Source: Indioceanicola profundi (GTDB lineage Bacteria; Pseudomonadota; Alphaproteobacteria; Azospirillales; Azospirillaceae). Taken from it: a stretch of DNA of 64,000 bases. The position numbers were made by a program, and so were the translations under genes. Positions 1 through 64,000 of the stretch are shown piece by piece. A model generated the notes under the pieces. The model was not told the origin of the DNA. It was given only the letters and a program-made list of their open reading frames with translations, and ran no database searches. Each line of letters begins with the position of its first letter. The first letter of the stretch is position 1. The DNA is taken from the NCBI RefSeq assembly GCF_003568845.1, contig NZ_CP030126.1, forward strand, positions 3,207,501 through 3,271,500, in the 5' to 3' direction.

Positions 1-1164
1 CGGGATGCCGGGGAAGGTGTCGGCCAGGGTAACGAGCTGCTTGTTCTGGCGGTCGAACACCATGTAGGCGGTCGGCGTCGTCGGACCCTGGCTCAGCAGC
101 AGCGTGAAGCGGCCGTCCTGCGTCCAGTCCATCACCACCTCGGTGCTGTCCGGCACCGCCTTGTCCAGCCCTTCCTGCAGCTTCTGGATCGCGGGATCGA
201 AGAAGATGTGGACCGGCAGGTCGCGGTAATAGGACAGCCCGATCACTTCGCCGCGGCGCATGATCGGGGAGGCGGCGTCGAACCGCTCCTCTGCGAGGAT
301 CTTCTCCTTGAAGGTCCCGGCCTTCAGGTCGAAGGTATAGACGGCGCTGGTGTCGGACTCATGGTTGGAGACGACATAGAGCGTGTCGTCCTTCCCGAAG
401 CCGAGCGGAACCAGTTCGGTATCGTCGTCCAGCGAGATGCGGGAGATTTCCTGGAACTCGGCATCGAGGCCGGTCCGGAACAGGAAGCGCTGGGTCTTGG
501 TCCGGTCGTCGAACCTTGTGGCCAGACGCAACTTGCCGCTGGGATCGGGCATGAAGGACAGCCCGCTGGCCCGGCTCCGCTCCAGCCGCTCCATCTTGCC
601 GGTATAGATGTTCAGACGGCCGATCACCTGGCTGCGGCCGTCCGGGGCGACGATCATCACATGGTCGTGATCGATGAACTGCAGGATGCCGCCGCTGGTC
701 CAGGCGGCATAGCCGGGCTCGAACTTCGGCTCATACAGCACGCGCAGGTTCTTTCCGTCCCGCTCCACCGCGCCCATGCGGGAAAAGCGGACGGGAACCC
801 GGCGGCCGGGGCCGTCGGCGAAAATGCTGTCACGGCCGATCACCTGGAAAATGATCGTGTCGGAATTGGCCCACTGGATCGTGGCGAACTGGTAGTCGCC
901 GGGCGGAATCACGACCGGCTTGTCGCCCGCGCTCGTCTCCAGCTTCTGAATGACCAGATGTTGCACGCCGTTGACCAGGGCCAGATAGGCCACATGCGTG
1001 CCGTTGGGTGAAAGCTCCACCTGCGATGCCGCCGGCATGGCATAGGCTTCCACCGGCGGCGGCGCCGCAAGCGCCGGCCGGGCCGTCATGACGCCCATGG
1101 CCCCGAATGTCAGAATACCGAACGTGGCCAGACCTGCGACGCCACGTCGAAACGCCATCCCCAT
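1..1164 (-). CDS. S9-family (prolyl oligopeptidase-like) peptidase, N-terminal part, exported
   Basis: The reading frame runs off the left edge, so only the first 388 codons are present. Residues 1-34 form a signal peptide: basic start, hydrophobic core, then an Ala-rich cleavage region ending ARPALAA. The rest reads as repeated beta-propeller blades (VELSPNGTHVAYLA, then repeated xxGRxxVIGRLN-type strands) typical of the propeller preceding the alpha/beta-hydrolase domain of S9 peptidases. The Ser-Asp-His catalytic domain would lie outside the window, so peptidase activity is inferred from architecture only. The start at 1164 has a GGAGGGG ribosome site five bases upstream; a second in-frame ATG lies at 1158. 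It is divergent from the penicillin-binding protein gene. Confidence 0.72.
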   Translation of the reverse strand, partial: MGMAFRRGVAGLATFGILTFGAMGVMTARPALAAPPPVEAYAMPAASQVELSPNGTHVAYLALVNGVQHLVIQKLETSAGDKPVVIPPGDYQFATIQWANSDTIIFQVIGRDSIFADGPGRRVPVRFSRMGAVERDGKNLRVLYEPKFEPGYAAWTSGGILQFIDHDHVMIVAPDGRSQVIGRLNIYTGKMERLERSRASGLSFMPDPSGKLRLATRFDDRTKTQRFLFRTGLDAEFQEISRISLDDDTELVPLGFGKDDTLYVVSNHESDTSAVYTFDLKAGTFKEKILAEERFDAASPIMRRGEVIGLSYYRDLPVHIFFDPAIQKLQEGLDKAVPDSTEVVMDWTQDGRFTLLLSQGPTTPTAYMVFDRQNKQLVTLADTFPGIP

Positions 1165-1545
1165 ACTCTCCCCTCCGCAACAACGGGTGCAAATACCTTC
1201 TTATTGAGGGGGTATCGACATGGCCGCCGCAACCCCAAAAGAACGGATATTCTTCTTCTCCGAAAGGGAGGTGGCGGCCTGCAACACCGCGCTTCGGAGC
1301 GCCGATGGTGTCCGCCGGGCAACAGCTTCCGGCGCTGGCCAGCTTTCACCCCCGGACTGCCGTGAAATCGTCGAATTCGCACACCAGATGGTCGGCTGTG
1401 CAGGTCACCTTCGGGCCGGCGCGCCTGCGGACGGGAAACCCTGCGGGCTTGGGATGCAGGCGGGTTTCCCTTAGTTTGGGTGAAACGCCGCAGCGGCCCC
1501 GGATCGAACGGCGCGCCTCCACAACCGACACAGCATGGCGGAACC
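1165..1545. other. Divergent intergenic region with a hairpin before the PBP gene
   Basis: This gap holds the promoters of the S9 peptidase (leftward) and the PBP gene (rightward). The visible structure is an imperfect inverted repeat at 1433-1470, with arms GGGAAACCC and GGGTTTCCC plus extra GC pairs, followed by TTAGTTT. It resembles a terminator or leader attenuator. An 84-codon open frame at 1220-1474 has no ribosome site or recognisable motif, and I do not call it. Confidence 0.4.
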
Positions 1546-3585
1546 GTGAGCATTACAGGCAGGAAACAGGGTGAACCGCTGACGGCGCCGCCGAAACCGC
1601 CGAAGCCGCCCGGCCAGGGGCCGAAGCCCCGGAAGGCCAAGCCGGCTAAGAAAAGCGGCGGCTGGGGGCGGAGCATCGCCAAATGGGGCGTGGTGACGGC
1701 CATCTGGGGCTTCCTGGCCGTGCTGTTCACCGTGGCCTGGTTCGCCCACGACATGCCGGACGTGGCCGATGCCGTGAAGTTCGAGCGGCGGCCGGCGGTG
1801 ACGCTGGTGGCGGCCGACGGCGCGCCCTTCCACCGCTTCGGCGACCTGCGCGGGGCCACCGTGCATATGGAGGACCTGCCGCAGCACCTGATCGAGGCCG
1901 TGGTGGCGACGGAGGACCGGCGCTTCTGGTGGCATTTCGGGCTGGACCCCATCGGCATCGCGCGCGCCGCCTGGACAAACTGGCGGGCAGGGCGCGTGGT
2001 GCAGGGCGGTTCGACCCTGACCCAGCAGCTTGCCAAGAACCTGTTCCTGACGCCGGACCAGACCATCAAGCGCAAGGCGCAGGAGGCGATCCTGGCCCTG
2101 TGGCTGGAGGCGCGCTACAGCAAGGAGCAGATCCTCACCGCCTATCTGAACCGGGTCTATCTAGGGGCCGGCACATTCGGCGTGGATGCCGCGGCGCGCA
2201 CCTATTTCCACAAGCCGGCCACCGAGCTGAACCTGCGGGAATCCGCCGTGATCGCCGGTCTGCTGAAGGCCCCCAGCCGCTACGCCCCCTCGGCCAATCC
2301 CGACCGGGCGCGGGAACGGGCGGAGGTGGTGCTGGCCGCGATGGTGGATGCCGGCTATCTGACCGAGGCACAGGCCAAGGAAGCGATGGCGCAAGGCCCC
2401 GCCGTACCCCGGCGCAAGCCCGGATCGGAAGGGGACGGGCGTTATTTCGCCGCCTGGGTGGCCGACCAGGTGGCCGCCTTCGTCGGGTCCGACCATGGCG
2501 ACCTTCTGATCTACACCACCTTCGACGCCGACACCCAACGCTCCGCTGAGAGCCATATCGCGGAAATCCTGCGCAGCAAGGGCGCGGATTCGAAGGTCAG
2601 CCAGGCCGCCGCCGTGGTGATGACGCCGGATGGCGCGGTGCGCGCCCTGGTCGGCGGGCGGGACTGGGACCAGAGCCAGTTCAACCGCGCCACCCAGGCC
2701 CTGCGCCAGCCGGGATCGGCCTTCAAACCCGTGGTCTATCTGGCAGCGTTGGAGGCCGGCTGGCGGGAGGACAGCGTCCTGATGGACGCGCCCTACAGCA
2801 AGGGCAAGTGGAACCCCGGCAATTACGACGGCAAGTTCCGGGGGGAGATCAGCCTGCGGGACAGCCTGGCCTATTCCGTCAATACCTCCACCATCCGCCT
2901 GCTGGAGGAGACGGGGGTGCCGCGCAGCATCGCCATGGCAAAGCGTCTCGGCCTGACCGGCAACATGCGCAACGACCTCTCCCTTGCGCTGGGCACCAGC
3001 GAGACCACGCTGCTGGAGCTGACCGGCGCCTACGCCACCCTGGCCAATGACGGGCGGGCGGTTATCCCCTATGCGATCCTGGAGATCCGCGACGTCAACG
3101 GCCAGCTCCTGTACCAGCGGCGCGGGTCGGGGGCGGGGCATGCCGTGTCCGGCCCGGACGTGGCGGCCATGAACCGGCTGCTGCTGGCCCCCATCGCCTA
3201 TGGCACCGGCAAGTCCGCCAATCTCGGCGGGCGCATGGCGGCGGGCAAGACCGGCACCACCCAGGACTACAAGGACGCCTGGTTCGTCGGCTTCACCGCC
3301 GATCTGGTGGCCGGCGTCTGGATGGGCAACGACGACGGCTCCTCCATGAACCGGGTCACCGGCGGCGGGCTGCCGGCCGTGCTGTGGAAGGAGATCATGC
3401 TGGATGCGCACCAGGGCCTGCCGGTGCGCGACCTGCCCGGCCTGACCAATCCCCATACCGGGCCGCTGGTGGCCCAGACCCAGCCCTATCCGGTCCAGGA
3501 CGAACCCACGCCGGAAGGCACCCAGCGCCCGACGCAGCAATCGGACCCGATCAGCGACCTGCTGCGCCGCTTGACCGGCAATTAG
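1546..3585 (+). CDS. Class A penicillin-binding protein, PBP1A family
   Basis: A bifunctional peptidoglycan synthase: glycan polymerisation (GT51) and peptide cross-linking in the periplasm. From a GTG at 1546 the protein is 679 aa. Residues 10-35 are a Pro/Lys-rich cytoplasmic tail and about 47-67 are the membrane anchor. The transglycosylase domain follows with catalytic TEDRRF (Glu123) and GGSTLTQQLAKNLF. The transpeptidase domain has S391-A-F-K, S444-V-N and K568-T-G-T. At under 700 aa it is compact, and no OB-fold insert is obvious. An upstream GTG at 1480 is in frame but sits right after a hairpin and lacks a ribosome site, so the start is uncertain. It converges on eutC with only 3 bp between stops. 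Confidence 0.9.
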   Translation: MSITGRKQGEPLTAPPKPPKPPGQGPKPRKAKPAKKSGGWGRSIAKWGVVTAIWGFLAVLFTVAWFAHDMPDVADAVKFERRPAVTLVAADGAPFHRFGDLRGATVHMEDLPQHLIEAVVATEDRRFWWHFGLDPIGIARAAWTNWRAGRVVQGGSTLTQQLAKNLFLTPDQTIKRKAQEAILALWLEARYSKEQILTAYLNRVYLGAGTFGVDAAARTYFHKPATELNLRESAVIAGLLKAPSRYAPSANPDRARERAEVVLAAMVDAGYLTEAQAKEAMAQGPAVPRRKPGSEGDGRYFAAWVADQVAAFVGSDHGDLLIYTTFDADTQRSAESHIAEILRSKGADSKVSQAAAVVMTPDGAVRALVGGRDWDQSQFNRATQALRQPGSAFKPVVYLAALEAGWREDSVLMDAPYSKGKWNPGNYDGKFRGEISLRDSLAYSVNTSTIRLLEETGVPRSIAMAKRLGLTGNMRNDLSLALGTSETTLLELTGAYATLANDGRAVIPYAILEIRDVNGQLLYQRRGSGAGHAVSGPDVAAMNRLLLAPIAYGTGKSANLGGRMAAGKTGTTQDYKDAWFVGFTADLVAGVWMGNDDGSSMNRVTGGGLPAVLWKEIMLDAHQGLPVRDLPGLTNPHTGPLVAQTQPYPVQDEPTPEGTQRPTQQSDPISDLLRRLTGN

Positions 3586-3588
3586 GGG

Positions 3589-4323
3589 TCACGGAGCCGG
3601 GGGCGGGGCCAGCGCGGCGTCCGCCTTCAGCTCCACGCCGGTGAGCTTCAGCCGCCGCGCCTCCCCCATCAGCCCGGCGATCAGGGTTGCCGCCGCGTCG
3701 GGCGGGAAGCCGCCAGGGCGGATGTTGGACACGCAGTTGCGCTGGGAATCCATGGTGCGGCCCGGCCGGGGGTTCCAGGTCAGATAGGCCCCAAGGCTGT
3801 CCGCCGCGGACAGGCCCGGCCGTTCCCCCACCAGCATCACCGCCATGGCGGCCCCGCAGGCCGCGGCCACATGGTCGCCCAGCGCCACCCGCGCCTGATG
3901 CGCCAGCACCACGGGGCCGAGCGTCCAGCCGCCCAGCCGGTCCAGCAGGGCGCGCACCAGCGCCGCCCCGTGGTCGTGCACCGCCCGCGCCGACAGCCCG
4001 TCCCCCAGCACGATCACCGCCTCCACCGGTCCGGGCGGCAGCCCCTTGGCGCTGGCGGGATCGAGCCGCCGGCCGAGATCGGGGCGCTGGAGATAGGCGG
4101 CGCGGTCCGGCGCTTGGCTTCGGACCTGGATCGTTTCGATGCCGGACAGGTTGACGGCGACCCGTTCCGGATCGAAGGGCTGATGCACGGCATCGCGCGC
4201 CAGCGCGTGGTCCCGCTGGAATTCCAGCATCCGCGCCGTGGGCAGCCCGTCCCCGCTGCGCCCCAGCGCGATCCGGGCCGGCGTGAAGCGCCGCAGCTCC
4301 GCCCAGGGGTCCCGCCCGCTCAT
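3589..4323 (-). CDS. eutC: Ethanolamine ammonia-lyase light chain
   Basis: Small subunit (244 aa) of the adenosylcobalamin-dependent enzyme that splits ethanolamine into acetaldehyde and ammonia. Recognisable motifs are the N-terminal TPARIALGRSGDGLPT, the central VIVLGDGLSARAV, the VGERPGLSAADSLGAYLT segment and the C-terminal RNCVSNIRPGG stretch. Its ATG overlaps the eutB stop (ATGA at 4323-4320), implying translational coupling and equal subunit output. No microcompartment shell genes, eutA reactivase or acetaldehyde dehydrogenase lie nearby, so this is the minimal soluble ethanolamine-utilisation layout, probably used as a nitrogen source. Confidence 0.93.
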   Translation of the reverse strand: MSGRDPWAELRRFTPARIALGRSGDGLPTARMLEFQRDHALARDAVHQPFDPERVAVNLSGIETIQVRSQAPDRAAYLQRPDLGRRLDPASAKGLPPGPVEAVIVLGDGLSARAVHDHGAALVRALLDRLGGWTLGPVVLAHQARVALGDHVAAACGAAMAVMLVGERPGLSAADSLGAYLTWNPRPGRTMDSQRNCVSNIRPGGFPPDAAATLIAGLMGEARRLKLTGVELKADAALAPPPAP

Positions 4324-5705
4324 GCGACACTCCCGATCAGCCGGGCGGCACCGCTGTCCGCCAGTTGCGGGCGCATCCGGCCGGCCGGGTCCATGACGCC
4401 CATCTGCGCCAGCCACGCCTCGAACTCCGGCGCCGGCTTCAGCCCCAGGACGGAGCGGACATAGAGGGCGTCGTGGAAGCTGGTGCTCTGGTAGCTCAGC
4501 ATGACGTCGTCGGCGCCCGGAACGCCCATGATGTAGCTGCACCCGGCCACCCCCAGCAGGGTCAGCAGGGTGTCCATGTCGTCCTGGTCCGCCTCGGCAT
4601 GGTTGGTGTGGCAGACATCCACCCCCATGGGCAGGCCCAGCAGCTTGCCGCAGAAATGGTCCTCCAGCCCGGCCCGGATGATCTGCTTGCCGTCATAGAG
4701 GTATTCCGGCCCGATGAAGCCCACCACCGTGTTGACCAGCAGCGGCCGGAACCGGCGGGCCACGGCATAGGCGCGGGCCTCCATCGTCTGCTGGTCCACC
4801 CCGTGGTGGGCGTCGGCGCTGAGCGCGCTGCCCTGGCCGGTCTCGAAATACATGACGTTGTCGCCCACGGTGCCCCGCTTCAGCGCCAGCGCCCCCTGAT
4901 GCGCCTCCTCCAGCAGGGCGAGGTCGATGCCGAAGGCGCGGTTGGCGTCCTGGCCGCCGGCGATGCTCTGGAACACCAGATCCGCCGGCCCCTGCCGCTC
5001 CATCACCTGGATCAGGGTGGTGACATGGGCCAGCACGCAGGACTGCACCGGCATGGCCCAGCGGGTGCGCAGATCGTCCAGCATCTCCAGCAGGGCGATG
5101 GTCTGGCCCACGCTGTCGGTGGCGGGGTTGATCCCGATCACGGCATCGCCGCAGCCATACATCAGCCCGTCCAGGATGCTGGCCGCGATAGCCTTCAGGT
5201 CGTCGGTGGGGTGGTTGGGCTGGAGGCGCACCGACAGCCGGCCGGGCAGGCCGATGGTGCAGCGGAACGCCGTCACCACCCGGCATTTGCGGGCCACGGC
5301 GATCAGGTCCTGGTTGCGCATCAGCTTGGACACGGCCGCCGCCATCTCCGGCGTCAGGCCGGGGGCGAGGGCGCCCAGCGCCTCCGGCGTGGCGGCGTCG
5401 GACAGCAGCCAGTCGCGGAACTGGCCCACCGTCATGGACGCCACGGGCGCGAAGGCCGCCGCATCATGGCTGTCCAGGATCAGCCGGGTGACCTCGTCCC
5501 GCTCATAGGGGATCGGTGCCTCGTCCAGGAAATGCTTCAGCGGCAGGTCGGCCAGGGCCATGCGCGCGGCCACCCGCTCCGCCCCGCTTTCCGCCGCCAG
5601 CCCCGCCAGCCGGTCGCCCGACCGGTCCGGCGTGGCCTTGGCCATCAGGGTCTTCAGGTCCGCGAACACATGGCGCGTGCCGCCGAGGGTGGCTGTGAAG
5701 CTCAT
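4320..5705 (-). CDS. eutB: Ethanolamine ammonia-lyase heavy chain
   Basis: Catalytic large subunit (461 aa, normal for EutB) forming the TIM barrel that holds substrate and, with EutC, adenosylcobalamin. Diagnostic stretches include LPLKHFLDEAPIPYERDEVTR, YGCGDAVIGINPATDSV, FQSIAGGQDANRAFG and the C-terminal SYIMGVPGADDVMLSYQSTSFHD. It is first of a two-gene unit with eutC. A 79-bp palindromic repeat separates it from the permease gene upstream on the same strand, so the permease may be in the same transcript with the repeat acting as a processing or attenuation point. Confidence 0.95.
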   Translation of the reverse strand: MSFTATLGGTRHVFADLKTLMAKATPDRSGDRLAGLAAESGAERVAARMALADLPLKHFLDEAPIPYERDEVTRLILDSHDAAAFAPVASMTVGQFRDWLLSDAATPEALGALAPGLTPEMAAAVSKLMRNQDLIAVARKCRVVTAFRCTIGLPGRLSVRLQPNHPTDDLKAIAASILDGLMYGCGDAVIGINPATDSVGQTIALLEMLDDLRTRWAMPVQSCVLAHVTTLIQVMERQGPADLVFQSIAGGQDANRAFGIDLALLEEAHQGALALKRGTVGDNVMYFETGQGSALSADAHHGVDQQTMEARAYAVARRFRPLLVNTVVGFIGPEYLYDGKQIIRAGLEDHFCGKLLGLPMGVDVCHTNHAEADQDDMDTLLTLLGVAGCSYIMGVPGADDVMLSYQSTSFHDALYVRSVLGLKPAPEFEAWLAQMGVMDPAGRMRPQLADSGAARLIGSVA

Positions 5706-5744
5706 GCGCGCATCCTTGCCGCTCTGTCACGATAACAACGCTCC

Positions 5745-5823
5745 GTCACCCCGGCGGAAGCCGGGGCCTAGGGCGGCCCGCACCGCCCCTGGGGCCCTGG
5801 GTCCCGGCTTTCGCCGGGATGAC
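5745..5823. repeat. Dispersed palindromic repeat, family 1, copy 1
   Basis: A near-palindrome about 79 bp long whose ends read GTCACCCCGGC and GCCGGGATGAC, with CCTGGGTCCCGGCTTTCGCC near the right arm. A second copy lies at 18936-19016 with about the same length and symmetry. It sits between eutB and the permease gene and could form a long RNA hairpin within the eut transcript. Elements of this kind are common between genes in many proteobacteria; copy number in this genome cannot be judged from one window. Confidence 0.75.
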
Positions 5824-5862
5824 GGGAAGAAGGAGGGCGGCCCGGAAAGGCCGCTCGTCCTC

Positions 5863-7398
5863 TCAATGCGCCTCGCGCCCGCCGGTCATGGCGAAGCGTT
5901 CCTCCGGCGACAGGACCAGCTTGTGCCGGCCGATGGCGGCGAAGTAGGCGATGCCGCAGGCGTACCAGATGGCGGCCCCGATCACCCCGGCCCGGTAGAC
6001 CGGGTCCAGGAGCTGGTAATAGATCGTCGCCAGCGCGATCACGATGGTGACCACCGCCCCCGGCATGCCCAGCGGGCTGCGGTAGGGCCGCTCGATGTGC
6101 GGGAACTTGATGCGCAGCCGGATGAAGGAGGTGGCCTGCATCATGTAGCTGATCATGGCCCCGAACACGGCCATGTTCAGAAGGGTGCCGCCGATGAAGG
6201 CCCCGCCGGCCTCCCCGCCCGCCACGAACCAGACGGTGAGCAGCACCGCCAGGCCCATCAACGCGCCCGCGGCCAGGGCGACATGCGGGGTCTTGCGGGT
6301 GCCGTGGGTCACCGACAGCGCCCGCGGGAAATATCCCGCGCGGGACAGCGAATAGATCTGCCGGCCATAGGCGAAGATGATGGTGTGGAAGCTGGCGATC
6401 AGCCCGATCACCGCGATCAGGGCCAGGATCTTCGCCGTCTCGTCCCCGTAGATGGCCTTGAACCCGTCCAGCAGGGGCTCGCCCGAGGTGGAGAGCGCGA
6501 AGGCGCCGTTCGGGATGCCGCTGTTCAGGAACAGCACCATGAAGGCGCTGAAGATCAGGGTGAAGATGCCGAGGATCAGGCCCTTGGGCATGTCCCGCTT
6601 GGGGTCCACCGACTCCTCCGCCGCCAGCGGCAACTGCTCGATGGCCAGGAACAGCCAGACGGCGAAGGGCAGGCAGGCCAGGGCGCCCGCGATGCCGAAG
6701 GGCAGGAAGGGACCGCCGCCCTCCGGCAGTTCCACCGCCGCCCCGTCCGGCCCGGCGCCGATGTTCAGGGACCAGCGGGCGAAGTCGAAATGGGGAATGG
6801 CGCTGATCCAGAACACCGCCAGGATCGCCAGCGCGGCCAGCGTGACGCACAGCGACACCCGGAAGGACAGGTCCACCCCCACCAGGTTCAGCGACACGAA
6901 CAGGATGTAGCAGCCGATCCACCAGACCGGCTGGAACGCAGCCCCCGTTTCAAAGATGCTGCCGAGATAGGAGCCGATGAAGAACACGATCACGGCCGGG
7001 GTCAGCACGAACTCCATGTTCTCCGCCAGCCCCGTGACGAAGCCGCCCCACGGCCCCATGGCGGTGCGGGCGAAGCTGTAGGCGCCGCCCGTGTGCGGCA
7101 GGGCCGGCGACATCTCCGCCAGCGAGAAGCAGAGCCCGAGATACATGCACATGATCAGCACGGTGGCGATGGCCATGCCGCCGAAGCCGCCGGCCGCCAG
7201 CCCCAAATTCCAGCCGGAGAAATGACCGGAGATCACGGCGCCGACGCCCAGCGCCCACAGCGACCAGACCCCGGCATAGCGGCGCAGGCCGCGCTTCTCA
7301 AAATAACCGGCTTCAACCGTAGTGTAGGTGACCCCGCCAGCCTTCTGCGACAAGCCGCCGACCGGCATGGGCGAGGGAACAATCGTCTCTTCCGACAT
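5863..7398 (-). CDS. eat: Ethanolamine permease, APC superfamily
   Basis: Inner-membrane amino acid/polyamine/organocation transporter (511 aa) with about 12 predicted membrane segments. The start at 7398 is fixed by an AGGAGGT ribosome site five bases upstream. Family features are the N-terminal LWALGVGAVISGHFSGWNLGL in the first helix, the MSPALPHTGGAYSFAR consensus in helix 3, and IASFHTIIFAYGRQIYSLSRAGYFP later on. Its place directly before eutB-eutC on the same strand makes ethanolamine uptake the obvious role. The symbol eat follows ethanolamine-transporter usage and is an inference from context plus family. Confidence 0.88.
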   Translation of the reverse strand: MSEETIVPSPMPVGGLSQKAGGVTYTTVEAGYFEKRGLRRYAGVWSLWALGVGAVISGHFSGWNLGLAAGGFGGMAIATVLIMCMYLGLCFSLAEMSPALPHTGGAYSFARTAMGPWGGFVTGLAENMEFVLTPAVIVFFIGSYLGSIFETGAAFQPVWWIGCYILFVSLNLVGVDLSFRVSLCVTLAALAILAVFWISAIPHFDFARWSLNIGAGPDGAAVELPEGGGPFLPFGIAGALACLPFAVWLFLAIEQLPLAAEESVDPKRDMPKGLILGIFTLIFSAFMVLFLNSGIPNGAFALSTSGEPLLDGFKAIYGDETAKILALIAVIGLIASFHTIIFAYGRQIYSLSRAGYFPRALSVTHGTRKTPHVALAAGALMGLAVLLTVWFVAGGEAGGAFIGGTLLNMAVFGAMISYMMQATSFIRLRIKFPHIERPYRSPLGMPGAVVTIVIALATIYYQLLDPVYRAGVIGAAIWYACGIAYFAAIGRHKLVLSPEERFAMTGGREAH

Positions 7399-7610
7399 GA
7401 TACCTCCTGTCCTGCCCGGCCTTTTGTCTTGTCTGGCCGATGGCGACATTGTTTGGAGGCGCTCTCCCACTGGAAGGATCGGTTCAGCCCGCGAACGAAG
7501 TCAATGGGGAGTTTGGGCGTATCCCCCGCACGCGGAAATCCGCCCGCCCCGTGAAGTCTGGCCGTCCCGCCTGTTGTCCTGCCGAACCTCAATCAGCAAG
7601 GGAGCGAGGC

Positions 7611-8237
7611 ATGGCTGCCGACAGGAACGGTCCGGGACCCCAGGACAATGCCATGGGCACCGGCGCGCCGGGGCCGGACGGGGGGCGCCAAAGCGGGCGC
7701 GATCATGATCCCGGCGTGCAGGGCGGCGGAACCACCGGCACCACCGGATTCGGCAACAGCGCAACCGGCCGCCCCGGCTTCGCCCGCGAGGGCCAGACGG
7801 AGGAGCCGCAGCGGGTCGAGCCCTCGCCGGAGGACAAGGCGCGCGGGGTGAAGGAGGAGCATGCCGTCTCCATCCTTTCCGGCCAGAACAGTGCCGCGCG
7901 GGATGCCGGGCTGCCCGGCAGTGCCGGTTCCGGCTCCAGCCGGGAGGGGGATGCCGGCAGCGGTTCCACCGTCGGCGGGCCGGCCACCATCGGGCCGGAT
8001 GTCGGCCGCGGCACGGTGGGCGGAACGCGCGGGCAGGGCGTGGGCGGCACGGTGCCGGCCCCCGATCCTATCGCAGACAGCCCGGCCCGCGGCGCCGGCG
8101 TGCCGAACAACCGGCTTCCCGACGACGCTGGCGGCCAGGGCCGTGCCGGCATCAACGAAGACGGGCGGGAAGGCGGCAAGCTGCCGGAGGACCGCGCCGC
8201 GGCGGCCAAGTCGCTGGGCAGCGGCGGAACCTCCTGA
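7611..8237 (+). CDS. Gly-rich, predicted disordered hypothetical protein
   Basis: 208 aa, made almost entirely of Gly, Ala, Pro, Ser, Asp and Arg, with no signal peptide, membrane segment or recognised domain. An AAGGGAG ribosome site precedes the ATG at 7611. The only region that is not low complexity is about residues 65-95 (EEPQRVEPSPEDKARGVKEEHAVSIL), which could form a short helix. The predicted disorder resembles hydrophilin or stress-type proteins, but no family assignment is justified. A strong hairpin follows the stop codon, which supports a real transcription unit. Confidence 0.62.
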   Translation: MAADRNGPGPQDNAMGTGAPGPDGGRQSGRDHDPGVQGGGTTGTTGFGNSATGRPGFAREGQTEEPQRVEPSPEDKARGVKEEHAVSILSGQNSAARDAGLPGSAGSGSSREGDAGSGSTVGGPATIGPDVGRGTVGGTRGQGVGGTVPAPDPIADSPARGAGVPNNRLPDDAGGQGRAGINEDGREGGKLPEDRAAAAKSLGSGGTS

Positions 8238-8264
8238 GGCCTGCCCGCAGCCCTATGGACGAAC

Positions 8265-8293
8265 GGCACCGCCCCTGGACCAGGAGCGGTGCC
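8265..8293. terminator. Hairpin between convergent genes
   Basis: Arms GGCACCGC and GCGGTGCC extend through CCTGG/CCAGG with one mismatch, giving a very stable stem. It sits between the stop of the disordered protein gene and the stop of glnK, so it can act in both directions, though a clear T-run is lacking on either side. Confidence 0.6.
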
Positions 8294-8326
8294 GTTGTCC
8301 GGATCGCGCGCGGTCGCGAAGCCCGG

Positions 8327-8995
<669 letters not shown>

Positions 8996-10252
8996 ATGAA
9001 CACCACCGCCAACTCCGCACCCGACGAGTCAGCCCTGACGGCGGAGGTCGCCATCGTCGGCGGCGGGCTGGCCGGGTTGACGCTGGCCTGCGCGCTGGGC
9101 ACGGCGGGCGTGCCCGTGATCGTCATCGACCGCGACCCGCCCGAGTCGCAGATGGCGGAGGCCTTCGACGGCCGCACCACCGCCATCGCCTATGGCAGCG
9201 CCAGGGTGCTGGACGGGGCCGGCCTCTGGGCCGACTGCGTGGATGAGGCCGGGCCCATCCTGGATATCCGCGTGACCGACCAGAACAGCCCGCTGTTCCT
9301 GCATTACGACCACCGCGACGTCGGCGACGCGCCCTTCGGCTGGATCGTGGAGAACCGCACCATCCGCCGGGCCCTGTTCAAGCGCCTGAAAGAGCTGGCA
9401 GGCACCGTCACCCATCTGGCCCCTGTGGCCGTGACCGCGCTGGACCGGGCGGAGAGCGGCGTCGCCCTGACCCTGGCCGACGGCCGGACGGTGAGGAGCC
9501 GGCTGGTGGTGGGGGCGGACGGGAAGCGGAGCCTGTGCCGCGAGGATGCCGGCATCCGCACCACGGGCTGGTCCTACAACCAGCACGCCATCATCACCAA
9601 TATCGAGCATGAGGAGCCGCATGGCGGCGTGGCGGTGGAGCTGTTCCTGCCCGCCGGCCCCTTCGCCATGCTGCCGCTGACCGGCAACCGCATCAGCATC
9701 GTCTGGACCGAGCGGTCGGAAATGGTGCCCTGGTACATGAAGCAGGACGAAGCCCGCTTCACGGCGGAGCTGCAGCGCCGCGTCGGCGACTGGCTGGGCC
9801 GCATCCGGCCGGTGGGGCCGCGCGCCTGCTATCCGCTGGGGCTGATGCATGCGGAGCGCTACACCGACCGCCGCCTGGCCCTGATCTCCGAAGCCAGCCA
9901 CACCATGCATCCCATCGCCGGCCAGGGGCTGAATGTCGGCATCCGCGACGTGGCCGCACTGGCGGAGGTGGTGGTGGACGCCGTCCGCGTCGGGCTGGAC
10001 CCGGGCGCCGCCGACGTGTTGGACCGGTACCAGCGTTGGCGGCGGGTGGATACCATGACCCTTCTGGCCACCACCGACCTGCTGACCCGGCTGTTCAGCA
10101 ACAATATCGCCCCGCTGGCCATGGCCCGCCGTCTCGGCATGGCCGCCATCGACCGCCTTCCGCCCTTCCGCCCGGTGAAGCGCTTCTTCATGCGCCACGC
10201 CATGGGCGTGGTCGGCGACCTGCCGCGGATGGTGAAGGGGGAGGCGCTGTGA
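8996..10252 (+). CDS. UbiH/UbiF/COQ6-family FAD-dependent monooxygenase
   Basis: Flavin hydroxylase (418 aa) of the family that adds hydroxyl groups to the ubiquinone ring. The N-terminal dinucleotide-binding motif is [17 protein letters not shown], followed by the [15 protein letters not shown] segment typical of UbiH-type enzymes. The second FAD motif, normally GDAAHxxxPxxGQG, reads here [16 protein letters not shown], so both the Gly and the ribityl-binding Asp are replaced (Ser, Glu). The rest of the family signature ([12 protein letters not shown]) is intact. Its stop overlaps the GTG of the tryptophan dioxygenase gene (GTGA), implying coupled translation. Ubiquinone synthesis is the likeliest role. 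Confidence 0.82.
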
Positions 10253-11103
10253 CGGACAGCGACCCCACCGCCCGCCCCCCTGCCGTCGACCTCTCCGCCG
10301 AGGGCGTGCATCAGCGGCCGGACCTGTCCTATGGGGCCTATCTGGGGCTGGACACGCTGCTGGCCAGCCAGCATCCGCGCTCCGGCGAGCATGACGAGCT
10401 GCTGTTCATTATCATCCATCAGGCGTCCGAGCTGTGGATGAAGCTGAGCCTGCATGAGCTGCGGGCAGCGCGGGCGCAGATCCGGACGGGGGAGCTGGGG
10501 CCGGCCTTCAAGATGATCGCCAGGGTGGCGCAGATCCAGCGGCAGATGATCCAGAGCTGGGACGTGCTGTCCACCATGACTCCGGCCGACTACAGCCGCA
10601 TCCGGCCCCATCTGGGCCAGAGCAGCGGCTTCCAGTCCTGGCAGTACCGGCTGCTGGAATTCATCCTGGGCAACAAGAACGCCGGCACCGTCGGCGTGCA
10701 TGGCGGCGACCCGGCCGTGCATGCCGCCTTGCTGGAGGCGCTGGCCGAACCCTCCATCTACGACGAGTCGCTGTGCCTGCTGAAGCGGCGCGGCTTCGAT
10801 CTGCCCGGCCATGTAGTGGAGCGGGACTGGACCCGGCCCTATCGGGCGGACAAGGCGGTGGAGGCCGCCTGGGCGGAGGTCTATCGCGACACCTCCCACC
10901 ATTGGGATCTGTACGAGCTGGCGGAAAAGCTGGTGGATCTGGAATACCGGTTCCAGCAATGGCGCTTCATCCATATGAAGACGGTGGAGCGCATCATCGG
11001 CTACAAGCCCGGCACCGGCGGCACCGGCGGAGTCAGCTATCTGGTGAAGGCGCTGGACCTGTCCTTCTTCCCCGAGCTGCTGAGCCTGCGCACCGCCATC
11101 TAG
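10249..11103 (+). CDS. kynA: Tryptophan 2,3-dioxygenase
   Basis: Heme enzyme (284 aa) that opens the indole ring of tryptophan to N-formylkynurenine, first step of the kynurenine route. Motifs are [53 protein letters not shown] and the C-terminal heme and substrate region [27 protein letters not shown], with the heme-ligand His in FIHMK. The GTG start at 10249 overlaps the upstream stop and is preceded by AAGGGGGAGG. kynB and kynU are not adjacent. A heme oxygenase gene follows 12 bp later and an Lrp-type regulator converges on the group. Confidence 0.95.
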
Positions 11104-11115
11104 CCTGGAACCCGT

Positions 11116-11847
11116 ATGACCGACATGGACAAGCTTCCGGCGCTGGACCGGCTGCGCGCGGCCACGCGAGGGCTGCACGACCGGATCGAGGCGACGGGGG
11201 CCGCGGCCCGCATCATGGCCGACGGCGTGCGGGCGGAGCAGTACCGGGACTTCCTGCTGCGCACCCTGGCGGTGGTCGGGCCGGCGGAGAGCTGGCTGGG
11301 GCGGGCCTGCCCGGCGGCCGGCATCGCCAATCCCTGCGGCGGCAATCGCGCCCCGGCCCTGCTGGCCGACATCGAGGCGCTGGGCGGCGGCAGCCCGCGG
11401 GTGGGGGCCGGTGCGGCGGCCGAGGCGGCCATGGCCGGGCTGCATGCGGGCCGCGGGGCCGTGCTGGGCTGCCTTTATGTGCTGGAGGGATCGGCGCTGG
11501 GCGGGGCCATGATCGCCAAGCATCTGCGTCGCCGCTTCGGAGAACAGGCCGACGGCTTCACCCGCTTCCATGGCGGAGAGGGGATGAAGGCCGGGGAGCG
11601 CTGGCGGCATGTCTGCGGCCTGCTGGCCGGGCTGGACGGGAACGAAGCGGCCATTGACGAGGCGGTGCGGGCGGCGGAAGCCCTGTTCGGCTGCTTCCTG
11701 GCGGCCTACGAACCATCGGAGCCGGAGAGGGCGGAGGCCGGCAGCGGCAATTCCGTCGTTTCCTTGACCGCGGAGACGGCGATCATGGAGTTGATCTCCC
11801 GCACGCCGGGCAGCTTGGACAACTTCTCGAAGAAGAGCCGTTCATAG
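11116..11847 (+). CDS. Biliverdin-producing heme oxygenase family protein
   Basis: Predicted to cleave heme to biliverdin, CO and iron. The proximal heme ligand is His21 in RLRAATRGLHDRIE, and the distal helix reads LYVLEGSALGGAMIAKHL with the expected Gly pair. At 243 aa it is about 40 residues longer than usual for this family. The recognisable domain ends near residue 196, and the remaining tail is encoded by the strand opposite the 3' end of the lrp gene, giving 142 bp of antisense overlap. The tail is Ser/Ala/Glu-rich without a motif and looks like read-through into the neighbour. No phytochrome gene, a frequent user of biliverdin, is in the window. Confidence 0.82.
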   Translation: MTDMDKLPALDRLRAATRGLHDRIEATGAAARIMADGVRAEQYRDFLLRTLAVVGPAESWLGRACPAAGIANPCGGNRAPALLADIEALGGGSPRVGAGAAAEAAMAGLHAGRGAVLGCLYVLEGSALGGAMIAKHLRRRFGEQADGFTRFHGGEGMKAGERWRHVCGLLAGLDGNEAAIDEAVRAAEALFGCFLAAYEPSEPERAEAGSGNSVVSLTAETAIMELISRTPGSLDNFSKKSRS

Positions 11848-12203
11848 GCCTCCACATCGGCGGTGACGATCCGCAGCAGGAAATCCACCTGCCCCATCAG
11901 CACGAAGCATTCCTGCACCTCGGGAATGCGGCGGATGGCCTCCCGGAACTCATCCAGCTTGTCGCCGCTGTGCGCCTCCAGCTTCACCTGGGAGAAAATC
12001 AGGGTGTTCAGCCCGATCTTCTTCCGGTCCAGCAGGGCGGCCCGGCGCTTGATGATCCCGTCCTCCTCCAGCCGCTGGATGCGGCGCCAGCAGGGGGATT
12101 GGGACAGGCCCACCCGCTCCCCCACCTCGGCGGCGGTGGCGGCCCCGTCCTTCTGCAGTACATCCAGGATGCGCCAGTCCGTGCGGTCCAGGGGCTTCTG
12201 CAT
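11706..12203 (-). CDS. Lrp/AsnC-family transcriptional regulator
   Basis: 165 aa: an N-terminal winged helix-turn-helix (LDRTDWRILDVLQKDGAATAAEVGERVGLSQSPCWRRIQRLEEDGII) and a C-terminal RAM ligand-binding domain with the family signature VQECFVLMGQVDFLLRIVTADVEAYERLFFEKLSKLPGV. The ATG at 12203 is chosen because GAGGAG lies about eight bases upstream; a GTG at 12218 would contain that site. Facing a tryptophan dioxygenase gene, it may be a KynR-like regulator responding to an amino acid such as kynurenine or tryptophan; that is inference from position. Its 3' end overlaps the heme oxygenase gene on the other strand. Confidence 0.92.
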   Translation of the reverse strand: MQKPLDRTDWRILDVLQKDGAATAAEVGERVGLSQSPCWRRIQRLEEDGIIKRRAALLDRKKIGLNTLIFSQVKLEAHSGDKLDEFREAIRRIPEVQECFVLMGQVDFLLRIVTADVEAYERLFFEKLSKLPGVREINSMIAVSAVKETTELPLPASALSGSDGS

Positions 12204-12354
12204 GGTGCTTCTCCTCACGCCTGATGCGGCGCATCATTCATGCGTAGTTTCCTCCAGGTCGGCGATCTTCGCAAAGTAATTCCCCAAGCTCCCGGCTAGA
12301 GTTCCCGCATCCCGCCCGCATTGCCGGGCAGGGACCGCATCAAGGAGGAAGCCG

Positions 12355-12678
12355 ATGACCGCCGACCGCCATCATCCAAGCCTGACCGTCTACACCGACG
12401 AGTCCACGGGCATCCGGATTGCGCTGGCCTGCGGCCGGCCCCTGTCCCGCCACACGCAGGTTCCGTGGCGGCGGTTGCCCACCGGGGATTTGAACCTGGC
12501 GGTGGATCTGGCGCTGGAAACGGCGCGGGTGCGCCCGGCTTTCGCCCTGGTGCTGCCCGGCGTGGATGGGGATGAGGCGGGAGCCCTGGCGCGCTGTCTG
12601 CGCCGGGCCGAGCTTGAGGGCTTCACCGTCGGCCGGGAGGAGGCCGATCCGGCCGCCCGTCACGCCGCAGCAGCTTGA
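12355..12678 (+). CDS. Small hypothetical protein
   Basis: 107 aa with a very good ribosome site (AAGGAGGAAGCCG before ATG), which makes it a convincing gene although I recognise no domain. It lacks a signal peptide or membrane segment. Residues 45-65 (LNLAVDLALETARVRPAFALVLP) could form a helix and strand, and the end is Ala-rich. The following small ACT-like gene starts 11 bp after its stop, so the two probably form an operon divergent from lrp. Confidence 0.65.
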   Translation: MTADRHHPSLTVYTDESTGIRIALACGRPLSRHTQVPWRRLPTGDLNLAVDLALETARVRPAFALVLPGVDGDEAGALARCLRRAELEGFTVGREEADPAARHAAAA

Positions 12679-12689
12679 GGATCGACCGG

Positions 12690-13025
12690 ATGCCCGCCCC
12701 CGTTCTCGCCCCGCCCGCCGCCGAAATCCGGCCCACCGATCCGGACCGGACCGCCTGCTTCGCCCTGCGCATGGACCCGGACCCCTCGGCGCTCGCCCGT
12801 GCGCTGGAGCCCTTCGCCAAGCGCGGCCTCGTTCCCAGCTCCGTCCAGGCCCGGCTTCTGGAGGCGGAGGAGGAACTCTGCATCGATGTGCGGGTCCGCG
12901 GCCTGACGCGGCAGGAAAGCGACTATATCGCCCGCACCCTGTCCACCATTCCGCTGATGCGGCAGGTGCTGACCAGCGAGCGCCGGGCCGCCCCGAACCG
13001 GGCGGCGGAGGAGCTGGCCGCCTGA
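12690..13025 (+). CDS. Small ACT-domain-like protein
   Basis: 111 aa from ATG 12690; a TTG at 12675 would add five residues. The middle (ACFALRMDPDPSALARALEPFAKRGLVP, then LCIDVRVRGLTRQESDYIARTLSTIPLMRQVL) has the beta-alpha-beta-beta-alpha-beta rhythm of a single ACT domain, as in IlvM/IlvH-like small subunits. A role as amino-acid sensor or regulatory subunit is plausible but no catalytic partner is adjacent. It is followed 28 bp later by a strong terminator hairpin. Confidence 0.62.
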   Translation: MPAPVLAPPAAEIRPTDPDRTACFALRMDPDPSALARALEPFAKRGLVPSSVQARLLEAEEELCIDVRVRGLTRQESDYIARTLSTIPLMRQVLTSERRAAPNRAAEELAA

Positions 13026-13053
13026 GCGCCACTCTTCGCGACGGCCCAAAACA

Positions 13054-13086
13054 AAGCCCCTCTCCCGGCCTGCGGGAGAGGGGCTT
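13054..13086. terminator. Bidirectional terminator hairpin
   Basis: Perfect 14-bp arms beginning AAGCCCCTCTCCCG, with a 5-base loop GCCTG. The minus-strand reading ends in a short T tract (CTTTGTTTTGG), so it can terminate the acyl-CoA ligase transcript; on the plus strand it ends the small ACT-protein operon. Confidence 0.8.
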
Positions 13087-13100
13087 CGGCTGTCCGTCCG

Positions 13101-14753
13101 TTACTCTGCTGCCTGGATGCCGGGCAGCGGGTGGTTGGCGAAGCGGCGGCGCAGCTCCACCTTCAGCAGCTTGCCGGTGGCGCTGTGCGGCAGATCGTCG
13201 ACGAAGACGATGTCGTCGGGTAGCCACCATTTGGCGACATGCCGCTCCAGATAGGCCATCAGCTCCGCCTTGCCGATGCTGGCTCCAGTGCGCGGCACCA
13301 CGACCAGCAGGGGGCGCTCCTGCCATTTCGGGTGCGGCACGCCGATCACAGCGGCCTCCTGCACGCCCTCGAAGCCCATTGCGGCGTTCTCCAGGTCGAT
13401 GGAGCTGATCCACTCGCCGCCCGACTTGATGACGTCCTTGGCACGATCCACGATGGCCATGGCCCCGGTCTCGTCGATGGTGGCGACGTCGCCGGTCCTG
13501 AACCAGCCATCCTCGGTGAAGGCGCCCCGGTTCGCCGCCTCGTCATTGTAATAGCCGCTGGTGATCCAGGGGCCGCGCACCACCAGCTCGCCATAGCTTT
13601 CGCCGTCGCGGGGCTGCTCGCTGCCATCGGGGCCGATGATCTTCATCTCCACCCCGAACAGGGCGCGGCCGGCCTTCAGCTTGGCCTCGTGCTGCTCGGC
13701 GACGGGCAGCTTCTGCTGCTCCGGGTTCAGGGCGCCGATGGTGCCCACCGGGCTCATCTCCGTCATGCCCCAGCCCTGCATGCAGGTGACCCCATGGGTC
13801 AGCTCGAACTCCTCCAGCATCGCCTTGGGCATGGCGGAGCCGCCGACCGTGACCGATTTCAGCGTGCTGAACTTCGCCCCGCTCTGGCGCATATGGGCCA
13901 GCAGCCCCAGCCACACCGTGGGCACGCCGGAGGAGACGGTGACCTGCTCCTCCTCCATCAGCTCATAGACCGATTTTCCATCCAGCTTCGGGCCGGGGAA
14001 GACCAGCTTGGCCCCGGCGATGGCAGCGGCATAGGGGTAGCCCCAGGCATTGGCATGGAACAAGGGCACCACCACCAGGGCGGCATCGCTGGTGGTGACC
14101 GAAATGCCGGGCGCGGTCAGGAAGCCGTAGGCGTGCAGCACGGCGGAGCGGTGGCTGTACAGCACGCCCTTGGGGTTGCCGGTAGTGCCGGAGGTATAGC
14201 AGAGGCCGCAGGCGGTATTCTCGTCGAACTCGGGAAACTCGAACCCCTCCGCCGCCTCCGCCATCAGCGTTTCGTAGCACAGCAGGTTGGGCAGGCCGGT
14301 CTGCTTCGGCATGAAGTCGGGGGAGGTCATCACGACGACGCCCTTCACCCCGTTCAGGTTCGGCCAGAGCTTCTCGATCAGCGGCACGAACATGGGGTCG
14401 ACGAACAGATATTCGTCCTGGGCGTGGTTGATGATGTAGATGAGCTGTTCCGGGAACAGGCGCGGGTTGACGGTGTGGCAGACGGCGGCGATGGCCGGTA
14501 CCGCGTAATACAGCTCGAAATGCCGGAAATCGTTCCAGGCCAGCGTGCCGACGCGGCTGCCCGCCTTGATGCCCAGTCGGGTCAGGACATTCGCCAGCTG
14601 CTGCACCCGGTCCCAGGCATCGCGGTAGGTGTAGCTGTGCTTCGGCTCCTGCCCGAAGCGCGACGTCACGGCGGTGCTGCCATGGTACAGGGCGGCATGG
14701 CGGAGGATCGACGTGGTCAGCAGGGGTCGATCCATCATCTGTCCGCGCAGCAT
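13101..14753 (-). CDS. Fatty-acyl/3-methylthiopropionyl-CoA ligase-like AMP-binding enzyme
   Basis: 550-aa adenylate-forming enzyme that activates a carboxylic acid with ATP and CoA. The P-loop-like motif is [20 protein letters not shown]. Further core motifs are GWGMTEMSP, the hinge region [22 protein letters not shown] and the catalytic-lysine tail [11 protein letters not shown]. The N-terminal [20 protein letters not shown] is close to DmdB-type and medium/long-chain ligases in alphaproteobacteria. Substrate chain length cannot be read from sequence. The ATG at 14753 has GGGAGGA seven bases upstream. It stands alone, with no beta-oxidation genes next to it. Confidence 0.88.
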
Positions 14754-14845
14754 GAACTATCCTCCCGGTTCGTATTTTGTCGTTGCCTCTATTACTGAGG
14801 CTTCCGCGAGGAAATTTCCAGCCCCTATCCGACCATACCGTTGGT

Positions 14846-15073
14846 TCAAAAGACCAGCAGCGCCAAGCCTGCGAGCGTAGCCACCGCTACCAATGCAAGC
14901 ACCCGGAAAGCGGCACGCACAGCCCCCGGCCGGCCCCGCGGCATGCTGCTCCCGCTGGACAGGTCCGGCGTCCCCGCAAGGCCCTTGGTGGCACCGGCCA
15001 CGGCCGGCTTCACCCGCGCCCCCGGCCGGCGTCCCGGCGGGCCTGCCCGTCTCCATAAAGGCTTGTCTGCCAT
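14846..15073 (-). CDS. Small predicted C-terminally anchored membrane protein
   Basis: 75 aa. The first 50 residues are basic and rich in Pro, Gly and Arg; the last 20 (about 55-75) are one hydrophobic helix ending LALLVF at the very C terminus. AAGGGG lies seven bases before the ATG. No family is recognised. The tail-anchored layout and ribosome site favour a real gene in an otherwise empty 470-bp gap, but there is no independent support. Confidence 0.45.
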   Translation of the reverse strand: MADKPLWRRAGPPGRRPGARVKPAVAGATKGLAGTPDLSSGSSMPRGRPGAVRAAFRVLALVAVATLAGLALLVF

Positions 15074-15160
15074 AGGCTTGCCCCTTCGCTGATGTGCGTG
15101 GCGACAACAGCGGAAAGGGCCTGTCGTCGCAGGCGCCGACCCGAGCAGTGCAAACGGAAA

Positions 15161-15190
15161 CCGGGCCGGCGGGTTGCCCCGCCGGCCCGG
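15161..15190 (-). terminator. Rho-independent terminator of pckA
   Basis: Perfect 13-bp arms (CCGGGCCGGCGGG) with a 4-base loop, located 38 bp past the pckA stop. Read on the minus strand, the stem is followed by TTTCCGTTTGC. Confidence 0.82.
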
Positions 15191-15227
15191 CTCATCTCCA
15201 CCCTAAACTCAGGCCTTTTCGGCCTCT

Positions 15228-16835
<1,608 letters not shown>

Positions 16836-17258
16836 GTTTGCGTTCTCCCAAATGATCCGTTTATCGCACGGACGGGCCTGATTCGTGTAGTGCCCGCACC
16901 AGCGTTACCTCGGTCGGCACCTGCTCCCGACCGTTATGATTCCTGCCGTCCCGCAGGATTCCTCAAGTTCAGAACCGTTTCCGCAAGGCGCGATTATGCG
17001 CCATGCCCACGGTTCTGTGTAGCGGCATCCGTACACTTACCGTTCTCTTTCGAGCGCTGCAATCGCCCGGAACGCGAGGAGCCATGCATCGGAAGAGGTT
17101 CTGCATACCCCGAAAGCGCAGGGTGTACGGGCGTAGCCTGGAAGCCGAATGGCATCGCCAAATCCGGCATCAGGCACCCGCGCGCTCCGCGTCCAGCAGG
17201 AACGCACAAAGCGCCGTGCCCGCCCCCTGCCGCTCCGCGGTGCGTTGCCGCAGTCGGG
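16836..17258. other. Intergenic region upstream of pckA
   Basis: 423 bases with no supported gene. It must hold the pckA promoter (leftward) and the 3' end of the hugZ-like transcript. Two modest dyads are visible: CGGTCGG...CCGACCG at 16911-16933 and GGCGC-GATTAT-GCGCC at 16987-17002. Either could be an operator or weak terminator; nothing in the sequence decides which. Confidence 0.35.
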
Positions 17259-18011
17259 TCAGCCGCCCGCCCGCGCCTTCCGGACCAGCCGGACCAGCTC
17301 CACCCGCGCCGCTTCCGCACTATCCACCGACGTACCGAATTCCAGGCGTGCCGTCCGGGTTGCGCAGCGCAGGTCGCAGCCGTCGGGATCGATGCCGGTC
17401 ATGCGCCATTCCCCGTCCGGCCGGCCCAGCAGCACGGTGGCGTAGAGCCGGACAGCGTCCGCATGGTCAGCATTCATGTGCCCCACGACGTCCTGTTCCC
17501 GCGCGGTCAGGGCTTCCCAGGCCGCGGGCGGGGGTAGAAGTTCCTCCGCCCCGATCCAGCGGATTTTCCCGAAGCCGGCCACCAGATGCGCCCGCTCCAC
17601 CCGCATGCGCCACAGGCGGAAATCGCCGAAACCGGCATACAGCTCCGCCGACGGGTGCCGGGCCAGATAGCGGGCGCGGTGGCGCGGCTCCTCCGTCGGT
17701 TCCAGCCGTCCCAGCAGCGACACGCGCGGGCCGGTCAGCGGCTCCTCCAGCCCGGCCGTGCCGTCGAACAGCAGCCCGGCCCGGCTGTCCGCCGCCAGGT
17801 TCCGCGTATGGTCGGCCAGGCCGGAGATCAGGAGGAGGGGGGAGCCGTCCAGATCGAAGGCGGTCAGCACCAGGGACGGGTAGGGCCAGCCATCGGCATC
17901 CCGCTGGGCCGTCGCCATGGCGGCCTGTCCCTGGGCGCGCATCACGGCGCGGGCGGATGTGGGATATTCGCCTGTCCAGGCCGGCATCTCCGGCTGCTGC
18001 TGATCCGTCAT
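17259..18011 (-). CDS. HugZ-like heme utilisation / FMN-binding split-barrel protein
   Basis: 250 aa with an N-terminal pyridoxamine-phosphate-oxidase-like split barrel (ARAVMRAQGQAAMATAQRDADGWPYPSLVLTAFDLDGSPLLLIS...) and a C-terminal DUF2470-type domain (VVGHMNADHADAVRLYATVLLG...GIDPDGCDLRC). This arrangement is that of HugZ-like proteins, some of which bind and degrade heme. No heme uptake genes are adjacent, so oxygenase activity is uncertain. The start at 18011 follows AAGGA. It lies between pckA and chvI and is divergent from chvI. Confidence 0.82.
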   Translation of the reverse strand: MTDQQQPEMPAWTGEYPTSARAVMRAQGQAAMATAQRDADGWPYPSLVLTAFDLDGSPLLLISGLADHTRNLAADSRAGLLFDGTAGLEEPLTGPRVSLLGRLEPTEEPRHRARYLARHPSAELYAGFGDFRLWRMRVERAHLVAGFGKIRWIGAEELLPPPAAWEALTAREQDVVGHMNADHADAVRLYATVLLGRPDGEWRMTGIDPDGCDLRCATRTARLEFGTSVDSAEAARVELVRLVRKARAGG

Positions 18012-18198
18012 GCTGGAACATCCTTGGCCGGCGGGTTGGGACGGCCACGCCGGCATATGGCAAAAATGGGGTAAACGGTCCCGAAGCGGCCCAAAGGATG
18101 ACATATTGCAGGCGGAGCTTTCCCCTGGCAAAGGGGGGTGGCCGCGGTGAGAATGGCAAGGCTACCCGCACCGGCCGGCAAAGGTTGGAGAAGCAAAC

Positions 18199-18897
18199 GT
18201 GCCCCAGACGATCGCCCTGGTCGATGACGACCGCAACATCCTGACCTCCGTCTCCATCGCGCTGGAGTCGGAAGGCTACGAGGTCCGGACCTATTCCGAC
18301 GGGGACGAGGCCCTGCGCGGCCTGACCTCGCGGCCGGTGGACCTGGCTGTGCTGGACATCAAGATGCCCCGCATGGACGGGATGGAGCTGTTGCAGCGCC
18401 TGCGCCAGACCTCCGCCGTGCCGGTCATCTTCCTGACCAGCAAGGATGACGAGATCGACGAGCTCCAGGGCCTGCGCATGGGGGCCGACGACTACATCAA
18501 GAAGCCCTTCAGCCAGCGCCTGCTGATCGAGCGGATCAAGACCCTGCTGCGGCGGGGCGAGCTGGCCACGGGCAAGACCGCGCCCGATCCGAACCAGACC
18601 ATGGTGCGCGGCGAGCTGGTGCTGGACGGCGCCCGCCACATGTGCACCTGGAAGGGGCAGCAGATCGACCTGACGGTGACGGAATTCCTGCTGGTGAAGG
18701 CGCTGGCGCAGCGGCCCGGCCATGTGAAGAACCGCGACCAGCTCATGGATGCCGCCTATGGCGAGCACATCTATGTGGACGACCGCACCATCGACAGCCA
18801 CATCAAGCGGCTGCGCAAGAAGTTCAAGGCCGTGGACGACGACTTCCAGCAGATCGAAACGCTGTACGGCGTCGGCTACCGGTACAAGGACAGTTGA
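18199..18897 (+). CDS. chvI: ChvI-family response regulator
   Basis: 232-aa OmpR-type regulator. The receiver domain has the acidic pocket DDD at 9-11, phospho-acceptor Asp53 ([13 protein letters not shown]) and Lys102-103 in [10 protein letters not shown]. The winged-helix domain follows from about 130 to 230 and ends [17 protein letters not shown]...GVGYRYKDS. The GTG start at 18199 has GGAG about nine bases upstream. With the kinase gene 155 bp downstream it forms an envelope/acid stress two-component system; in rhizobia ChvI controls exopolysaccharide and cell-surface genes. A palindromic repeat lies in the gap before the kinase. Confidence 0.92.
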
Positions 18898-18935
18898 TCG
18901 TCACCATCGGGACATTGCCAGTGCGTTGTATTTCC

Positions 18936-19016
18936 GTCATCCCGGCGCAAGCCGGGACCCAGGGGCGGCAGGCACCGTCCCCGGGACTCCTGGGTCCCGG
19001 CTTTCGTCGGGATGAC
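18936..19016. repeat. Dispersed palindromic repeat, family 1, copy 2
   Basis: 81-bp near-palindrome with ends GTCATCCCGGC and GTCGGGATGAC and a central CCTGGGTCCCGGCTTTCG, matching the copy at 5745-5823. It is placed between the response regulator and its kinase, so a co-transcript would fold it into a long stem that might lower kinase expression relative to the regulator. Confidence 0.8.
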
Positions 19017-19051
19017 GGGCGGGATGCTGGTCTGCCTGTTCTGGTGATGAG

Positions 19052-20842
19052 ATGACCGCGGAGTTGCGCGCGGAGCCGCGTCCGGCCGCCCCGGCGAAGC
19101 CGCCGGCCAAACCCGCCAGCAGGAGGAAGGCCGAACCGGCCGAGCCCGCACGGCCGGCACAGGACGGCCCGTCCCGGCGGCGGGGACGGCCGCGGCTGAT
19201 CTCCCCACTGACCCTGCGCATCCTGGCGGTCAATGTGCTGGCGGCCCTGCTGCTGCTGGGCGGGCTGCTCTATCTCGGCCAGTACCAGCAGCGCCTGATC
19301 AATGCGGAGCTGGACGCGCTGACGGTGGAGGGGCGGATTTCCGCCGCCGCCCTGGCCGAAGGCGCCATCGAGCCCGGCTATGACGAGTTCGCCGACGGCC
19401 TTCCGGAACTCTCCTTCGAGCTGGGCCGGCAGATGGTGCGGCGGCTGGTGGAGACCACCGACACCCGCACCCGCCTGTACGCCGCGACAGGGGAGCTGGT
19501 GGCCGACAGCCGCGTGCTGGGCGGGCCGCAGGGCACGGTGCAGATCGAACCGCTGCCGCCGCTTCCCGATAGTAGCCCACTTACCCAGCTCGGCCGCGAC
19601 ATCTATGACCGCGTGGTCAATGCCGTGCCGGGGCGGGAGCATCTGCCCCGCTACCCCATGAACATGGAAGCGGACGCCACACGCTTCCCGGATGTGCAGA
19701 AGGCGCTGGCGGGAGAGGTCGGGCGCGGCGTCTGGCGCATCGACCGCGGCGACGGCACCGAGGACATGCTGCTGACCGTGGCGGTGCCGGTACAGCGCTT
19801 CAAGCAGGTGCTGGGCGCCGTCTACCTGTCCCGCACGGGGCGGGAAATCGACGAGGCCGTGCGGCAGGTCCGCATGGACATGCTGAAGTTCAGCGGCATC
19901 GCGCTGGCCGTCACCGTGCTGCTGTCGATCTATCTCGCCCGCACCATCGCCCGCCCGATCAGCCGGCTGGCCGAGGCGGCGGACGAGGTGCGGCACGGCC
20001 ACGGGCGACAGGCCGTGATCCCGGACATGTCGCGCCGGCATGACGAGATCGGCGATCTCTCCGTGGCGCTGAAGGACATGACCGCCGCCATCTGGGACCG
20101 GATGGACGCCATCGAGCGATTCGCCGCCGATGTGGCGCATGAGATCAAGAACCCGCTGACCTCCATGCGCAGCGCCGTGGAAACCGTGCAGCGGGTGAAG
20201 ACGGACGAGCAGCGCAGCCGCCTGCTCGCCATCATCCATGAGGATGTGCAGCGGCTGGACCGGCTGATCTCCGACATCTCCAACGCTTCCCGCCTGGATG
20301 CGGAGCTGTCGCGGGCGCAGGCGCAGCCGGTGGATCTGCGCGCCCTGCTGGAATGGCTGGCCGGGCTGCATGACGAAACCATCTGCCGCGAGGATGAGGG
20401 CGGGGACGGCGATCCGGCCGTGCCGAAGAAGCCCAAGGTGCGGGTGGAGCTGCCCCCGCCAAGCGGCCGCGCCGGCGACCTGACCGTGCCGGGGATCGAG
20501 GGGCGGCTGACCCAGGTGTTCCAGAACCTGGTCTCCAACGCGCTCAGCTTCTCGCCGGCCGGCGGGCTGGTGCTGCTGTCCGCGCGGGCCTGGCCGGACC
20601 GGGTGGAGGTGACCTGCGCCGACCAGGGCCCCGGCATCCCGGAAGCCAAGCTGGACGCCATCTTCGACCGCTTCTACAGCGAGCGCCCCAAGAGCGAGGC
20701 CTTCGGCAAGCATTCCGGCCTCGGCCTCTCCATCTCCAAGCAGATCGTGGACGCCCATGGCGGCCGCATCTTCGCGGAGAACATCAAGGATGCCGACGGG
20801 GCGGTGCAGGGCGCGCAGTTTACAGTGGTGCTGCCGCGCTAG
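19052..20842 (+). CDS. chvG: ChvG-family sensor histidine kinase
   Basis: 596-aa inner-membrane kinase. A long Pro/Ala/Lys-rich cytoplasmic N-terminus (1-47) precedes TM1 (about 53-75). A periplasmic sensor domain runs from about 76 to 275, then TM2 (SGIALAVTVLLSIYLA) and a HAMP linker. The H-box is FAADVAHEIKNPLTS with His363, and the ATPase domain has N-box QNLVSNALSFS, DQGPGIPEAKLDAIFDRFYSERP and a glycine-rich SGLGLSI. Rhizobial chvG genes are followed by hprK, an EIIA gene and ptsH; here a toxin-antitoxin pair follows instead. Confidence 0.92.
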   Translation: MTAELRAEPRPAAPAKPPAKPASRRKAEPAEPARPAQDGPSRRRGRPRLISPLTLRILAVNVLAALLLLGGLLYLGQYQQRLINAELDALTVEGRISAAALAEGAIEPGYDEFADGLPELSFELGRQMVRRLVETTDTRTRLYAATGELVADSRVLGGPQGTVQIEPLPPLPDSSPLTQLGRDIYDRVVNAVPGREHLPRYPMNMEADATRFPDVQKALAGEVGRGVWRIDRGDGTEDMLLTVAVPVQRFKQVLGAVYLSRTGREIDEAVRQVRMDMLKFSGIALAVTVLLSIYLARTIARPISRLAEAADEVRHGHGRQAVIPDMSRRHDEIGDLSVALKDMTAAIWDRMDAIERFAADVAHEIKNPLTSMRSAVETVQRVKTDEQRSRLLAIIHEDVQRLDRLISDISNASRLDAELSRAQAQPVDLRALLEWLAGLHDETICREDEGGDGDPAVPKKPKVRVELPPPSGRAGDLTVPGIEGRLTQVFQNLVSNALSFSPAGGLVLLSARAWPDRVEVTCADQGPGIPEAKLDAIFDRFYSERPKSEAFGKHSGLGLSISKQIVDAHGGRIFAENIKDADGAVQGAQFTVVLPR

Positions 20843-20863
20843 ACCTTCCGCCGCCTTATGCCC

Positions 20864-20893
20864 ATGTGTATGATCAGGGTGATTCATACACAT
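20864..20893. promoter_or_regulatory. Palindromic operator of the vapBC module
   Basis: Perfect 10-bp arms ATGTGTATGA and TCATACACAT separated by 10 bases, 13 bp before the antitoxin ATG. Its AT-rich character stands out in this GC-rich window. A TATGAT that could serve as a -10 box lies inside the left arm, so a bound antitoxin-toxin complex would block the promoter, as in known autoregulated type II modules. Confidence 0.75.
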
Positions 20894-20905
20894 CGGGTTG
20901 CCGCC

Positions 20906-21151
20906 ATGCGCACCAACATCGACATCGACGACGAACTCCTGGCGGAGGCGATGAAGGCGACCGGCGCCACCACCAAAAAGGCCGCCGTGGACAGCGCGCT
21001 CCGCGAGGTGGTTCTGCGTCATCGGCGGCGGCAGGCGCTGGATACGCTCTGGGGCATCGGCTGGGATGGCGACCTTAATGCCATCCGGGAAGATGGCGGG
21101 CCTCGCCTGCCGGATGCGGACAGGGACGGGTTGGACCGCACCGGCACATGA
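20906..21151 (+). CDS. VapB-type antitoxin
   Basis: 81 aa, with a start chosen at MRTNIDIDDELLAEAMKATG, the standard ribbon-helix-helix opening of VapB-like antitoxins. TKKAAVDSALREVVLRHRRRQAL completes the DNA-binding region. The C-terminal half (WDGDLNAIREDGG) would be the toxin-binding tail. The stop overlaps the toxin ATG (ATGA). The palindrome just upstream is the probable self-regulatory site. An in-frame ATG at 20858 lies inside the operator and is less likely. Confidence 0.88.
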   Translation: MRTNIDIDDELLAEAMKATGATTKKAAVDSALREVVLRHRRRQALDTLWGIGWDGDLNAIREDGGPRLPDADRDGLDRTGT

Positions 21152-21537
21152 TCGTTGTCGACACCTCCGTCTGGATCGACTTCTTCGCCCAGCGGGATAC
21201 GGAGCAGACCCGGCATCTGCGCCTGACCGCCGATCCCGGCGACATCATCGTCGGCGACATCGTGCTGGCGGAGGTGCTGATGGGCGCGCGCGGCGACCGG
21301 CATGCATCGACGCTCGAATCCGCCCTGCGCCAGTTCGAGGTGATGCCGATGGCGGGCGATGCTCTGGCGGTCGAGGCTGCGGCCAATTTCCGCCGGTTGC
21401 GCGCCGTCGGGGTCACGATCCGGCGGACCACCGACCTGTTCATCGGCACCTTCTGCATCGCCAACGGCCACACGCTCCTGCACAGGGACCGAGATTTCGT
21501 GGGCATGGAGAAGCATCTGGGTCTGAAGGTGCTGTGA
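21148..21537 (+). CDS. VapC-type PIN-domain ribonuclease toxin
   Basis: 129-aa PIN domain, predicted Mg-dependent endoribonuclease. Acidic catalytic residues are visible: Asp5 in [11 protein letters not shown], the Glu in [10 protein letters not shown], the Asp in [12 protein letters not shown] and HRDRDF near the end. It is co-translated with the antitoxin by a four-base overlap. It sits between chvG and trpB. In VapC families the target is usually a tRNA or rRNA site; the target here is unknown. Confidence 0.9.
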
Positions 21538-21625
21538 AACCCAGCCCCGCGCCGTCCGGCATTGGAAATCCCGCCGCGACCCGCTAACTTCCCTTCCCCG
21601 CAGGGGAGAACACGGGTCCACACCG

Positions 21626-22843
21626 ATGAACCAGCCGCTCAACACCTACCGCTCCGGCCCGGACGAGCACGGGCATTTCGGCATCCATGGCGGGCGCTTC
21701 GTCGCCGAGACGCTGATGCCGCTGATCCTGGAGCTCGAAAAGGCCTATGAGGCCGCCAAGGCGGACCCGGCGTTCCACGCGGAGCTGAAGCACTATCTGA
21801 CCCACTATGTGGGCCGGCCGAGCCCGCTCTATTTCGCGGAGCGGCTGACGAAGGAGCTTGGCGGTGCCAAGATTTTCTTCAAGCGCGAGGAGCTGAACCA
21901 CACCGGCGCGCACAAGATCAACAACTGCATGGGTCAGGTCCTGCTCGCCAAGCGCATGGGCAAGACCCGCATCATCGCGGAAACCGGCGCCGGCCAGCAT
22001 GGCGTGGCGACCGCCACGGTCTGCGCCCTCTTCGGCCTGCCCTGCACCATCTATATGGGCGAGGTGGATATCGAGCGGCAGCAGCCGAACGTGTTCCGTA
22101 TGCGCCTGCTGGGGGCCGAGGTGCGCGCCGCCAAGTCCGGCAGCCGCACGCTGAAGGACGCCATGAACGAGGCGCTGCGCGACTGGGTCACCAACGTCGC
22201 CGACACCTTCTACATCATCGGCACCGTGGCCGGCCCGCACCCCTATCCCATGCTGGTGCGCGACTTCCAGAATGTGATCGGGGAAGAGACCCGCGCCCAG
22301 ATGCTGGAGATGGAGGGCCGGCTGCCCGACAGCCTGGTGGCCTGCATCGGCGGCGGCTCGAACGCCATGGGCCTGTTCCACCCGTTCCTGGACGATCACG
22401 ACGTCCGCATGGTGGCGGTGGAGGCCGGCGGCCATGGGGTGGACGTGCCCGGCGGGCATGCGGCCAGCCTGACCGGCGGCCGGCCGGGCGTGCTACACGG
22501 CAACCGCACCTACCTGCTGCAGGACGATGACGGCCAGATCATCGAGGGCCACAGCATCAGCGCCGGCCTGGATTATCCCGGCATCGGGCCGGAGCATGCT
22601 TGGCTGCACGATGTGAAGCGCGTGGAATATGTCTCCGCCACCGACCGGGAGGCGCTGGACGCCTTCCAGCTCTGCGCCCGGACGGAGGGCATCCTGCCGG
22701 CGCTGGAGCCGAGCCATGCCCTGGCCCATATCCGCAAGCTGGCCCCGACCCTGCCGCAGGACCACCTCATGGTCCTGAATCTCAGCGGCCGCGGCGACAA
22801 GGATATCTTCACCGTGGCGAAGCATCTGGGCGTGGAGCTGTGA
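21626..22843 (+). CDS. trpB: Tryptophan synthase beta subunit
   Basis: PLP enzyme (405 aa) condensing indole and serine to tryptophan. The Schiff-base lysine is in [12 protein letters not shown], the PLP phosphate loop is [12 protein letters not shown], and the start [26 protein letters not shown] is typical. The ribosome site is weak (GGGGAG is 16 bases away). trpA overlaps its stop. trpF, which often precedes trpB in alphaproteobacteria, is not here; the vapBC module occupies that position. Confidence 0.96.
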
Positions 22844-23691
22844 GCGAGACCATGACCATCACCGAGACCGGCCGCCTCGCCCGCCGCTTCGCCGACCTGA
22901 AATCCGCCGGCCGCGCGGGGCTGGTGGCCTTCGTCACCGCGGGCGACCCGGACCATGACACCAGCCTCGCCATCCTGAAGGGTCTGCCCGGGGCCGGGGC
23001 GGACGTGATCGAGCTCGGCATGCCTTTCACCGATCCCATGGCGGACGGCCCGGCCATCCAGGCCAGCAGCCTGCGCGCCCTGGCGAACGGGGCCCGCATG
23101 AGCCGGACGCTGGAGCTGGTGCGGACCTTCCGGGCCGGGGACCAGGACACGCCCATCGTGCTGATGGGCTATTACAACCCGATCTACAGCTATGGCGTGG
23201 ACCACTTCCTGGCGGATGCGAAAGCGGCCGGGGTGGACGGGCTGATCGTCGTGGATCTGCCGCCGGAGCAGGATGAAGAGCTGTGCCTGCCGGCCCTGAA
23301 GGCGGGGGTGAACTTCATCCGCCTGACCACCCCGACCACGGACGATCTGCGCCTGCCGACCGTGCTCGCCAACACCTCCGGCTTCGTCTACTACGTCTCT
23401 ATCACCGGCATCACCGGGGCGGGCAGCGCCAGTGCCGGCGATATAAGCGGGGCGGTGGAGCGGCTGAAGCGCCATACCAGCCTGCCCATCGCGGTCGGCT
23501 TCGGCATCACCACGCCGGAGGCGGCGGCGGAGGTGGCGAAGGTGGCCGATGCCGCGGTGGTCGGCTCCGCCATCGTGCGGCAGGTGGAAGCCAATCTGGA
23601 TGCGGAGGGCCGCCCCACGCCGGAGCTGGTGCCCGCCGTGCTGGATTTCGTCCGTGCCCTGGCAGAAGGTGTCCGCGGCGGTCGGGGCTAG
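22840..23691 (+). CDS. trpA: Tryptophan synthase alpha subunit
   Basis: TIM-barrel lyase (283 aa) releasing indole from indole-3-glycerol phosphate and passing it to TrpB. Catalytic residues are in [19 protein letters not shown] (Glu and Asp) and the phosphate site is in [11 protein letters not shown]; loop 6 is [15 protein letters not shown] at 22840 overlaps the trpB stop and has GGAG five bases before; an ATG at 22852 is the alternative. accD, often next in related genomes, is absent: the stop instead overlaps that of the convergent transporter gene within the palindromic CTAG. Confidence 0.95.
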
Positions 23692-24674
23692 CTTTTCGCC
23701 CCGGCCTTCTTGCCGGCCAGCTCCAGCGCCGCCACGCCGGCGATCACGATGGCGGCCCCCGCCAGCTCCAGCGGGCCGAGCTGTTCGCCAAGGATGATCC
23801 AGGCGGCGGCCAGGGTCACCACCGGCCCCACCAGGGACAGCCGGCTGGCCCGCTCCGCCCCCCAGCGCCGCACCCCTTCATTCATCAGGAAGAAGGGCAG
23901 CACGGTGCAGACGGCGGCGATGATGGTGCCCCAGGTGAAGGCCTGAAGGCTCGGCACCTCCGGCACGCCATGGCGCAGGCCGAAGGGGATGACGATCAGG
24001 AAGGTGATGGTGTTGGACAGCACCGTGAAGCGGGCCGATCCGGTGCGCTTCATCACCGGCCGGCTCGCCACCAGGAACAACCCGTAGGTCACGGCGGAGG
24101 TGAAGGCCCAGGCGGCCCCGACCCAGTAATCCGCCGCCGCGGCGGCACCGCCCGCCGCCGGCCGCAGCACCAGCAGCAGCCCGCCATAGGTGGCGGCCAT
24201 CAGCACCACGGTGCGCAACGCCGGCATCCGCCGCTCGATCGCCGCCATGGCCAGCAGGATGATGGCCGGATAGGTGAACAGCACCAGCCGCGACGTGCCG
24301 GCATCCAGATAGACCAGCGCCCGGAAATCCGCCTCCGTCGCGATGGCGAACAATATCCCGGTCGGCACGCACAGCAGCACGTCGCGCCAGTGCAGCGGGG
24401 CCTGGTTCGGCTGCTTCAGGAAGAACTGGTAGATCAGCCAGAACATCGGGACCGCCAGCCCGAAGCGCAGCAGCAGGATGCCCGCCACGTCCACCCCGGC
24501 CCCATAGGCCAGCTTGGCCACGATTCCCTTGAAGGCCAGCGCCGTGGTGGCGCTCAACACCAGCAGGGGGGCGACGAGGCTGGCGCGGTCGCCCGTTCGT
24601 GCAGCGCCGGCGGGTTCGGCCGGGGCTGTTGCGGCAGGGGCGGGGATGATGGGGGCGGAATCGGCAGTGCTCAT
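23688..24674 (-). CDS. EamA/DMT-family transporter
   Basis: 328 aa with ten predicted membrane segments in two EamA repeats, after an Ala/Pro-rich 30-residue cytoplasmic start. Proteins of this type export amino acids, purines or other metabolites; substrate cannot be told. It is divergently transcribed from a lysR gene 71 bp away with a dyad between them, the classic layout of a LysR regulator and its target exporter. Confidence 0.88.
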
Positions 24675-24699
24675 GCCGGATAAGCTGTACGTGCCGCCA

Positions 24700-24729
24700 T
24701 GATAAATCCAATTGATGATGGTTTTATCA
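24700..24729. promoter_or_regulatory. Probable LysR-type regulator binding site
   Basis: Inverted repeat TGATAAA...TTTATCA with 16 bases between the arms, lying in the 71-bp gap between the transporter and lysR genes. The AT-rich half-sites contain the T-N11-A style symmetry expected for LysR-family boxes. Confidence 0.6.
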
Positions 24730-24745
24730 GCTATAAGCTCTGCTA

Positions 24746-25660
24746 ATGAACGATTTCGACCTCCGCCAGCTTGCCGCCTTCCTGCACATCGCCGAAACTG
24801 GGAGCTTCACGGAGGCGGCGCGGCGGCTGAATCTGACCCAGCCGGCCCTGTCGGCCCAGATCCGCCGGCTGGAACAGGCGCTGGGCGAGCGGTTGCTGGA
24901 CCGCACCGGGCGGGGAGCCGTGCCGACCGAGGCCGGGCTGCTGCTGCTGGACCGGGCGCGGCAGGTGATGGACGGGGTGGACGGCATCCGCAGCGCCCTG
25001 GCGGAGCGCAAGGGCGTGGTGACCGGCCATGTCACCATCGGCCTGCCGCCCAGCGTCGGCATCTTCCTGACCGCCCCGCTGGTGACGGAGCTGCGCGCCC
25101 GCCATCCCCGCCTGAACCTGACGGTGACCGAGGAGTTGAGCGGGCTGGTGCGCGACGGGCTGCTGGGGGAGCGGGTGGATGTCGGGCTGCTCTATCAGGG
25201 CGTTGTCAGCCCGGCGCTGCACACGGAACAGGTCGCGGCGGAGCCGCTGCATCTGATCGCGCGACCGGATGCGGGGCTGGAGCCCGGGCGGCCGGTCCCC
25301 TTCGCCGCCGTGGCCGGCCGCCCCCTGCTGCTGCCCGGCCGCCGCCACGGGCTGCGCGCCCTGCTGGAGGCGGAGGCGCAGCGGCAGGGTATCGCGCTGG
25401 AGGTGGTGGTGGAGGTGGACAGCCTGGCCGGCCTCTCCTCCCTGACCCGCCAGGGCATGGCCTGGACCATTCATGCCCCCTCCGCCTACCGGGATGAGCT
25501 GGCGGCGGGAACGCTGGTCTCCGCCCCGCTGGTGGAGCCGGCGGTGCTGCGGGAGATCGTACTGGCCTGGCGCAAGGACCGCCCGCTCAGCCGCGGCAGC
25601 GCCGCAGTGGCGGAGGTGCTGCGGATGCTGGCCGGGCGCTGGGCGGATCAGGGCGGATAG
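24746..25660 (+). CDS. LysR-family transcriptional regulator
   Basis: 304 aa: an N-terminal winged HTH (LRQLAAFLHIAETGSFTEAARRLNLTQPALSAQIRRLEQALGERLLDRTGRGAVPTEAG) and a periplasmic-binding-like effector domain from about residue 90. The HTH contains the usual SFTEAA and TQPALSAQIRRLE signatures. The GHVTIGLPPSVGIFLTAPLV segment is similar to the nitrogen assimilation/CbbR-like branch (NAC-like), but effector identity is unknown. It probably controls the divergent EamA transporter. Its 3' end overlaps the convergent aspartyl-protease gene by 13 bp. Confidence 0.92.
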   Translation: MNDFDLRQLAAFLHIAETGSFTEAARRLNLTQPALSAQIRRLEQALGERLLDRTGRGAVPTEAGLLLLDRARQVMDGVDGIRSALAERKGVVTGHVTIGLPPSVGIFLTAPLVTELRARHPRLNLTVTEELSGLVRDGLLGERVDVGLLYQGVVSPALHTEQVAAEPLHLIARPDAGLEPGRPVPFAAVAGRPLLLPGRRHGLRALLEAEAQRQGIALEVVVEVDSLAGLSSLTRQGMAWTIHAPSAYRDELAAGTLVSAPLVEPAVLREIVLAWRKDRPLSRGSAAVAEVLRMLAGRWADQGG

Positions 25661-26613
25661 GCCGCCCGCCGACCCTTCAACGCCTCCCAGAAATCCAGGT
25701 CGTGCCGGGCCAGGGGAACCAGCGCCAGGGTGCCGGACGACACGTCGATGGTGAAGCGGAACTGGGTCAGCAGCCCCAGCCCCACCACCCCGTCCACCCC
25801 GGCGGGCAGCCCGTCGCCGCCCAGCAGGCTGCCCTCCAGCACATCCACCTCCACATGGGAGATGGCGAGGCGACCCAGCTCGACCCGCTCCACGCTCAGG
25901 GTGGCGACCTCCAGCGGGCCGGCGGCGGTGGTGACCTCCGCCCGCCGGCCGGGGCCGTAGCGGGCGGTCAGGCCGAGACGCCGCGCCGCCTCCTCCGTGA
26001 TGGTGATGTCGCTGGTCGCGCCGGTATCCACGGCCAGGATCACCGGCCCGCCATCGATGGCGAGGGTGACGCCGGGCAGCTCCCCTCCCGAGAGCGGCAG
26101 GATTTCCGCATCCGCCGGGGCCGGGCCGCCCGGCGGGGACAGGGTAACGGTGCCGGCCAGCACGTCCACCGTGACCGCATAGGCCTGGAACAGCGGCCCG
26201 CCCAGCAGCCCGGCGATGTCCGGCCGCCCGGCCCGCCGGGTGACACCGGCCGGCAGGTCCATCACCGCCATCCTGGTGTCGCGCAGGGTCAGCGCGCCCA
26301 GATTCATCCGGTTCACCGTGGCGAAGCGGGCCAGGCTGAACCCGCCCCAGCTCGCCCCCACCGCGAAGCCGCTGCGCCGAAGCCCCAGCCGGTCGGCCAC
26401 GGGTTCCGCCAGCAGGTGCGTACCGGACAGGCCGCTGTCCAGCACCAGGGGGAAGGGGCCCAGCCCGTTGATCCGGGCCGGCACTACCAGCTCACGCGTG
26501 TTCCGCTCCAGCGGCAGCACCACCGGCTCCGCCAGCTCCGGCGGCGACTGCCCCGGCATCTCGCCGCAGGCGGGAAGGATCAGGAGGAGGAGAAAAGCGA
26601 GAAAGCGTCCCAT
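25648..26613 (-). CDS. Retropepsin-like aspartyl protease lipoprotein
   Basis: 321 aa. A lipobox (LLLLILPAC) ends the signal peptide at about Cys16, so the mature protein should be a lipoprotein. Two retropepsin-like halves follow, each with its own catalytic triplet: FPLVLDSGLSGTHL near residue 57 and VILAVDTGATSDITI near residue 190, with flap and LLGGPLF or VGLGLL motifs after each. This gives a single-chain pseudo-dimer. The first triplet is DSG rather than DTG, which is acceptable in active aspartic proteases. Substrate is unknown. Confidence 0.78.
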   Translation of the reverse strand: MGRFLAFLLLLILPACGEMPGQSPPELAEPVVLPLERNTRELVVPARINGLGPFPLVLDSGLSGTHLLAEPVADRLGLRRSGFAVGASWGGFSLARFATVNRMNLGALTLRDTRMAVMDLPAGVTRRAGRPDIAGLLGGPLFQAYAVTVDVLAGTVTLSPPGGPAPADAEILPLSGGELPGVTLAIDGGPVILAVDTGATSDITITEEAARRLGLTARYGPGRRAEVTTAAGPLEVATLSVERVELGRLAISHVEVDVLEGSLLGGDGLPAGVDGVVGLGLLTQFRFTIDVSSGTLALVPLARHDLDFWEALKGRRAAYPP

Positions 26614-26652
26614 GCCCCATCAACATGGGGCGGCGCGTTTCGGATGCCTGCC

Positions 26653-28374
26653 TCACCCCTCGCCGGGGCGGCTCTTGGCGATGGCGCGGGACAGCATCAC
26701 CACGGGGATGATGCCCACGGCCACGATGGCGATGGCGGCGGTGCTGGCCTCGGCCAGCCGCTCGTCGCTGGCCAGGGTGTAGACCCGCACCGCCAGCGTG
26801 TCGAAATTAAAGGGCCGGACGATCATCGTCGCCGGCAGCTCCTTCATCACATCCACGAACACCAGCAGCCCGGCGGTCAGAAGGCTGCCCTTCATCAGCG
26901 GGGCGTGCACGCGGGTCATGGTGCGGCCGGGGCCGTATCCCAGCACGCGGGCGGCCTGGTCCATGCTGGGGCGGATCTTGCCCAGGCTGGCCTCCACCGT
27001 GTTGAAGCTCACCGCCAGGAAGCGCACCAGATAGGCATAGACCAGCGCCACGATGGTGCCGGACAGCAGCAGCCCGGTGGAAACGCCGAACTGCGCCCGC
27101 ATGAAGCCGTCCACCGCATTGTCGAGGGCGGCGGCGGGGATCAGGATGCCCACCGCGATCACGCTGCCCGGCACGGCATACCCCATGGAGGCCACCCGCG
27201 CCGCCCCGCGCAGCAGCGGTGTCGGCTCAAGCCGCAGCCCGTAGGCGATCAGGCTGGCCAGCGCCACGGCGGCCAGGGCGGTGATCCCGGCCAGGGTGAA
27301 GCTGTTCGTCGCCAGCGTCAGGAACACCGGCCCGAACAGCGCGTCGCCCCCCTCCAGCGTCAGCTTGAACAGCACGCCCACCGGCACGGCGAAGCCCAGC
27401 AGCAGCGGCAGCAGGCAGGCCGACAGCGCAGCCGCCGCCCGCCAGCCGGTCAGCTCATAGCTGGGCAGGGGGCGGTAGCGGCCGGTGGAATGGTGGTAGC
27501 GGGCGCGGCCGCGGCTGGTCCGCTCCATCGCCAGCACCACCAGCACGAACAGCAGCAGCACGCCGGCAAGCTGGGCCGCGGCCACCGGTTCGCCCAGCGC
27601 GAACCAGGTGCGATAGATGCCGGTGGTGAAGGTGTCGACGGCGAAATACTGCACCGTGCCGAAATCGGCCAGGACCTCCATCATCGCCAGCGCCAGCCCC
27701 GCCACGATGGCCGGCCGCGCCAGCGGCAGCGCCACCCGCAGGAAGGTGCGCCACGCCCCCGCACCCAGCGTCCGGCTCACCTCCAGCACGCACACCGACT
27801 GCTCCAGGAAGGCGGCGCGGGCCAGCAGATAGACATAGGGGTACAGCACGAAGGACAGCACCGCGACGGCCCCGCCCAGCGACCGGATTTCCGGGAACCA
27901 GTAGTCCCGCCGGGTCCAGCCGAACGTCTCCCGCAGGGCGGTCTGCACCGGCCCCACATATTGCAGCAGGTCGGTATAGGTATAGGCCATCACATAGGCC
28001 GGCACCGCCATGGGCAGCAGCAGCGCCCATTCCAGCGCCCGCCGGCCGGGGAAGCGGCACATGGTGACCAGCCAGGCGGTTCCCACCCCGATCACCAGCA
28101 CGCCGGTTCCCACCCCGGCCATCAGCGCCGCCGTGTTGCCCAGGTACCGCGGCAGCACGGTGGAGGCCAGATGGCTCCATACCCCGTCGGTGGGCACCAT
28201 GATGCGGCTGCCCACGATCAGCACCGGCAGCGCCACCAGCAGCGCGATCACCAGCGACGCCGCCAGCCAGCCGCTGGGCACGGTGCGCCGCCATCGCGCC
28301 CCGGTCGGGTGCTGCGGCGGCCCGGAATCCGGGCTGACGGGGATGGACAGGTCGGAGAGCGGGCGGTCAACCAT
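26653..28374 (-). CDS. Iron(III)-type ABC transporter permease, fused (FbpB/AfuB-like)
   Basis: 573 aa with about 12 membrane segments: two permease modules fused in one chain, as in FbpB/SfuB. The two EAA loops are visible as EVSRTLGAGAWRTFLRVALPLARPAI and DQAARVLGYGPGRTMTRVHAPLMKGSL. The start at 28374 follows AAAGGGTGG. No periplasmic binding protein or ATPase gene lies next to it, so partners must be encoded elsewhere; ferric iron as substrate is family-level inference. Confidence 0.88.
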   Translation of the reverse strand: MVDRPLSDLSIPVSPDSGPPQHPTGARWRRTVPSGWLAASLVIALLVALPVLIVGSRIMVPTDGVWSHLASTVLPRYLGNTAALMAGVGTGVLVIGVGTAWLVTMCRFPGRRALEWALLLPMAVPAYVMAYTYTDLLQYVGPVQTALRETFGWTRRDYWFPEIRSLGGAVAVLSFVLYPYVYLLARAAFLEQSVCVLEVSRTLGAGAWRTFLRVALPLARPAIVAGLALAMMEVLADFGTVQYFAVDTFTTGIYRTWFALGEPVAAAQLAGVLLLFVLVVLAMERTSRGRARYHHSTGRYRPLPSYELTGWRAAAALSACLLPLLLGFAVPVGVLFKLTLEGGDALFGPVFLTLATNSFTLAGITALAAVALASLIAYGLRLEPTPLLRGAARVASMGYAVPGSVIAVGILIPAAALDNAVDGFMRAQFGVSTGLLLSGTIVALVYAYLVRFLAVSFNTVEASLGKIRPSMDQAARVLGYGPGRTMTRVHAPLMKGSLLTAGLLVFVDVMKELPATMIVRPFNFDTLAVRVYTLASDERLAEASTAAIAIVAVGIIPVVMLSRAIAKSRPGEG

Positions 28375-28620
28375 GGTGCCACCCTTTTCCCACGTATTGC
28401 GACCGGTTCGCAAGCCACGGGAACCGTGGGCAGCCACCCGCCTGGCGCATCCGCCCCCGAACCGACCCCGAACCGGCCCCGTTGCTGCAACATTGGAAAC
28501 ATGCAGGACATCCACCCGACATGGCGGAACCTTAACCCTTTCGATCCGAAGGGGTCCGCCGGCCCTTCCGCTATGCTTTCCCCGGAACCCCCTACGCGCC
28601 CCGCAGAGAAGCCCGTGACC

Positions 28621-29241
28621 ATGTTCGACGCCCCGCCTGTCCAGATCGTCCCCTTCCAGCCCGGCCATGAGGCGGAGGTGCGCCGATTGGCCGACCGCTG
28701 CCTGGGCGACGGCTATCTGGGCGACCTCTCCCCCGTGCTGTCCCGGCCCGGGCTGGTGTTCGGGGTGGCGCTGGCCACCGGCGGTACCGGCGCCGAGGGG
28801 GAGGGGACCGGCGGCGACATCGCCGGCTTCGTCTTCGGCTGGCGTCTCGCGGCGGGGGAGCTGGACGGCCTCTACCCCGCACTCCGCGACCAGCCCCGGC
28901 CGGAGCCGCTGCTGCGGGCGGAGGCGGCGGGCCATCTCGCCATCCTGAAGACCATCGCCGTCGATCCGGCGTGGCAGGGCCGCGGCCTGGGCGGGGAGCT
29001 GTTCCGGGGCTGTGCGCAGCGCCTGCGGCTGGACGGAGCCGACGGGCTGGTGGTGCCGGCCTGGACCATCGCCGGCCGCCCCAATCTGGGCCCGGTCCTC
29101 ACCCGCGAAGGCTTCCACCCATTCGCCGAACTCCCCCGCCCCTGGGCCGAGGACTGCGACCGCCACTCCTTCACCTGCCACCACCGCAGCCAGGACGAGG
29201 GCTGCATCTGCGGCCTGCGCCTGTACGGCAAGCCGGTGTGA
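28621..29241 (+). CDS. GNAT-family acetyltransferase with Cys/His-rich C-terminal tail
   Basis: 206 aa. The acetyl-CoA-binding motif is ILKTIAVDPAWQGRGLGGELFRGCAQRL (Q/RxxGxG/A form), and TREGFHPFAELPRPW matches the GNAT C-terminal strand. The last 30 residues hold three Cys and three His (CDRHSFTCHHRSQDEGCICGLRLYG), which look like a small metal-binding knuckle. ATG 28621 is preceded by AGAGAAG. It is divergent from the permease gene across 246 bp. Acetyl acceptor is unknown. Confidence 0.75.
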   Translation: MFDAPPVQIVPFQPGHEAEVRRLADRCLGDGYLGDLSPVLSRPGLVFGVALATGGTGAEGEGTGGDIAGFVFGWRLAAGELDGLYPALRDQPRPEPLLRAEAAGHLAILKTIAVDPAWQGRGLGGELFRGCAQRLRLDGADGLVVPAWTIAGRPNLGPVLTREGFHPFAELPRPWAEDCDRHSFTCHHRSQDEGCICGLRLYGKPV

Positions 29242-29258
29242 GAGGGGCCCGGAACGGC

Positions 29259-29343
29259 CCGTAGGTCGGTGCGAGGCGAAGCCGAGGGCCGACATCCCGC
29301 CCCACAGCGCGTCGGCCCTCGCTCCGCTCGCACCGACCTACGG
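29259..29343. repeat. Palindromic repeat, family 2, copy A
   Basis: Perfect 17-bp outer arms (CCGTAGGTCGGTGCGAG and its complement) plus inner arms GAGGGCCGAC/GTCGGCCCTC around a 19-base centre. The two-tier architecture recurs at 41783-41882 and in altered form at 60676-60787, all built on TAGGTCGG...CCGACCTA. It lies between the GNAT gene and the convergent DUF2283 gene and may terminate both. Confidence 0.85.
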
Positions 29344-29353
29344 ATCATTGGCT

Positions 29354-29554
29354 CTACGCGGCTGCAGGCGTCAGGATCAGGCGGGCAACAAGGTCAGGCT
29401 TCGTGGAGGCGTGCTGGATGTCGTAACCGACTGGTTGCCCATCTGCGCCATAGTCTACGATGACGTCCGGCTCGACCTCTACGGTGCGGGCGGCAGGCAA
29501 GGGGCGAACTTCGATATAGAGGCTGTCCGTACTCGGATCGTAGCTGGTCTTCAT
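29354..29554 (-). CDS. DUF2283-family small protein
   Basis: 66 aa matching the DUF2283 pattern: MKTSYDPSTDSLYIEVRP at the start, then VDYGADGQPVGYDIQHAS. AGGAG lies just before the ATG. The upstream 84-codon gene ends 12 bp away on the same strand, so the two form a unit. Members of this family are small and of unknown function, sometimes found beside small toxin-like proteins. Confidence 0.8.
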   Translation of the reverse strand: MKTSYDPSTDSLYIEVRPLPAARTVEVEPDVIVDYGADGQPVGYDIQHASTKPDLVARLILTPAAA

Positions 29555-29566
29555 CGCTCCTCAGCC

Positions 29567-29821
29567 CTAATCCGGGAAGGCATTGTGAACAGTCTCGCCG
29601 TCCGACAGTAACACAACACGCAGATAGCACCCCAGTGTCTCGGAGTAGACGTAGAGTCTGATGCGCCCATCTGTTTGCGTCTCCTTGCCATTCGGCGCGG
29701 AAACGATCCGGCGTATCTCAAGCGGATCGAGATAGGGCCGGCGCGGCAGAACACTGTTGGCAAAATACCGCGTCCGCCAGAACGGTGGCGGCGGCAGGCG
29801 CTCGGGTTCGTCATGATCCAT
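29567..29821 (-). CDS. Small hypothetical protein paired with DUF2283
   Basis: 84 aa. The C-terminal half (RIRLYVYSETLGCYLRVVLLSDGETVHNAFPD) has a beta-hairpin-like rhythm ending in a TVHNAFPD motif; I recall similar proteins (YLRVV...TVHNAFFDR) being encoded next to DUF2283 genes. The N-terminal part is Pro-rich. Whether the pair is a toxin-antitoxin system is only a possibility. The ATG at 29821 lacks a clear ribosome site. Confidence 0.6.
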   Translation of the reverse strand: MDHDEPERLPPPPFWRTRYFANSVLPRRPYLDPLEIRRIVSAPNGKETQTDGRIRLYVYSETLGCYLRVVLLSDGETVHNAFPD

Positions 29822-29981
29822 CAGCCCCGCGCCCCCTGGTTATGATCAGACTCGCATATACCACTTATAGAAGATTGGCAACTTGGCGGATTGATGCTTG
29901 TCCGTGCACCCATCCCCCGCATCCCCCGCACCCCCCACCTGCGCGCTCCCCCTTTGACTCCGGGCGGGTTCGGCCCCATCT

Positions 29982-31193
29982 ATGCGCGCCATGGGAATCG
30001 AGAATCATAGCAAGCAGTTCGCCGGGGCCACGCCGCGGGCGGATGGGAAGACGAACCTTGTGGGGCTGACCCGCGAGGAGCTGGAATCGTGCCTGACGGC
30101 GGCGGGGCTGGAGAAGTTCCGGGCGCGGCAGGTCTGGCACTGGATCTATTACCGCGGGGTCACCGACTTCGCCGCCATGACCACGCTGGCCAAGCCGGCG
30201 CGGGAAAAGCTGGCGGAAAGCTTCGTCGTGGACCGGCCCAGCGCGGTCAAGGACCTGAAATCCACCGACGGCACCCGCAAATGGCTGTGCCGCATGCCCG
30301 ACGGGCAGGAGGTGGAAACGGTCCATATCCCGGAGGAGGATCGCGGCACGCTCTGCGTCTCCTCCCAGGTGGGCTGCACGCTCACCTGCCGCTTCTGCCA
30401 TACCGGCACCCAGCGGCTGGTGCGCAACCTCACGGCGGACGAGATCGTGGGCCAGGTCATGCTGGCGCGCGACCATCTCGGCGAATGGCCCAGCCCGCCG
30501 GACGGGCGCATGCTCTCCAACATCGTGATGATGGGGATGGGGGAGCCGCTCTATAACTACGAGAATGTCGCCCGCGCGCTGAAGATCACCATGGATGGGG
30601 AGGGCATCGCCATCTCCAAGCGGCGCATCACCCTGTCCACCAGCGGCGTCGTGCCCCTGATGAAGCGCTGCGGGGAGGAGCTGGGCGTCAATCTGGCCGT
30701 CTCCCTCCACGCCGTGAACGACGAGCTGCGCGACCGCATCGTGCCCATCAATCGGAAATATCCGATCAAGGAGCTGATGGAGGCGGTGCGGAACTATCCC
30801 GGCCTGTCCAACGCCCGGCGCGTGACCTGGGAATATGTCATGCTGAAGGGCGTCAACGACAGCATGGCCGACGCGCGGGAGCTGGTGCGGCTGCTGCGCG
30901 GCATTCCCAGCAAGGTGAACCTGATCCCGTTCAACCCCTGGCCGGGCGCGCCCTTCGAGTGCAGCGACTGGGGGCAGATCCAGAAGTTCGCCGACTTCGT
31001 CAACAATGCCGGCTATGCCAGCCCGATCCGCACCCCGCGCGGCTCGGACATCCTGGCCGCCTGCGGCCAGTTGAAGAGCGAGAGCCAGCGCCCCACCGCC
31101 GCCCAGAAGTCGGCCCAGCTCGAAACCCACAAGGCGCTCGCCGCCGAATACGCCGCCCGCGTGGCGGAAAAGGAAGCGGTGCTGGGGATCTGA
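29982..31193 (+). CDS. rlmN: Dual-specificity RNA methyltransferase RlmN (23S A2503/tRNA A37)
   Basis: Radical SAM enzyme (403 aa) that makes 2-methyladenosine at 23S rRNA A2503 and in some tRNAs. The 4Fe-4S motif is [13 protein letters not shown], and [23 protein letters not shown] and the C-terminal [16 protein letters not shown] (with the methyl-carrying Cys) are all present. The ATG at 29982 has no good ribosome site; a second ATG at 29991 is equally possible. It stands as a single gene, with a strong hairpin after the stop. Confidence 0.95.
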
Positions 31194-31569
31194 GGGGGCG
31201 GCCGGGCTTTCGGTCCGTGCGGTTCGTTCGGAGAAGGGTCTGAAGCCCCCTCACCCCAGCCCTCTCCCCGCGGGGGAGAGGGGGCTGCTGGCAGCGCTCT
31301 TCCTATCGGTTCTATCCTCTCCGTCGGCTTGCCTTGGCTGCGATGGCCTCGGTTAGGGAGATCGGCCGGGCTGTCGATGCGGGCAGCGGACCCCTTCCCC
31401 TCTCCCCGCCGGGGAGGGAGCGGTCAGACCGTCGCCCGCGATTCACGAGGGGGCGGACCCGCCCACCTAGCCATCCGGCCGTGGGGCCGCTTCCCCTTCC
31501 GGATTGCATGACGCCCCGTTTCCCGCCAATCTCCGAACCCTTCGCATTCGCAGCAAAGGGATGACGGGA
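31194..31569. other. Intergenic region with GC-rich hairpins after rlmN
   Basis: 376 bases without a supported gene. The left part holds the rlmN terminator/REP-like hairpin at 31244-31287. A second smaller palindrome CTCCCCG-C-CGGGGAG is at 31402-31416, directly followed by CGGTC-A-GACCG. The right end supplies the ribosome site (AAAGGG, 31555-31560) for the peptidase gene. Confidence 0.45.
31244..31287 (+). terminator. Terminator / REP-like hairpin after rlmN
   Basis: The stem CCCTCTCCCC/GGGGAGAGGG with outer AGCCCCC/GGGGGCT begins 51 bp after the rlmN stop. The CCTCACCCCAGCCCTCTCCCC wording is a widespread intergenic repeat type in proteobacteria, so it may be a dispersed element used as terminator. 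Confidence 0.6.
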
Positions 31570-34317
<2,748 letters not shown>

Positions 34318-34339
34318 GGGCTCAAGGAAGGGAAAGGGG

Positions 34340-34358
34340 GGAGGGCGTTCAGCCCTCC
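34340..34358. terminator. Hairpin across the aroB stop codon
   Basis: GGAGGGC-GTTCA-GCCCTCC spans the aroB stop codon, in the 31-bp gap between the convergent peptidase and aroB genes. On the minus strand it is followed by CCCCTTTCCCTTCC. It may terminate either transcript; stem length is only seven pairs. Confidence 0.4.
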
Positions 34359-35509
34359 AGCCCCCGGGCCATCACGGCCAGCACGTCGGCCGGCTCCACC
34401 TCGCGGCAGCGGAAGGACCGGCCGATGCCGCGGGCCAGGATGAAGGTGACCTTGCCGTCCTTCACCTTCTTGTCCTTGGCCGTGTGGGCCAGCAGCGTTT
34501 CCGGCCGCCAGTCGCCATGGGGGGCGGCCTGCTTCAGATGGGCCGCGCCGACCGGCAGGCCGGCATCGGACAGGTGACGGCGCACCCGCTCCGCATCCTC
34601 CGCCGGGCACAGCCCCATGCGCACCGACAGGTCGAAGGCCATCGCCATGCCGATGGACACCGCCTCCCCATGCAGCAGCGCGGCGCCGTAGCCGGCCTCC
34701 GCCTCCAGCGCATGGCCGAAGGTGTGGCCCAGATTCAGCAGCTCGCGCAGCCCGCCTTCCTTCTCGTCCCTGGCCACCACGTCGGCCTTGGCCAGGCAGC
34801 TCACCCGGATGGCGTGGTTGCGGGCGGCCGCATCGCCCTCGATCACCGCCCTGCCGTTCGCCTCCAGCCAGTCGAAGAAGCCGGGATCGTTGATCAGCCC
34901 GTACTTCACCACCTCGGCATAGCCGGCCAGCAGCTCCCGCCGGGGCAGCGTGTCCAGCACGCCGGTGTCGGCCAGCACCAGCCGGGGCTGGTGGAAGGCG
35001 CCGATCAGGTTCTTGCCGTGCTTGGAATTGATGCCGGTCTTGCCGCCGACGGAGCTGTCCACCTGCGCCAGCAGGGTGGTCGGCACCTGCACGAAGTCGA
35101 TCCCGCGCAGCGCGATGGCCGCCGCGAAGCCGCCCAAATCGCCGACGACGCCGCCGCCAAGGGCCACCAGCGCCGATTTCCGCTCGATCCCGCGGGCCAG
35201 CAGCCCGTCCATGACGCCGCCCAGGGCGGTCCAATCCTTGGACGCCTCCCCCGCCGGCACCACGATGGGCTCCGCCACCGGCAGCCCGGCCGCGGCCAGG
35301 GAGCGCATCAGCGGGTCCAGATGCAGCCCGGCCACGGTGCTGTCGGTCATCACCACCAGCTTGCGGCCCGGCAGCACGCCGGCGATGTGCCGGCCGGCAT
35401 CCTCCACCAGCCCGGGGCCGATCAGGATGTCGTAGCCGCGCTCCCCCAGCTCGACCCGCACCGTCTCGACCGCGCCGGCTTTTCCAGCGTCCATCGCCAT
35501 AGAGTTCAC
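34349..35509 (-). CDS. aroB: 3-dehydroquinate synthase
   Basis: NAD- and metal-dependent second enzyme of the shikimate pathway (386 aa). Motifs are [16 protein letters not shown] (NAD loop), [20 protein letters not shown], and the metal site ending [18 protein letters not shown]...[11 protein letters not shown]. The GTG start at 35509 overlaps the aroK stop (GTGA) with GGAG eight bases before, so aroK-aroB are translated as a pair. This is the standard bacterial gene order. Confidence 0.96.
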
Positions 35510-36102
35510 CGTTCATTCTCCTGGGATGCGGATTCCTGCGGCGCGGGTGCGCCCAGCAGATGCAGGTGCAACGCCTCCACCACCCGGTCGGTGGTTTCCT
35601 CCAACGGACTGTCGTCGCTGTCCACGGTCAGATCGGCTTCGGCATAGACCGGATAGCGCTTTTCCATCAGGCCCCGCAGGATCTCCCGCGGGTCGCCGGA
35701 CCGCAGCAGCGGGCGGTGGTCGCGCCTGGCGGTGCGCTGGACCAGCAGGTCCAGCTCCGCCCGCAGCCAGACGGACAGACCTTTCTCCCGGATCAGCGCC
35801 CGTGTCTCCTGGTCCATGAAGGCTCCGCCGCCGGTGCTCAGCACATGCACCGGACCATCCAGCAGCCGGGCGATCACCTTGCGCTCCCCGTCGCGGAAGC
35901 CGGCCTCCCCGAACCGCTCGAAGATTTCGGGGATGGTGCAGCCGGCGGCGGCCTCGATCTCATGGTCGGCATCGACGAAGGGCAAGCCCAGCCGGGTGGC
36001 GAGCCGACGGCCGATGCTGGTCTTGCCGGCCCCCATCAACCCGACGAGCACGATGGTGCGCGGGATGATCTCGGCCGGGATATGGACGCGCAGATGCGTC
36101 AT
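35506..36102 (-). CDS. aroK: Shikimate kinase
   Basis: 198-aa P-loop kinase phosphorylating shikimate at O3. The Walker A is [18 protein letters not shown], the substrate site includes DADHEIE and [18 protein letters not shown] follows, and the LID is [11 protein letters not shown]. The start at 36102 is seven bases after AGAGGA. It is divergent from the small membrane protein and large exported protein genes across 218 bp, which hold an imperfect stem-loop at 36243-36287. Confidence 0.95.
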
Positions 36103-36320
36103 GGAACGTCCTCTGGCGGGCGGTCGCTGCCCCGGCCGGCGTTGCCAGCCCTCATGCTGGACGCTACAGTGCCGCCCGTCCGGGATATGCCTGCCACTGG
36201 TCCGATCCATAGCACAGCCGATCCGCCTGTCCCAACCCCGCTGCTCCCGCGCCCTGTCAGGCTCCGCCATGACAGGCGGGCGGGAGCATCCGTTCCTGTC
36301 CGATTCGAGCATCCGGTGCG

Positions 36321-36461
36321 ATGAACACACTCATAAAGATTCTTCTCCTTCTGGTCCTGGTCGCCATTGTGGGTATCGGCGTCTTCCTGGCAACCTGGGA
36401 CATGCCGCCGCCTTCCGCACCGGTCGAACGGACCATTCCAGATGAGCGCTTCAGCCGCTGA
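36321..36461 (+). CDS. 46-aa single-pass membrane protein
   Basis: The protein begins [20 protein letters not shown] and continues with [21 protein letters not shown]. Residues 4-25 form one hydrophobic helix; the short outer tail ends in a conserved-looking [16 protein letters not shown] motif, which I recall from similarly small alphaproteobacterial proteins in front of this gene. Its stop lies 20 bp inside the next gene, suggesting coupling. The ribosome site is weak, and the size puts it below common ORF cut-offs. Function is unknown. Confidence 0.62.
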
Positions 36462-38319
36462 CCTCCGCCCAACCGCCATATTGGTCCGGGCGCTGACCCT
36501 TGCACTGATATTGGGCGCCGCACCGGCGGCCCTGGCGCAGCCTACCCCGCTCGGACCATCCCCGCTCGGCCCCGCGCCGGTGCAGGAGCAGCCCGCCGCT
36601 GAAGCGCCGCAGCCGCAGGGCGGCGCTCCTCAGCCGGGACCTTCGCAGAGCGGCGCACCCCTGCGGCTGGTCCCGTTCGGGCAGGCGCAGCAGCCGGCGG
36701 CGCCACAGCCCACCGCCCCAAGCGGGTTGGAGGTGGAGGCGCTGGGCACCCTGTCCGTCGACGGCGGCGGCACGCTGATGCCCGGTTCCGGCGGCCTGCC
36801 GCAGGATGCCTGGGCCGGTACGCCGCGCCCGCTGGCCGAAGGGCTGATCGCCACACTGCCGGAACGGATATCCTCCGCCGCCATGCGGGCGGCACTGTCG
36901 CGGCTGCTGCTGTCCGACATCGCGCCTCCCGCCGGGGAGGCGGGGGAGCGGGGCTTCGCGGCCCGGCGGCTGGAGCGGTTGGCGCTGCTGGGCGACTGGG
37001 CGGGGGCGGAAGGGTTCGCGGCCAAGGTGCCGGCGGCGCTGGAGGATGAGGCCACAGCGCGCGCCTGGACCACCGGGCGGCTGCTGGCCGGCAATGCCGA
37101 AGCCGCCTGCGCGGAGGTGGGGGAGAATGTCCGCCGCTTCCAGGACCCGGTCTGGCTGAAGTTCCAGATCGCCTGCCAGATGCGTGCCGGCGAACTGGCC
37201 GCCGCCACGCTGGGCGTCGACCTGCTGCGGGAGCAGGGGGACGGGGATGAGGATTTCCTGCTGCTCGCCGAATCCGCCGCGGCCGGCCGCACCGCCCCGG
37301 TCAAGGGCGTGTTCCAGCCCACCGCCCCCCAGCTTGCCCTGATCCTGGCCAGCAAGCGCAGCCCGGAGCCGGAGACGCGGGTGAGCAGCCCGGCTGCGCT
37401 GGCGGCGCTCGCCCGCTCACCGGACGTGCCGATCGCGCTACGGCTCACCGCGGCGGAGCAGGCGGCTTCGCTGGGGCTGCTGACCCCGGCGGAGCTCACC
37501 GCCGTCTATCAATCCGTCAGCATCCCGGACAATGAGCTGCGGGACCCGCTGACCGCCATCGCCGACCGCCAGGGCGCACAGGCTCGTGCGCTGGCGGTGC
37601 AAGCCCTGCGCAACGCCGCCAGCCCCGGCATCAAGGCGGAGTTGCTGCGCGCCGCCGTGGCCGCCGGTGACCTGCCGCTTCTGTCCGGCACCTATGGCGC
37701 CATCCTGACGCAGGAGATCGGGCAGCTCGCGCCCAGCGGCACCTACGCCTTCCTGGCCCCCTTCGCTGCCCGCACCCTGCTGCTGCAGGGCCGTGCCGAT
37801 CTGGCCCGCGCCTGGGTGGACATCGCGAGGGCGGAACTGCTGGGCGGGAATGCAGATCCGGCGCTGTTCTACCGTCTCTGGCCGCTGGCGGCCCTGAACG
37901 GGCTGGCCCGCCCCACCGACGTGGCCTTCGCAGAATGGGCAGAGGGGTTGGGGGCGACCCCGGACAACACGGATGCCATGGCCAGGGTCACCGGAGTGGT
38001 GGCCGTGATGTGGGCTGCTGGCGTGCCGATGGACCGTGCCGCGCTGGACGCCCTGTTGATCCAGGGCCGCACCATCCCGACCGGCGGCGCGGCCACTCCT
38101 CCCGATCCCCTGCTGGCAGCCCGGCTGGCCGAGGCCGCGGGGGAAGGGCGGGAGGCGGAGGCGTTGCTGCTGGCCGCCCACATGATCGGAAGCGGCGGTC
38201 CCGCCGCGACCGCCGCGCTCGACACTTCCCTGGCGGCGGACGGGCTGCGCCGGGCCGGGCTGGAGTCGGAGGCGCGGCGGTTGGCGACGGAAGCGGCAGC
38301 CGCCTTGATCGATCCCTGA
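36442..38319 (+). CDS. Large exported hypothetical protein
   Basis: 625 aa with a signal peptide (hydrophobic 18-35, ending APAALAQ) and a Pro/Gln/Gly-rich linker to about residue 100. The remainder is Ala/Leu-rich and appears all-helical with TPR/SEL-like rhythm (for example LLLQGRADLARAWVDIARAELLGGN). No catalytic motif is visible. It follows the 46-aa membrane protein with a 20-bp overlap and precedes xerD by 11 bp, so the three form an operon next to aroKB. A periplasmic scaffold role is a guess. Confidence 0.75.
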   Translation: MSASAADLRPTAILVRALTLALILGAAPAALAQPTPLGPSPLGPAPVQEQPAAEAPQPQGGAPQPGPSQSGAPLRLVPFGQAQQPAAPQPTAPSGLEVEALGTLSVDGGGTLMPGSGGLPQDAWAGTPRPLAEGLIATLPERISSAAMRAALSRLLLSDIAPPAGEAGERGFAARRLERLALLGDWAGAEGFAAKVPAALEDEATARAWTTGRLLAGNAEAACAEVGENVRRFQDPVWLKFQIACQMRAGELAAATLGVDLLREQGDGDEDFLLLAESAAAGRTAPVKGVFQPTAPQLALILASKRSPEPETRVSSPAALAALARSPDVPIALRLTAAEQAASLGLLTPAELTAVYQSVSIPDNELRDPLTAIADRQGAQARALAVQALRNAASPGIKAELLRAAVAAGDLPLLSGTYGAILTQEIGQLAPSGTYAFLAPFAARTLLLQGRADLARAWVDIARAELLGGNADPALFYRLWPLAALNGLARPTDVAFAEWAEGLGATPDNTDAMARVTGVVAVMWAAGVPMDRAALDALLIQGRTIPTGGAATPPDPLLAARLAEAAGEGREAEALLLAAHMIGSGGPAATAALDTSLAADGLRRAGLESEARRLATEAAAALIDP

Positions 38320-38330
38320 CGGACAGGCGC

Positions 38331-39320
38331 ATGCCGACCACCCCAGCCGCCAAATCCCGCCCCGGCCGCCCGAAGAAGCCGCGTCCGCCCCTGCCGCCGC
38401 GGGTGGACGCCTTCCTGGACATGCTGGTGGCGGAACGCGGCGCATCCAAGAACACGCGGGAGGCCTATTCCCGCGACCTGGCCGACGCCGCCGCTTTCCT
38501 GACCCATACGGCCAAGGTGCCGCTGGACCGCGCCTCCAGCGATGAGCTGCGGGACTATCTGGCCCATCTGTCGGACGGGGAGATCAAGGCGAAATCGGCC
38601 ACGCGCACGGTGGCCCGCCGCCTGTCGGCGCTGCGCCAATACTACAAGTTCCTGGTCAGCGAGGGGATGCGCGGCGACGATCCCTCCAGCGTGCTGGACA
38701 GCCCCAGGCTGGGCCGCCCCCTGCCGAAAATCCTCAGCGAGCAGGATGTCGGGCTGATGCTGGAGGCGGCGGCCCGGCGCGGCGGGCCGGAGGGGCGGCG
38801 GCTGATCGCCCTGTTGGAAATCCTGTATGCCAGCGGCCTGCGCGTGTCGGAGCTGGTGGGCCTGCCGGTGGGGGCCGTGACCCGCGACGGGCGCGCCCTG
38901 CTGGTCCGCGGCAAGGGCGGGAAGGAGCGGCTGGTGCCGCTGTCGCAGCCGGCCCGCGACGCACTCGCCGCCTACCTGCCCGACCGGCCCTATTTCATGG
39001 TGCCGGGGCGGGAGCAGAAGCAGCAGGCCTTCCTGTTCCCGTCACGCAGCGGCAGCTCCGTCCTGACCCGCCAGCGCGTCGGCCAGTTGCTGAAGGAGTT
39101 GGCGCTGGAAGCGGACATCGACCCCGCCAAGGTCAGCCCCCACGTCCTGCGCCATTGCTTCGCCACCCACCTCCTGGACCATGGCGCCGATCTACGCGCG
39201 GTGCAGAAGATGCTGGGCCACGCCGACATCGGCACCACCCAGATCTACACCCATGTGGTCACGGAACGGCTGAAACAGACAGTGGAAGAGCACCATCCGC
39301 TGGCGAAGCGGAAGGGCTGA
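38331..39320 (+). CDS. xerD: Tyrosine recombinase XerD
   Basis: Site-specific recombinase (329 aa) that with XerC resolves chromosome dimers at dif, activated by FtsK (present at 53272-55887). The N-terminal SAM-like core-binding domain ([26 protein letters not shown]) is intact. Catalytic residues are Arg in [12 protein letters not shown], Lys in [23 protein letters not shown] (His-x-x-Arg) and [15 protein letters not shown] with the nucleophilic Tyr. It starts 11 bp after the upstream gene, with a weak ribosome site. XerC versus XerD is inferred from overall pattern and context. Confidence 0.92.
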
Positions 39321-39325
39321 CGCCC

Positions 39326-39808
39326 TCAGCGCTGCTCCGGGTCGGCTTTAGGTGGGCCGCCGGACAGGGTCTCGCGGGCCGAGGGGGCGCTGCGGATCAT
39401 GTCGCGCACGCTGGAGCGGGTGTTCGGGTCGCCCATGCTGCTGCCCATCTCGAACACCTCATAGGCGCGGGGCGGCGGCGGGGCGGCCTTCTCATACTCG
39501 CCGCGGATGGCCTCGAACTCGGCGCGGTGGAACTCGTCCACGGTCTGGAAGTCCGGCATCACCCGGCGCGGGGCGATCACGGTGATCTCCTCCATCGGCT
39601 CCTGGGTGTTGGGCGGCGGGGGCGGGCCGCCCTCTTCCTCAGGGGCCAGCGTCGGCTGCGGGCCGGTGGCCTTGGGGGCCAGCGGATTGGGCAGCGGGCC
39701 CTCGCCGCCGGGTCCCTGCTGCGCCAACACCGGGCTCGGCATGGCCAGGGCCGCCAGCAGAAGCAGGGCGGCGGGGCCGGCGATACGGCCGATGGCGGAC
39801 GGGGTCAT
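39326..39808 (-). CDS. Exported Pro-rich hypothetical protein
   Basis: 160 aa with a clear signal peptide (hydrophobic 12-27, cleavage after PVLAQ), then a Pro/Gly/Glu-rich stretch (30-70) and a more ordered part, [39 protein letters not shown] is seven bases before the ATG. It converges on xerD with 5 bp between stops. No family is recognised; it is presumably periplasmic. Confidence 0.7.
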
Positions 39809-39938
39809 GGGCGAGCTCCGGTTCGGGAGACTGAACAGTAAGCATGAATGCGGCCGCCGTCCACGCAGTGGCGACGGTCACACCCTGCCAACAATCTGGG
39901 CATCCATAGGCTCCCGGGCCAGGGGCAGGCATGGGATA

Positions 39939-40544
39939 TCAGACAGCGCCGCCTCCGGCCCCGCCCTCCTCATCGGCACCCGGCCAGCCGCCCAGCAGCG
40001 GGCGCATCCGCCAGGAGGCGGGGTTGCGGACCCGCTGCTTGCCATGCTTATGGGTCGGCACCGGCTCCGTCGGGCCGCCGGCGCGCACCGGCCTCTCGGC
40101 GAAGCGGCCCAGGCTGATCATCCGGTCATATGTGACGATGGCGGCGGCCACCGAGACATTGACGCAGAACTTGGTCGGGATCTGCACGATGTGGGCGCAA
40201 CGCTCCACGATGGACTTGGACAGGCTGCCCCGCTCCGGCCCCAGTATGTAGGCGGCGCGCAGCGGATGGCGGAAGCTGGGCAGGGGGATCGACTCGTCCA
40301 CCAGCTCCACCCCCACCAGTTGGCACCCCTCCGGCAGGGCCATGTCGGACGGCTTCTCCCAGGCGTAGAAGGGAACATGGTCCACCCCGCCGGACGTGTC
40401 CGTGGCACGGACCTCGTTCAGATCCACCCGGCCATTGACGGTGAAGATGAAGCTGGCGCCGAAGGCGTGGCCGGTGCGCAGGATGGTGCCGACATTGCCG
40501 GACTTGCTGATCCCCTCTGCGCCCAGGGCGAAATATCCACGCAT
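39939..40544 (-). CDS. SPOUT (TrmH/SpoU) family RNA methyltransferase
   Basis: 201 aa. The deep-trefoil-knot SAM motifs are present: NVGTILRTGHAFGASFIF (motif 1), AYILGPERGSLSKSIVERCAHIVQIP (motif 2) and CVNVSVAAAIVTYDRM (motif 3). The start at 40544 has AGGAGAGG six bases upstream. The C-terminal 40 residues are basic then Gly-rich and outside the fold. It is probably a 2'-O-ribose methyltransferase of tRNA or rRNA; the site is undetermined. Confidence 0.87.
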   Translation of the reverse strand: MRGYFALGAEGISKSGNVGTILRTGHAFGASFIFTVNGRVDLNEVRATDTSGGVDHVPFYAWEKPSDMALPEGCQLVGVELVDESIPLPSFRHPLRAAYILGPERGSLSKSIVERCAHIVQIPTKFCVNVSVAAAIVTYDRMISLGRFAERPVRAGGPTEPVPTHKHGKQRVRNPASWRMRPLLGGWPGADEEGGAGGGAV

Positions 40545-40676
40545 GACGTACCTCTCCTGCTGAAGCCTTCCTCGGCCGGCGGGGTGCTTCTTGCACAGGC
40601 CATGGCGGCGGGGCAAGGTGTGCGCCGTTTTCGGACTCGAGCCCGAAGGCAATGAACTCTGGACCCAAGGGACATC

Positions 40677-41777
40677 ATGTCCAACGATACCACTCCCCAC
40701 CGGCACGGTCCGGGCTGCAGCCACGATCACGGCCATGACGCCCGGGACACCGGCGTCGCCGGGATCGCCCTGCCCGACGATGCCGCCAGCCCCATCCTGG
40801 TCGAGGTGACCCGCGGCAACATGGTGGAAAGCATCCATCGCGGCCGCGCCGCCGTGGTCCATGCCTCCGGCACGGTAGAGGCGGGCTGGGGCGACCGCAG
40901 CTCCCTGATCTATCCGCGCAGCGCCAACAAGTCGTTGCAGGCCCTGCCGCTGGTGGAGACGGGGGCGGCCGACGCCTTCCAGCTCAGCGACGCCGAACTG
41001 GCCCTGGCCTGCGCCTCCCACAGCGGGGAGCCGATGCATACCGAGCGCGTGGCCGCCTGGCTGAACCGCATCGGCCTCTCCGAAGCGGACCTGGAGTGCG
41101 GCAGCCACACGCCCTACAACGTCGCCGCCTGGGAAGCGATGCTGAAGCGCGGCGAGACGTCGACCCAGCTTCACAACAACTGCTCCGGCAAGCATAGCGG
41201 CATGCTGACCACCGCCCTGCACCGGGGGGAGCCGACCAAGGGCTATGTCGGCTACCAGCACCCGGTGCAGCAGCGCATCATGGGCACCATCGAGCAGGTG
41301 ACCGGCCAGGACCTGTCGAACGCCCCCTGGGGCGTGGATGGCTGCTCCATCCCCACCATCGGCATCCCGCTGGAGGCGCTGGCCTTCGGCATGGCGCGGA
41401 TGGCCGACCCGGTGGATTTGCCTGACCGGCGGGCGGAGGCGGCGAAGCGCCTGACCGCGGCCTGGGGCCGGCATCCGGAGATGGTGGGCGGCACCGGCAC
41501 CTTTGACACGACCTTCATGGAGATGGTGAAGGGCCACATCCTGGTGAAGGCCGGGGCGGAGGGCGTCTGCTGCGTGGTGGTGCCGGAGGCCGGCATTGGC
41601 ATTGCGGTCAAGATCGACGACGGTGCAAGCCGCGCCGCCGGCCCGGCCGCAGCCGCCATCCTGCGGAAGCTGGGCCTGCTGTCAGATGCGGAGTGGGAGG
41701 CGCTGCTGCCCCTGGTGCAGCCCGGCATTCCGAACCGCAAGGGCTTCGATTGCGGGGTGCTGCGGGCAGCGTTTTAG
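40677..41777 (+). CDS. L-asparaginase II (rhizobial type) with His-rich N-terminus
   Basis: 366 aa, asparagine to aspartate plus ammonia. The serine-lysine catalytic motif of class 3 (ReAV-like) asparaginases is IYPRSANKSLQALPLVETGA, and CASHSGEPMHTERV, ECGSHTPYN and NNCSGKHSGMLTTAL hold conserved Cys/His, some of which bind zinc in the Rhizobium etli enzyme. Residues 8-21 (HRHGPGCSHDHGHD) are an unusual His-rich extension, likely metal-binding. AAGGGA lies five bases before the ATG. A palindromic repeat follows the stop by 5 bp. Confidence 0.88.
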   Translation: MSNDTTPHRHGPGCSHDHGHDARDTGVAGIALPDDAASPILVEVTRGNMVESIHRGRAAVVHASGTVEAGWGDRSSLIYPRSANKSLQALPLVETGAADAFQLSDAELALACASHSGEPMHTERVAAWLNRIGLSEADLECGSHTPYNVAAWEAMLKRGETSTQLHNNCSGKHSGMLTTALHRGEPTKGYVGYQHPVQQRIMGTIEQVTGQDLSNAPWGVDGCSIPTIGIPLEALAFGMARMADPVDLPDRRAEAAKRLTAAWGRHPEMVGGTGTFDTTFMEMVKGHILVKAGAEGVCCVVVPEAGIGIAVKIDDGASRAAGPAAAAILRKLGLLSDAEWEALLPLVQPGIPNRKGFDCGVLRAAF

Positions 41778-41782
41778 GGTTC

Positions 41783-41882
41783 CGTAGGTCGGATCGAGCC
41801 CATGGCGATGATCCGACGCGGTGGTGAAGACCGGTGGAAGTGTGTCGGATCATCGCCCTTCCAGGCCTCGATCCGACCTACG
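41783..41882. repeat. Palindromic repeat, family 2, copy B
   Basis: Perfect 16-bp outer arms (CGTAGGTCGGATCGAG) and perfect 14-bp inner arms (GGCGATGATCCGAC) around a 26-base centre. The layout is the same two-tier one as copy A at 29259-29343. It occupies the whole gap between the asparaginase stop and the ribosome site of the oxidoreductase gene. Confidence 0.88.
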
Positions 41883-41911
41883 AAAAATCACGAAAAGGGA
41901 GGAAACGAACC

Positions 41912-42883
41912 ATGCGGGCAGTGCTGTGCAAATCCTTCGGACCGCCGGAGACACTGAGCCTGGAGGAGGTGCTGGACCTGCCGTTGGGGCCGGGGCAGGT
42001 ACGGATCGATGTCAAGGCGGCGGCGATGAACTTCGCCGACACGCTGATCATTGAAGGCAAGTACCAGGAGAAGCCGCCTTTCCCCTTCATCCCCGGCATG
42101 GAATGCGCCGGTACGGTGGCGGAAGTGGGCGAGGGGGTGCGCCATCTGAAGCCCGGCATGCGCGTCATGGCGCTGACCCGCGGCGCCTTCGCCACGCAGA
42201 CCGTGGCCGATGCCGCGGCCGTGCTGCCGATCCCGGACCAGATGGGCTTCGCCGAAGCCGCAAGCTTCCCCGTCGCCTATGGCACCAGCCATCTGGCCCT
42301 GACCGACCGCGCCAACTTGAAGCCGGGGGAGACGCTGCTGGTTCTGGGCGCCTCCGGCGGCGTCGGGTTGACGGCGGTGGAGATCGGCAAGGCAATGGGG
42401 GCTCGCGTCATCGCCGCCGCCAGCTCCGCCGAAAAGCTGGATGTGGCCAAGGCCCATGGGGCGGATGATCTGGTGAACTACGCCACAGAGGACCTCCGCG
42501 CTCGGGTCAAGGAGTTGGCGCCCAAGGGTGTGGACGTGGTGTTCGATCCGGTCGGCGGCGACGTCTTCGACGCGGCGCTCCGCTGCATGGCCTGGGAAGG
42601 CCGGATGGTGGTGATCGGCTTCGCCGCCGGCCGTATCCCGCAGGTTCCGGCCAACCTGCTGTTGGTCAAGAACATCGCCGTGCTGGGCCTGTTCTGGGGC
42701 GCCTACCGCCAGAACAACCCGCAGCGGCTGGGGCAGAGTCTGATGGAGCTGCTGGGGATGTGGAGCAAGGGCCAGCTCAAGCCGCATGTCAGCCACAGCC
42801 TGCCGCTGGAGCGCTATGCCGAGGCTTTCGAGCTGCTCTCCGGCCGCAGGAGCACCGGCAAGGTCGTGCTGACGATGGAGTAG
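41912..42883 (+). CDS. NADPH:quinone oxidoreductase / zinc-type alcohol dehydrogenase-like (MDR superfamily)
   Basis: 323 aa. Medium-chain dehydrogenase/reductase of the quinone oxidoreductase branch: GroES-like N-terminus (KAAAMNFADTLIIEGKY...FIPGMECAGTVAEVGEGV) without the zinc cysteines, and a Rossmann domain with LVLGASGGVGLTAVEIGKAMGARVIAA and VVFDPVGGDVF. It probably reduces quinones or enones with NADPH. GGGAGG is ten bases before the ATG. It is probably monocistronic; the amtB terminator lies after it. Confidence 0.9.
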   Translation: MRAVLCKSFGPPETLSLEEVLDLPLGPGQVRIDVKAAAMNFADTLIIEGKYQEKPPFPFIPGMECAGTVAEVGEGVRHLKPGMRVMALTRGAFATQTVADAAAVLPIPDQMGFAEAASFPVAYGTSHLALTDRANLKPGETLLVLGASGGVGLTAVEIGKAMGARVIAAASSAEKLDVAKAHGADDLVNYATEDLRARVKELAPKGVDVVFDPVGGDVFDAALRCMAWEGRMVVIGFAAGRIPQVPANLLLVKNIAVLGLFWGAYRQNNPQRLGQSLMELLGMWSKGQLKPHVSHSLPLERYAEAFELLSGRRSTGKVVLTME

Positions 42884-42951
42884 GCGGCGCGGCTTTCGGG
42901 GAGGAAGCCTGTCGGCCTGTCCACCCGCCGCCATCTCCGCACAAGAAAAAA

Positions 42952-42977
42952 CCCGCCGCCGGTTGCCCGGCGGCGGG
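42952..42977 (-). terminator. Rho-independent terminator of amtB
   Basis: CCCGCCGCCGG...CCGGCGGCGGG, an 11-bp perfect stem, read on the minus strand and followed by GTTTTTTCTTG. This is the most canonical terminator in the window. Confidence 0.92.
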
Positions 42978-43036
42978 GTCTGATCGGTGGGCCGGGACGG
43001 TCTCGCTCAGACCCGGCCCACCGGAACTCCGGATGC

Positions 43037-44317
43037 TCAGTGCACCGTCTCGCCATGCAGGGCGAGATCGAGGCCATCGCGCTCGGCCTCTTCCTCGACC
43101 CGCAGGCCGACCAGCATCTTGGTGACGAACAGGATCACCGCCGTCGCGACGCCCGAGTAGACGATGGTGGCGACGATGCCCCAGATCTGGGTCAGCACCT
43201 GACCGGCATTGCCCTCGATCAGGCCGGGGGTGCCGCCGATCGCCTCACGGGCGAACACGCCGGTCAGCACCGCGCCGACAATGCCGCCGACGCCATGCAC
43301 GCCCCAGACATCCAGGCTGTCATCGTACTTCAGCGCGTGCTTCAGGGCCGTGGAGGCGAAGTAGCAGAGCACGCCCGCGGCAAGGCCGATGACCAGCGCG
43401 CCGGACACGTCCACGAAGCCAGCGGCCGGGGTGATGGCGACCAGACCGCCCACCGCGCCGGAGATGATGCCCAGCACGGACGGCTTCTTCTTCGCACCCC
43501 ATTCCACGAACATCCAGGCCAGCGCCGCAGCAGCGGCGGCCACCTGGGTCACCAGCATGGCATTGGCGGCGGAGCCGTTGGCGGCCACGGCGGAACCGGC
43601 GTTGAAGCCGAACCAGCCCACCCACAGCAGGGACGCGCCGATCAGGGAAAGGACGAGGTTGTGCGGCTTCATGTCGGCGGAGCCGTAGCCGGTACGCTTG
43701 CCCAGCATGATGCAGGCCACCAGACCGGCGACGCCGGCATTGATGTGCACCACGGTGCCGCCGGCGAAGTCCAGCACGCCGTCACCGGCCAGGAAGCCGC
43801 CGCCCCACACCCAATGGGTGACCGGCGAATAGACGATCAGGGACCACAGCGCCATGAACAGCAGCAGGGCCGAGAACTTCATGCGGTCGGCGAAGGCGCC
43901 GGTGATCAGCGCCGGGGTGATGATGGCGAAGGTCATCTGAAACATGATGAACAGCAGCGTCGGGATCGAGCCGCTGACATCCTCCGTGGTGGTCCCGGCC
44001 AGCAGCACGCTGCTGAGGCCGCCGACGAAGGCGTTGCCCTCGGCGAAGGCAAGGCTGTAGCCGACCACCACCCAGAGCACGGAAACCAGGCAGCAGATCG
44101 CGAAGCTCTGCATCACCATGGTCAGAACATTGGCCTTGCGCACCATGCCGCCATAGAAGAGGGCCAGGCCCGGAATGGTCATCATCAGGACGAGCGCGGT
44201 CGAAGTCAGGATCCAAGCGGTGTCGCCGGAGTCGAGCGTCGGCGTGTCCTGGGCAAACGCCAGACCCGGGACCAGTGCCAGGCACGCCGCGAGGAGAATA
44301 GTGGACAGACGATTCAT
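43037..44317 (-). CDS. amtB: Ammonium transporter AmtB
   Basis: 426-aa ammonium channel with a cleavable signal peptide (ending GLAFAQ) and 11 membrane segments. The twin pore histidines are in SPVTHWVWGGGFL and VWGVHGVGGIVGAV. The signature DFAGGTVVHINAGVAGL is present, and the C-terminal tail VGLRVEEEAERDGLDLALHGE is the GlnK-docking region. GGGGAG precedes the ATG. Unlike most genomes glnK is not adjacent, but both genes carry sigma-54-like elements (here 44381-44396). Confidence 0.96.
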   Translation of the reverse strand: MNRLSTILLAACLALVPGLAFAQDTPTLDSGDTAWILTSTALVLMMTIPGLALFYGGMVRKANVLTMVMQSFAICCLVSVLWVVVGYSLAFAEGNAFVGGLSSVLLAGTTTEDVSGSIPTLLFIMFQMTFAIITPALITGAFADRMKFSALLLFMALWSLIVYSPVTHWVWGGGFLAGDGVLDFAGGTVVHINAGVAGLVACIMLGKRTGYGSADMKPHNLVLSLIGASLLWVGWFGFNAGSAVAANGSAANAMLVTQVAAAAAALAWMFVEWGAKKKPSVLGIISGAVGGLVAITPAAGFVDVSGALVIGLAAGVLCYFASTALKHALKYDDSLDVWGVHGVGGIVGAVLTGVFAREAIGGTPGLIEGNAGQVLTQIWGIVATIVYSGVATAVILFVTKMLVGLRVEEEAERDGLDLALHGETVH

Positions 44318-44776
44318 ATGGCTCCCCTTGTCTGTGGGCACGGGGCCGAGCGGCCGCCGCACACGCCGGGGAGCTTCGTATTCAAAGATCGTGCCGGTTT
44401 GGAAATCTGCGGAAAATCTCAGGATCGGTTGGCGCGTCCACCCCAGGGCATACATCTTTGGTGCGCAATAATTCGACCGATTGCCTGAAAAATAGGCAGA
44501 CATCCGCCCTGCCGTTTCCTTGCTCTTTCCAGCCGCTTCAACGGCTTGTTTCCTGAGCCGTGCCGCCATTTCCGACCCGGACAGCCCTGCCCAACGGTCG
44601 ATGCACAGGAAAAAGGCATATCGGCCTAATGGATGGTGATAGGCTGCCGCCTAGCCAGGGTGCCGCACCTGCGAATTTGTGGCAGGGTCCCCGCATTGGT
44701 GTCGCCTATGACTGGCCCCTAAGAATTAATACCGGTCCGAAATCGGCTTCCGCGCACGAAAGGGAGGGTACTTCGC
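44318..44776. other. Divergent regulatory region between amtB and glgC
   Basis: 459 bases with the amtB sigma-54 element at 44381-44396 and, further upstream, a dyad-like TGCGCAAT...ATTGC near 44460-44484 that could be an activator half-site pair. Other visible features are GCCG-CTTCAA-CGGC (about 44532-44545) and the AAAGGGAGGG ribosome site of glgC. No gene is supported here. Confidence 0.4.
44381..44396 (-). promoter_or_regulatory. Putative sigma-54 promoter of amtB
   Basis: Minus strand CGGCACG-ATCT-TTGAA, against consensus TGGCACG-N4-TTGCA. The -24 GG, the -24 to -12 spacing and TTG match. It shares the CGGCACG-N4-TTG layout and CCAAACC-like upstream flank with the glnK element at 8758-8773, which makes chance unlikely. 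The leader to the ATG would be about 55 nt. Confidence 0.65.
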
Positions 44777-46078
44777 ATGTCAGCCCCGTCCTATGACGGT
44801 CAGATCGACCGCCAACTCGCCCAGGAACTGCGCCAAGCGCCCAAGCACGCCATCGCGCTGGTGCTGGCGGGCGGGCGCGGCAGCCGGCTGAAGCAACTGA
44901 CCGACCGGCGCGCAAAGCCGGCCGTGCATTTCGGCGGCAAGTTCCGGATCATCGACTTCGCCCTGTCGAACTGCATCAATTCCGGCTTCCGCCGGATCAG
45001 CGTGCTGACACAGTACAAGTCCCACTCGCTGCTGCGCCACCTGCAGCGGGGCTGGAATTTCCTGCGCGGCGAGATCGGGGAATTCGTCGACCTGCTGCCG
45101 GCCCAGCAGCGGATCGACGAGACGAGCTGGTACCAGGGTACGGCGGACGCGGTGTATCAGAACCTGGACATCCTCAACACCCACCGGGCCGAGTGGGTGC
45201 TGGTCCTGGCCGGCGACCATGTCTACAAGATGGACTACGCCGCCATGCTGGCCCAGCACATCCGCACCGGCGCCGACTGCACCGTCGGCTGCATCGAGGT
45301 GCCGCGGATGGAGGCGACCGGCTTCGGCGTCATGCATGTGGATGAGACCGGGCAGGTGATCAGCTTCCTGGAAAAGCCGACCGATCCGCCGCCGATGCCC
45401 GGCCGGCCGGACATGGCGCTGGCCAGCATGGGCATCTACATCTTCAACGCCGACTTCCTGTACGACCAGTTGGAGCGGGACAGCCGCGACCCGTCCTCCT
45501 CCCGCGATTTCGGCAAGGACATCATCCCGTACCTCGTGCCGCGGGCGAAGGTGATGGCCCATTTCTTCGCGGACAGCTGCGTCTACAACCGCGCCCAGGG
45601 GAACGAGGCCTACTGGCGCGATGTCGGAACCGTGGACGCCTATTGGGAGGCGAACCTGGAACTCTGCAAGGTGTCGCCCTCGCTCGACCTCTACGACCGC
45701 AACTGGCCGATCTTCACCTATCAGGAGCAGCTGCCCCCGGCGAAGTTCGTGTTCGATGACGACGACCGGCGCGGCATGGCGGTGGACAGTCTGGTCAGCG
45801 CCGGCTGCATCATCTCCGGCTCGGTCCTGCGCCGGTCGCTGCTGTTCAACAAGGTCAGGCTCCACTCTTATAGCCAGATCACCGATACGGTGGTGCTGCC
45901 GGAGGTGGAGATCAGCCGCAACTGCCGCCTGACCAAGGCCGTGATCGACCGCGGCTGCCGCATTCCGCCCAATCTGGTGGTGGGCGAGGACCCGGAGGAG
46001 GATGCCCGCCGCTTCCACCGCACCGACAACGGCGTGGTGCTGATTACGCGGGACATGCTGGCCCGGCTGCCGGGGTAG
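44777..46078 (+). CDS. glgC: Glucose-1-phosphate adenylyltransferase (ADP-glucose pyrophosphorylase)
   Basis: 433 aa, first committed step of glycogen synthesis: ATP plus glucose-1-phosphate to ADP-glucose. Motifs are [38 protein letters not shown] (ATP site), [25 protein letters not shown] and [14 protein letters not shown]; a left-handed beta-helix C-terminal domain follows. GGGAGG precedes the ATG. glgA follows after 9 bp, forming a glgCA operon. Confidence 0.96.
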
Positions 46079-46087
46079 ACATCTTCC

Positions 46088-47578
46088 ATGCGTATCCTGT
46101 TCGTTGCGTCGGAATGCTTCCCCTATGTGAAGACCGGCGGGCTGGCCGATGTCGCGGCAAGCCTGCCCCCGGCTTTGCGCGCGCTCGGCGCGGATGTCAG
46201 GCTGCTGCTGCCGGGCTATCCCGGCGTGCTGGACCGGCTGCGGGTGATGCGGACGGTGCGGAGCCTTCCCGCCCTGCCCGGACTGCCGGACGGCGCCCGT
46301 GCGCGTCTGCTGGGCAGCCTGGGGGAGGACGACCTCACCGTCTACGCGCTGGACGCGCCGGCCTTCTTCGCGCGCGAGGGCAATCCCTACCAGAGGCCGG
46401 ACGGGCGCGACTGGCCGGACAACCACCTGCGCTTCGCCGCCCTGTGCCGGACGGCGGCGCTGATGGGGTTGGAGGGCGACGGCGACGGTTGGGTGCCGGA
46501 CATCATCCACGGCCATGACTGGCAGGCCGGGCTGGTGCCGGCCTATCTGCGGCATGCCGGCTGGGTTTTCGACGGCAAGCCGGTTCCCGGCACCGTCTTC
46601 ACCATCCACAATCTGGCCTTCCAGGGGCTGTTTCCGCCGGACGTTCTGCGTCCGCTCGGCCTGCCATCGGATACCTTCACCCATGAGGAGCTGGAATATT
46701 ACGGCAAGGTCGGCTTCCTGAAGGCCGGGCTGGTCTATTCCGACCGCCTGACCACCGTCAGCCCGACCTACGCCCATGAAATCCAGGGGTGGGAGATGGG
46801 CTTCGGGCTGGACGGGGTGCTTCGCCGGCGTGCCAACGTCCTGTCCGGAATCCTGAACGGTATCGACCTCCGCCACTGGGACCCGGCGACCGATCCCTTC
46901 ATCACCCAGCGTTACGATTCGGGCCAGCTTGATCGGCGGGCGGCCAACAAGGCCGACCTGCAGCGCGCCTTCGGGCTGGAGGTGCGGCCTGACGCCCTGC
47001 TGTTCGGTGTGGTCAGCCGCCTGACCCACCAGAAGGGCATAGACCTGATCGTCCAGGCGCTGCCGCGCATCATGGGATTGGGCGGGCAAGTCGCCGTCCT
47101 CGGCACCGGCTCGGCGGAGCTGGAGCAGGCGCTGGCCGACGCCAGCGCGGATCACAAGGGGCGGGTGGGCCTCCGCCTCGCCTATGACGAGGGGCTGTCG
47201 CACAGGGTGCAGGCCGGGGCCGACGTGCTGATGGTTCCGTCCCGGTTCGAGCCCTGCGGGCTGACCCAGATGTACGCCCTGCGTTACGGAACCCTGCCGC
47301 TGGTCACCCCGGTCGGCGGGCTGGCCGACACGGTGGCCGACGTGACCGAGGCGGCGCTGGCCCACCGGACCGCCACCGGATTTGTCACGGACGCGGTCGA
47401 CCTGCCTGCCCTGCTCCGCGCGGTGGAGCGGGCAGCGGGACTGTACCGCCATGGCGAACTGTGGCGTCAGGTCCAGCGCACGGCGATGGGCCGCGATGTC
47501 GGTTGGGAAGCGTCCGCCCAGGCCTATCTCGGTCTCTATACATCCCTTCAGGTGGACAGCACTTCTATGTCCCAGTAA
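46088..47578 (+). CDS. glgA: Glycogen synthase (ADP-glucose)
   Basis: GT5 glycosyltransferase (496 aa) extending alpha-1,4-glucan chains from ADP-glucose. ADP-glucose-binding [16 protein letters not shown] is at the N-terminus, with [14 protein letters not shown] and the C-terminal nucleotide site [31 protein letters not shown]. The length is normal. It is second gene of glgCA; glgB and glgP are not in the window. A hybrid kinase gene begins 102 bp downstream. Confidence 0.96.
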
Positions 47579-47680
47579 ACTGTTCGCCGAGCTCCAGTTC
47601 TGGCTTTTGAACGATGTCATAGCCCGAACGGTCGGGGGAGGGCGATCCGCCCTCTATTCCGGAACGGACAGAGGTCGTCT

Positions 47681-50245
47681 TTGACACCCGGCCGGCATTC
47701 AGGATCGAATACACAGAGTTATTTCCGCTGGCTGGTTCCGGCCACAGTGGTCATCCCGCTGCTCGTCCTTCTCCTGGCGGCGCTGATGAACCGTACGGAG
47801 GTGATCCGGGCCGCCGAAGGCTCCCTGCAACGCGATCTGGATGCCGTACGCGAACATGCGCTCAAGGTGTTCGAAACACAGGAACTGCTGCTGTCCGACT
47901 TGGCGGCGGATGTCGCGGCGCGCAGCCGGCAAGGGCTGGACTGGGATGATCTGACCGCCGACCGGGATTTCCAGCTCAGCCTCGCGATGCGGGTGGACCG
48001 GTACGATCATGTGGACGGGCTGGCGCTGATGGACGAGAACGGCGTCCTGCGCATGGCGACGCTCCTCTTCCCCGCTCCTCCCATTCAGGTGCTCGACCGG
48101 GATTACTGGCAGGCAGCGCGCCAGGGCACGGTCGCCTATCTCAGCGGCTCCCATGCCAGCAAGCTGACTGGCCGGGCGCAGTTCAGCTACGCGCTGCGCC
48201 TGCAGGCGCCCAGCGGCCAGTTCAACGGTGTGGCCATGGCCTGGCTGGAGCCCGGCTATCTTCAGTCCTTCTGGGGCACGGTGGTGGAGCATCCCGACAC
48301 CACGGTCGGTCTGTTGCGGAACGACGGGGCGGTCCTGGCCCGCTGGCCGGAGGGGGCGCAGCCATTCGCCGGGGCTGCCAATCCTTTCGCCGGCACGTCC
48401 ACGACGGGAGCGTCCTCGACGGGCGAAGCTGCCGTAGGCAATCTGCTCCGCACCGTCGGGACCGCCGATGGTACGGAGTATCTCACCGCCACCAGTGCGC
48501 TGACCCCCTTTCCCGCGCTGATCCGGATGGACCGGAGGATGGCGGATGTCCTGGCGCCCTGGCGGCGGAACGTCCTGATCTACTCGTCCGTGGCCGGGCC
48601 GGCGACGCTGATCCTCCTGATGCTGTCTCTCATGGCTGCCAGGACGGCCCGACGGGAACGGCAGGCCATGCAGTCGTTGCGCCTGGAAGCCGACCGGCGG
48701 GCCGAGACGGCCCGTGCCCTGCGGGAAAGCGAGGCCCGCTATCGCGGCTATTTCGAGCATTCGCCGCAGTGCCACTGGGTGCTGACGGTCGGGCGGGACG
48801 GATTCCGGTACGAAGCGCTGAACTCCGCGACCCTGGAGACGCTGGGGCTCGAACTCTCCCGGGCGGTCGGACGTCTGGTGCAGGAGATGCTGCCGCCCTC
48901 CCTCGCCCGTGCCGTGCTGCCCCGCTACGAGGAGTGTCGGCGGCTGGGCGAGCCGCTGCTCTATGAGGAAACGCTGGACCTCCCGGCCGGCACCCGTACC
49001 TTTGAAACAATGCTGGTGCCCTTGCGGGACGAAAGAGGGGCGGTCAACGTTATTCTGGGCTCGGCCCGCGATGTGACGGAACGGCGGCAGGCGGAACAGC
49101 GGCTGGTCCAGGCCCAGAAGATGGAGACGGTGGGGCTGCTGACCGGCGGGGTGGCCCATGACTTCAACAATCTGCTGACGGCCGTCATCAACAATCTGGA
49201 GATGGTGCGCGAGCGCCCCGCCGATCCGGCCAATATGGGAAGGTTGGATCAGGCGCGGAAGGCCGCGACGGCCGGCGGGAGTCTGGTGCGCCGGCTTCTG
49301 GCCTTCGCCCGGCGGCAGCCGTTGGAGCCGCACGCAACCGACATCAACCTTCTGCTGGAAGAGGCGGGCACGCTGATCCGCCGCGCGGTGGGCGAGCGGG
49401 TGGAAGTGCATCTCGACCGCGCCCAGGACCTGCCGCCCGTGCTGGTCGACCCGGTGCAGTTGGAGAATGCGCTGCTGAACCTCGCGGTGAACGCCCGCGA
49501 CGCCATGCCCACCGGGGGACGCCTTCTCATCTCCACCCGTCTGGAGGCGGAAGGGCAGCAAGGGCGGGAGCGTGTGGTCCTGTCGGTGGAGGATACCGGC
49601 ACCGGCATGCCGCCCGAGGTGGCCGCCCGGGTGTTCGAACCCTTCTTCACCACCAAGCCGGCCGGGCAGGGTACCGGCCTCGGCCTTTCCACCGTCTACG
49701 GCTTCGTCGAGCAGTCGGGGGGCGAGATGCGGCTGCGGACGCAGCCGGGCAAGGGCACCTGTTTCGAGCTGGCCTTTCCGGCCAAGCGCGGCTTGCAGGT
49801 GGTTGCCGCCGCGTCGGAAACGGCGGAGCAGCCGGTCGCCCTCACCCGTGCGGCCACGGTGCTGCTGGTGGAAGACGAAGTTCTCGTGCGCCTGTCCACC
49901 GCCGCCCTGCTGCGCGAGATGGGGCTAAAGGTATTGGAGGCCGGGTCAGCGGAGCAGGCGCTGGACCTGCTGGACCAGCATGCCGGGGCGGAGGATGGCG
50001 GGATCGACCTGCTGGTGACCGACATCGGCCTGCCCGGCATGGACGGACGGACCTTGGCGGAGCGGGTGGCCCGATCCTGGCCCAAGATGCCGGTGGTGAT
50101 GCTGACCGGCTATGACCGGACGGCAAACGGCCCGCGCAATGGCGGGCCGGAGCCGGCGAACCGGTATCATCTGGACAAGCCCTACAAGCCGAGGCGTCTG
50201 CGCCAGATCCTGGCGGAAGCGCTGGCCGGCGACCGGGCCGCCTGA
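47681..50245 (+). CDS. Hybrid sensor histidine kinase (Cache-PAS-HisKA-HATPase-REC)
   Basis: 854 aa starting from a TTG (GAGG six bases upstream); no ATG or GTG fits before the first helix. TM1 is about residues 18-36 and the extracytoplasmic double-Cache-like sensor about 40-295 ([25 protein letters not shown]). TM2 (about 298-322) is followed by a short coiled coil and a PAS domain (about 350-465). The phospho-accepting His493 is in [12 protein letters not shown], the ATPase domain follows, and a receiver domain has Asp781 ([13 protein letters not shown]). No separate response regulator is next to it. Position after glgCA may be coincidental. Confidence 0.88.
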
Positions 50246-50270
50246 AAAAGCTGGACCCGTCCGGCGGGCC

Positions 50271-50290
50271 GGGGCGGCAATCGCCGCCCC
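50271..50290. terminator. Short hairpin between convergent genes
   Basis: GGGGCGGC-AATC-GCCGCCCC, a perfect 8-bp stem 25 bp after the kinase stop and 24 bp from the stop of the convergent small gene. It probably ends both transcripts. Confidence 0.6.
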
Positions 50291-50313
50291 GCGCCGACCG
50301 GATCGTGCCCGAC

Positions 50314-50550
50314 TTACTCCTCCTCGTCGGCGTCCTGCTCGATCTGGTTGGCAAGATCGCGCAGCATGTCCACCACATCGGTGTGGCTGGTCTCATCCAC
50401 CGCCTGGTTGACGGCGACCTCGATCATGGCGACCGAAACGTAGGCGGAAAGCGGGCCGGCTTCCTTCATGGCCGCTTCCAGGTGCTTTTCGGCGATGTCC
50501 AGCGCCTTGTCGAAAAGCTGTTCGGCGGCGGAGTTGTTGGCGTCACTCAT
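50314..50550 (-). CDS. Small acidic helical hypothetical protein
   Basis: 78 aa, strongly acidic at the C-terminus (ANQIEQDADEEE), all-helical by composition (AAEQLFDKALDIAEKHLEAAMKEAG). AAAGGG lies about nine bases before the ATG. No domain is known to me. It stands alone between the kinase and thioesterase genes. Confidence 0.72.
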   Translation of the reverse strand: MSDANNSAAEQLFDKALDIAEKHLEAAMKEAGPLSAYVSVAMIEVAVNQAVDETSHTDVVDMLRDLANQIEQDADEEE

Positions 50551-50690
50551 TGGGAAGACCCTTTCCCGGTGGATGTGGTGGCAGATGAGGCAGGTTCTAG
50601 CACCCTTTCATGCCGGCTTCTTGTCAAATCGGCGGGCACCTTCTATCCCCTGTCCCGCGCCAACCCCGCGACCGATAAGAGGTTCCAGCC

Positions 50691-51155
50691 GTGACATTCA
50701 CCGGCACTTCCGGCCCCGCCGACACCGGCGCCGTCCAACTCACCGATCCAGCCCTCTACCGGCACTGGTCGGATGAGCATGTGCGGTTCAACGATCTGGA
50801 CCCGTTGGGGCACGCCAACAACAATGCCATTGGCGTTTATTTCGAAAGCGGGCGGGTGGCCTTCCACGACGCCATCGGCCTGCGCGACAATCTGGACCAC
50901 CAGTTCGTCGCCGCCCGCATCGTGATCGAGTACAAGGCGGAAATCCACCGGCCGAACCGTCTGCGCATCGGCACCGGCGTGCTGCGCATCGGCCGGACGA
51001 GCTGGACCCTGGGCTCCGCCTTGTTCATCGGGGACCGCTGCATGGCGACCAGCGAATGCGTGCTGGTGCTGATCGATACGCAGACCCGCCGCCCGGTGCC
51101 GATCCCGGACCTTGCGAGAGGCGGTCTGGCGCGCCATCTGCTCGTCCCCGCCTGA
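50691..51155 (+). CDS. Hot-dog fold acyl-CoA thioesterase
   Basis: 154 aa of the 4-hydroxybenzoyl-CoA thioesterase/YbgC type: VRFNDLDPLGHANNNAIGVYFESGRVAFHD carries the catalytic Asp and the conserved GHANN. The GTG start at 50691 has AAGAGG eight bases upstream. It is followed after 12 bp by the methyltransferase gene. Substrate is unknown. Confidence 0.86.
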   Translation: MTFTGTSGPADTGAVQLTDPALYRHWSDEHVRFNDLDPLGHANNNAIGVYFESGRVAFHDAIGLRDNLDHQFVAARIVIEYKAEIHRPNRLRIGTGVLRIGRTSWTLGSALFIGDRCMATSECVLVLIDTQTRRPVPIPDLARGGLARHLLVPA

Positions 51156-51167
51156 GGAGCCGCAGCC

Positions 51168-52498
51168 TTGACCAAAGCCCACCGCCGCCAGAACCCCGCC
51201 GGACGCAAGCCGGAGGAGCCGCCCACCCGCGGCCCCGTGGAGATCACGGTGGGCCGCGTCGGTGCGCGCGGCGACGGCGTGGCCGAATGGCAGGGCCACC
51301 GGCTGTTCGTGCCCCAGGCCCTGGCCGGCGACCGGCTGATGGCGCGCTTCGGCGCCCGCCGCAGCGATGGCTGGGAGGCCGTGCCGGTCAGCCTGATCGA
51401 GGAGGCCCCTGGCCGGGCGGAGCCGGCCTGCCGCCATTTCGGAACCTGCGGCGGCTGTGCGCTCCAGCACATGGACGATGCCGCCTATGTGGCCTGGACG
51501 GCGCAGGTGGTGGAAACCGTCCTGTCCCGCGCCGGGCTGCTGGAAGGTGTGGAGATCCGTCCCCTGGTGCGCACGCCCGCGGGTGGCCGCCGCCGCGCCG
51601 TGCTGTCCGCTGCCAAGCGGGGCAAGCGGCAATGGCTGGGCTTCAACGAACGCGCCAGCCACAGGCTGGTGGATGTCAACGAATGCCTTGTTCTGGGCTC
51701 GGAACTGGACCGGCTGCTGGAACCATTGCGGGAGCTGCTGGCCGGCTGGCTGGCGGACGGGCAGACCCTGGATGTGGCGCTGACCGTGCTGGAGGACGGC
51801 GTCGATCTGGTGCTGGAGGGCGGGCCGGAGCCTGACCTCGCGGCGCTGGAAGCCCTGGCCGCCTTTGCCGAGCGCCACGACCTTGCCCGCCTGACCCGCC
51901 GGCCCAGGCCGGGTGCGCCGGCCGAGCCCATCGCGCTCCGCCGGCAGGGCATCGTCCGCTTCGGCGACGCCACCGTCAGCCCCGCCCCGGCGCTTTCCTC
52001 CAGGCCAGCCGGGAAGGGGAGGCGGCGTTGGTGGCCGCGGCGCTGGAGGCAACCGAGGGGGCCGGGCGCGTGGCCGACCTCTTCGCCGGCAGCGGTACGC
52101 TCACCTTCCCGCTGGCCCGGCGGTCGGCGGTACATGCGGTGGAGGGGGATGCGGGGTCCCTGCGGGCGCTGGAGGGGGGCGTACGTTCCCTTGGCGGTGC
52201 CGGCGGCCGCATCAGTGTCGAGCGGCGCGACCTGTTCAAGGAGCCGCTGACGGCGGCGGAGCTGAACCGCTTCCAGGCCGTGGTCTTCGACCCGCCCCGC
52301 GCCGGTGCCCAGGCCCAGGCGGCGGAACTGGCCCGCAGCGACGTGCCGCGCGTCGCCGCCATCTCCTGCAACCCCGCCACCTTCGCCCGCGACGCCCGCA
52401 CCCTGGCCGATGGCGGCTACCGGCTGGTCTGGCTGCAGCCGGTGGACCAGTTCCTCTGGTCCCCGCATCTGGAACTGGCGGCCCTTTTCACGCGCTGA
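51168..52498 (+). pseudogene. RlmD/TrmA-type 23S rRNA/tRNA m5U methyltransferase, frameshifted
   Basis: The gene starts at TTG 51168 (GAGGAG about nine bases before). The first part, to about 51986, encodes a TRAM-like N-terminus (ITVGRVGARGDGVAEWQGHRLFVPQALAGD), the Fe-S cysteines in CRHFGTCGGCALQHM, and an RNA-binding middle. The second part, in the next frame from about 51989, encodes GAFLQASREGEAALV, the SAM motif VADLFAGSGTLTFPLA, FDPPRAG and SCNPATFARD through to 52498. The two join exactly if one base is added in the C-rich run near 51985-51990. As written the first frame ends at 52250 in nonsense sequence. This could be a true inactivating deletion, programmed slippage or a sequencing error. 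Confidence 0.82.
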
Positions 52499-52535
52499 GC
52501 GGCGGGGGAGGGGGCGTACGGCTGTACGCCTTGCA

Positions 52536-52940
52536 TCAGGCCGAGGGCCCGATGATCGTCAGAGCGGGGAAGTACGTGCGGAACCGTGCATCGCGGGTCA
52601 ACAGCGGAACACCAAGGCTTTCCGCATGTGCGCCGATGAAGAAGTCGGGCAGGGCCGATGTACGTACGCCGCCGCGTCGGCGGTAGGCGAGGAAGGCGCG
52701 TCCGGCGTTGAACAGGGCTGTTGGGGGGATCGCCTCGATCTCCAGCCCGAAGTGCCTGATGGCTTCATCCGTTTCGGCCACGTCGCTGAAGCTCAGCGAC
52801 AATTCGGCATAGGTCACGGCGTTGCCGACCAGTGGCCCGCGTTCGGCGGCGGTTTCCAACATCTGCACGAACCAGTCCGCCCACTGCGGGTCGGCGGTCA
52901 CGATGTCCAGTAGGATGTTCGTATCCACAAAGGTGGCCAT
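52536..52940 (-). CDS. VapC-type PIN-domain toxin
   Basis: 134-aa PIN domain: FVDTNILLDIV with the first catalytic Asp, a YAELSLSF segment with Glu, SALPDFFIGAHAESLG with Asp, and LLTRDARFRTYFP near the C-terminus. It lies 9 bp after the antitoxin gene on the same strand. Predicted ribonuclease; target unknown. It differs clearly in sequence from the VapC at 21148-21537. Confidence 0.9.
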   Translation of the reverse strand: MATFVDTNILLDIVTADPQWADWFVQMLETAAERGPLVGNAVTYAELSLSFSDVAETDEAIRHFGLEIEAIPPTALFNAGRAFLAYRRRGGVRTSALPDFFIGAHAESLGVPLLTRDARFRTYFPALTIIGPSA

Positions 52941-52949
52941 GGCGGAAGG

Positions 52950-53186
52950 TCAATCCTCTCCGCGCGTCATGGACATGATCTCATCCGTCGTGAGGCCGCT
53001 GGTGGAACTGCCGCGCAGGGCATCGAACCGCCCCTTGGCCGCGGATGCCGGCTTGGCGGGGCGGATCAGCAGCGCGCCGTCCGGCGAAAGCTCCAGATCG
53101 ACGAGGCTTCCCGGTTTCAGGCCCAGCCGCTCCTGCATGGCCTTCGGGATCGCCACCTGACCGTCCGGCGTCACGACCGTTGCCAT
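52950..53186 (-). CDS. AbrB/MazE-type (VapB) antitoxin
   Basis: 78 aa: MATVVTPDGQVAIPKAMQERLGLKPGSLVDLEL is the swapped-hairpin AbrB DNA-binding domain, and the tail (TSGLTTDEIMSMTRGED) would neutralise the PIN toxin. The start is taken at ATG 53186, the standard domain start; an upstream in-frame start at 53264 would add 26 residues without family support. It is 85 bp from the ftsK stop, same strand. Confidence 0.87.
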   Translation of the reverse strand: MATVVTPDGQVAIPKAMQERLGLKPGSLVDLELSPDGALLIRPAKPASAAKGRFDALRGSSTSGLTTDEIMSMTRGED

Positions 53187-53271
53187 ATGAAGCCCCCGCC
53201 ATGGAAATATCCGGCGGTCAGCATGGGAGCGGAGGGCTTCCCGGTCAATAGAGCCGGGAAGCACCGCCCGA

Positions 53272-55887
53272 TCAGTTCACCCGCTCGTGATCCTCGATGT
53301 CGCGGGCCAGGACTTCGCGCTTGCCGACATGGTTGGCCTTGCTGACCACGCCTTCCTTCTCCATCCGCTCGATCAGGCGGGCGGCGGAGTTGTAGCCGAT
53401 GCGCAGGTGGCGCTGGATGAAGCTGGTGCTGGCCTTGCGCTCCCGCGTCACCACGGCCACGGCCTGGTCGTACAGATCGTCGCCGCTGCCGCCGGCGTTG
53501 CCGCCGCCCTCGCCGTCGTCGCTGTCGAAGGGCGTGTCGTCCTCCTCCTCCGTGACGGCTTCCACATACATGGGCTCGCCCTGGGCCTTCAGGTGGCGGA
53601 CGATCAACTCCACCTCCTCATCCTTCACGAACGGGCCGTGGACGCGGGTGATGCGGCCGCCACCGGCCATGTACAGCATGTCGCCCTGGCCGAGGAGTTG
53701 CTCCGCCCCCTGTTCGCCCAGGATGGTGCGGCTGTCGATCTTGCTGGTGACCTGGAAGCTGATGCGGGTCGGGAAGTTGGCCTTGATGGTGCCGGTGATC
53801 ACGTCCACCGACGGGCGCTGCGTCGCCATGATCAGATGGATGCCGGCAGCGCGGGCCATCTGGGCCAGGCGCTGGATCGCCGCCTCGATGTCCTTGCCGG
53901 CCACCAGCATCAGGTCCGCCATCTCATCCACGATGACGACGATGTAGGGCAGCTCCGTCAGGTCGATGGGCTGCTCCTCGAAGATCGGCTTGCCGGTGTC
54001 GGGGTCGAAGCCGGTCTGCACGCGGCGGGTCAGCACCTCGCCGGCCTCCCGCGCCTCCTTCAGGCGGGCGTTGTAGCCGTCGATGTTGCGCACCCCCAGC
54101 TTGGACATGGAGCGGTAGCGGTCCTCCATCTCCCGCACCGCCCATTTCAGCGCCACCACGGCCTTGCCGGGGTCGGTGACAACGGGGGCCAGCAGGTGCG
54201 GGATGCCCTCGTAGATGGAGAGTTCCAGCATCTTCGGGTCCACCATGATGAAGCGGCACTTGTCCGGCGGCAGCCGGTACAGCAGCGACAGGATCATGGT
54301 GTTGATGGCCACCGACTTGCCCGAACCCGTCGTGCCGGCCACCAGCAGGTGGGGCATGCGGGCAAGGTCGGCGATCACCGGGCCGCCGCCGATATCCTTG
54401 CCCAGCACCAGCGCCAGCTTGGCCTGGGTCTTGGCATAGGCCTCCGTCTCCAGCAGCTCGCGGAAGTACACGGTCTCCCGCTTGCGGTTCGGCAGTTCGA
54501 TGCCGATCACATTGCGGCCCGGCACCACGGCGACACGGACGGAGATGGCGGACATGGACCGCGCGATGTCGTCGGCCAGGCCGATGACGCGGCTGGATTT
54601 GGTGCCGGGGGCGGGCTCCAGCTCATAGAGCGTGACCACCGGGCCGGGGCTGACCTTCACGATCTCGCCGCGGACGCCGAAATCCTCCAGCACGCCCTCC
54701 AGCAGGGCCGCGTTCTGGCGCAGCGCCTCCTCGTCCAGCCCGCCGGCGGCGCGGGAGGCCGGATCGGGCATCTGCAGCACATCCAGCGGCGGCAGCTCGT
54801 AGACGCCATCCTCCGCCGGCTCGAAGGAGAGCACCGGCTGGCGGGCGGGCTTGCGGGCCGGCTCCGGCGGCTTGGGGCGGGGGGCGACGATGGCGGCGAA
54901 GCGGGACTTGCGGGGCTCCTCCGCATCCTCCTCCTCGACAGGGGCGGGCGGCGGGGCCGGAGGGGCGGGGGCCCGCAGCCGTTCGCGCTCCGGCTCCTGC
55001 TCCGGATCGGGCATGTCCTTCTTCAGCGTGATGCTGCGCGGGGGAGCCAAGGCCGGCTCGGCCCGCGGGCGCGGGGCTGGGCGGGCAGGTGCGGCGCTGC
55101 GCTTGGCGCGGAAGTCGGCGACAGCGCCGGTCAACGCATCGGCGATTTTGCCGCCCAGCGCCACTGGCGCGTTCAGCACGCCGCCCACGATGCCGGCCAG
55201 ACCGGCACTGCCCTTGCGGGCCGCCTTGCCCTTGCCGCTCAGCAGGCCGCGGATGCCGCCCGCCACCTCCCGCGGGGCGACGCCCAGGGCGGACAGCAGG
55301 GCGAACAGGGCAGGGACCAGCAGGATAAGGCCGGTGCCCAGCGCATGGGCATAGCCGATCAGCCCCAGGCTGGCCTGCATGATCAGGTTCATCAACATCA
55401 CGCCGGTGCTGCCGCCCAGCAGCATGGCGCTGCCGCCCGCTCCGAGCCCGGCCATGGCAGTGGCGGTCAGCAGGACGGAACCCAGTCCGACCACCACCCG
55501 CACCGCCCGCCCGCCGATGTCGCGGTGACGCATCTGCGCGATGCCCCAGCCGGCCAGCAACGCCGAGATCAGATAGGCAGAGACGCCCAGCGCCTGCACC
55601 AGAACGTCCGCCGTGTAGGCGCCCGGCAGCCCAAGCAGGTTCAGCACCCGGGCGCTGTCCCCCGGTACCGCCGTGCTCCAGGACGGGTCGGTGGGCGCAT
55701 AAGTGGCGAGGGCCGCGGCGACGGCCGCGCCCAGCAGCAGCAGGACGAGCCCGCCCAGCTCCACCATCCGGCGCTTCAGGAAGCGGGCAGCCTCCTCCGG
55801 CATCAGGCGGCCCTTGCCGGTGTTGGCCGGACGGCGGGAGGCGGCTCCCCTCGGGGCGGATCGGCTCGCGGTGGCGCGTATCGTCAT
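53272..55887 (-). CDS. ftsK: DNA translocase FtsK
   Basis: 871-aa septal DNA pump that coordinates chromosome segregation and XerCD recombination. Four to five membrane helices are in the first 210 residues, then a Pro/Ala/Glu-rich linker (about 250-340) and the RecA-like motor with Walker [15 protein letters not shown] and Walker [14 protein letters not shown]. The C-terminal winged-helix gamma domain ([43 protein letters not shown]) reads KOPS. The first ATG (55887) has no clear ribosome site; an ATG at 55803 with AAGGG seven bases before is a good alternative. Confidence 0.95.
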
Positions 55888-56005
55888 TGCTGATTCACTC
55901 GGTGCATAGGGTCTCGGGCCCGTGCTGCCACGGGCTTAAGCTGAAGGCGGGCAGGTCGTCTTCCCATACGCTGCTACGGCTCCCTTCCCCTTGGCGTCGG
56001 GCTGC

Positions 56006-57202
56006 TCAGGACAGGATCTCGGCGATCCTGGCGCAGGCCTCCGCCACGGTTTCCGTATCGTGGACCAGGGCCACGCGGATGAAGGAGTGGCCACGGTTCG
56101 CCCCGTCCGCATCCGGACGGGTCAGATAGGCGCCGGGCAGCACCCGGAGGGCCGCCTGACGCCAGAGCTCCCGCGCGGCCCATTCCCCGTCGCCCACGTC
56201 GAGCCACAGGAAGAATCCGCCGGGCGGGCGGTAGAAGCCCAGCCTTCCGGCCAGGGCCGCCTCCGCCGCATCTATCTTGGCACGGTAAAGGTTTCGGTTT
56301 TCCTCAACATGCGCCTCATCCCGCCACAAAGCCGCCGAGGCGTCCAGCACGGGAAGCGGCACGCCGGCCATGGAATAGCTGCGAAGCCGTTGGAAAGCCT
56401 GGATCAAATCGGGGTCGCCGGCGCAGAAGCCGGACCGCAGCCCGGCCGCGTTGGACCGCTTGGACAGGGAGTGGAAGACCAGCAGATTCGCCGTCGGCTC
56501 CTCGCCCCCCATGTCGCGCGCCACTTCCAGCCCGCCGGGCGGGGGCGCCTTGTCCCAGATTTCCGCATAGCATTCGTCCACCAGCAGGGTGAAACCGTGC
56601 GCGCGGGCCAGGGTCAGGGCCTTCCTCAGATAGGCGCGGTCGGCGATGGCCCCCTGGGGATTGGCCGGTGTGCAGAGATAGAACAGGGCGGTGCGGGCCA
56701 GCACCTCCTCGGGGATCGCGTCCAGGTCGGGCAGGAAGCCGGTCTCGGCGGATGCCGGCAGGAACACCGGCTCCGCCCCCGCCATCACCGCCGCCCCTTC
56801 ATAGGCCGCGTAGAAGGGATTTGGGATCAGCACCGCGGGCCGGCGACCGGCCTTCGTCTCCGGCACCGTGACCTGGGCGATCAGGAACAGCGCCTCGCGC
56901 GTGCCGGACAGGGGCAGCACCATCCGCTCAGGATCGACCATGCCGTCGGGCAGGCCGTAGCGCCGGGTCAGCCAGCCTGCGACGGCATTGCGGAAATCCG
57001 GCGTGCCGGCGGTGGGCGGGTACTTGCTCCAGAGGGGAGTGTTGGCGGCCAGCCGCTCCGCGATCATGGGCGGGGGCGGGTGCTGCGGCTCTCCCACCGA
57101 TAGCGCCAGAGGCGGCCGGTTGGCGCTGGGCGTCACATCGGCCAGCAGGGCCGCCAGCCGGGGAAAGGGATAGTCGCTCAAGGCCCCGAGGCGGCCATTC
57201 AT
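56006..57202 (-). CDS. dapC: Class I/II PLP aminotransferase, probable succinyldiaminopimelate transaminase
   Basis: 398 aa from ATG 57202, chosen because MNGRLGALSDYPFPRLAALLADVTP matches the usual DapC start; upstream ATGs at 57235 and beyond lack ribosome sites. PLP sites: NPFYAAYEGAA, PANPQGAI, LLVDECYAEIW and the Schiff-base Lys in HSLSKRSNAAGLRSGF. The probable reaction is the aminotransfer in lysine/diaminopimelate synthesis, supplying peptidoglycan. The precise substrate is inferred. Confidence 0.8.
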   Translation of the reverse strand: MNGRLGALSDYPFPRLAALLADVTPSANRPPLALSVGEPQHPPPPMIAERLAANTPLWSKYPPTAGTPDFRNAVAGWLTRRYGLPDGMVDPERMVLPLSGTREALFLIAQVTVPETKAGRRPAVLIPNPFYAAYEGAAVMAGAEPVFLPASAETGFLPDLDAIPEEVLARTALFYLCTPANPQGAIADRAYLRKALTLARAHGFTLLVDECYAEIWDKAPPPGGLEVARDMGGEEPTANLLVFHSLSKRSNAAGLRSGFCAGDPDLIQAFQRLRSYSMAGVPLPVLDASAALWRDEAHVEENRNLYRAKIDAAEAALAGRLGFYRPPGGFFLWLDVGDGEWAARELWRQAALRVLPGAYLTRPDADGANRGHSFIRVALVHDTETVAEACARIAEILS

Positions 57203-57527
57203 CGCCGGGGCATGGAGGTCGGCAGTGCCGCGCATGTCAGGAATCCGCCCGCCCGCAGGCATCATAGGGTACGAAACGAAAACGAGTTTACCTGCCAGCG
57301 GATGGTGGCACAAGCCTGCCCTAAGGGCAAAAACCCCGCAGAATCCGAAGCTTGTGGATATTCTCTGAGAGAGTCGGTGAAAACTCCGCTAAGCCATTGA
57401 TGAGAGTCGGAAATCTGCCCTGGATAGTGTGCGGAGGCTGTGGATAAAACCGTGAAAAGACCTGTGGCCGATGGGGCACGGTCAAGCCCGCCGGGCAGGG
57501 GGCGGCGTTGCGCCCCCTGCCCCCCGC
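57203..57527. other. Intergenic region with DnaA-box-like sequences
   Basis: 325 bases, noticeably richer in A and T than its surroundings. TGTGGATAA (57439-57447) is a perfect DnaA box (complement TTATCCACA). TGTGGATAT (57353-57361) differs by one base and TGTGGCCGA (57463-57471) is weak. It also must contain the dapC promoter and, near 57493-57522, the lolA terminator. No gene is supported. Confidence 0.45.
57493..57522 (-). terminator. Hairpin after lolA
   Basis: GGGCAGGGGGCG-GCGTTG-CGCCCCCTGCCC, a perfect 12-bp stem beginning 5 bp past the lolA stop on the minus strand. There is no T-run, so termination may be Rho-assisted. Confidence 0.6.
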
Positions 57528-58205
57528 TCAGTCCCGCTCCTGCCGGCGGGTCGGGTCGCGGAAGAAGAAGAGATTGCGATCCAGCTCCACGCCCTGCTGC
57601 GGGTTCTGCAGCGCCACTTCGGTCATCTGACCAGTGGCGTCCAGCACCCGCCATTTGCGCAGGCGCAACGGCTGGTCCTCGAACACCAGGGTGAGCTGGC
57701 CCAGGCCGGGGTCCTTGGTCTGGACCAGGGAGACTTCCAGCAGGTTGCCGTCGCGCTGCACATCCGTGACGGTCACGTCGCCGGACAGCCGGATGTCGCC
57801 GCGCAGCAGGAAGTCGGCCAGGGTGCTGCCGATGGGGGCGTTCGACTGCTCCCGCATTTCGGCGTCCCAGAAATAGACGAAGCGCCCGTCGGCAACGATG
57901 AAGTTCTCCACCGGCGGATCGTACTCGATCCGCATACGGCCGGGCCGGGACAGGTAGAAGGTCCCCTCCGCCGCGGCGCCGTCGCTGGAGACCTGGACGA
58001 AATCGGACTTCAGGGTCCGGATGCCGTTCAGATACTCCTCCACCCGCGCGATCTCGGCATCGCTCGCGACGGCGGGGGCGGCCGGGGCCGCCGGCTGCGC
58101 CAAAACCGGAAGGGACGGGGCCGACAGGGTCAGGCCGGCGACGACCGCTGCGAACAGAAAGCTGGTTCGATGGGATGTGCGCATGGGGATTCTGCTCTTG
58201 CTCAT
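57528..58205 (-). CDS. lolA: Outer-membrane lipoprotein carrier LolA-like protein
   Basis: 225 aa with a signal peptide (hydrophobic about 16-35, ending LPVLAQ). The LolA fold is recognisable in VEEYLNGIRTLKSDFVQVSSDG, GTFYLSRPGRMRIEYDPP and VADGRFVYFWDAEMREQSNAPIGSTLADFLL. Its role is to ferry lipoproteins across the periplasm to the outer membrane. The start at 58205 has only a distant AAGGGTG; an ATG at 58184 also leaves a good signal peptide. ftsK and lolA being near each other is common in proteobacteria. Confidence 0.9.
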   Translation of the reverse strand: MSKSRIPMRTSHRTSFLFAAVVAGLTLSAPSLPVLAQPAAPAAPAVASDAEIARVEEYLNGIRTLKSDFVQVSSDGAAAEGTFYLSRPGRMRIEYDPPVENFIVADGRFVYFWDAEMREQSNAPIGSTLADFLLRGDIRLSGDVTVTDVQRDGNLLEVSLVQTKDPGLGQLTLVFEDQPLRLRKWRVLDATGQMTEVALQNPQQGVELDRNLFFFRDPTRRQERD

Positions 58206-58429
58206 GCCGGAAGCTTCACCCTTCAAAAAGGCGGGATTTGGGCCGGCTGCGGGAGATGTGGCGGCAGGGCGGCCACTGGACCAGCCGCCCCCTGCCCTGG
58301 CAAGGGCTTTTCCGGGCCATGCCGCATGGGGAATACCGCCTGTGGAATTGCTTACAGGAGCTTTGCATTTCTGACATAACCTGTCCGAACGTGGTAAGCT
58401 CGGCCTGCGCAGGGATAGGGAGAGTGTCC

Positions 58430-60031
58430 GTGGCCCCGGATGAGGATATCGGCCGGCAGATCGATACGCTGATCGAAAAGCTGCCGCGGGACGCCGCAGG
58501 CCAGATCCTGGACTGTATCGAGGAAGAGGGCGGCAACGGTCCGCGCAAGGCCGCCGTGCGCCAAGCCCTGGTGAAGCGGCTGAACGCCCAGCGCTCCCAG
58601 CATGCCCGCCGGCTCTTTACCGCCATCTTCGATCCCTTCCTGTGCCGCGACCCGCTGTTCCTCCGGCCGGAGCTGGCGCCCACGGGGGTAATCCATGCCC
58701 TGGATCTGGGGGCCGTGTGGGCGTGGCTGGCGGGCGGGCCCATGCGCGCCCTGGCGGGCCAGTGCGATTCGCGGCTGAAGGAGATGGCGGCACACTCGCC
58801 CATCGACCGCGCCCTTGCCACTGGCGAGGCGCAGGCGATGCGGGAGCGGTTGCGGGCGGAGGCGGCCGCGGCCCTGACGCCGGTGCTGGACAGCGCCCAG
58901 ACCGGCCAGTCCCTTCTCACCCGCCTGAATGAATGGCGCGTCGCGGAAGCGCGCAGCGCCGGCCTTCCTGCTCCCCGTCCCCTGGTCCGGGACGATCTGG
59001 TGCTGATCCGCGGGCTGCTGGCCGGCGGCGGCGATGTGGCGGCGCTGGTGGAGCGCGCGCTGGACACCCTGGCCCGCCGCCGGGCGGAACCGGTCGAAAG
59101 CCTGGTGGAGCAGGCAGCCGCCCTGCCAGCCGTTCCGGTGGGCGCGAAGAGCGGGCAGGCGGACATCGGCCGCATGGTGCCGCTGACCCTGCTGAACCGT
59201 CATCTGGCCTATGATGCCCTGCCAGCCTTCCTTTCCGTCGCCCCTGCCTCCTGGCGGGAGATGCTGGCCGCGGCCCTGGCCCGCCATCTGGCCCGCGCCG
59301 CCACCGCCTTGGCGGAGGAGCTGTCCGCCATCGCCGCGCCCGGCGGGGTGCGCGGCCCCTTGGTCGCCCTTCCGGCACGCCGTACGACGCTGGACCGGGC
59401 GCTTGGGGCGATGGACGGGCTGCTGATCACGGCGGAGGAGTTCGGTCTGCTCTCCAGCGACCGGCACGGGCCGGTGATCCGCGACCATCTGGGCCGGATG
59501 ATCAAGAAGGTGGAGGCCGATCTCTACCCCGCCTTGATCGAGCGTTGCGTCGCCGCGTGCCGCAGCCTTGCCCGCCCGACGCCGGACCATGAGGCGCTGG
59601 ACTGGCTGCTGAACTTTGCCGCGCGCTGGCGCCGCGCACTGACCCGTAATCTGCATTGGGGCACCGGCTACACCGATTTCCGCGGCCATGTGCTGGAGGA
59701 CCTGCGCGACGGCTTCGCCCGCAGCTTCACCCAGCCCGGCTATGAACAGGCCCGCGACCGCCTGATCCATGCCGCCCGCCTGGCCGGATTCGCCCGCCGG
59801 CTGGAGGATGATCCGGCCGGCTGGCTGTCCCTGCTGGACAAGGGGCTGATGCAGACCGCGACGGCCCGGCTGCGCGACGATACGGGAGTGACGGAAGGGG
59901 AGGCGGCGCTGCTGCGCGCCGTGGCCCTGCTGGTGGATGCGGAGCTGAAGCGCACCCGCTACTGGAAAAGCCCTGAACTCCAGGAATTCGCCGGCCTCGC
60001 CGCCCAGCGGCTGATGCTGGCTGCAAGCTGA
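58430..60031 (+). CDS. Hypothetical protein, 533 aa
   Basis: GTG start at 58430 (GGGAG eight bases before; an alternative GTG at 58424). Soluble, helical, Ala/Leu/Arg-rich, no signal peptide or membrane segment, no catalytic motif seen. The N-terminal part (DEDIGRQIDTLIEKLPRDAAGQILDCIEEEGGNGPRKAAVRQALVKRLNAQRSQHARRLFTAIFDPFL) and the C-terminal DALDWLLNFAARWRRALTRNLHWGTGYTDFR suggest two helical domains. I do not recognise the family. It is followed after 10 bp by the VOC gene, so the two are probably co-transcribed. Confidence 0.7.
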   Translation: MAPDEDIGRQIDTLIEKLPRDAAGQILDCIEEEGGNGPRKAAVRQALVKRLNAQRSQHARRLFTAIFDPFLCRDPLFLRPELAPTGVIHALDLGAVWAWLAGGPMRALAGQCDSRLKEMAAHSPIDRALATGEAQAMRERLRAEAAAALTPVLDSAQTGQSLLTRLNEWRVAEARSAGLPAPRPLVRDDLVLIRGLLAGGGDVAALVERALDTLARRRAEPVESLVEQAAALPAVPVGAKSGQADIGRMVPLTLLNRHLAYDALPAFLSVAPASWREMLAAALARHLARAATALAEELSAIAAPGGVRGPLVALPARRTTLDRALGAMDGLLITAEEFGLLSSDRHGPVIRDHLGRMIKKVEADLYPALIERCVAACRSLARPTPDHEALDWLLNFAARWRRALTRNLHWGTGYTDFRGHVLEDLRDGFARSFTQPGYEQARDRLIHAARLAGFARRLEDDPAGWLSLLDKGLMQTATARLRDDTGVTEGEAALLRAVALLVDAELKRTRYWKSPELQEFAGLAAQRLMLAAS

Positions 60032-60041
60032 GGAAGCCCGC

Positions 60042-60431
60042 ATGGACCGGCGCATCGCCCTGCTGACCCTGCTGGTCCGCGACTACGACGAGGCCATCGC
60101 CTTCTACACCGGCGCGCTGGGGTTCGAGCTGGCGCAGGACGCCAGCCTTGGCGGGGGCAAGCGCTGGGTGGTGGTCCGGCCACAGGGCGCCGGCACGGGG
60201 CTGCTGCTGGCCCAGGCAGCGGATGCGGAGCAGGCCGCCCGCATCGGCGACCAGACCGGCGGCCGGGTCTTCCTGTTCCTGCACACCGACGATTTCGCCC
60301 GCGACCACGCCCGCATGAGCGCCGCCGGCGTTCGCTTCCTTGAACCGCCCCGGCATGAGCCCTACGGGACCGTGGCGGTGTTCGAGGATCTGTACGGCAA
60401 CACATGGGACCTGCTGGAGCCAAAGCCGTAG
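60042..60431 (+). CDS. VOC-family (glyoxalase/bleomycin resistance-like) protein
   Basis: 129 aa, one vicinal-oxygen-chelate domain: LTLLVRDYDEAIAFYTGALGFEL at the N-terminus, RVFLFLHTDDFARDHARM in the middle, and VAVFEDLYGNTWDLLEP at the end with the metal Glu/Asp. GAGG precedes the ATG. Activity (glyoxalase, dioxygenase or binding) cannot be told. Confidence 0.88.
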   Translation: MDRRIALLTLLVRDYDEAIAFYTGALGFELAQDASLGGGKRWVVVRPQGAGTGLLLAQAADAEQAARIGDQTGGRVFLFLHTDDFARDHARMSAAGVRFLEPPRHEPYGTVAVFEDLYGNTWDLLEPKP

Positions 60432-60493
60432 CGGCGGGCGGGTGCCATTCGGCGCTGTCCGTGCGGGCTCTGGCGGCCGGTTTAGTGTCAGGC

Positions 60494-60610
60494 AAGGATG
60501 GATAGGATGAATGGGATGGCGCGCTGGACCGGCGGAGCCAGTCCTGGATCACCGACCTGCACTGGCAGGTGATGGGGGCTCCGTTATCCTATCCATCCCA
60601 TTCATCCTTT
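60494..60610. repeat. Palindromic repeat, family 3, copy E
   Basis: Long inverted repeat built from GGATGAATGGGATGG units: 60505-60519 pairs exactly with the complement at 60593-60607. Inner dyads are GGAGCC/GGCTCC and CCTGC/GCAGG. Its interior matches that of copy F (61032-61150) in reverse orientation at about 24 of 28 positions, so E and F are one family. Confidence 0.8.
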
Positions 60611-60675
60611 CCCATATCCCGAAACAAGCCTCCCCACAGGAGGGACGGCGTCCAATGGCGCGGATGAGCGATGAA

Positions 60676-60787
60676 TGTCGGCCACGCTACGCGTGACCGA
60701 CCTACGGCTCTGCGGTGTACAAGCCCAGGCGGCAGGCGCTACGGACCAATGTCCGGAGTAGGTCGGTCACGCGTAGCGTGGCCGACA
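60676..60787. repeat. Palindromic repeat, family 2-like, copy C (30-bp perfect arms)
   Basis: Perfect 30-bp arms at 60676-60705 and 60758-60787. The inner end of the left arm reads ACCGACCTAC and the right arm starts GTAGGTCGGT, i.e. the same TAGGTCGG core as copies A and B, here facing inward. The loop is 52 bases. This is the longest perfect dyad in the window. Confidence 0.88.
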
Positions 60788-60824
60788 GGGCTGTCCGCGC
60801 TTCGGCATCGAGGTCCGAGACATC

Positions 60825-60965
60825 ATGAATGATGAAAAAGATGGAAAGGATGAAGATGATGAACCGAGCGCGCCGCAGGCAGTGATGAAGACCGGGCAGG
60901 AGCTGAGGCGGAAGCCGAATAGCCCCACACCATCATTTTCATCCTCTTCATCATTTTCATCTTTC
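60825..60965. repeat. Palindromic repeat, family 3-like, copy G
   Basis: Purine-rich left arm (ATGAAAAAGATGGAAAGGAT and on) pairs with a pyrimidine-rich right arm at 60930-60965 (CATCATTTTCATCCTCTTCA and on). Pairing is good but imperfect because both arms are made of short GATGAA/GGATGA units. The same design as E and F. Confidence 0.7.
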
Positions 60966-61031
60966 TAGATGTCACCGGCCCGGCCATCAGGCGCTGCCCG
61001 CGCCGGCTCCGGCAGACAGTTTGGAATCAGC

Positions 61032-61150
61032 AAGGATGAATGGGATGAATAGGATAAGGGTAAGCATCTCTTCCGCCGGTGCGGGCTGGTGCTGAGGAAT
61101 TGGCTCCGCCGGTTCGGCGCGCCATCCCATTCATCCTATTCATCCTTTCC
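61032..61150. repeat. Palindromic repeat, family 3, copy F
   Basis: GGATGAATAGGAT at 61043-61055 pairs exactly with its complement at 61133-61145; GGATGAATGGGAT at 61034-61046 has a match at 61124-61136. The interior is homologous to copy E in reverse orientation. A short remnant (GGATC...GATCC then CCGACCTACGG at 61261-61291) follows before the NrtR-like gene stop. Confidence 0.8.
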
Positions 61151-61298
61151 AGCACCCCGAACCAAGCCCTGCACAGGAAGAACGGCGTCGAGTGGCCCGG
61201 AGGACAGGCGAAGGCTGTGCTCTGTTCCGACACGGTGGTGCGGAAGGGGCGCGGTGTGCTGGATCGGCGCTGCGCTTGATCCGACCTACGGCACCTGC

Positions 61299-62399
61299 CT
61301 AATCGCTGATCCGCATGGCCGGCAGGCCGACGCCGGCGACGGCCTTCTCCCGTAGCACGCCGCGGCGGAAGCGGTGGAGTTCGGCGGGGCGGCCGCCGGT
61401 GTTGGATTCCTGGGTGCCGGTGGCCTCCACCAGCCCGCCGCTCAGCACCAGACGGCGGAAATTCTGCTTGTGCAGGCGGACGCCGGACAGCGCCTCCACC
61501 GTTCTTTGCAGGCGGAACAGGGTGAACTCGGCGGGCAACAGGTCGAACACCACCGGCCGGTATTTCAGCTTGCCGCGCAGCCGTCCCAGCGCCACGGCCA
61601 GGATGCGGCGGTTGTCCAGCGCCATGGGCGTGCCCAGCAGGCGGGCCACCTCCGGCTGGTCGGTCCAGGCCTCCTCCGCCCACTGGTCGTCCAGCTTGCC
61701 GGCGGGGGCAGGGCTGCGGTCCAGCAGGCCGTGGCGGGCGCGGATGGCGCGGTCGCGCCGGGCCTCCTCCACCAGCCCCGCCCCGTACAGAAGCTCGTAG
61801 CGCTCCAGCACCCGCTCCTCGTCCCACTGCTCATCGGGGGCGAAGGTGACGGAGATTCGGTCCTGGCGCTGGGCCTTCAGCGCCGGATCGCCGGTCAGAC
61901 CGGCCCAGCGTTCCAGCGCCGGGCGGATCACCTCGCCCACCAGCGCCGGCCTGCCGTCGCGCCAATCCTCCCAAGGGAAATAATCGTACCAGTCGTGCCA
62001 TTCGGCAGCGCCCGACCCGCTCAGCGGCGCTTCCCTCACCAGGGCGACATAGCCGGTGGAGACGACGCGGGGGCCGCCCTCCAGCTCGCGCGGGTCGCGG
62101 TAGCGGTCGCCGAAGGTATAGAGCTGCTCCACATAGCGCAGCGGCAGGCCGGTCTGCTCATGCACCCAACGGCGCAGCCCCTGTTCCAGCGTTCGGTCGC
62201 GCTCCGCCGCGAAGGGACCGAAGGGCAGGGCGTCCAGGCTGTCGGCGGGAATGCGGGAGGGTTCGGCCCGCTGTTCCGGGGTAGCCAGGTCGTGGGTCAT
62301 GCGGCGCACGACCAGCACGCGCGGCACCTCCTCCGTCACCGCGACGATCGCGGCCGTCAGGCCCAGCACCATGGCGCTGGACGGGGGCGGGGCGGCCAT
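61299..62399 (-). CDS. NrtR-like NUDIX-domain/winged-helix regulator
   Basis: 366 aa. The N-terminal half is NUDIX-like (VLGLTAAIVAVTEEVPRVLVVRR..., FGPFAAERDRTLEQGLRRWVHEQTGLPLRYVEQLYTFGDRYRDP) with a degenerate Nudix box, as in NrtR-type proteins that have lost hydrolysis. The C-terminal half is the NrtR winged-helix (LRGKLKYRPVVFDLLPAEFTLFRLQRTVEALSGVRLHKQNFRRLVLSGGLVEATG). NrtR proteins sense NAD-derived ADP-ribose. It is divergent from the NAD-dependent glutamate dehydrogenase gene. The start at 62399 is uncertain because of a weak ribosome site. Confidence 0.8.
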   Translation of the reverse strand: MAAPPPSSAMVLGLTAAIVAVTEEVPRVLVVRRMTHDLATPEQRAEPSRIPADSLDALPFGPFAAERDRTLEQGLRRWVHEQTGLPLRYVEQLYTFGDRYRDPRELEGGPRVVSTGYVALVREAPLSGSGAAEWHDWYDYFPWEDWRDGRPALVGEVIRPALERWAGLTGDPALKAQRQDRISVTFAPDEQWDEERVLERYELLYGAGLVEEARRDRAIRARHGLLDRSPAPAGKLDDQWAEEAWTDQPEVARLLGTPMALDNRRILAVALGRLRGKLKYRPVVFDLLPAEFTLFRLQRTVEALSGVRLHKQNFRRLVLSGGLVEATGTQESNTGGRPAELHRFRRGVLREKAVAGVGLPAMRISD

Positions 62400-62684
62400 T
62401 CCGCCGCCCGCCGGTGCCCCTCCCGGAATGCCCGAGTCCGCCGCGCCCAAGCGCACCCTCCCCCTCTGCGAATACCCGGTCTTCGCCGGGCGACAGGAAC
62501 ATGCCGTCCCATCGGCTTTTAAGGCAATGGACTGGCGGACGCAAACCCGCCAACGCACAAGCATTGCGCGGGCATGACAAGGTCAGGCCGCGTTTGCTCC
62601 CAGCCTCGATTCCTGCGACAAAACGGGCCAGCATGATGGTCCGGCGTCCAATGATCGGGCCCAGCATTTCGGGAGAGAATCGCC

Positions 62685-64000
62685 ATGGCGCTCAAGCTCG
62701 AGCAGCGCAAGGTCGAACTGACGGAACAGGTGGTGGACCGGGTGCGTGACCGGCTGTCCCGCGACAAGGTCCCCATGGGGGAGCGGTTCGTCCGCCAGTT
62801 CTACGCCAACGTGCCCCCGGACGACATCCTGCGCTCCAGCGCGGATGAGCTTTATGGCGCCGCCCTGGCGATCTGGCAATTCGGCGCCGTGCGCCAGCCG
62901 GGCGAGGCGCTGGTGCGGGTGCTGAACCCGCGGGTCGATTCGGATGGCTGGCACGCCCCCCATACGGTGGTGGAGATCGTCAATGACGACATGCCGTTCC
63001 TGGTGGATTCCGTTTCCGCCGAGCTGAACCGCCACGGCCTCACCGTGCATCTGGTGATCCACCCGGTGGTGAAGGTGCGCCGCGATGGGGCCGGCCGGCT
63101 GGCGGAGCTTTACAATGGCGATGCTCCGGACGATGCGTTGGCGGAAAGCTACATGCATATCGAGGTCGACCAGCAGACCGGGCCGGAGCAGCTGGAGCGG
63201 CTGCGCAGCGACATCGCCGGCGTGCTGCGCGATGTCCGCGCGGCGGTGCGCGACTTCCAGGCCATGCGCGGGCGCATCGCTCAGACCGTTTCAGAGACCA
63301 AGTCCAATCCGCTGCCCCTGCCGGCGGAGGAGGTGACGGAGGGTCTGTCCTTCCTGCACTGGCTGGACGAGGATCATTTCATCTTCCTGGGCGTGCGCGA
63401 ATACCGCTTCGGCCAGGAGAGCGGCGAGGACACGCTGGATATCCAGCGCGGTCAGGGGCTGGGCATCCTGGCTGATGACGAGGTCAGCGTGTTCGACGGG
63501 CTGCGCAACTTCTCCAGCCTACCGCCGGAGGTGCGCAGCTTCGTGCGCCAGCCGCGCTTCATGATGGTCACCAAGGCCAACAGGATGTCCACCGTGCACC
63601 GGCCGGTGCAGTTGGACGCCGTGATGGTGAAGGTGTTCGACGACCAAGGGGTGGAGATCGGGGAGCGGCTGTTCGTCGGCCTGTTCACCAGCACCGCCTA
63701 TAACCGCTCCGTCCGCGACGTGCCGTTCCTGCGGAACAAGGTGACCGGGGCGTTGCGCCGCGCCGGCTTCGACCCCAAGGGCCATGACGGCAAGGCGCTG
63801 GTCCACATCCTGGAGACCTTCCCCCGGGACGAGCTGTTCCAGATCCCCGAGGAGGAGCTGTTCGAGACCGCCATCGGCGTGCTGCACCTGCAGGAGCGGC
63901 AGCGCGTGGCGCTGTTCGTGCGCAAGGACCCGTTCGAGCGCTTCGTCTCCTGCCTGGTCTATGTGCCGCGCGACCGTTACGACACCGATCTGCGCCGCCG
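62685..64000 (+). CDS. gdhB: NAD-dependent glutamate dehydrogenase (large, 180-kDa type), N-terminal part
   Basis: The reading frame runs off the right edge; 438 codons are present of an enzyme usually near 1,600 aa. GGGAG lies before ATG 62685. Diagnostic segments of the bacterial NAD-GDH family are ERFVRQFYANVPPDDILRSSADELYGAALAIW, MPFLVDSVSAELNRHGLTVHLVIHPVV, FLHWLDEDHFIFLGVREYRF and GLFTSTAYNRSVRDVPFLRNKV. The family oxidises glutamate to 2-oxoglutarate and ammonium, mostly in catabolism. The catalytic domain lies beyond the window. Confidence 0.93.
   Translation, partial: MALKLEQRKVELTEQVVDRVRDRLSRDKVPMGERFVRQFYANVPPDDILRSSADELYGAALAIWQFGAVRQPGEALVRVLNPRVDSDGWHAPHTVVEIVNDDMPFLVDSVSAELNRHGLTVHLVIHPVVKVRRDGAGRLAELYNGDAPDDALAESYMHIEVDQQTGPEQLERLRSDIAGVLRDVRAAVRDFQAMRGRIAQTVSETKSNPLPLPAEEVTEGLSFLHWLDEDHFIFLGVREYRFGQESGEDTLDIQRGQGLGILADDEVSVFDGLRNFSSLPPEVRSFVRQPRFMMVTKANRMSTVHRPVQLDAVMVKVFDDQGVEIGERLFVGLFTSTAYNRSVRDVPFLRNKVTGALRRAGFDPKGHDGKALVHILETFPRDELFQIPEEELFETAIGVLHLQERQRVALFVRKDPFERFVSCLVYVPRDRYDTDLRR

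Follow-up and report, generated by a model that had tools for sequence, protein, structure and literature searches.

The window analysed here, 64,000 nucleotides of Indioceanicola profundi DNA, corresponds to C1:3207501-3271500 in a host genome of 5.37 Mb distributed over 4 contigs. Near its right end a stretch free of genes separates two convergent genes, a glyoxalase-family gene on the + strand (60042-60431) and a Nudix/NrtR-like gene on the - strand (61299-62564), the stop codons of which both face the stretch. An earlier note had described this interval as five stacked long palindromes. Four of them, E, C, G and F, lie where it had placed them and fold, with DNA parameters, better than shuffled sequence (z-scores of -4.54, -10.73, -3.99 and -4.50, respectively, none of 200 shuffles equalling the native sequence for any of the four), while two flanking controls of 121 nt gave non-significant values of -1.69 and -0.17. 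The fifth piece, the "remnant", of which a 35-nt part folded no better than its shuffles (z = -0.03), proved to be one GTAG-type REP unit, which recurs in the genome, for example at C1:558498 with 100% identity over 33 nt. The arms of C are indeed perfect, being 100% complementary over 30 nt and 52 nt apart, and E and F share their interior in inverse orientation as had been described, with a match of 119 nt at 78% identity. In place of the two palindrome families distinguished before, three kinds are present, namely REPs (C and the remnant), G, and E/F. The modules are listed in Table 1.

Table 1. Modules of the intergenic stretch, in window coordinates.
Feature	Position	Strand	Description
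Composite repeat	60432-61298	.	Occupies the gap between convergent genes; module order repeated at other C1 sites
U linker, left of hairpin E	60444-60491	.	A second copy, equally oriented, lies left of F (60981-61029)
Hairpin E	60492-60612	.	Arms of GGATGRATR iterons with period 9 (60500-60519/60593-60612, for example); "e" orientation of the loop
D linker, right of hairpin E	60613-60675	.	From locus dissection and unit alignment
C	60676-60787	.	Two inverse GTAG REPs, GTAG ends inward; arms 60676-60705 and 60758-60787
Hairpin G	60819-60973	.	Ends GACATC/GATGTC; period-9 arms (GATGRAARR); a hairpin of this type also follows the GxxExxY gene (C1:3187.9 kb)
U linker, left of hairpin F	60981-61029	.	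From locus dissection and unit alignment
Hairpin F	61030-61152	.	Hairpin E with the inter-arm segment inverted
D linker, right of hairpin F	61153-61215	.	Closing REP, present in 16 of 20 units, absent here
Single GTAG REP of another variant (the earlier "remnant")	61262-61298	-	From genome matches and site scan

When the 867-bp stretch was used as a query, 123 matches were obtained in the genome, five of them long (the query itself included), several of 240-470 bp and many short. Dissection and alignment of sixteen C1 loci recovered 20 whole or partial units at fifteen of them, the sixteenth (L021) being a lone G hairpin. The consensus order of a unit is GTAG-REP, G hairpin, linker U, E/F hairpin, linker D and inverted REP, with roughly 400 bp, including the two iteron hairpins, lying between the REPs of one unit. 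The window holds one and a half such units: E, D and the REP pair C, followed by G, U, F and D. As read by eye from the alignment of the 20 units, the left REP is present in 10, the right REP in 16 and both in only 6; one unit is without G, another has half of it, and copy number and module order differ from site to site. Because the pieces follow one another in the same order at other sites, the block was evidently copied already assembled, and the stretch is one composite repeat rather than the product of five separate insertions; the insertion hot spot that had been proposed for it is thus not supported. A crude ORF-based inspection revealed no long ORF spanning the site at any of the 16 loci. 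No composite was found in 38 other genomes (22 from its own family, 16 from its class) in a search that scored at most 13 candidates per genome; one of them gave a single weak match of 46 bases at 83% identity.

GTAG REPs are short palindromes with an unpaired GTAG end (PMC3733652), and C consists of two of them placed tail to tail, with arms that end in GTAG. The window contains 8 GTAGGTCG sites against 0.73 expected, three of which fall within the studied stretch. Inverted, REP-like pairs of GTAGGTCG also occur elsewhere in the window, at 29261-29341 and 41784-41881, together with a single site at 46764-46771. These REPs are dispersed, with many short genome matches to query positions 245-275, 327-357 and 830-860, located on C1 and at one place on C2. 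At five loci (L006-L010) the unit has immediately to its left a dimer of a second GTAG REP family, with the body AAGGAGCGCAGCGGATT, and parts of this dimer were also seen at L002 and L012. The only PF01797 match detected in the genome is a RAYT gene by NF047646 (194.9 bits), which lies at positions 1339-1860 of L031 (C1, about 2.600 Mb) and has inverted GTAG REPs on its two sides, which differ in body and variant from those of the block and the window; with this one PF01797 match in the genome, no RAYT gene flanked by the block's own REP was found. The idea of mobile or copied hairpin elements, also put forward in the earlier note together with a genome-wide search and a look for a RAYT gene, is supported, unlike the hot spot: the repeat families are dispersed in the genome and not confined to the stretch, and a RAYT gene with flanking GTAG REPs is present, but its REP is another variant.

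A rival account of such an arrangement would be an ordinary REPIN/BIME mosaic, in which the block is moved by the GTAG REPs and their RAYT, with the G and E/F hairpins carried along as plain passengers. The composite resembles GTAG REPs, REPINs and BIMEs in that the GTAG tag is found in C as well as in the remnant, many units are REP-ended (at the right end in 16 of 20, at the left end in 10 of 20), the sites are intergenic and the genome encodes a RAYT; moreover, mosaic intergenic regions that combine REPs with other repeats are described for Neisseria in the accessible text of PMC3733652. The composite differs from them in having two iteron hairpins, about 400 bp, between its REPs, and in that the RAYT's own REP is not that of the block. 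A G-type hairpin also stands without the REP and E/F block both at L021 and beside a GxxExxY gene (see below), and the mosaic account leaves unexplained why the same type of arm surrounds GxxExxY genes in other phyla. We regard it as possible but doubtful.

The alignment of the 20 units also clarified the relationship between E and F. Linkers U and D keep a constant orientation throughout, whereas the inter-arm segment faces one way in 10 units and the opposite way in the other 10; E and F are thus one hairpin in which this segment has been inverted in place. Several differences in arm length among the copies are 9-bp steps. On a tree of the flanks of 18 of the 20 units, from which L001_0e (without G) and L017_0e (with partial G) were left out, the loop orientation requires 4 changes (bootstrap 3-4), which suggests repeated inversion; since a single origin was not rejected (p-AU 0.074), recurrence was dropped as a claim.

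The arms of the hairpins are built of iterons. Those of E/F fit GGATGRATR every 9 bp, with 37 genome matches at up to 2 mismatches and none for the reversed control, and those of G fit GATGRAARR, for which 3 mismatches were allowed and 48 matches obtained, E/F arms being among them, with again none for the control. All matches of both patterns are on C1. In public genomes the E/F pattern was found in 75 stretches of 44 genomes (hand count), many of them hairpins of Verrucomicrobiota and others plain arrays, coding sequence or chance-like occurrences. In one Verrucomicrobiia MAG, the arms around a GxxExxY gene (PF13366, E = 7.6e-32; TIGR04256, E = 3.8e-34) consist of exact E/F-type iterons, and the same MAG carries at least five gene-less hairpins with E/F-type arms within 3 mismatches (L037, L044, L074, L076 and L099). 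The hairpins of the window have the inverted period-9 iteron arms of the GxxExxY iteron element that we propose on this basis, and hold no gene between them.

GxxExxY proteins (PF13366) are predicted PD-(D/E)XK nucleases. PF13366 was searched in 30 of the 44 genomes with the E/F pattern, 21 of which gave clear matches and one weak matches only, against a background of 12 among 142 Alphaproteobacteria, the I. profundi genome included. To score bracketing, the 260 nt upstream of each gene were compared with the reverse complement of the 260 nt downstream (both stretches taking in 40 nt of the gene itself). Controls were obtained by shifting the placement within the locus, and the threshold was the 99th percentile of the first control set. 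In the first set, 36 of 47 GxxExxY genes exceeded it (10 of 18 from the Alphaproteobacteria search and 26 of 29 from the motif genomes) as compared with 3 of 268 control values; in the second, 15 of 18 did so against 4 of 102 controls, three of these coming from one array-rich locus. Overall, inverted iteron arrays, mostly of period 8-10, bracket 51 of the 65 GxxExxY loci, the other 14 falling below the threshold. Self-matching of the arms peaks at lag 9 (0.412), the other lags up to 17 ranging from 0.256 to 0.346 and lag 18 giving 0.340. Considered locus by locus, the best lag up to 12 among the 51 bracketed loci is 9 in 26 and other than 9 in 25, including 8 in nine loci and 10 in eight. At L264/L270 (G188, contig C71), a GxxExxY gene is accompanied on both sides by repeated copies of the same iteron array, 96-98 bp apart.

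Protein and arm similarity between genomes are correlated (r = 0.335, permutation p = 0.0005, 1046 pairs), a relationship that may stem in part from kinship and base composition. The calculation used the 47 arm sets available from the 51 bracketed loci; 63 of the 65 loci were translated, giving 62 proteins, and L119 and L129, which had been read in a wrong frame, were left out. A related arm pattern was sought in four genomes with GxxExxY genes and found 12 times in three of them and not in the fourth; in the I. profundi genome it gave no match. Seven of the 12 matches lie beside a GxxExxY gene, and among the five elsewhere a partner arm was clear in one (score 40) and weak in another (score 23). 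Three single-protein scans detected no GxxExxY relatives in viral contigs, the scan of plasmids gave eight plasmid records, and PADLOC and PHROGs returned no match for the two GxxExxY proteins submitted. The single-sequence AlphaFold model of the L044 GxxExxY protein was rejected for its low confidence (pLDDT 33.6). A single-protein search of solved structures returned no nuclease; a profile search of them gave 3 matches, two of which bear the names Endonuclease I and Endodeoxyribonuclease I (the junction-cutting enzyme of phage T7) but, with E-values of 1 and 2.1, were set aside as too weak. A literature search, to which subscription papers and supplementary files were external, found no tie between GxxExxY genes and flanking iterons; the two papers found to name GxxExxY give, in their accessible text, no function for it and have other subjects than repeats.

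The only PF13366 gene detected in I. profundi is located at C1:3187483-3187872 and encodes a protein of 129 aa (E = 3.2e-37), which in the alignment carries the conserved G, E and Y (GxG..E..Y), D and ExK, the predicted nuclease residues. A G-type hairpin starts 28 nt past its stop codon, with 53-nt arms that are 96% complementary and match the G-arm pattern exactly. The gene is not enclosed, its bracketing score of 18 being at the level of the controls and the hairpin being present on one side only, and the I. profundi genome yielded no gene cognate to the E/F arms. The copies cluster on C1: the 17 sites entered into the statistic have a median distance of 177 kb to the GxxExxY gene, for which P = 5e-6 under a uniform distribution along C1, and one of them (2.42 Mb) is known solely by a pattern match with 2 mismatches.

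The arc of C1 that holds these sites also surrounds a cluster of parS-like sites, three of which occur at 3.049-3.057 Mb and a fourth at 3.141 Mb; the median distance of the 17 sites from the cluster (3.05 Mb) is 215 kb, and GC skew changes sign nearby, in a profile that is noisy (20 samples, one of them amounting to half its bases); an apparent fall in GC in one sampled stretch was due to missing bases and was discounted. Some 135 kb separate the GxxExxY gene from the parS-like cluster, so that spreading outward from the gene and an enrichment around the origin are indistinguishable on these data. The stretch might accordingly be read as a chromosome-organising or origin-proximal site, where a nucleoid or replication protein would bind the iteron hairpins and keep the copies near the origin, as the arc and the skew would allow. 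The arc, however, contains the GxxExxY gene as well, copy number and order vary among the sites, and the lack of the composite in the 38 other genomes speaks against a conserved role, which makes this reading very improbable.

Iteron-flanked genes are not restricted to the GxxExxY family. In the same genomes, 17 of 30 genes for 23S-IVP proteins (PF05635) are bracketed by inverted heptamer arrays (L233-L262), as against 2 of 149 controls. The self-match of their arms is 0.667, 0.605 and 0.533 at lags 7, 14 and 21, respectively, and lies at about 0.23-0.35 for the remaining lags; 15 of the 17 bracketed loci have 7 as their best lag, and the arm periods of the two families differ (p = 1e-8). The I. 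profundi genome gave no match to PF05635 in a search in which the control genomes were silent too, the family having been recovered in a separate search. In Coxiella, according to the accessible text of PMC4990558, the 23S rRNA intervening sequence (IVS) is a hairpin element that has a stem of 28 bp, carries an S23p gene preceded by heptamer repeats and is excised by RNase III. The elements compared here share with the 23S rRNA IVS (S23p/four-helix-bundle, PF05635) a hairpin, a small gene in the loop and short arm iterons, which in Coxiella are heptamers. The hairpins of the window, in contrast, are outside rRNA, between two protein genes, have period 9 and are gene-less, so that neither an S23p/PF05635 gene nor period-7 arms accompany them. 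Multicopy palindromic and direct-repeat families have been described from Geobacter genomes (PMC2996986, PMC2700814), and these, like the heptamers of Beggiatoaceae (PMC4679880), are dispersed, intergenic and of short period, with function unproven. Unlike the elements studied here, they come with no link to GxxExxY or IVP genes in the accessible text of these papers, and are set beside them by description only.

The parallel with the IVS raises the possibility that the hairpins act as RNA, at the 3' ends of convergent transcripts, where they would be cut by RNase III and protect or terminate messages, their copying being a side effect. The position between convergent genes and the RNase III excision of the Coxiella hairpin with its S23p gene (PMC4990558, as accessible) are compatible with this, and the four palindromes would presumably fold as RNA too, to judge from folding with DNA parameters. 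On the other hand, none of 4227 Rfam families matched the window at gathering score, and no intrinsic-terminator-like site lies inside E, C, G or F, two overlapping ones being located in a D linker against 0.5 expected. We consider an RNA role unlikely. At an E-value of 1, Rfam gave five matches to families of microRNA and snoRNA type, which were rejected as far under gathering score.

Taken together, the stretch is best explained as a mosaic of GTAG REPs and gene-less iteron hairpins of the GxxExxY class (G and E/F) that has been copied as a block, with a nuclease as the proposed agent; we give this reading as a whole about an even chance (roughly 0.5). The nuclease-driven copying is inferred because GxxExxY genes are tied to iterons and their products have a predicted nuclease fold. 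According to this model, which is drawn from sequence comparisons, the GxxExxY protein would recognise the iterons of its own family and would cut or nick the hairpin when this is extruded or single-stranded, after which repair or replication could copy the hairpin, with the DNA joined to it, into other intergenic places. In addition, a RAYT acting on the REPs attached to the hairpins may help the block to move.

In broader terms, it is conceivable, at somewhat less than even odds, that a system of iteron hairpins spanning the genome belongs to each of two small protein families, with period 9 for GxxExxY and period 7 for S23p/IVP, and that much of the unexplained short-period intergenic repeat DNA of bacteria represents their gene-less offspring, copied through hairpin cutting and repair. 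Hairpins and short-period repeats between genes are common among bacteria and for the most part lack an explanation, and the tie between protein family and iteron period would offer a testable partner for both the proteins and the repeats. If this is true, the window shows hairpin offspring that have been fused with REPs, the larger unit so formed being copied in its turn, and the intervening sequences of 23S rRNA, long held to be oddities, would join a larger class of hairpin elements.
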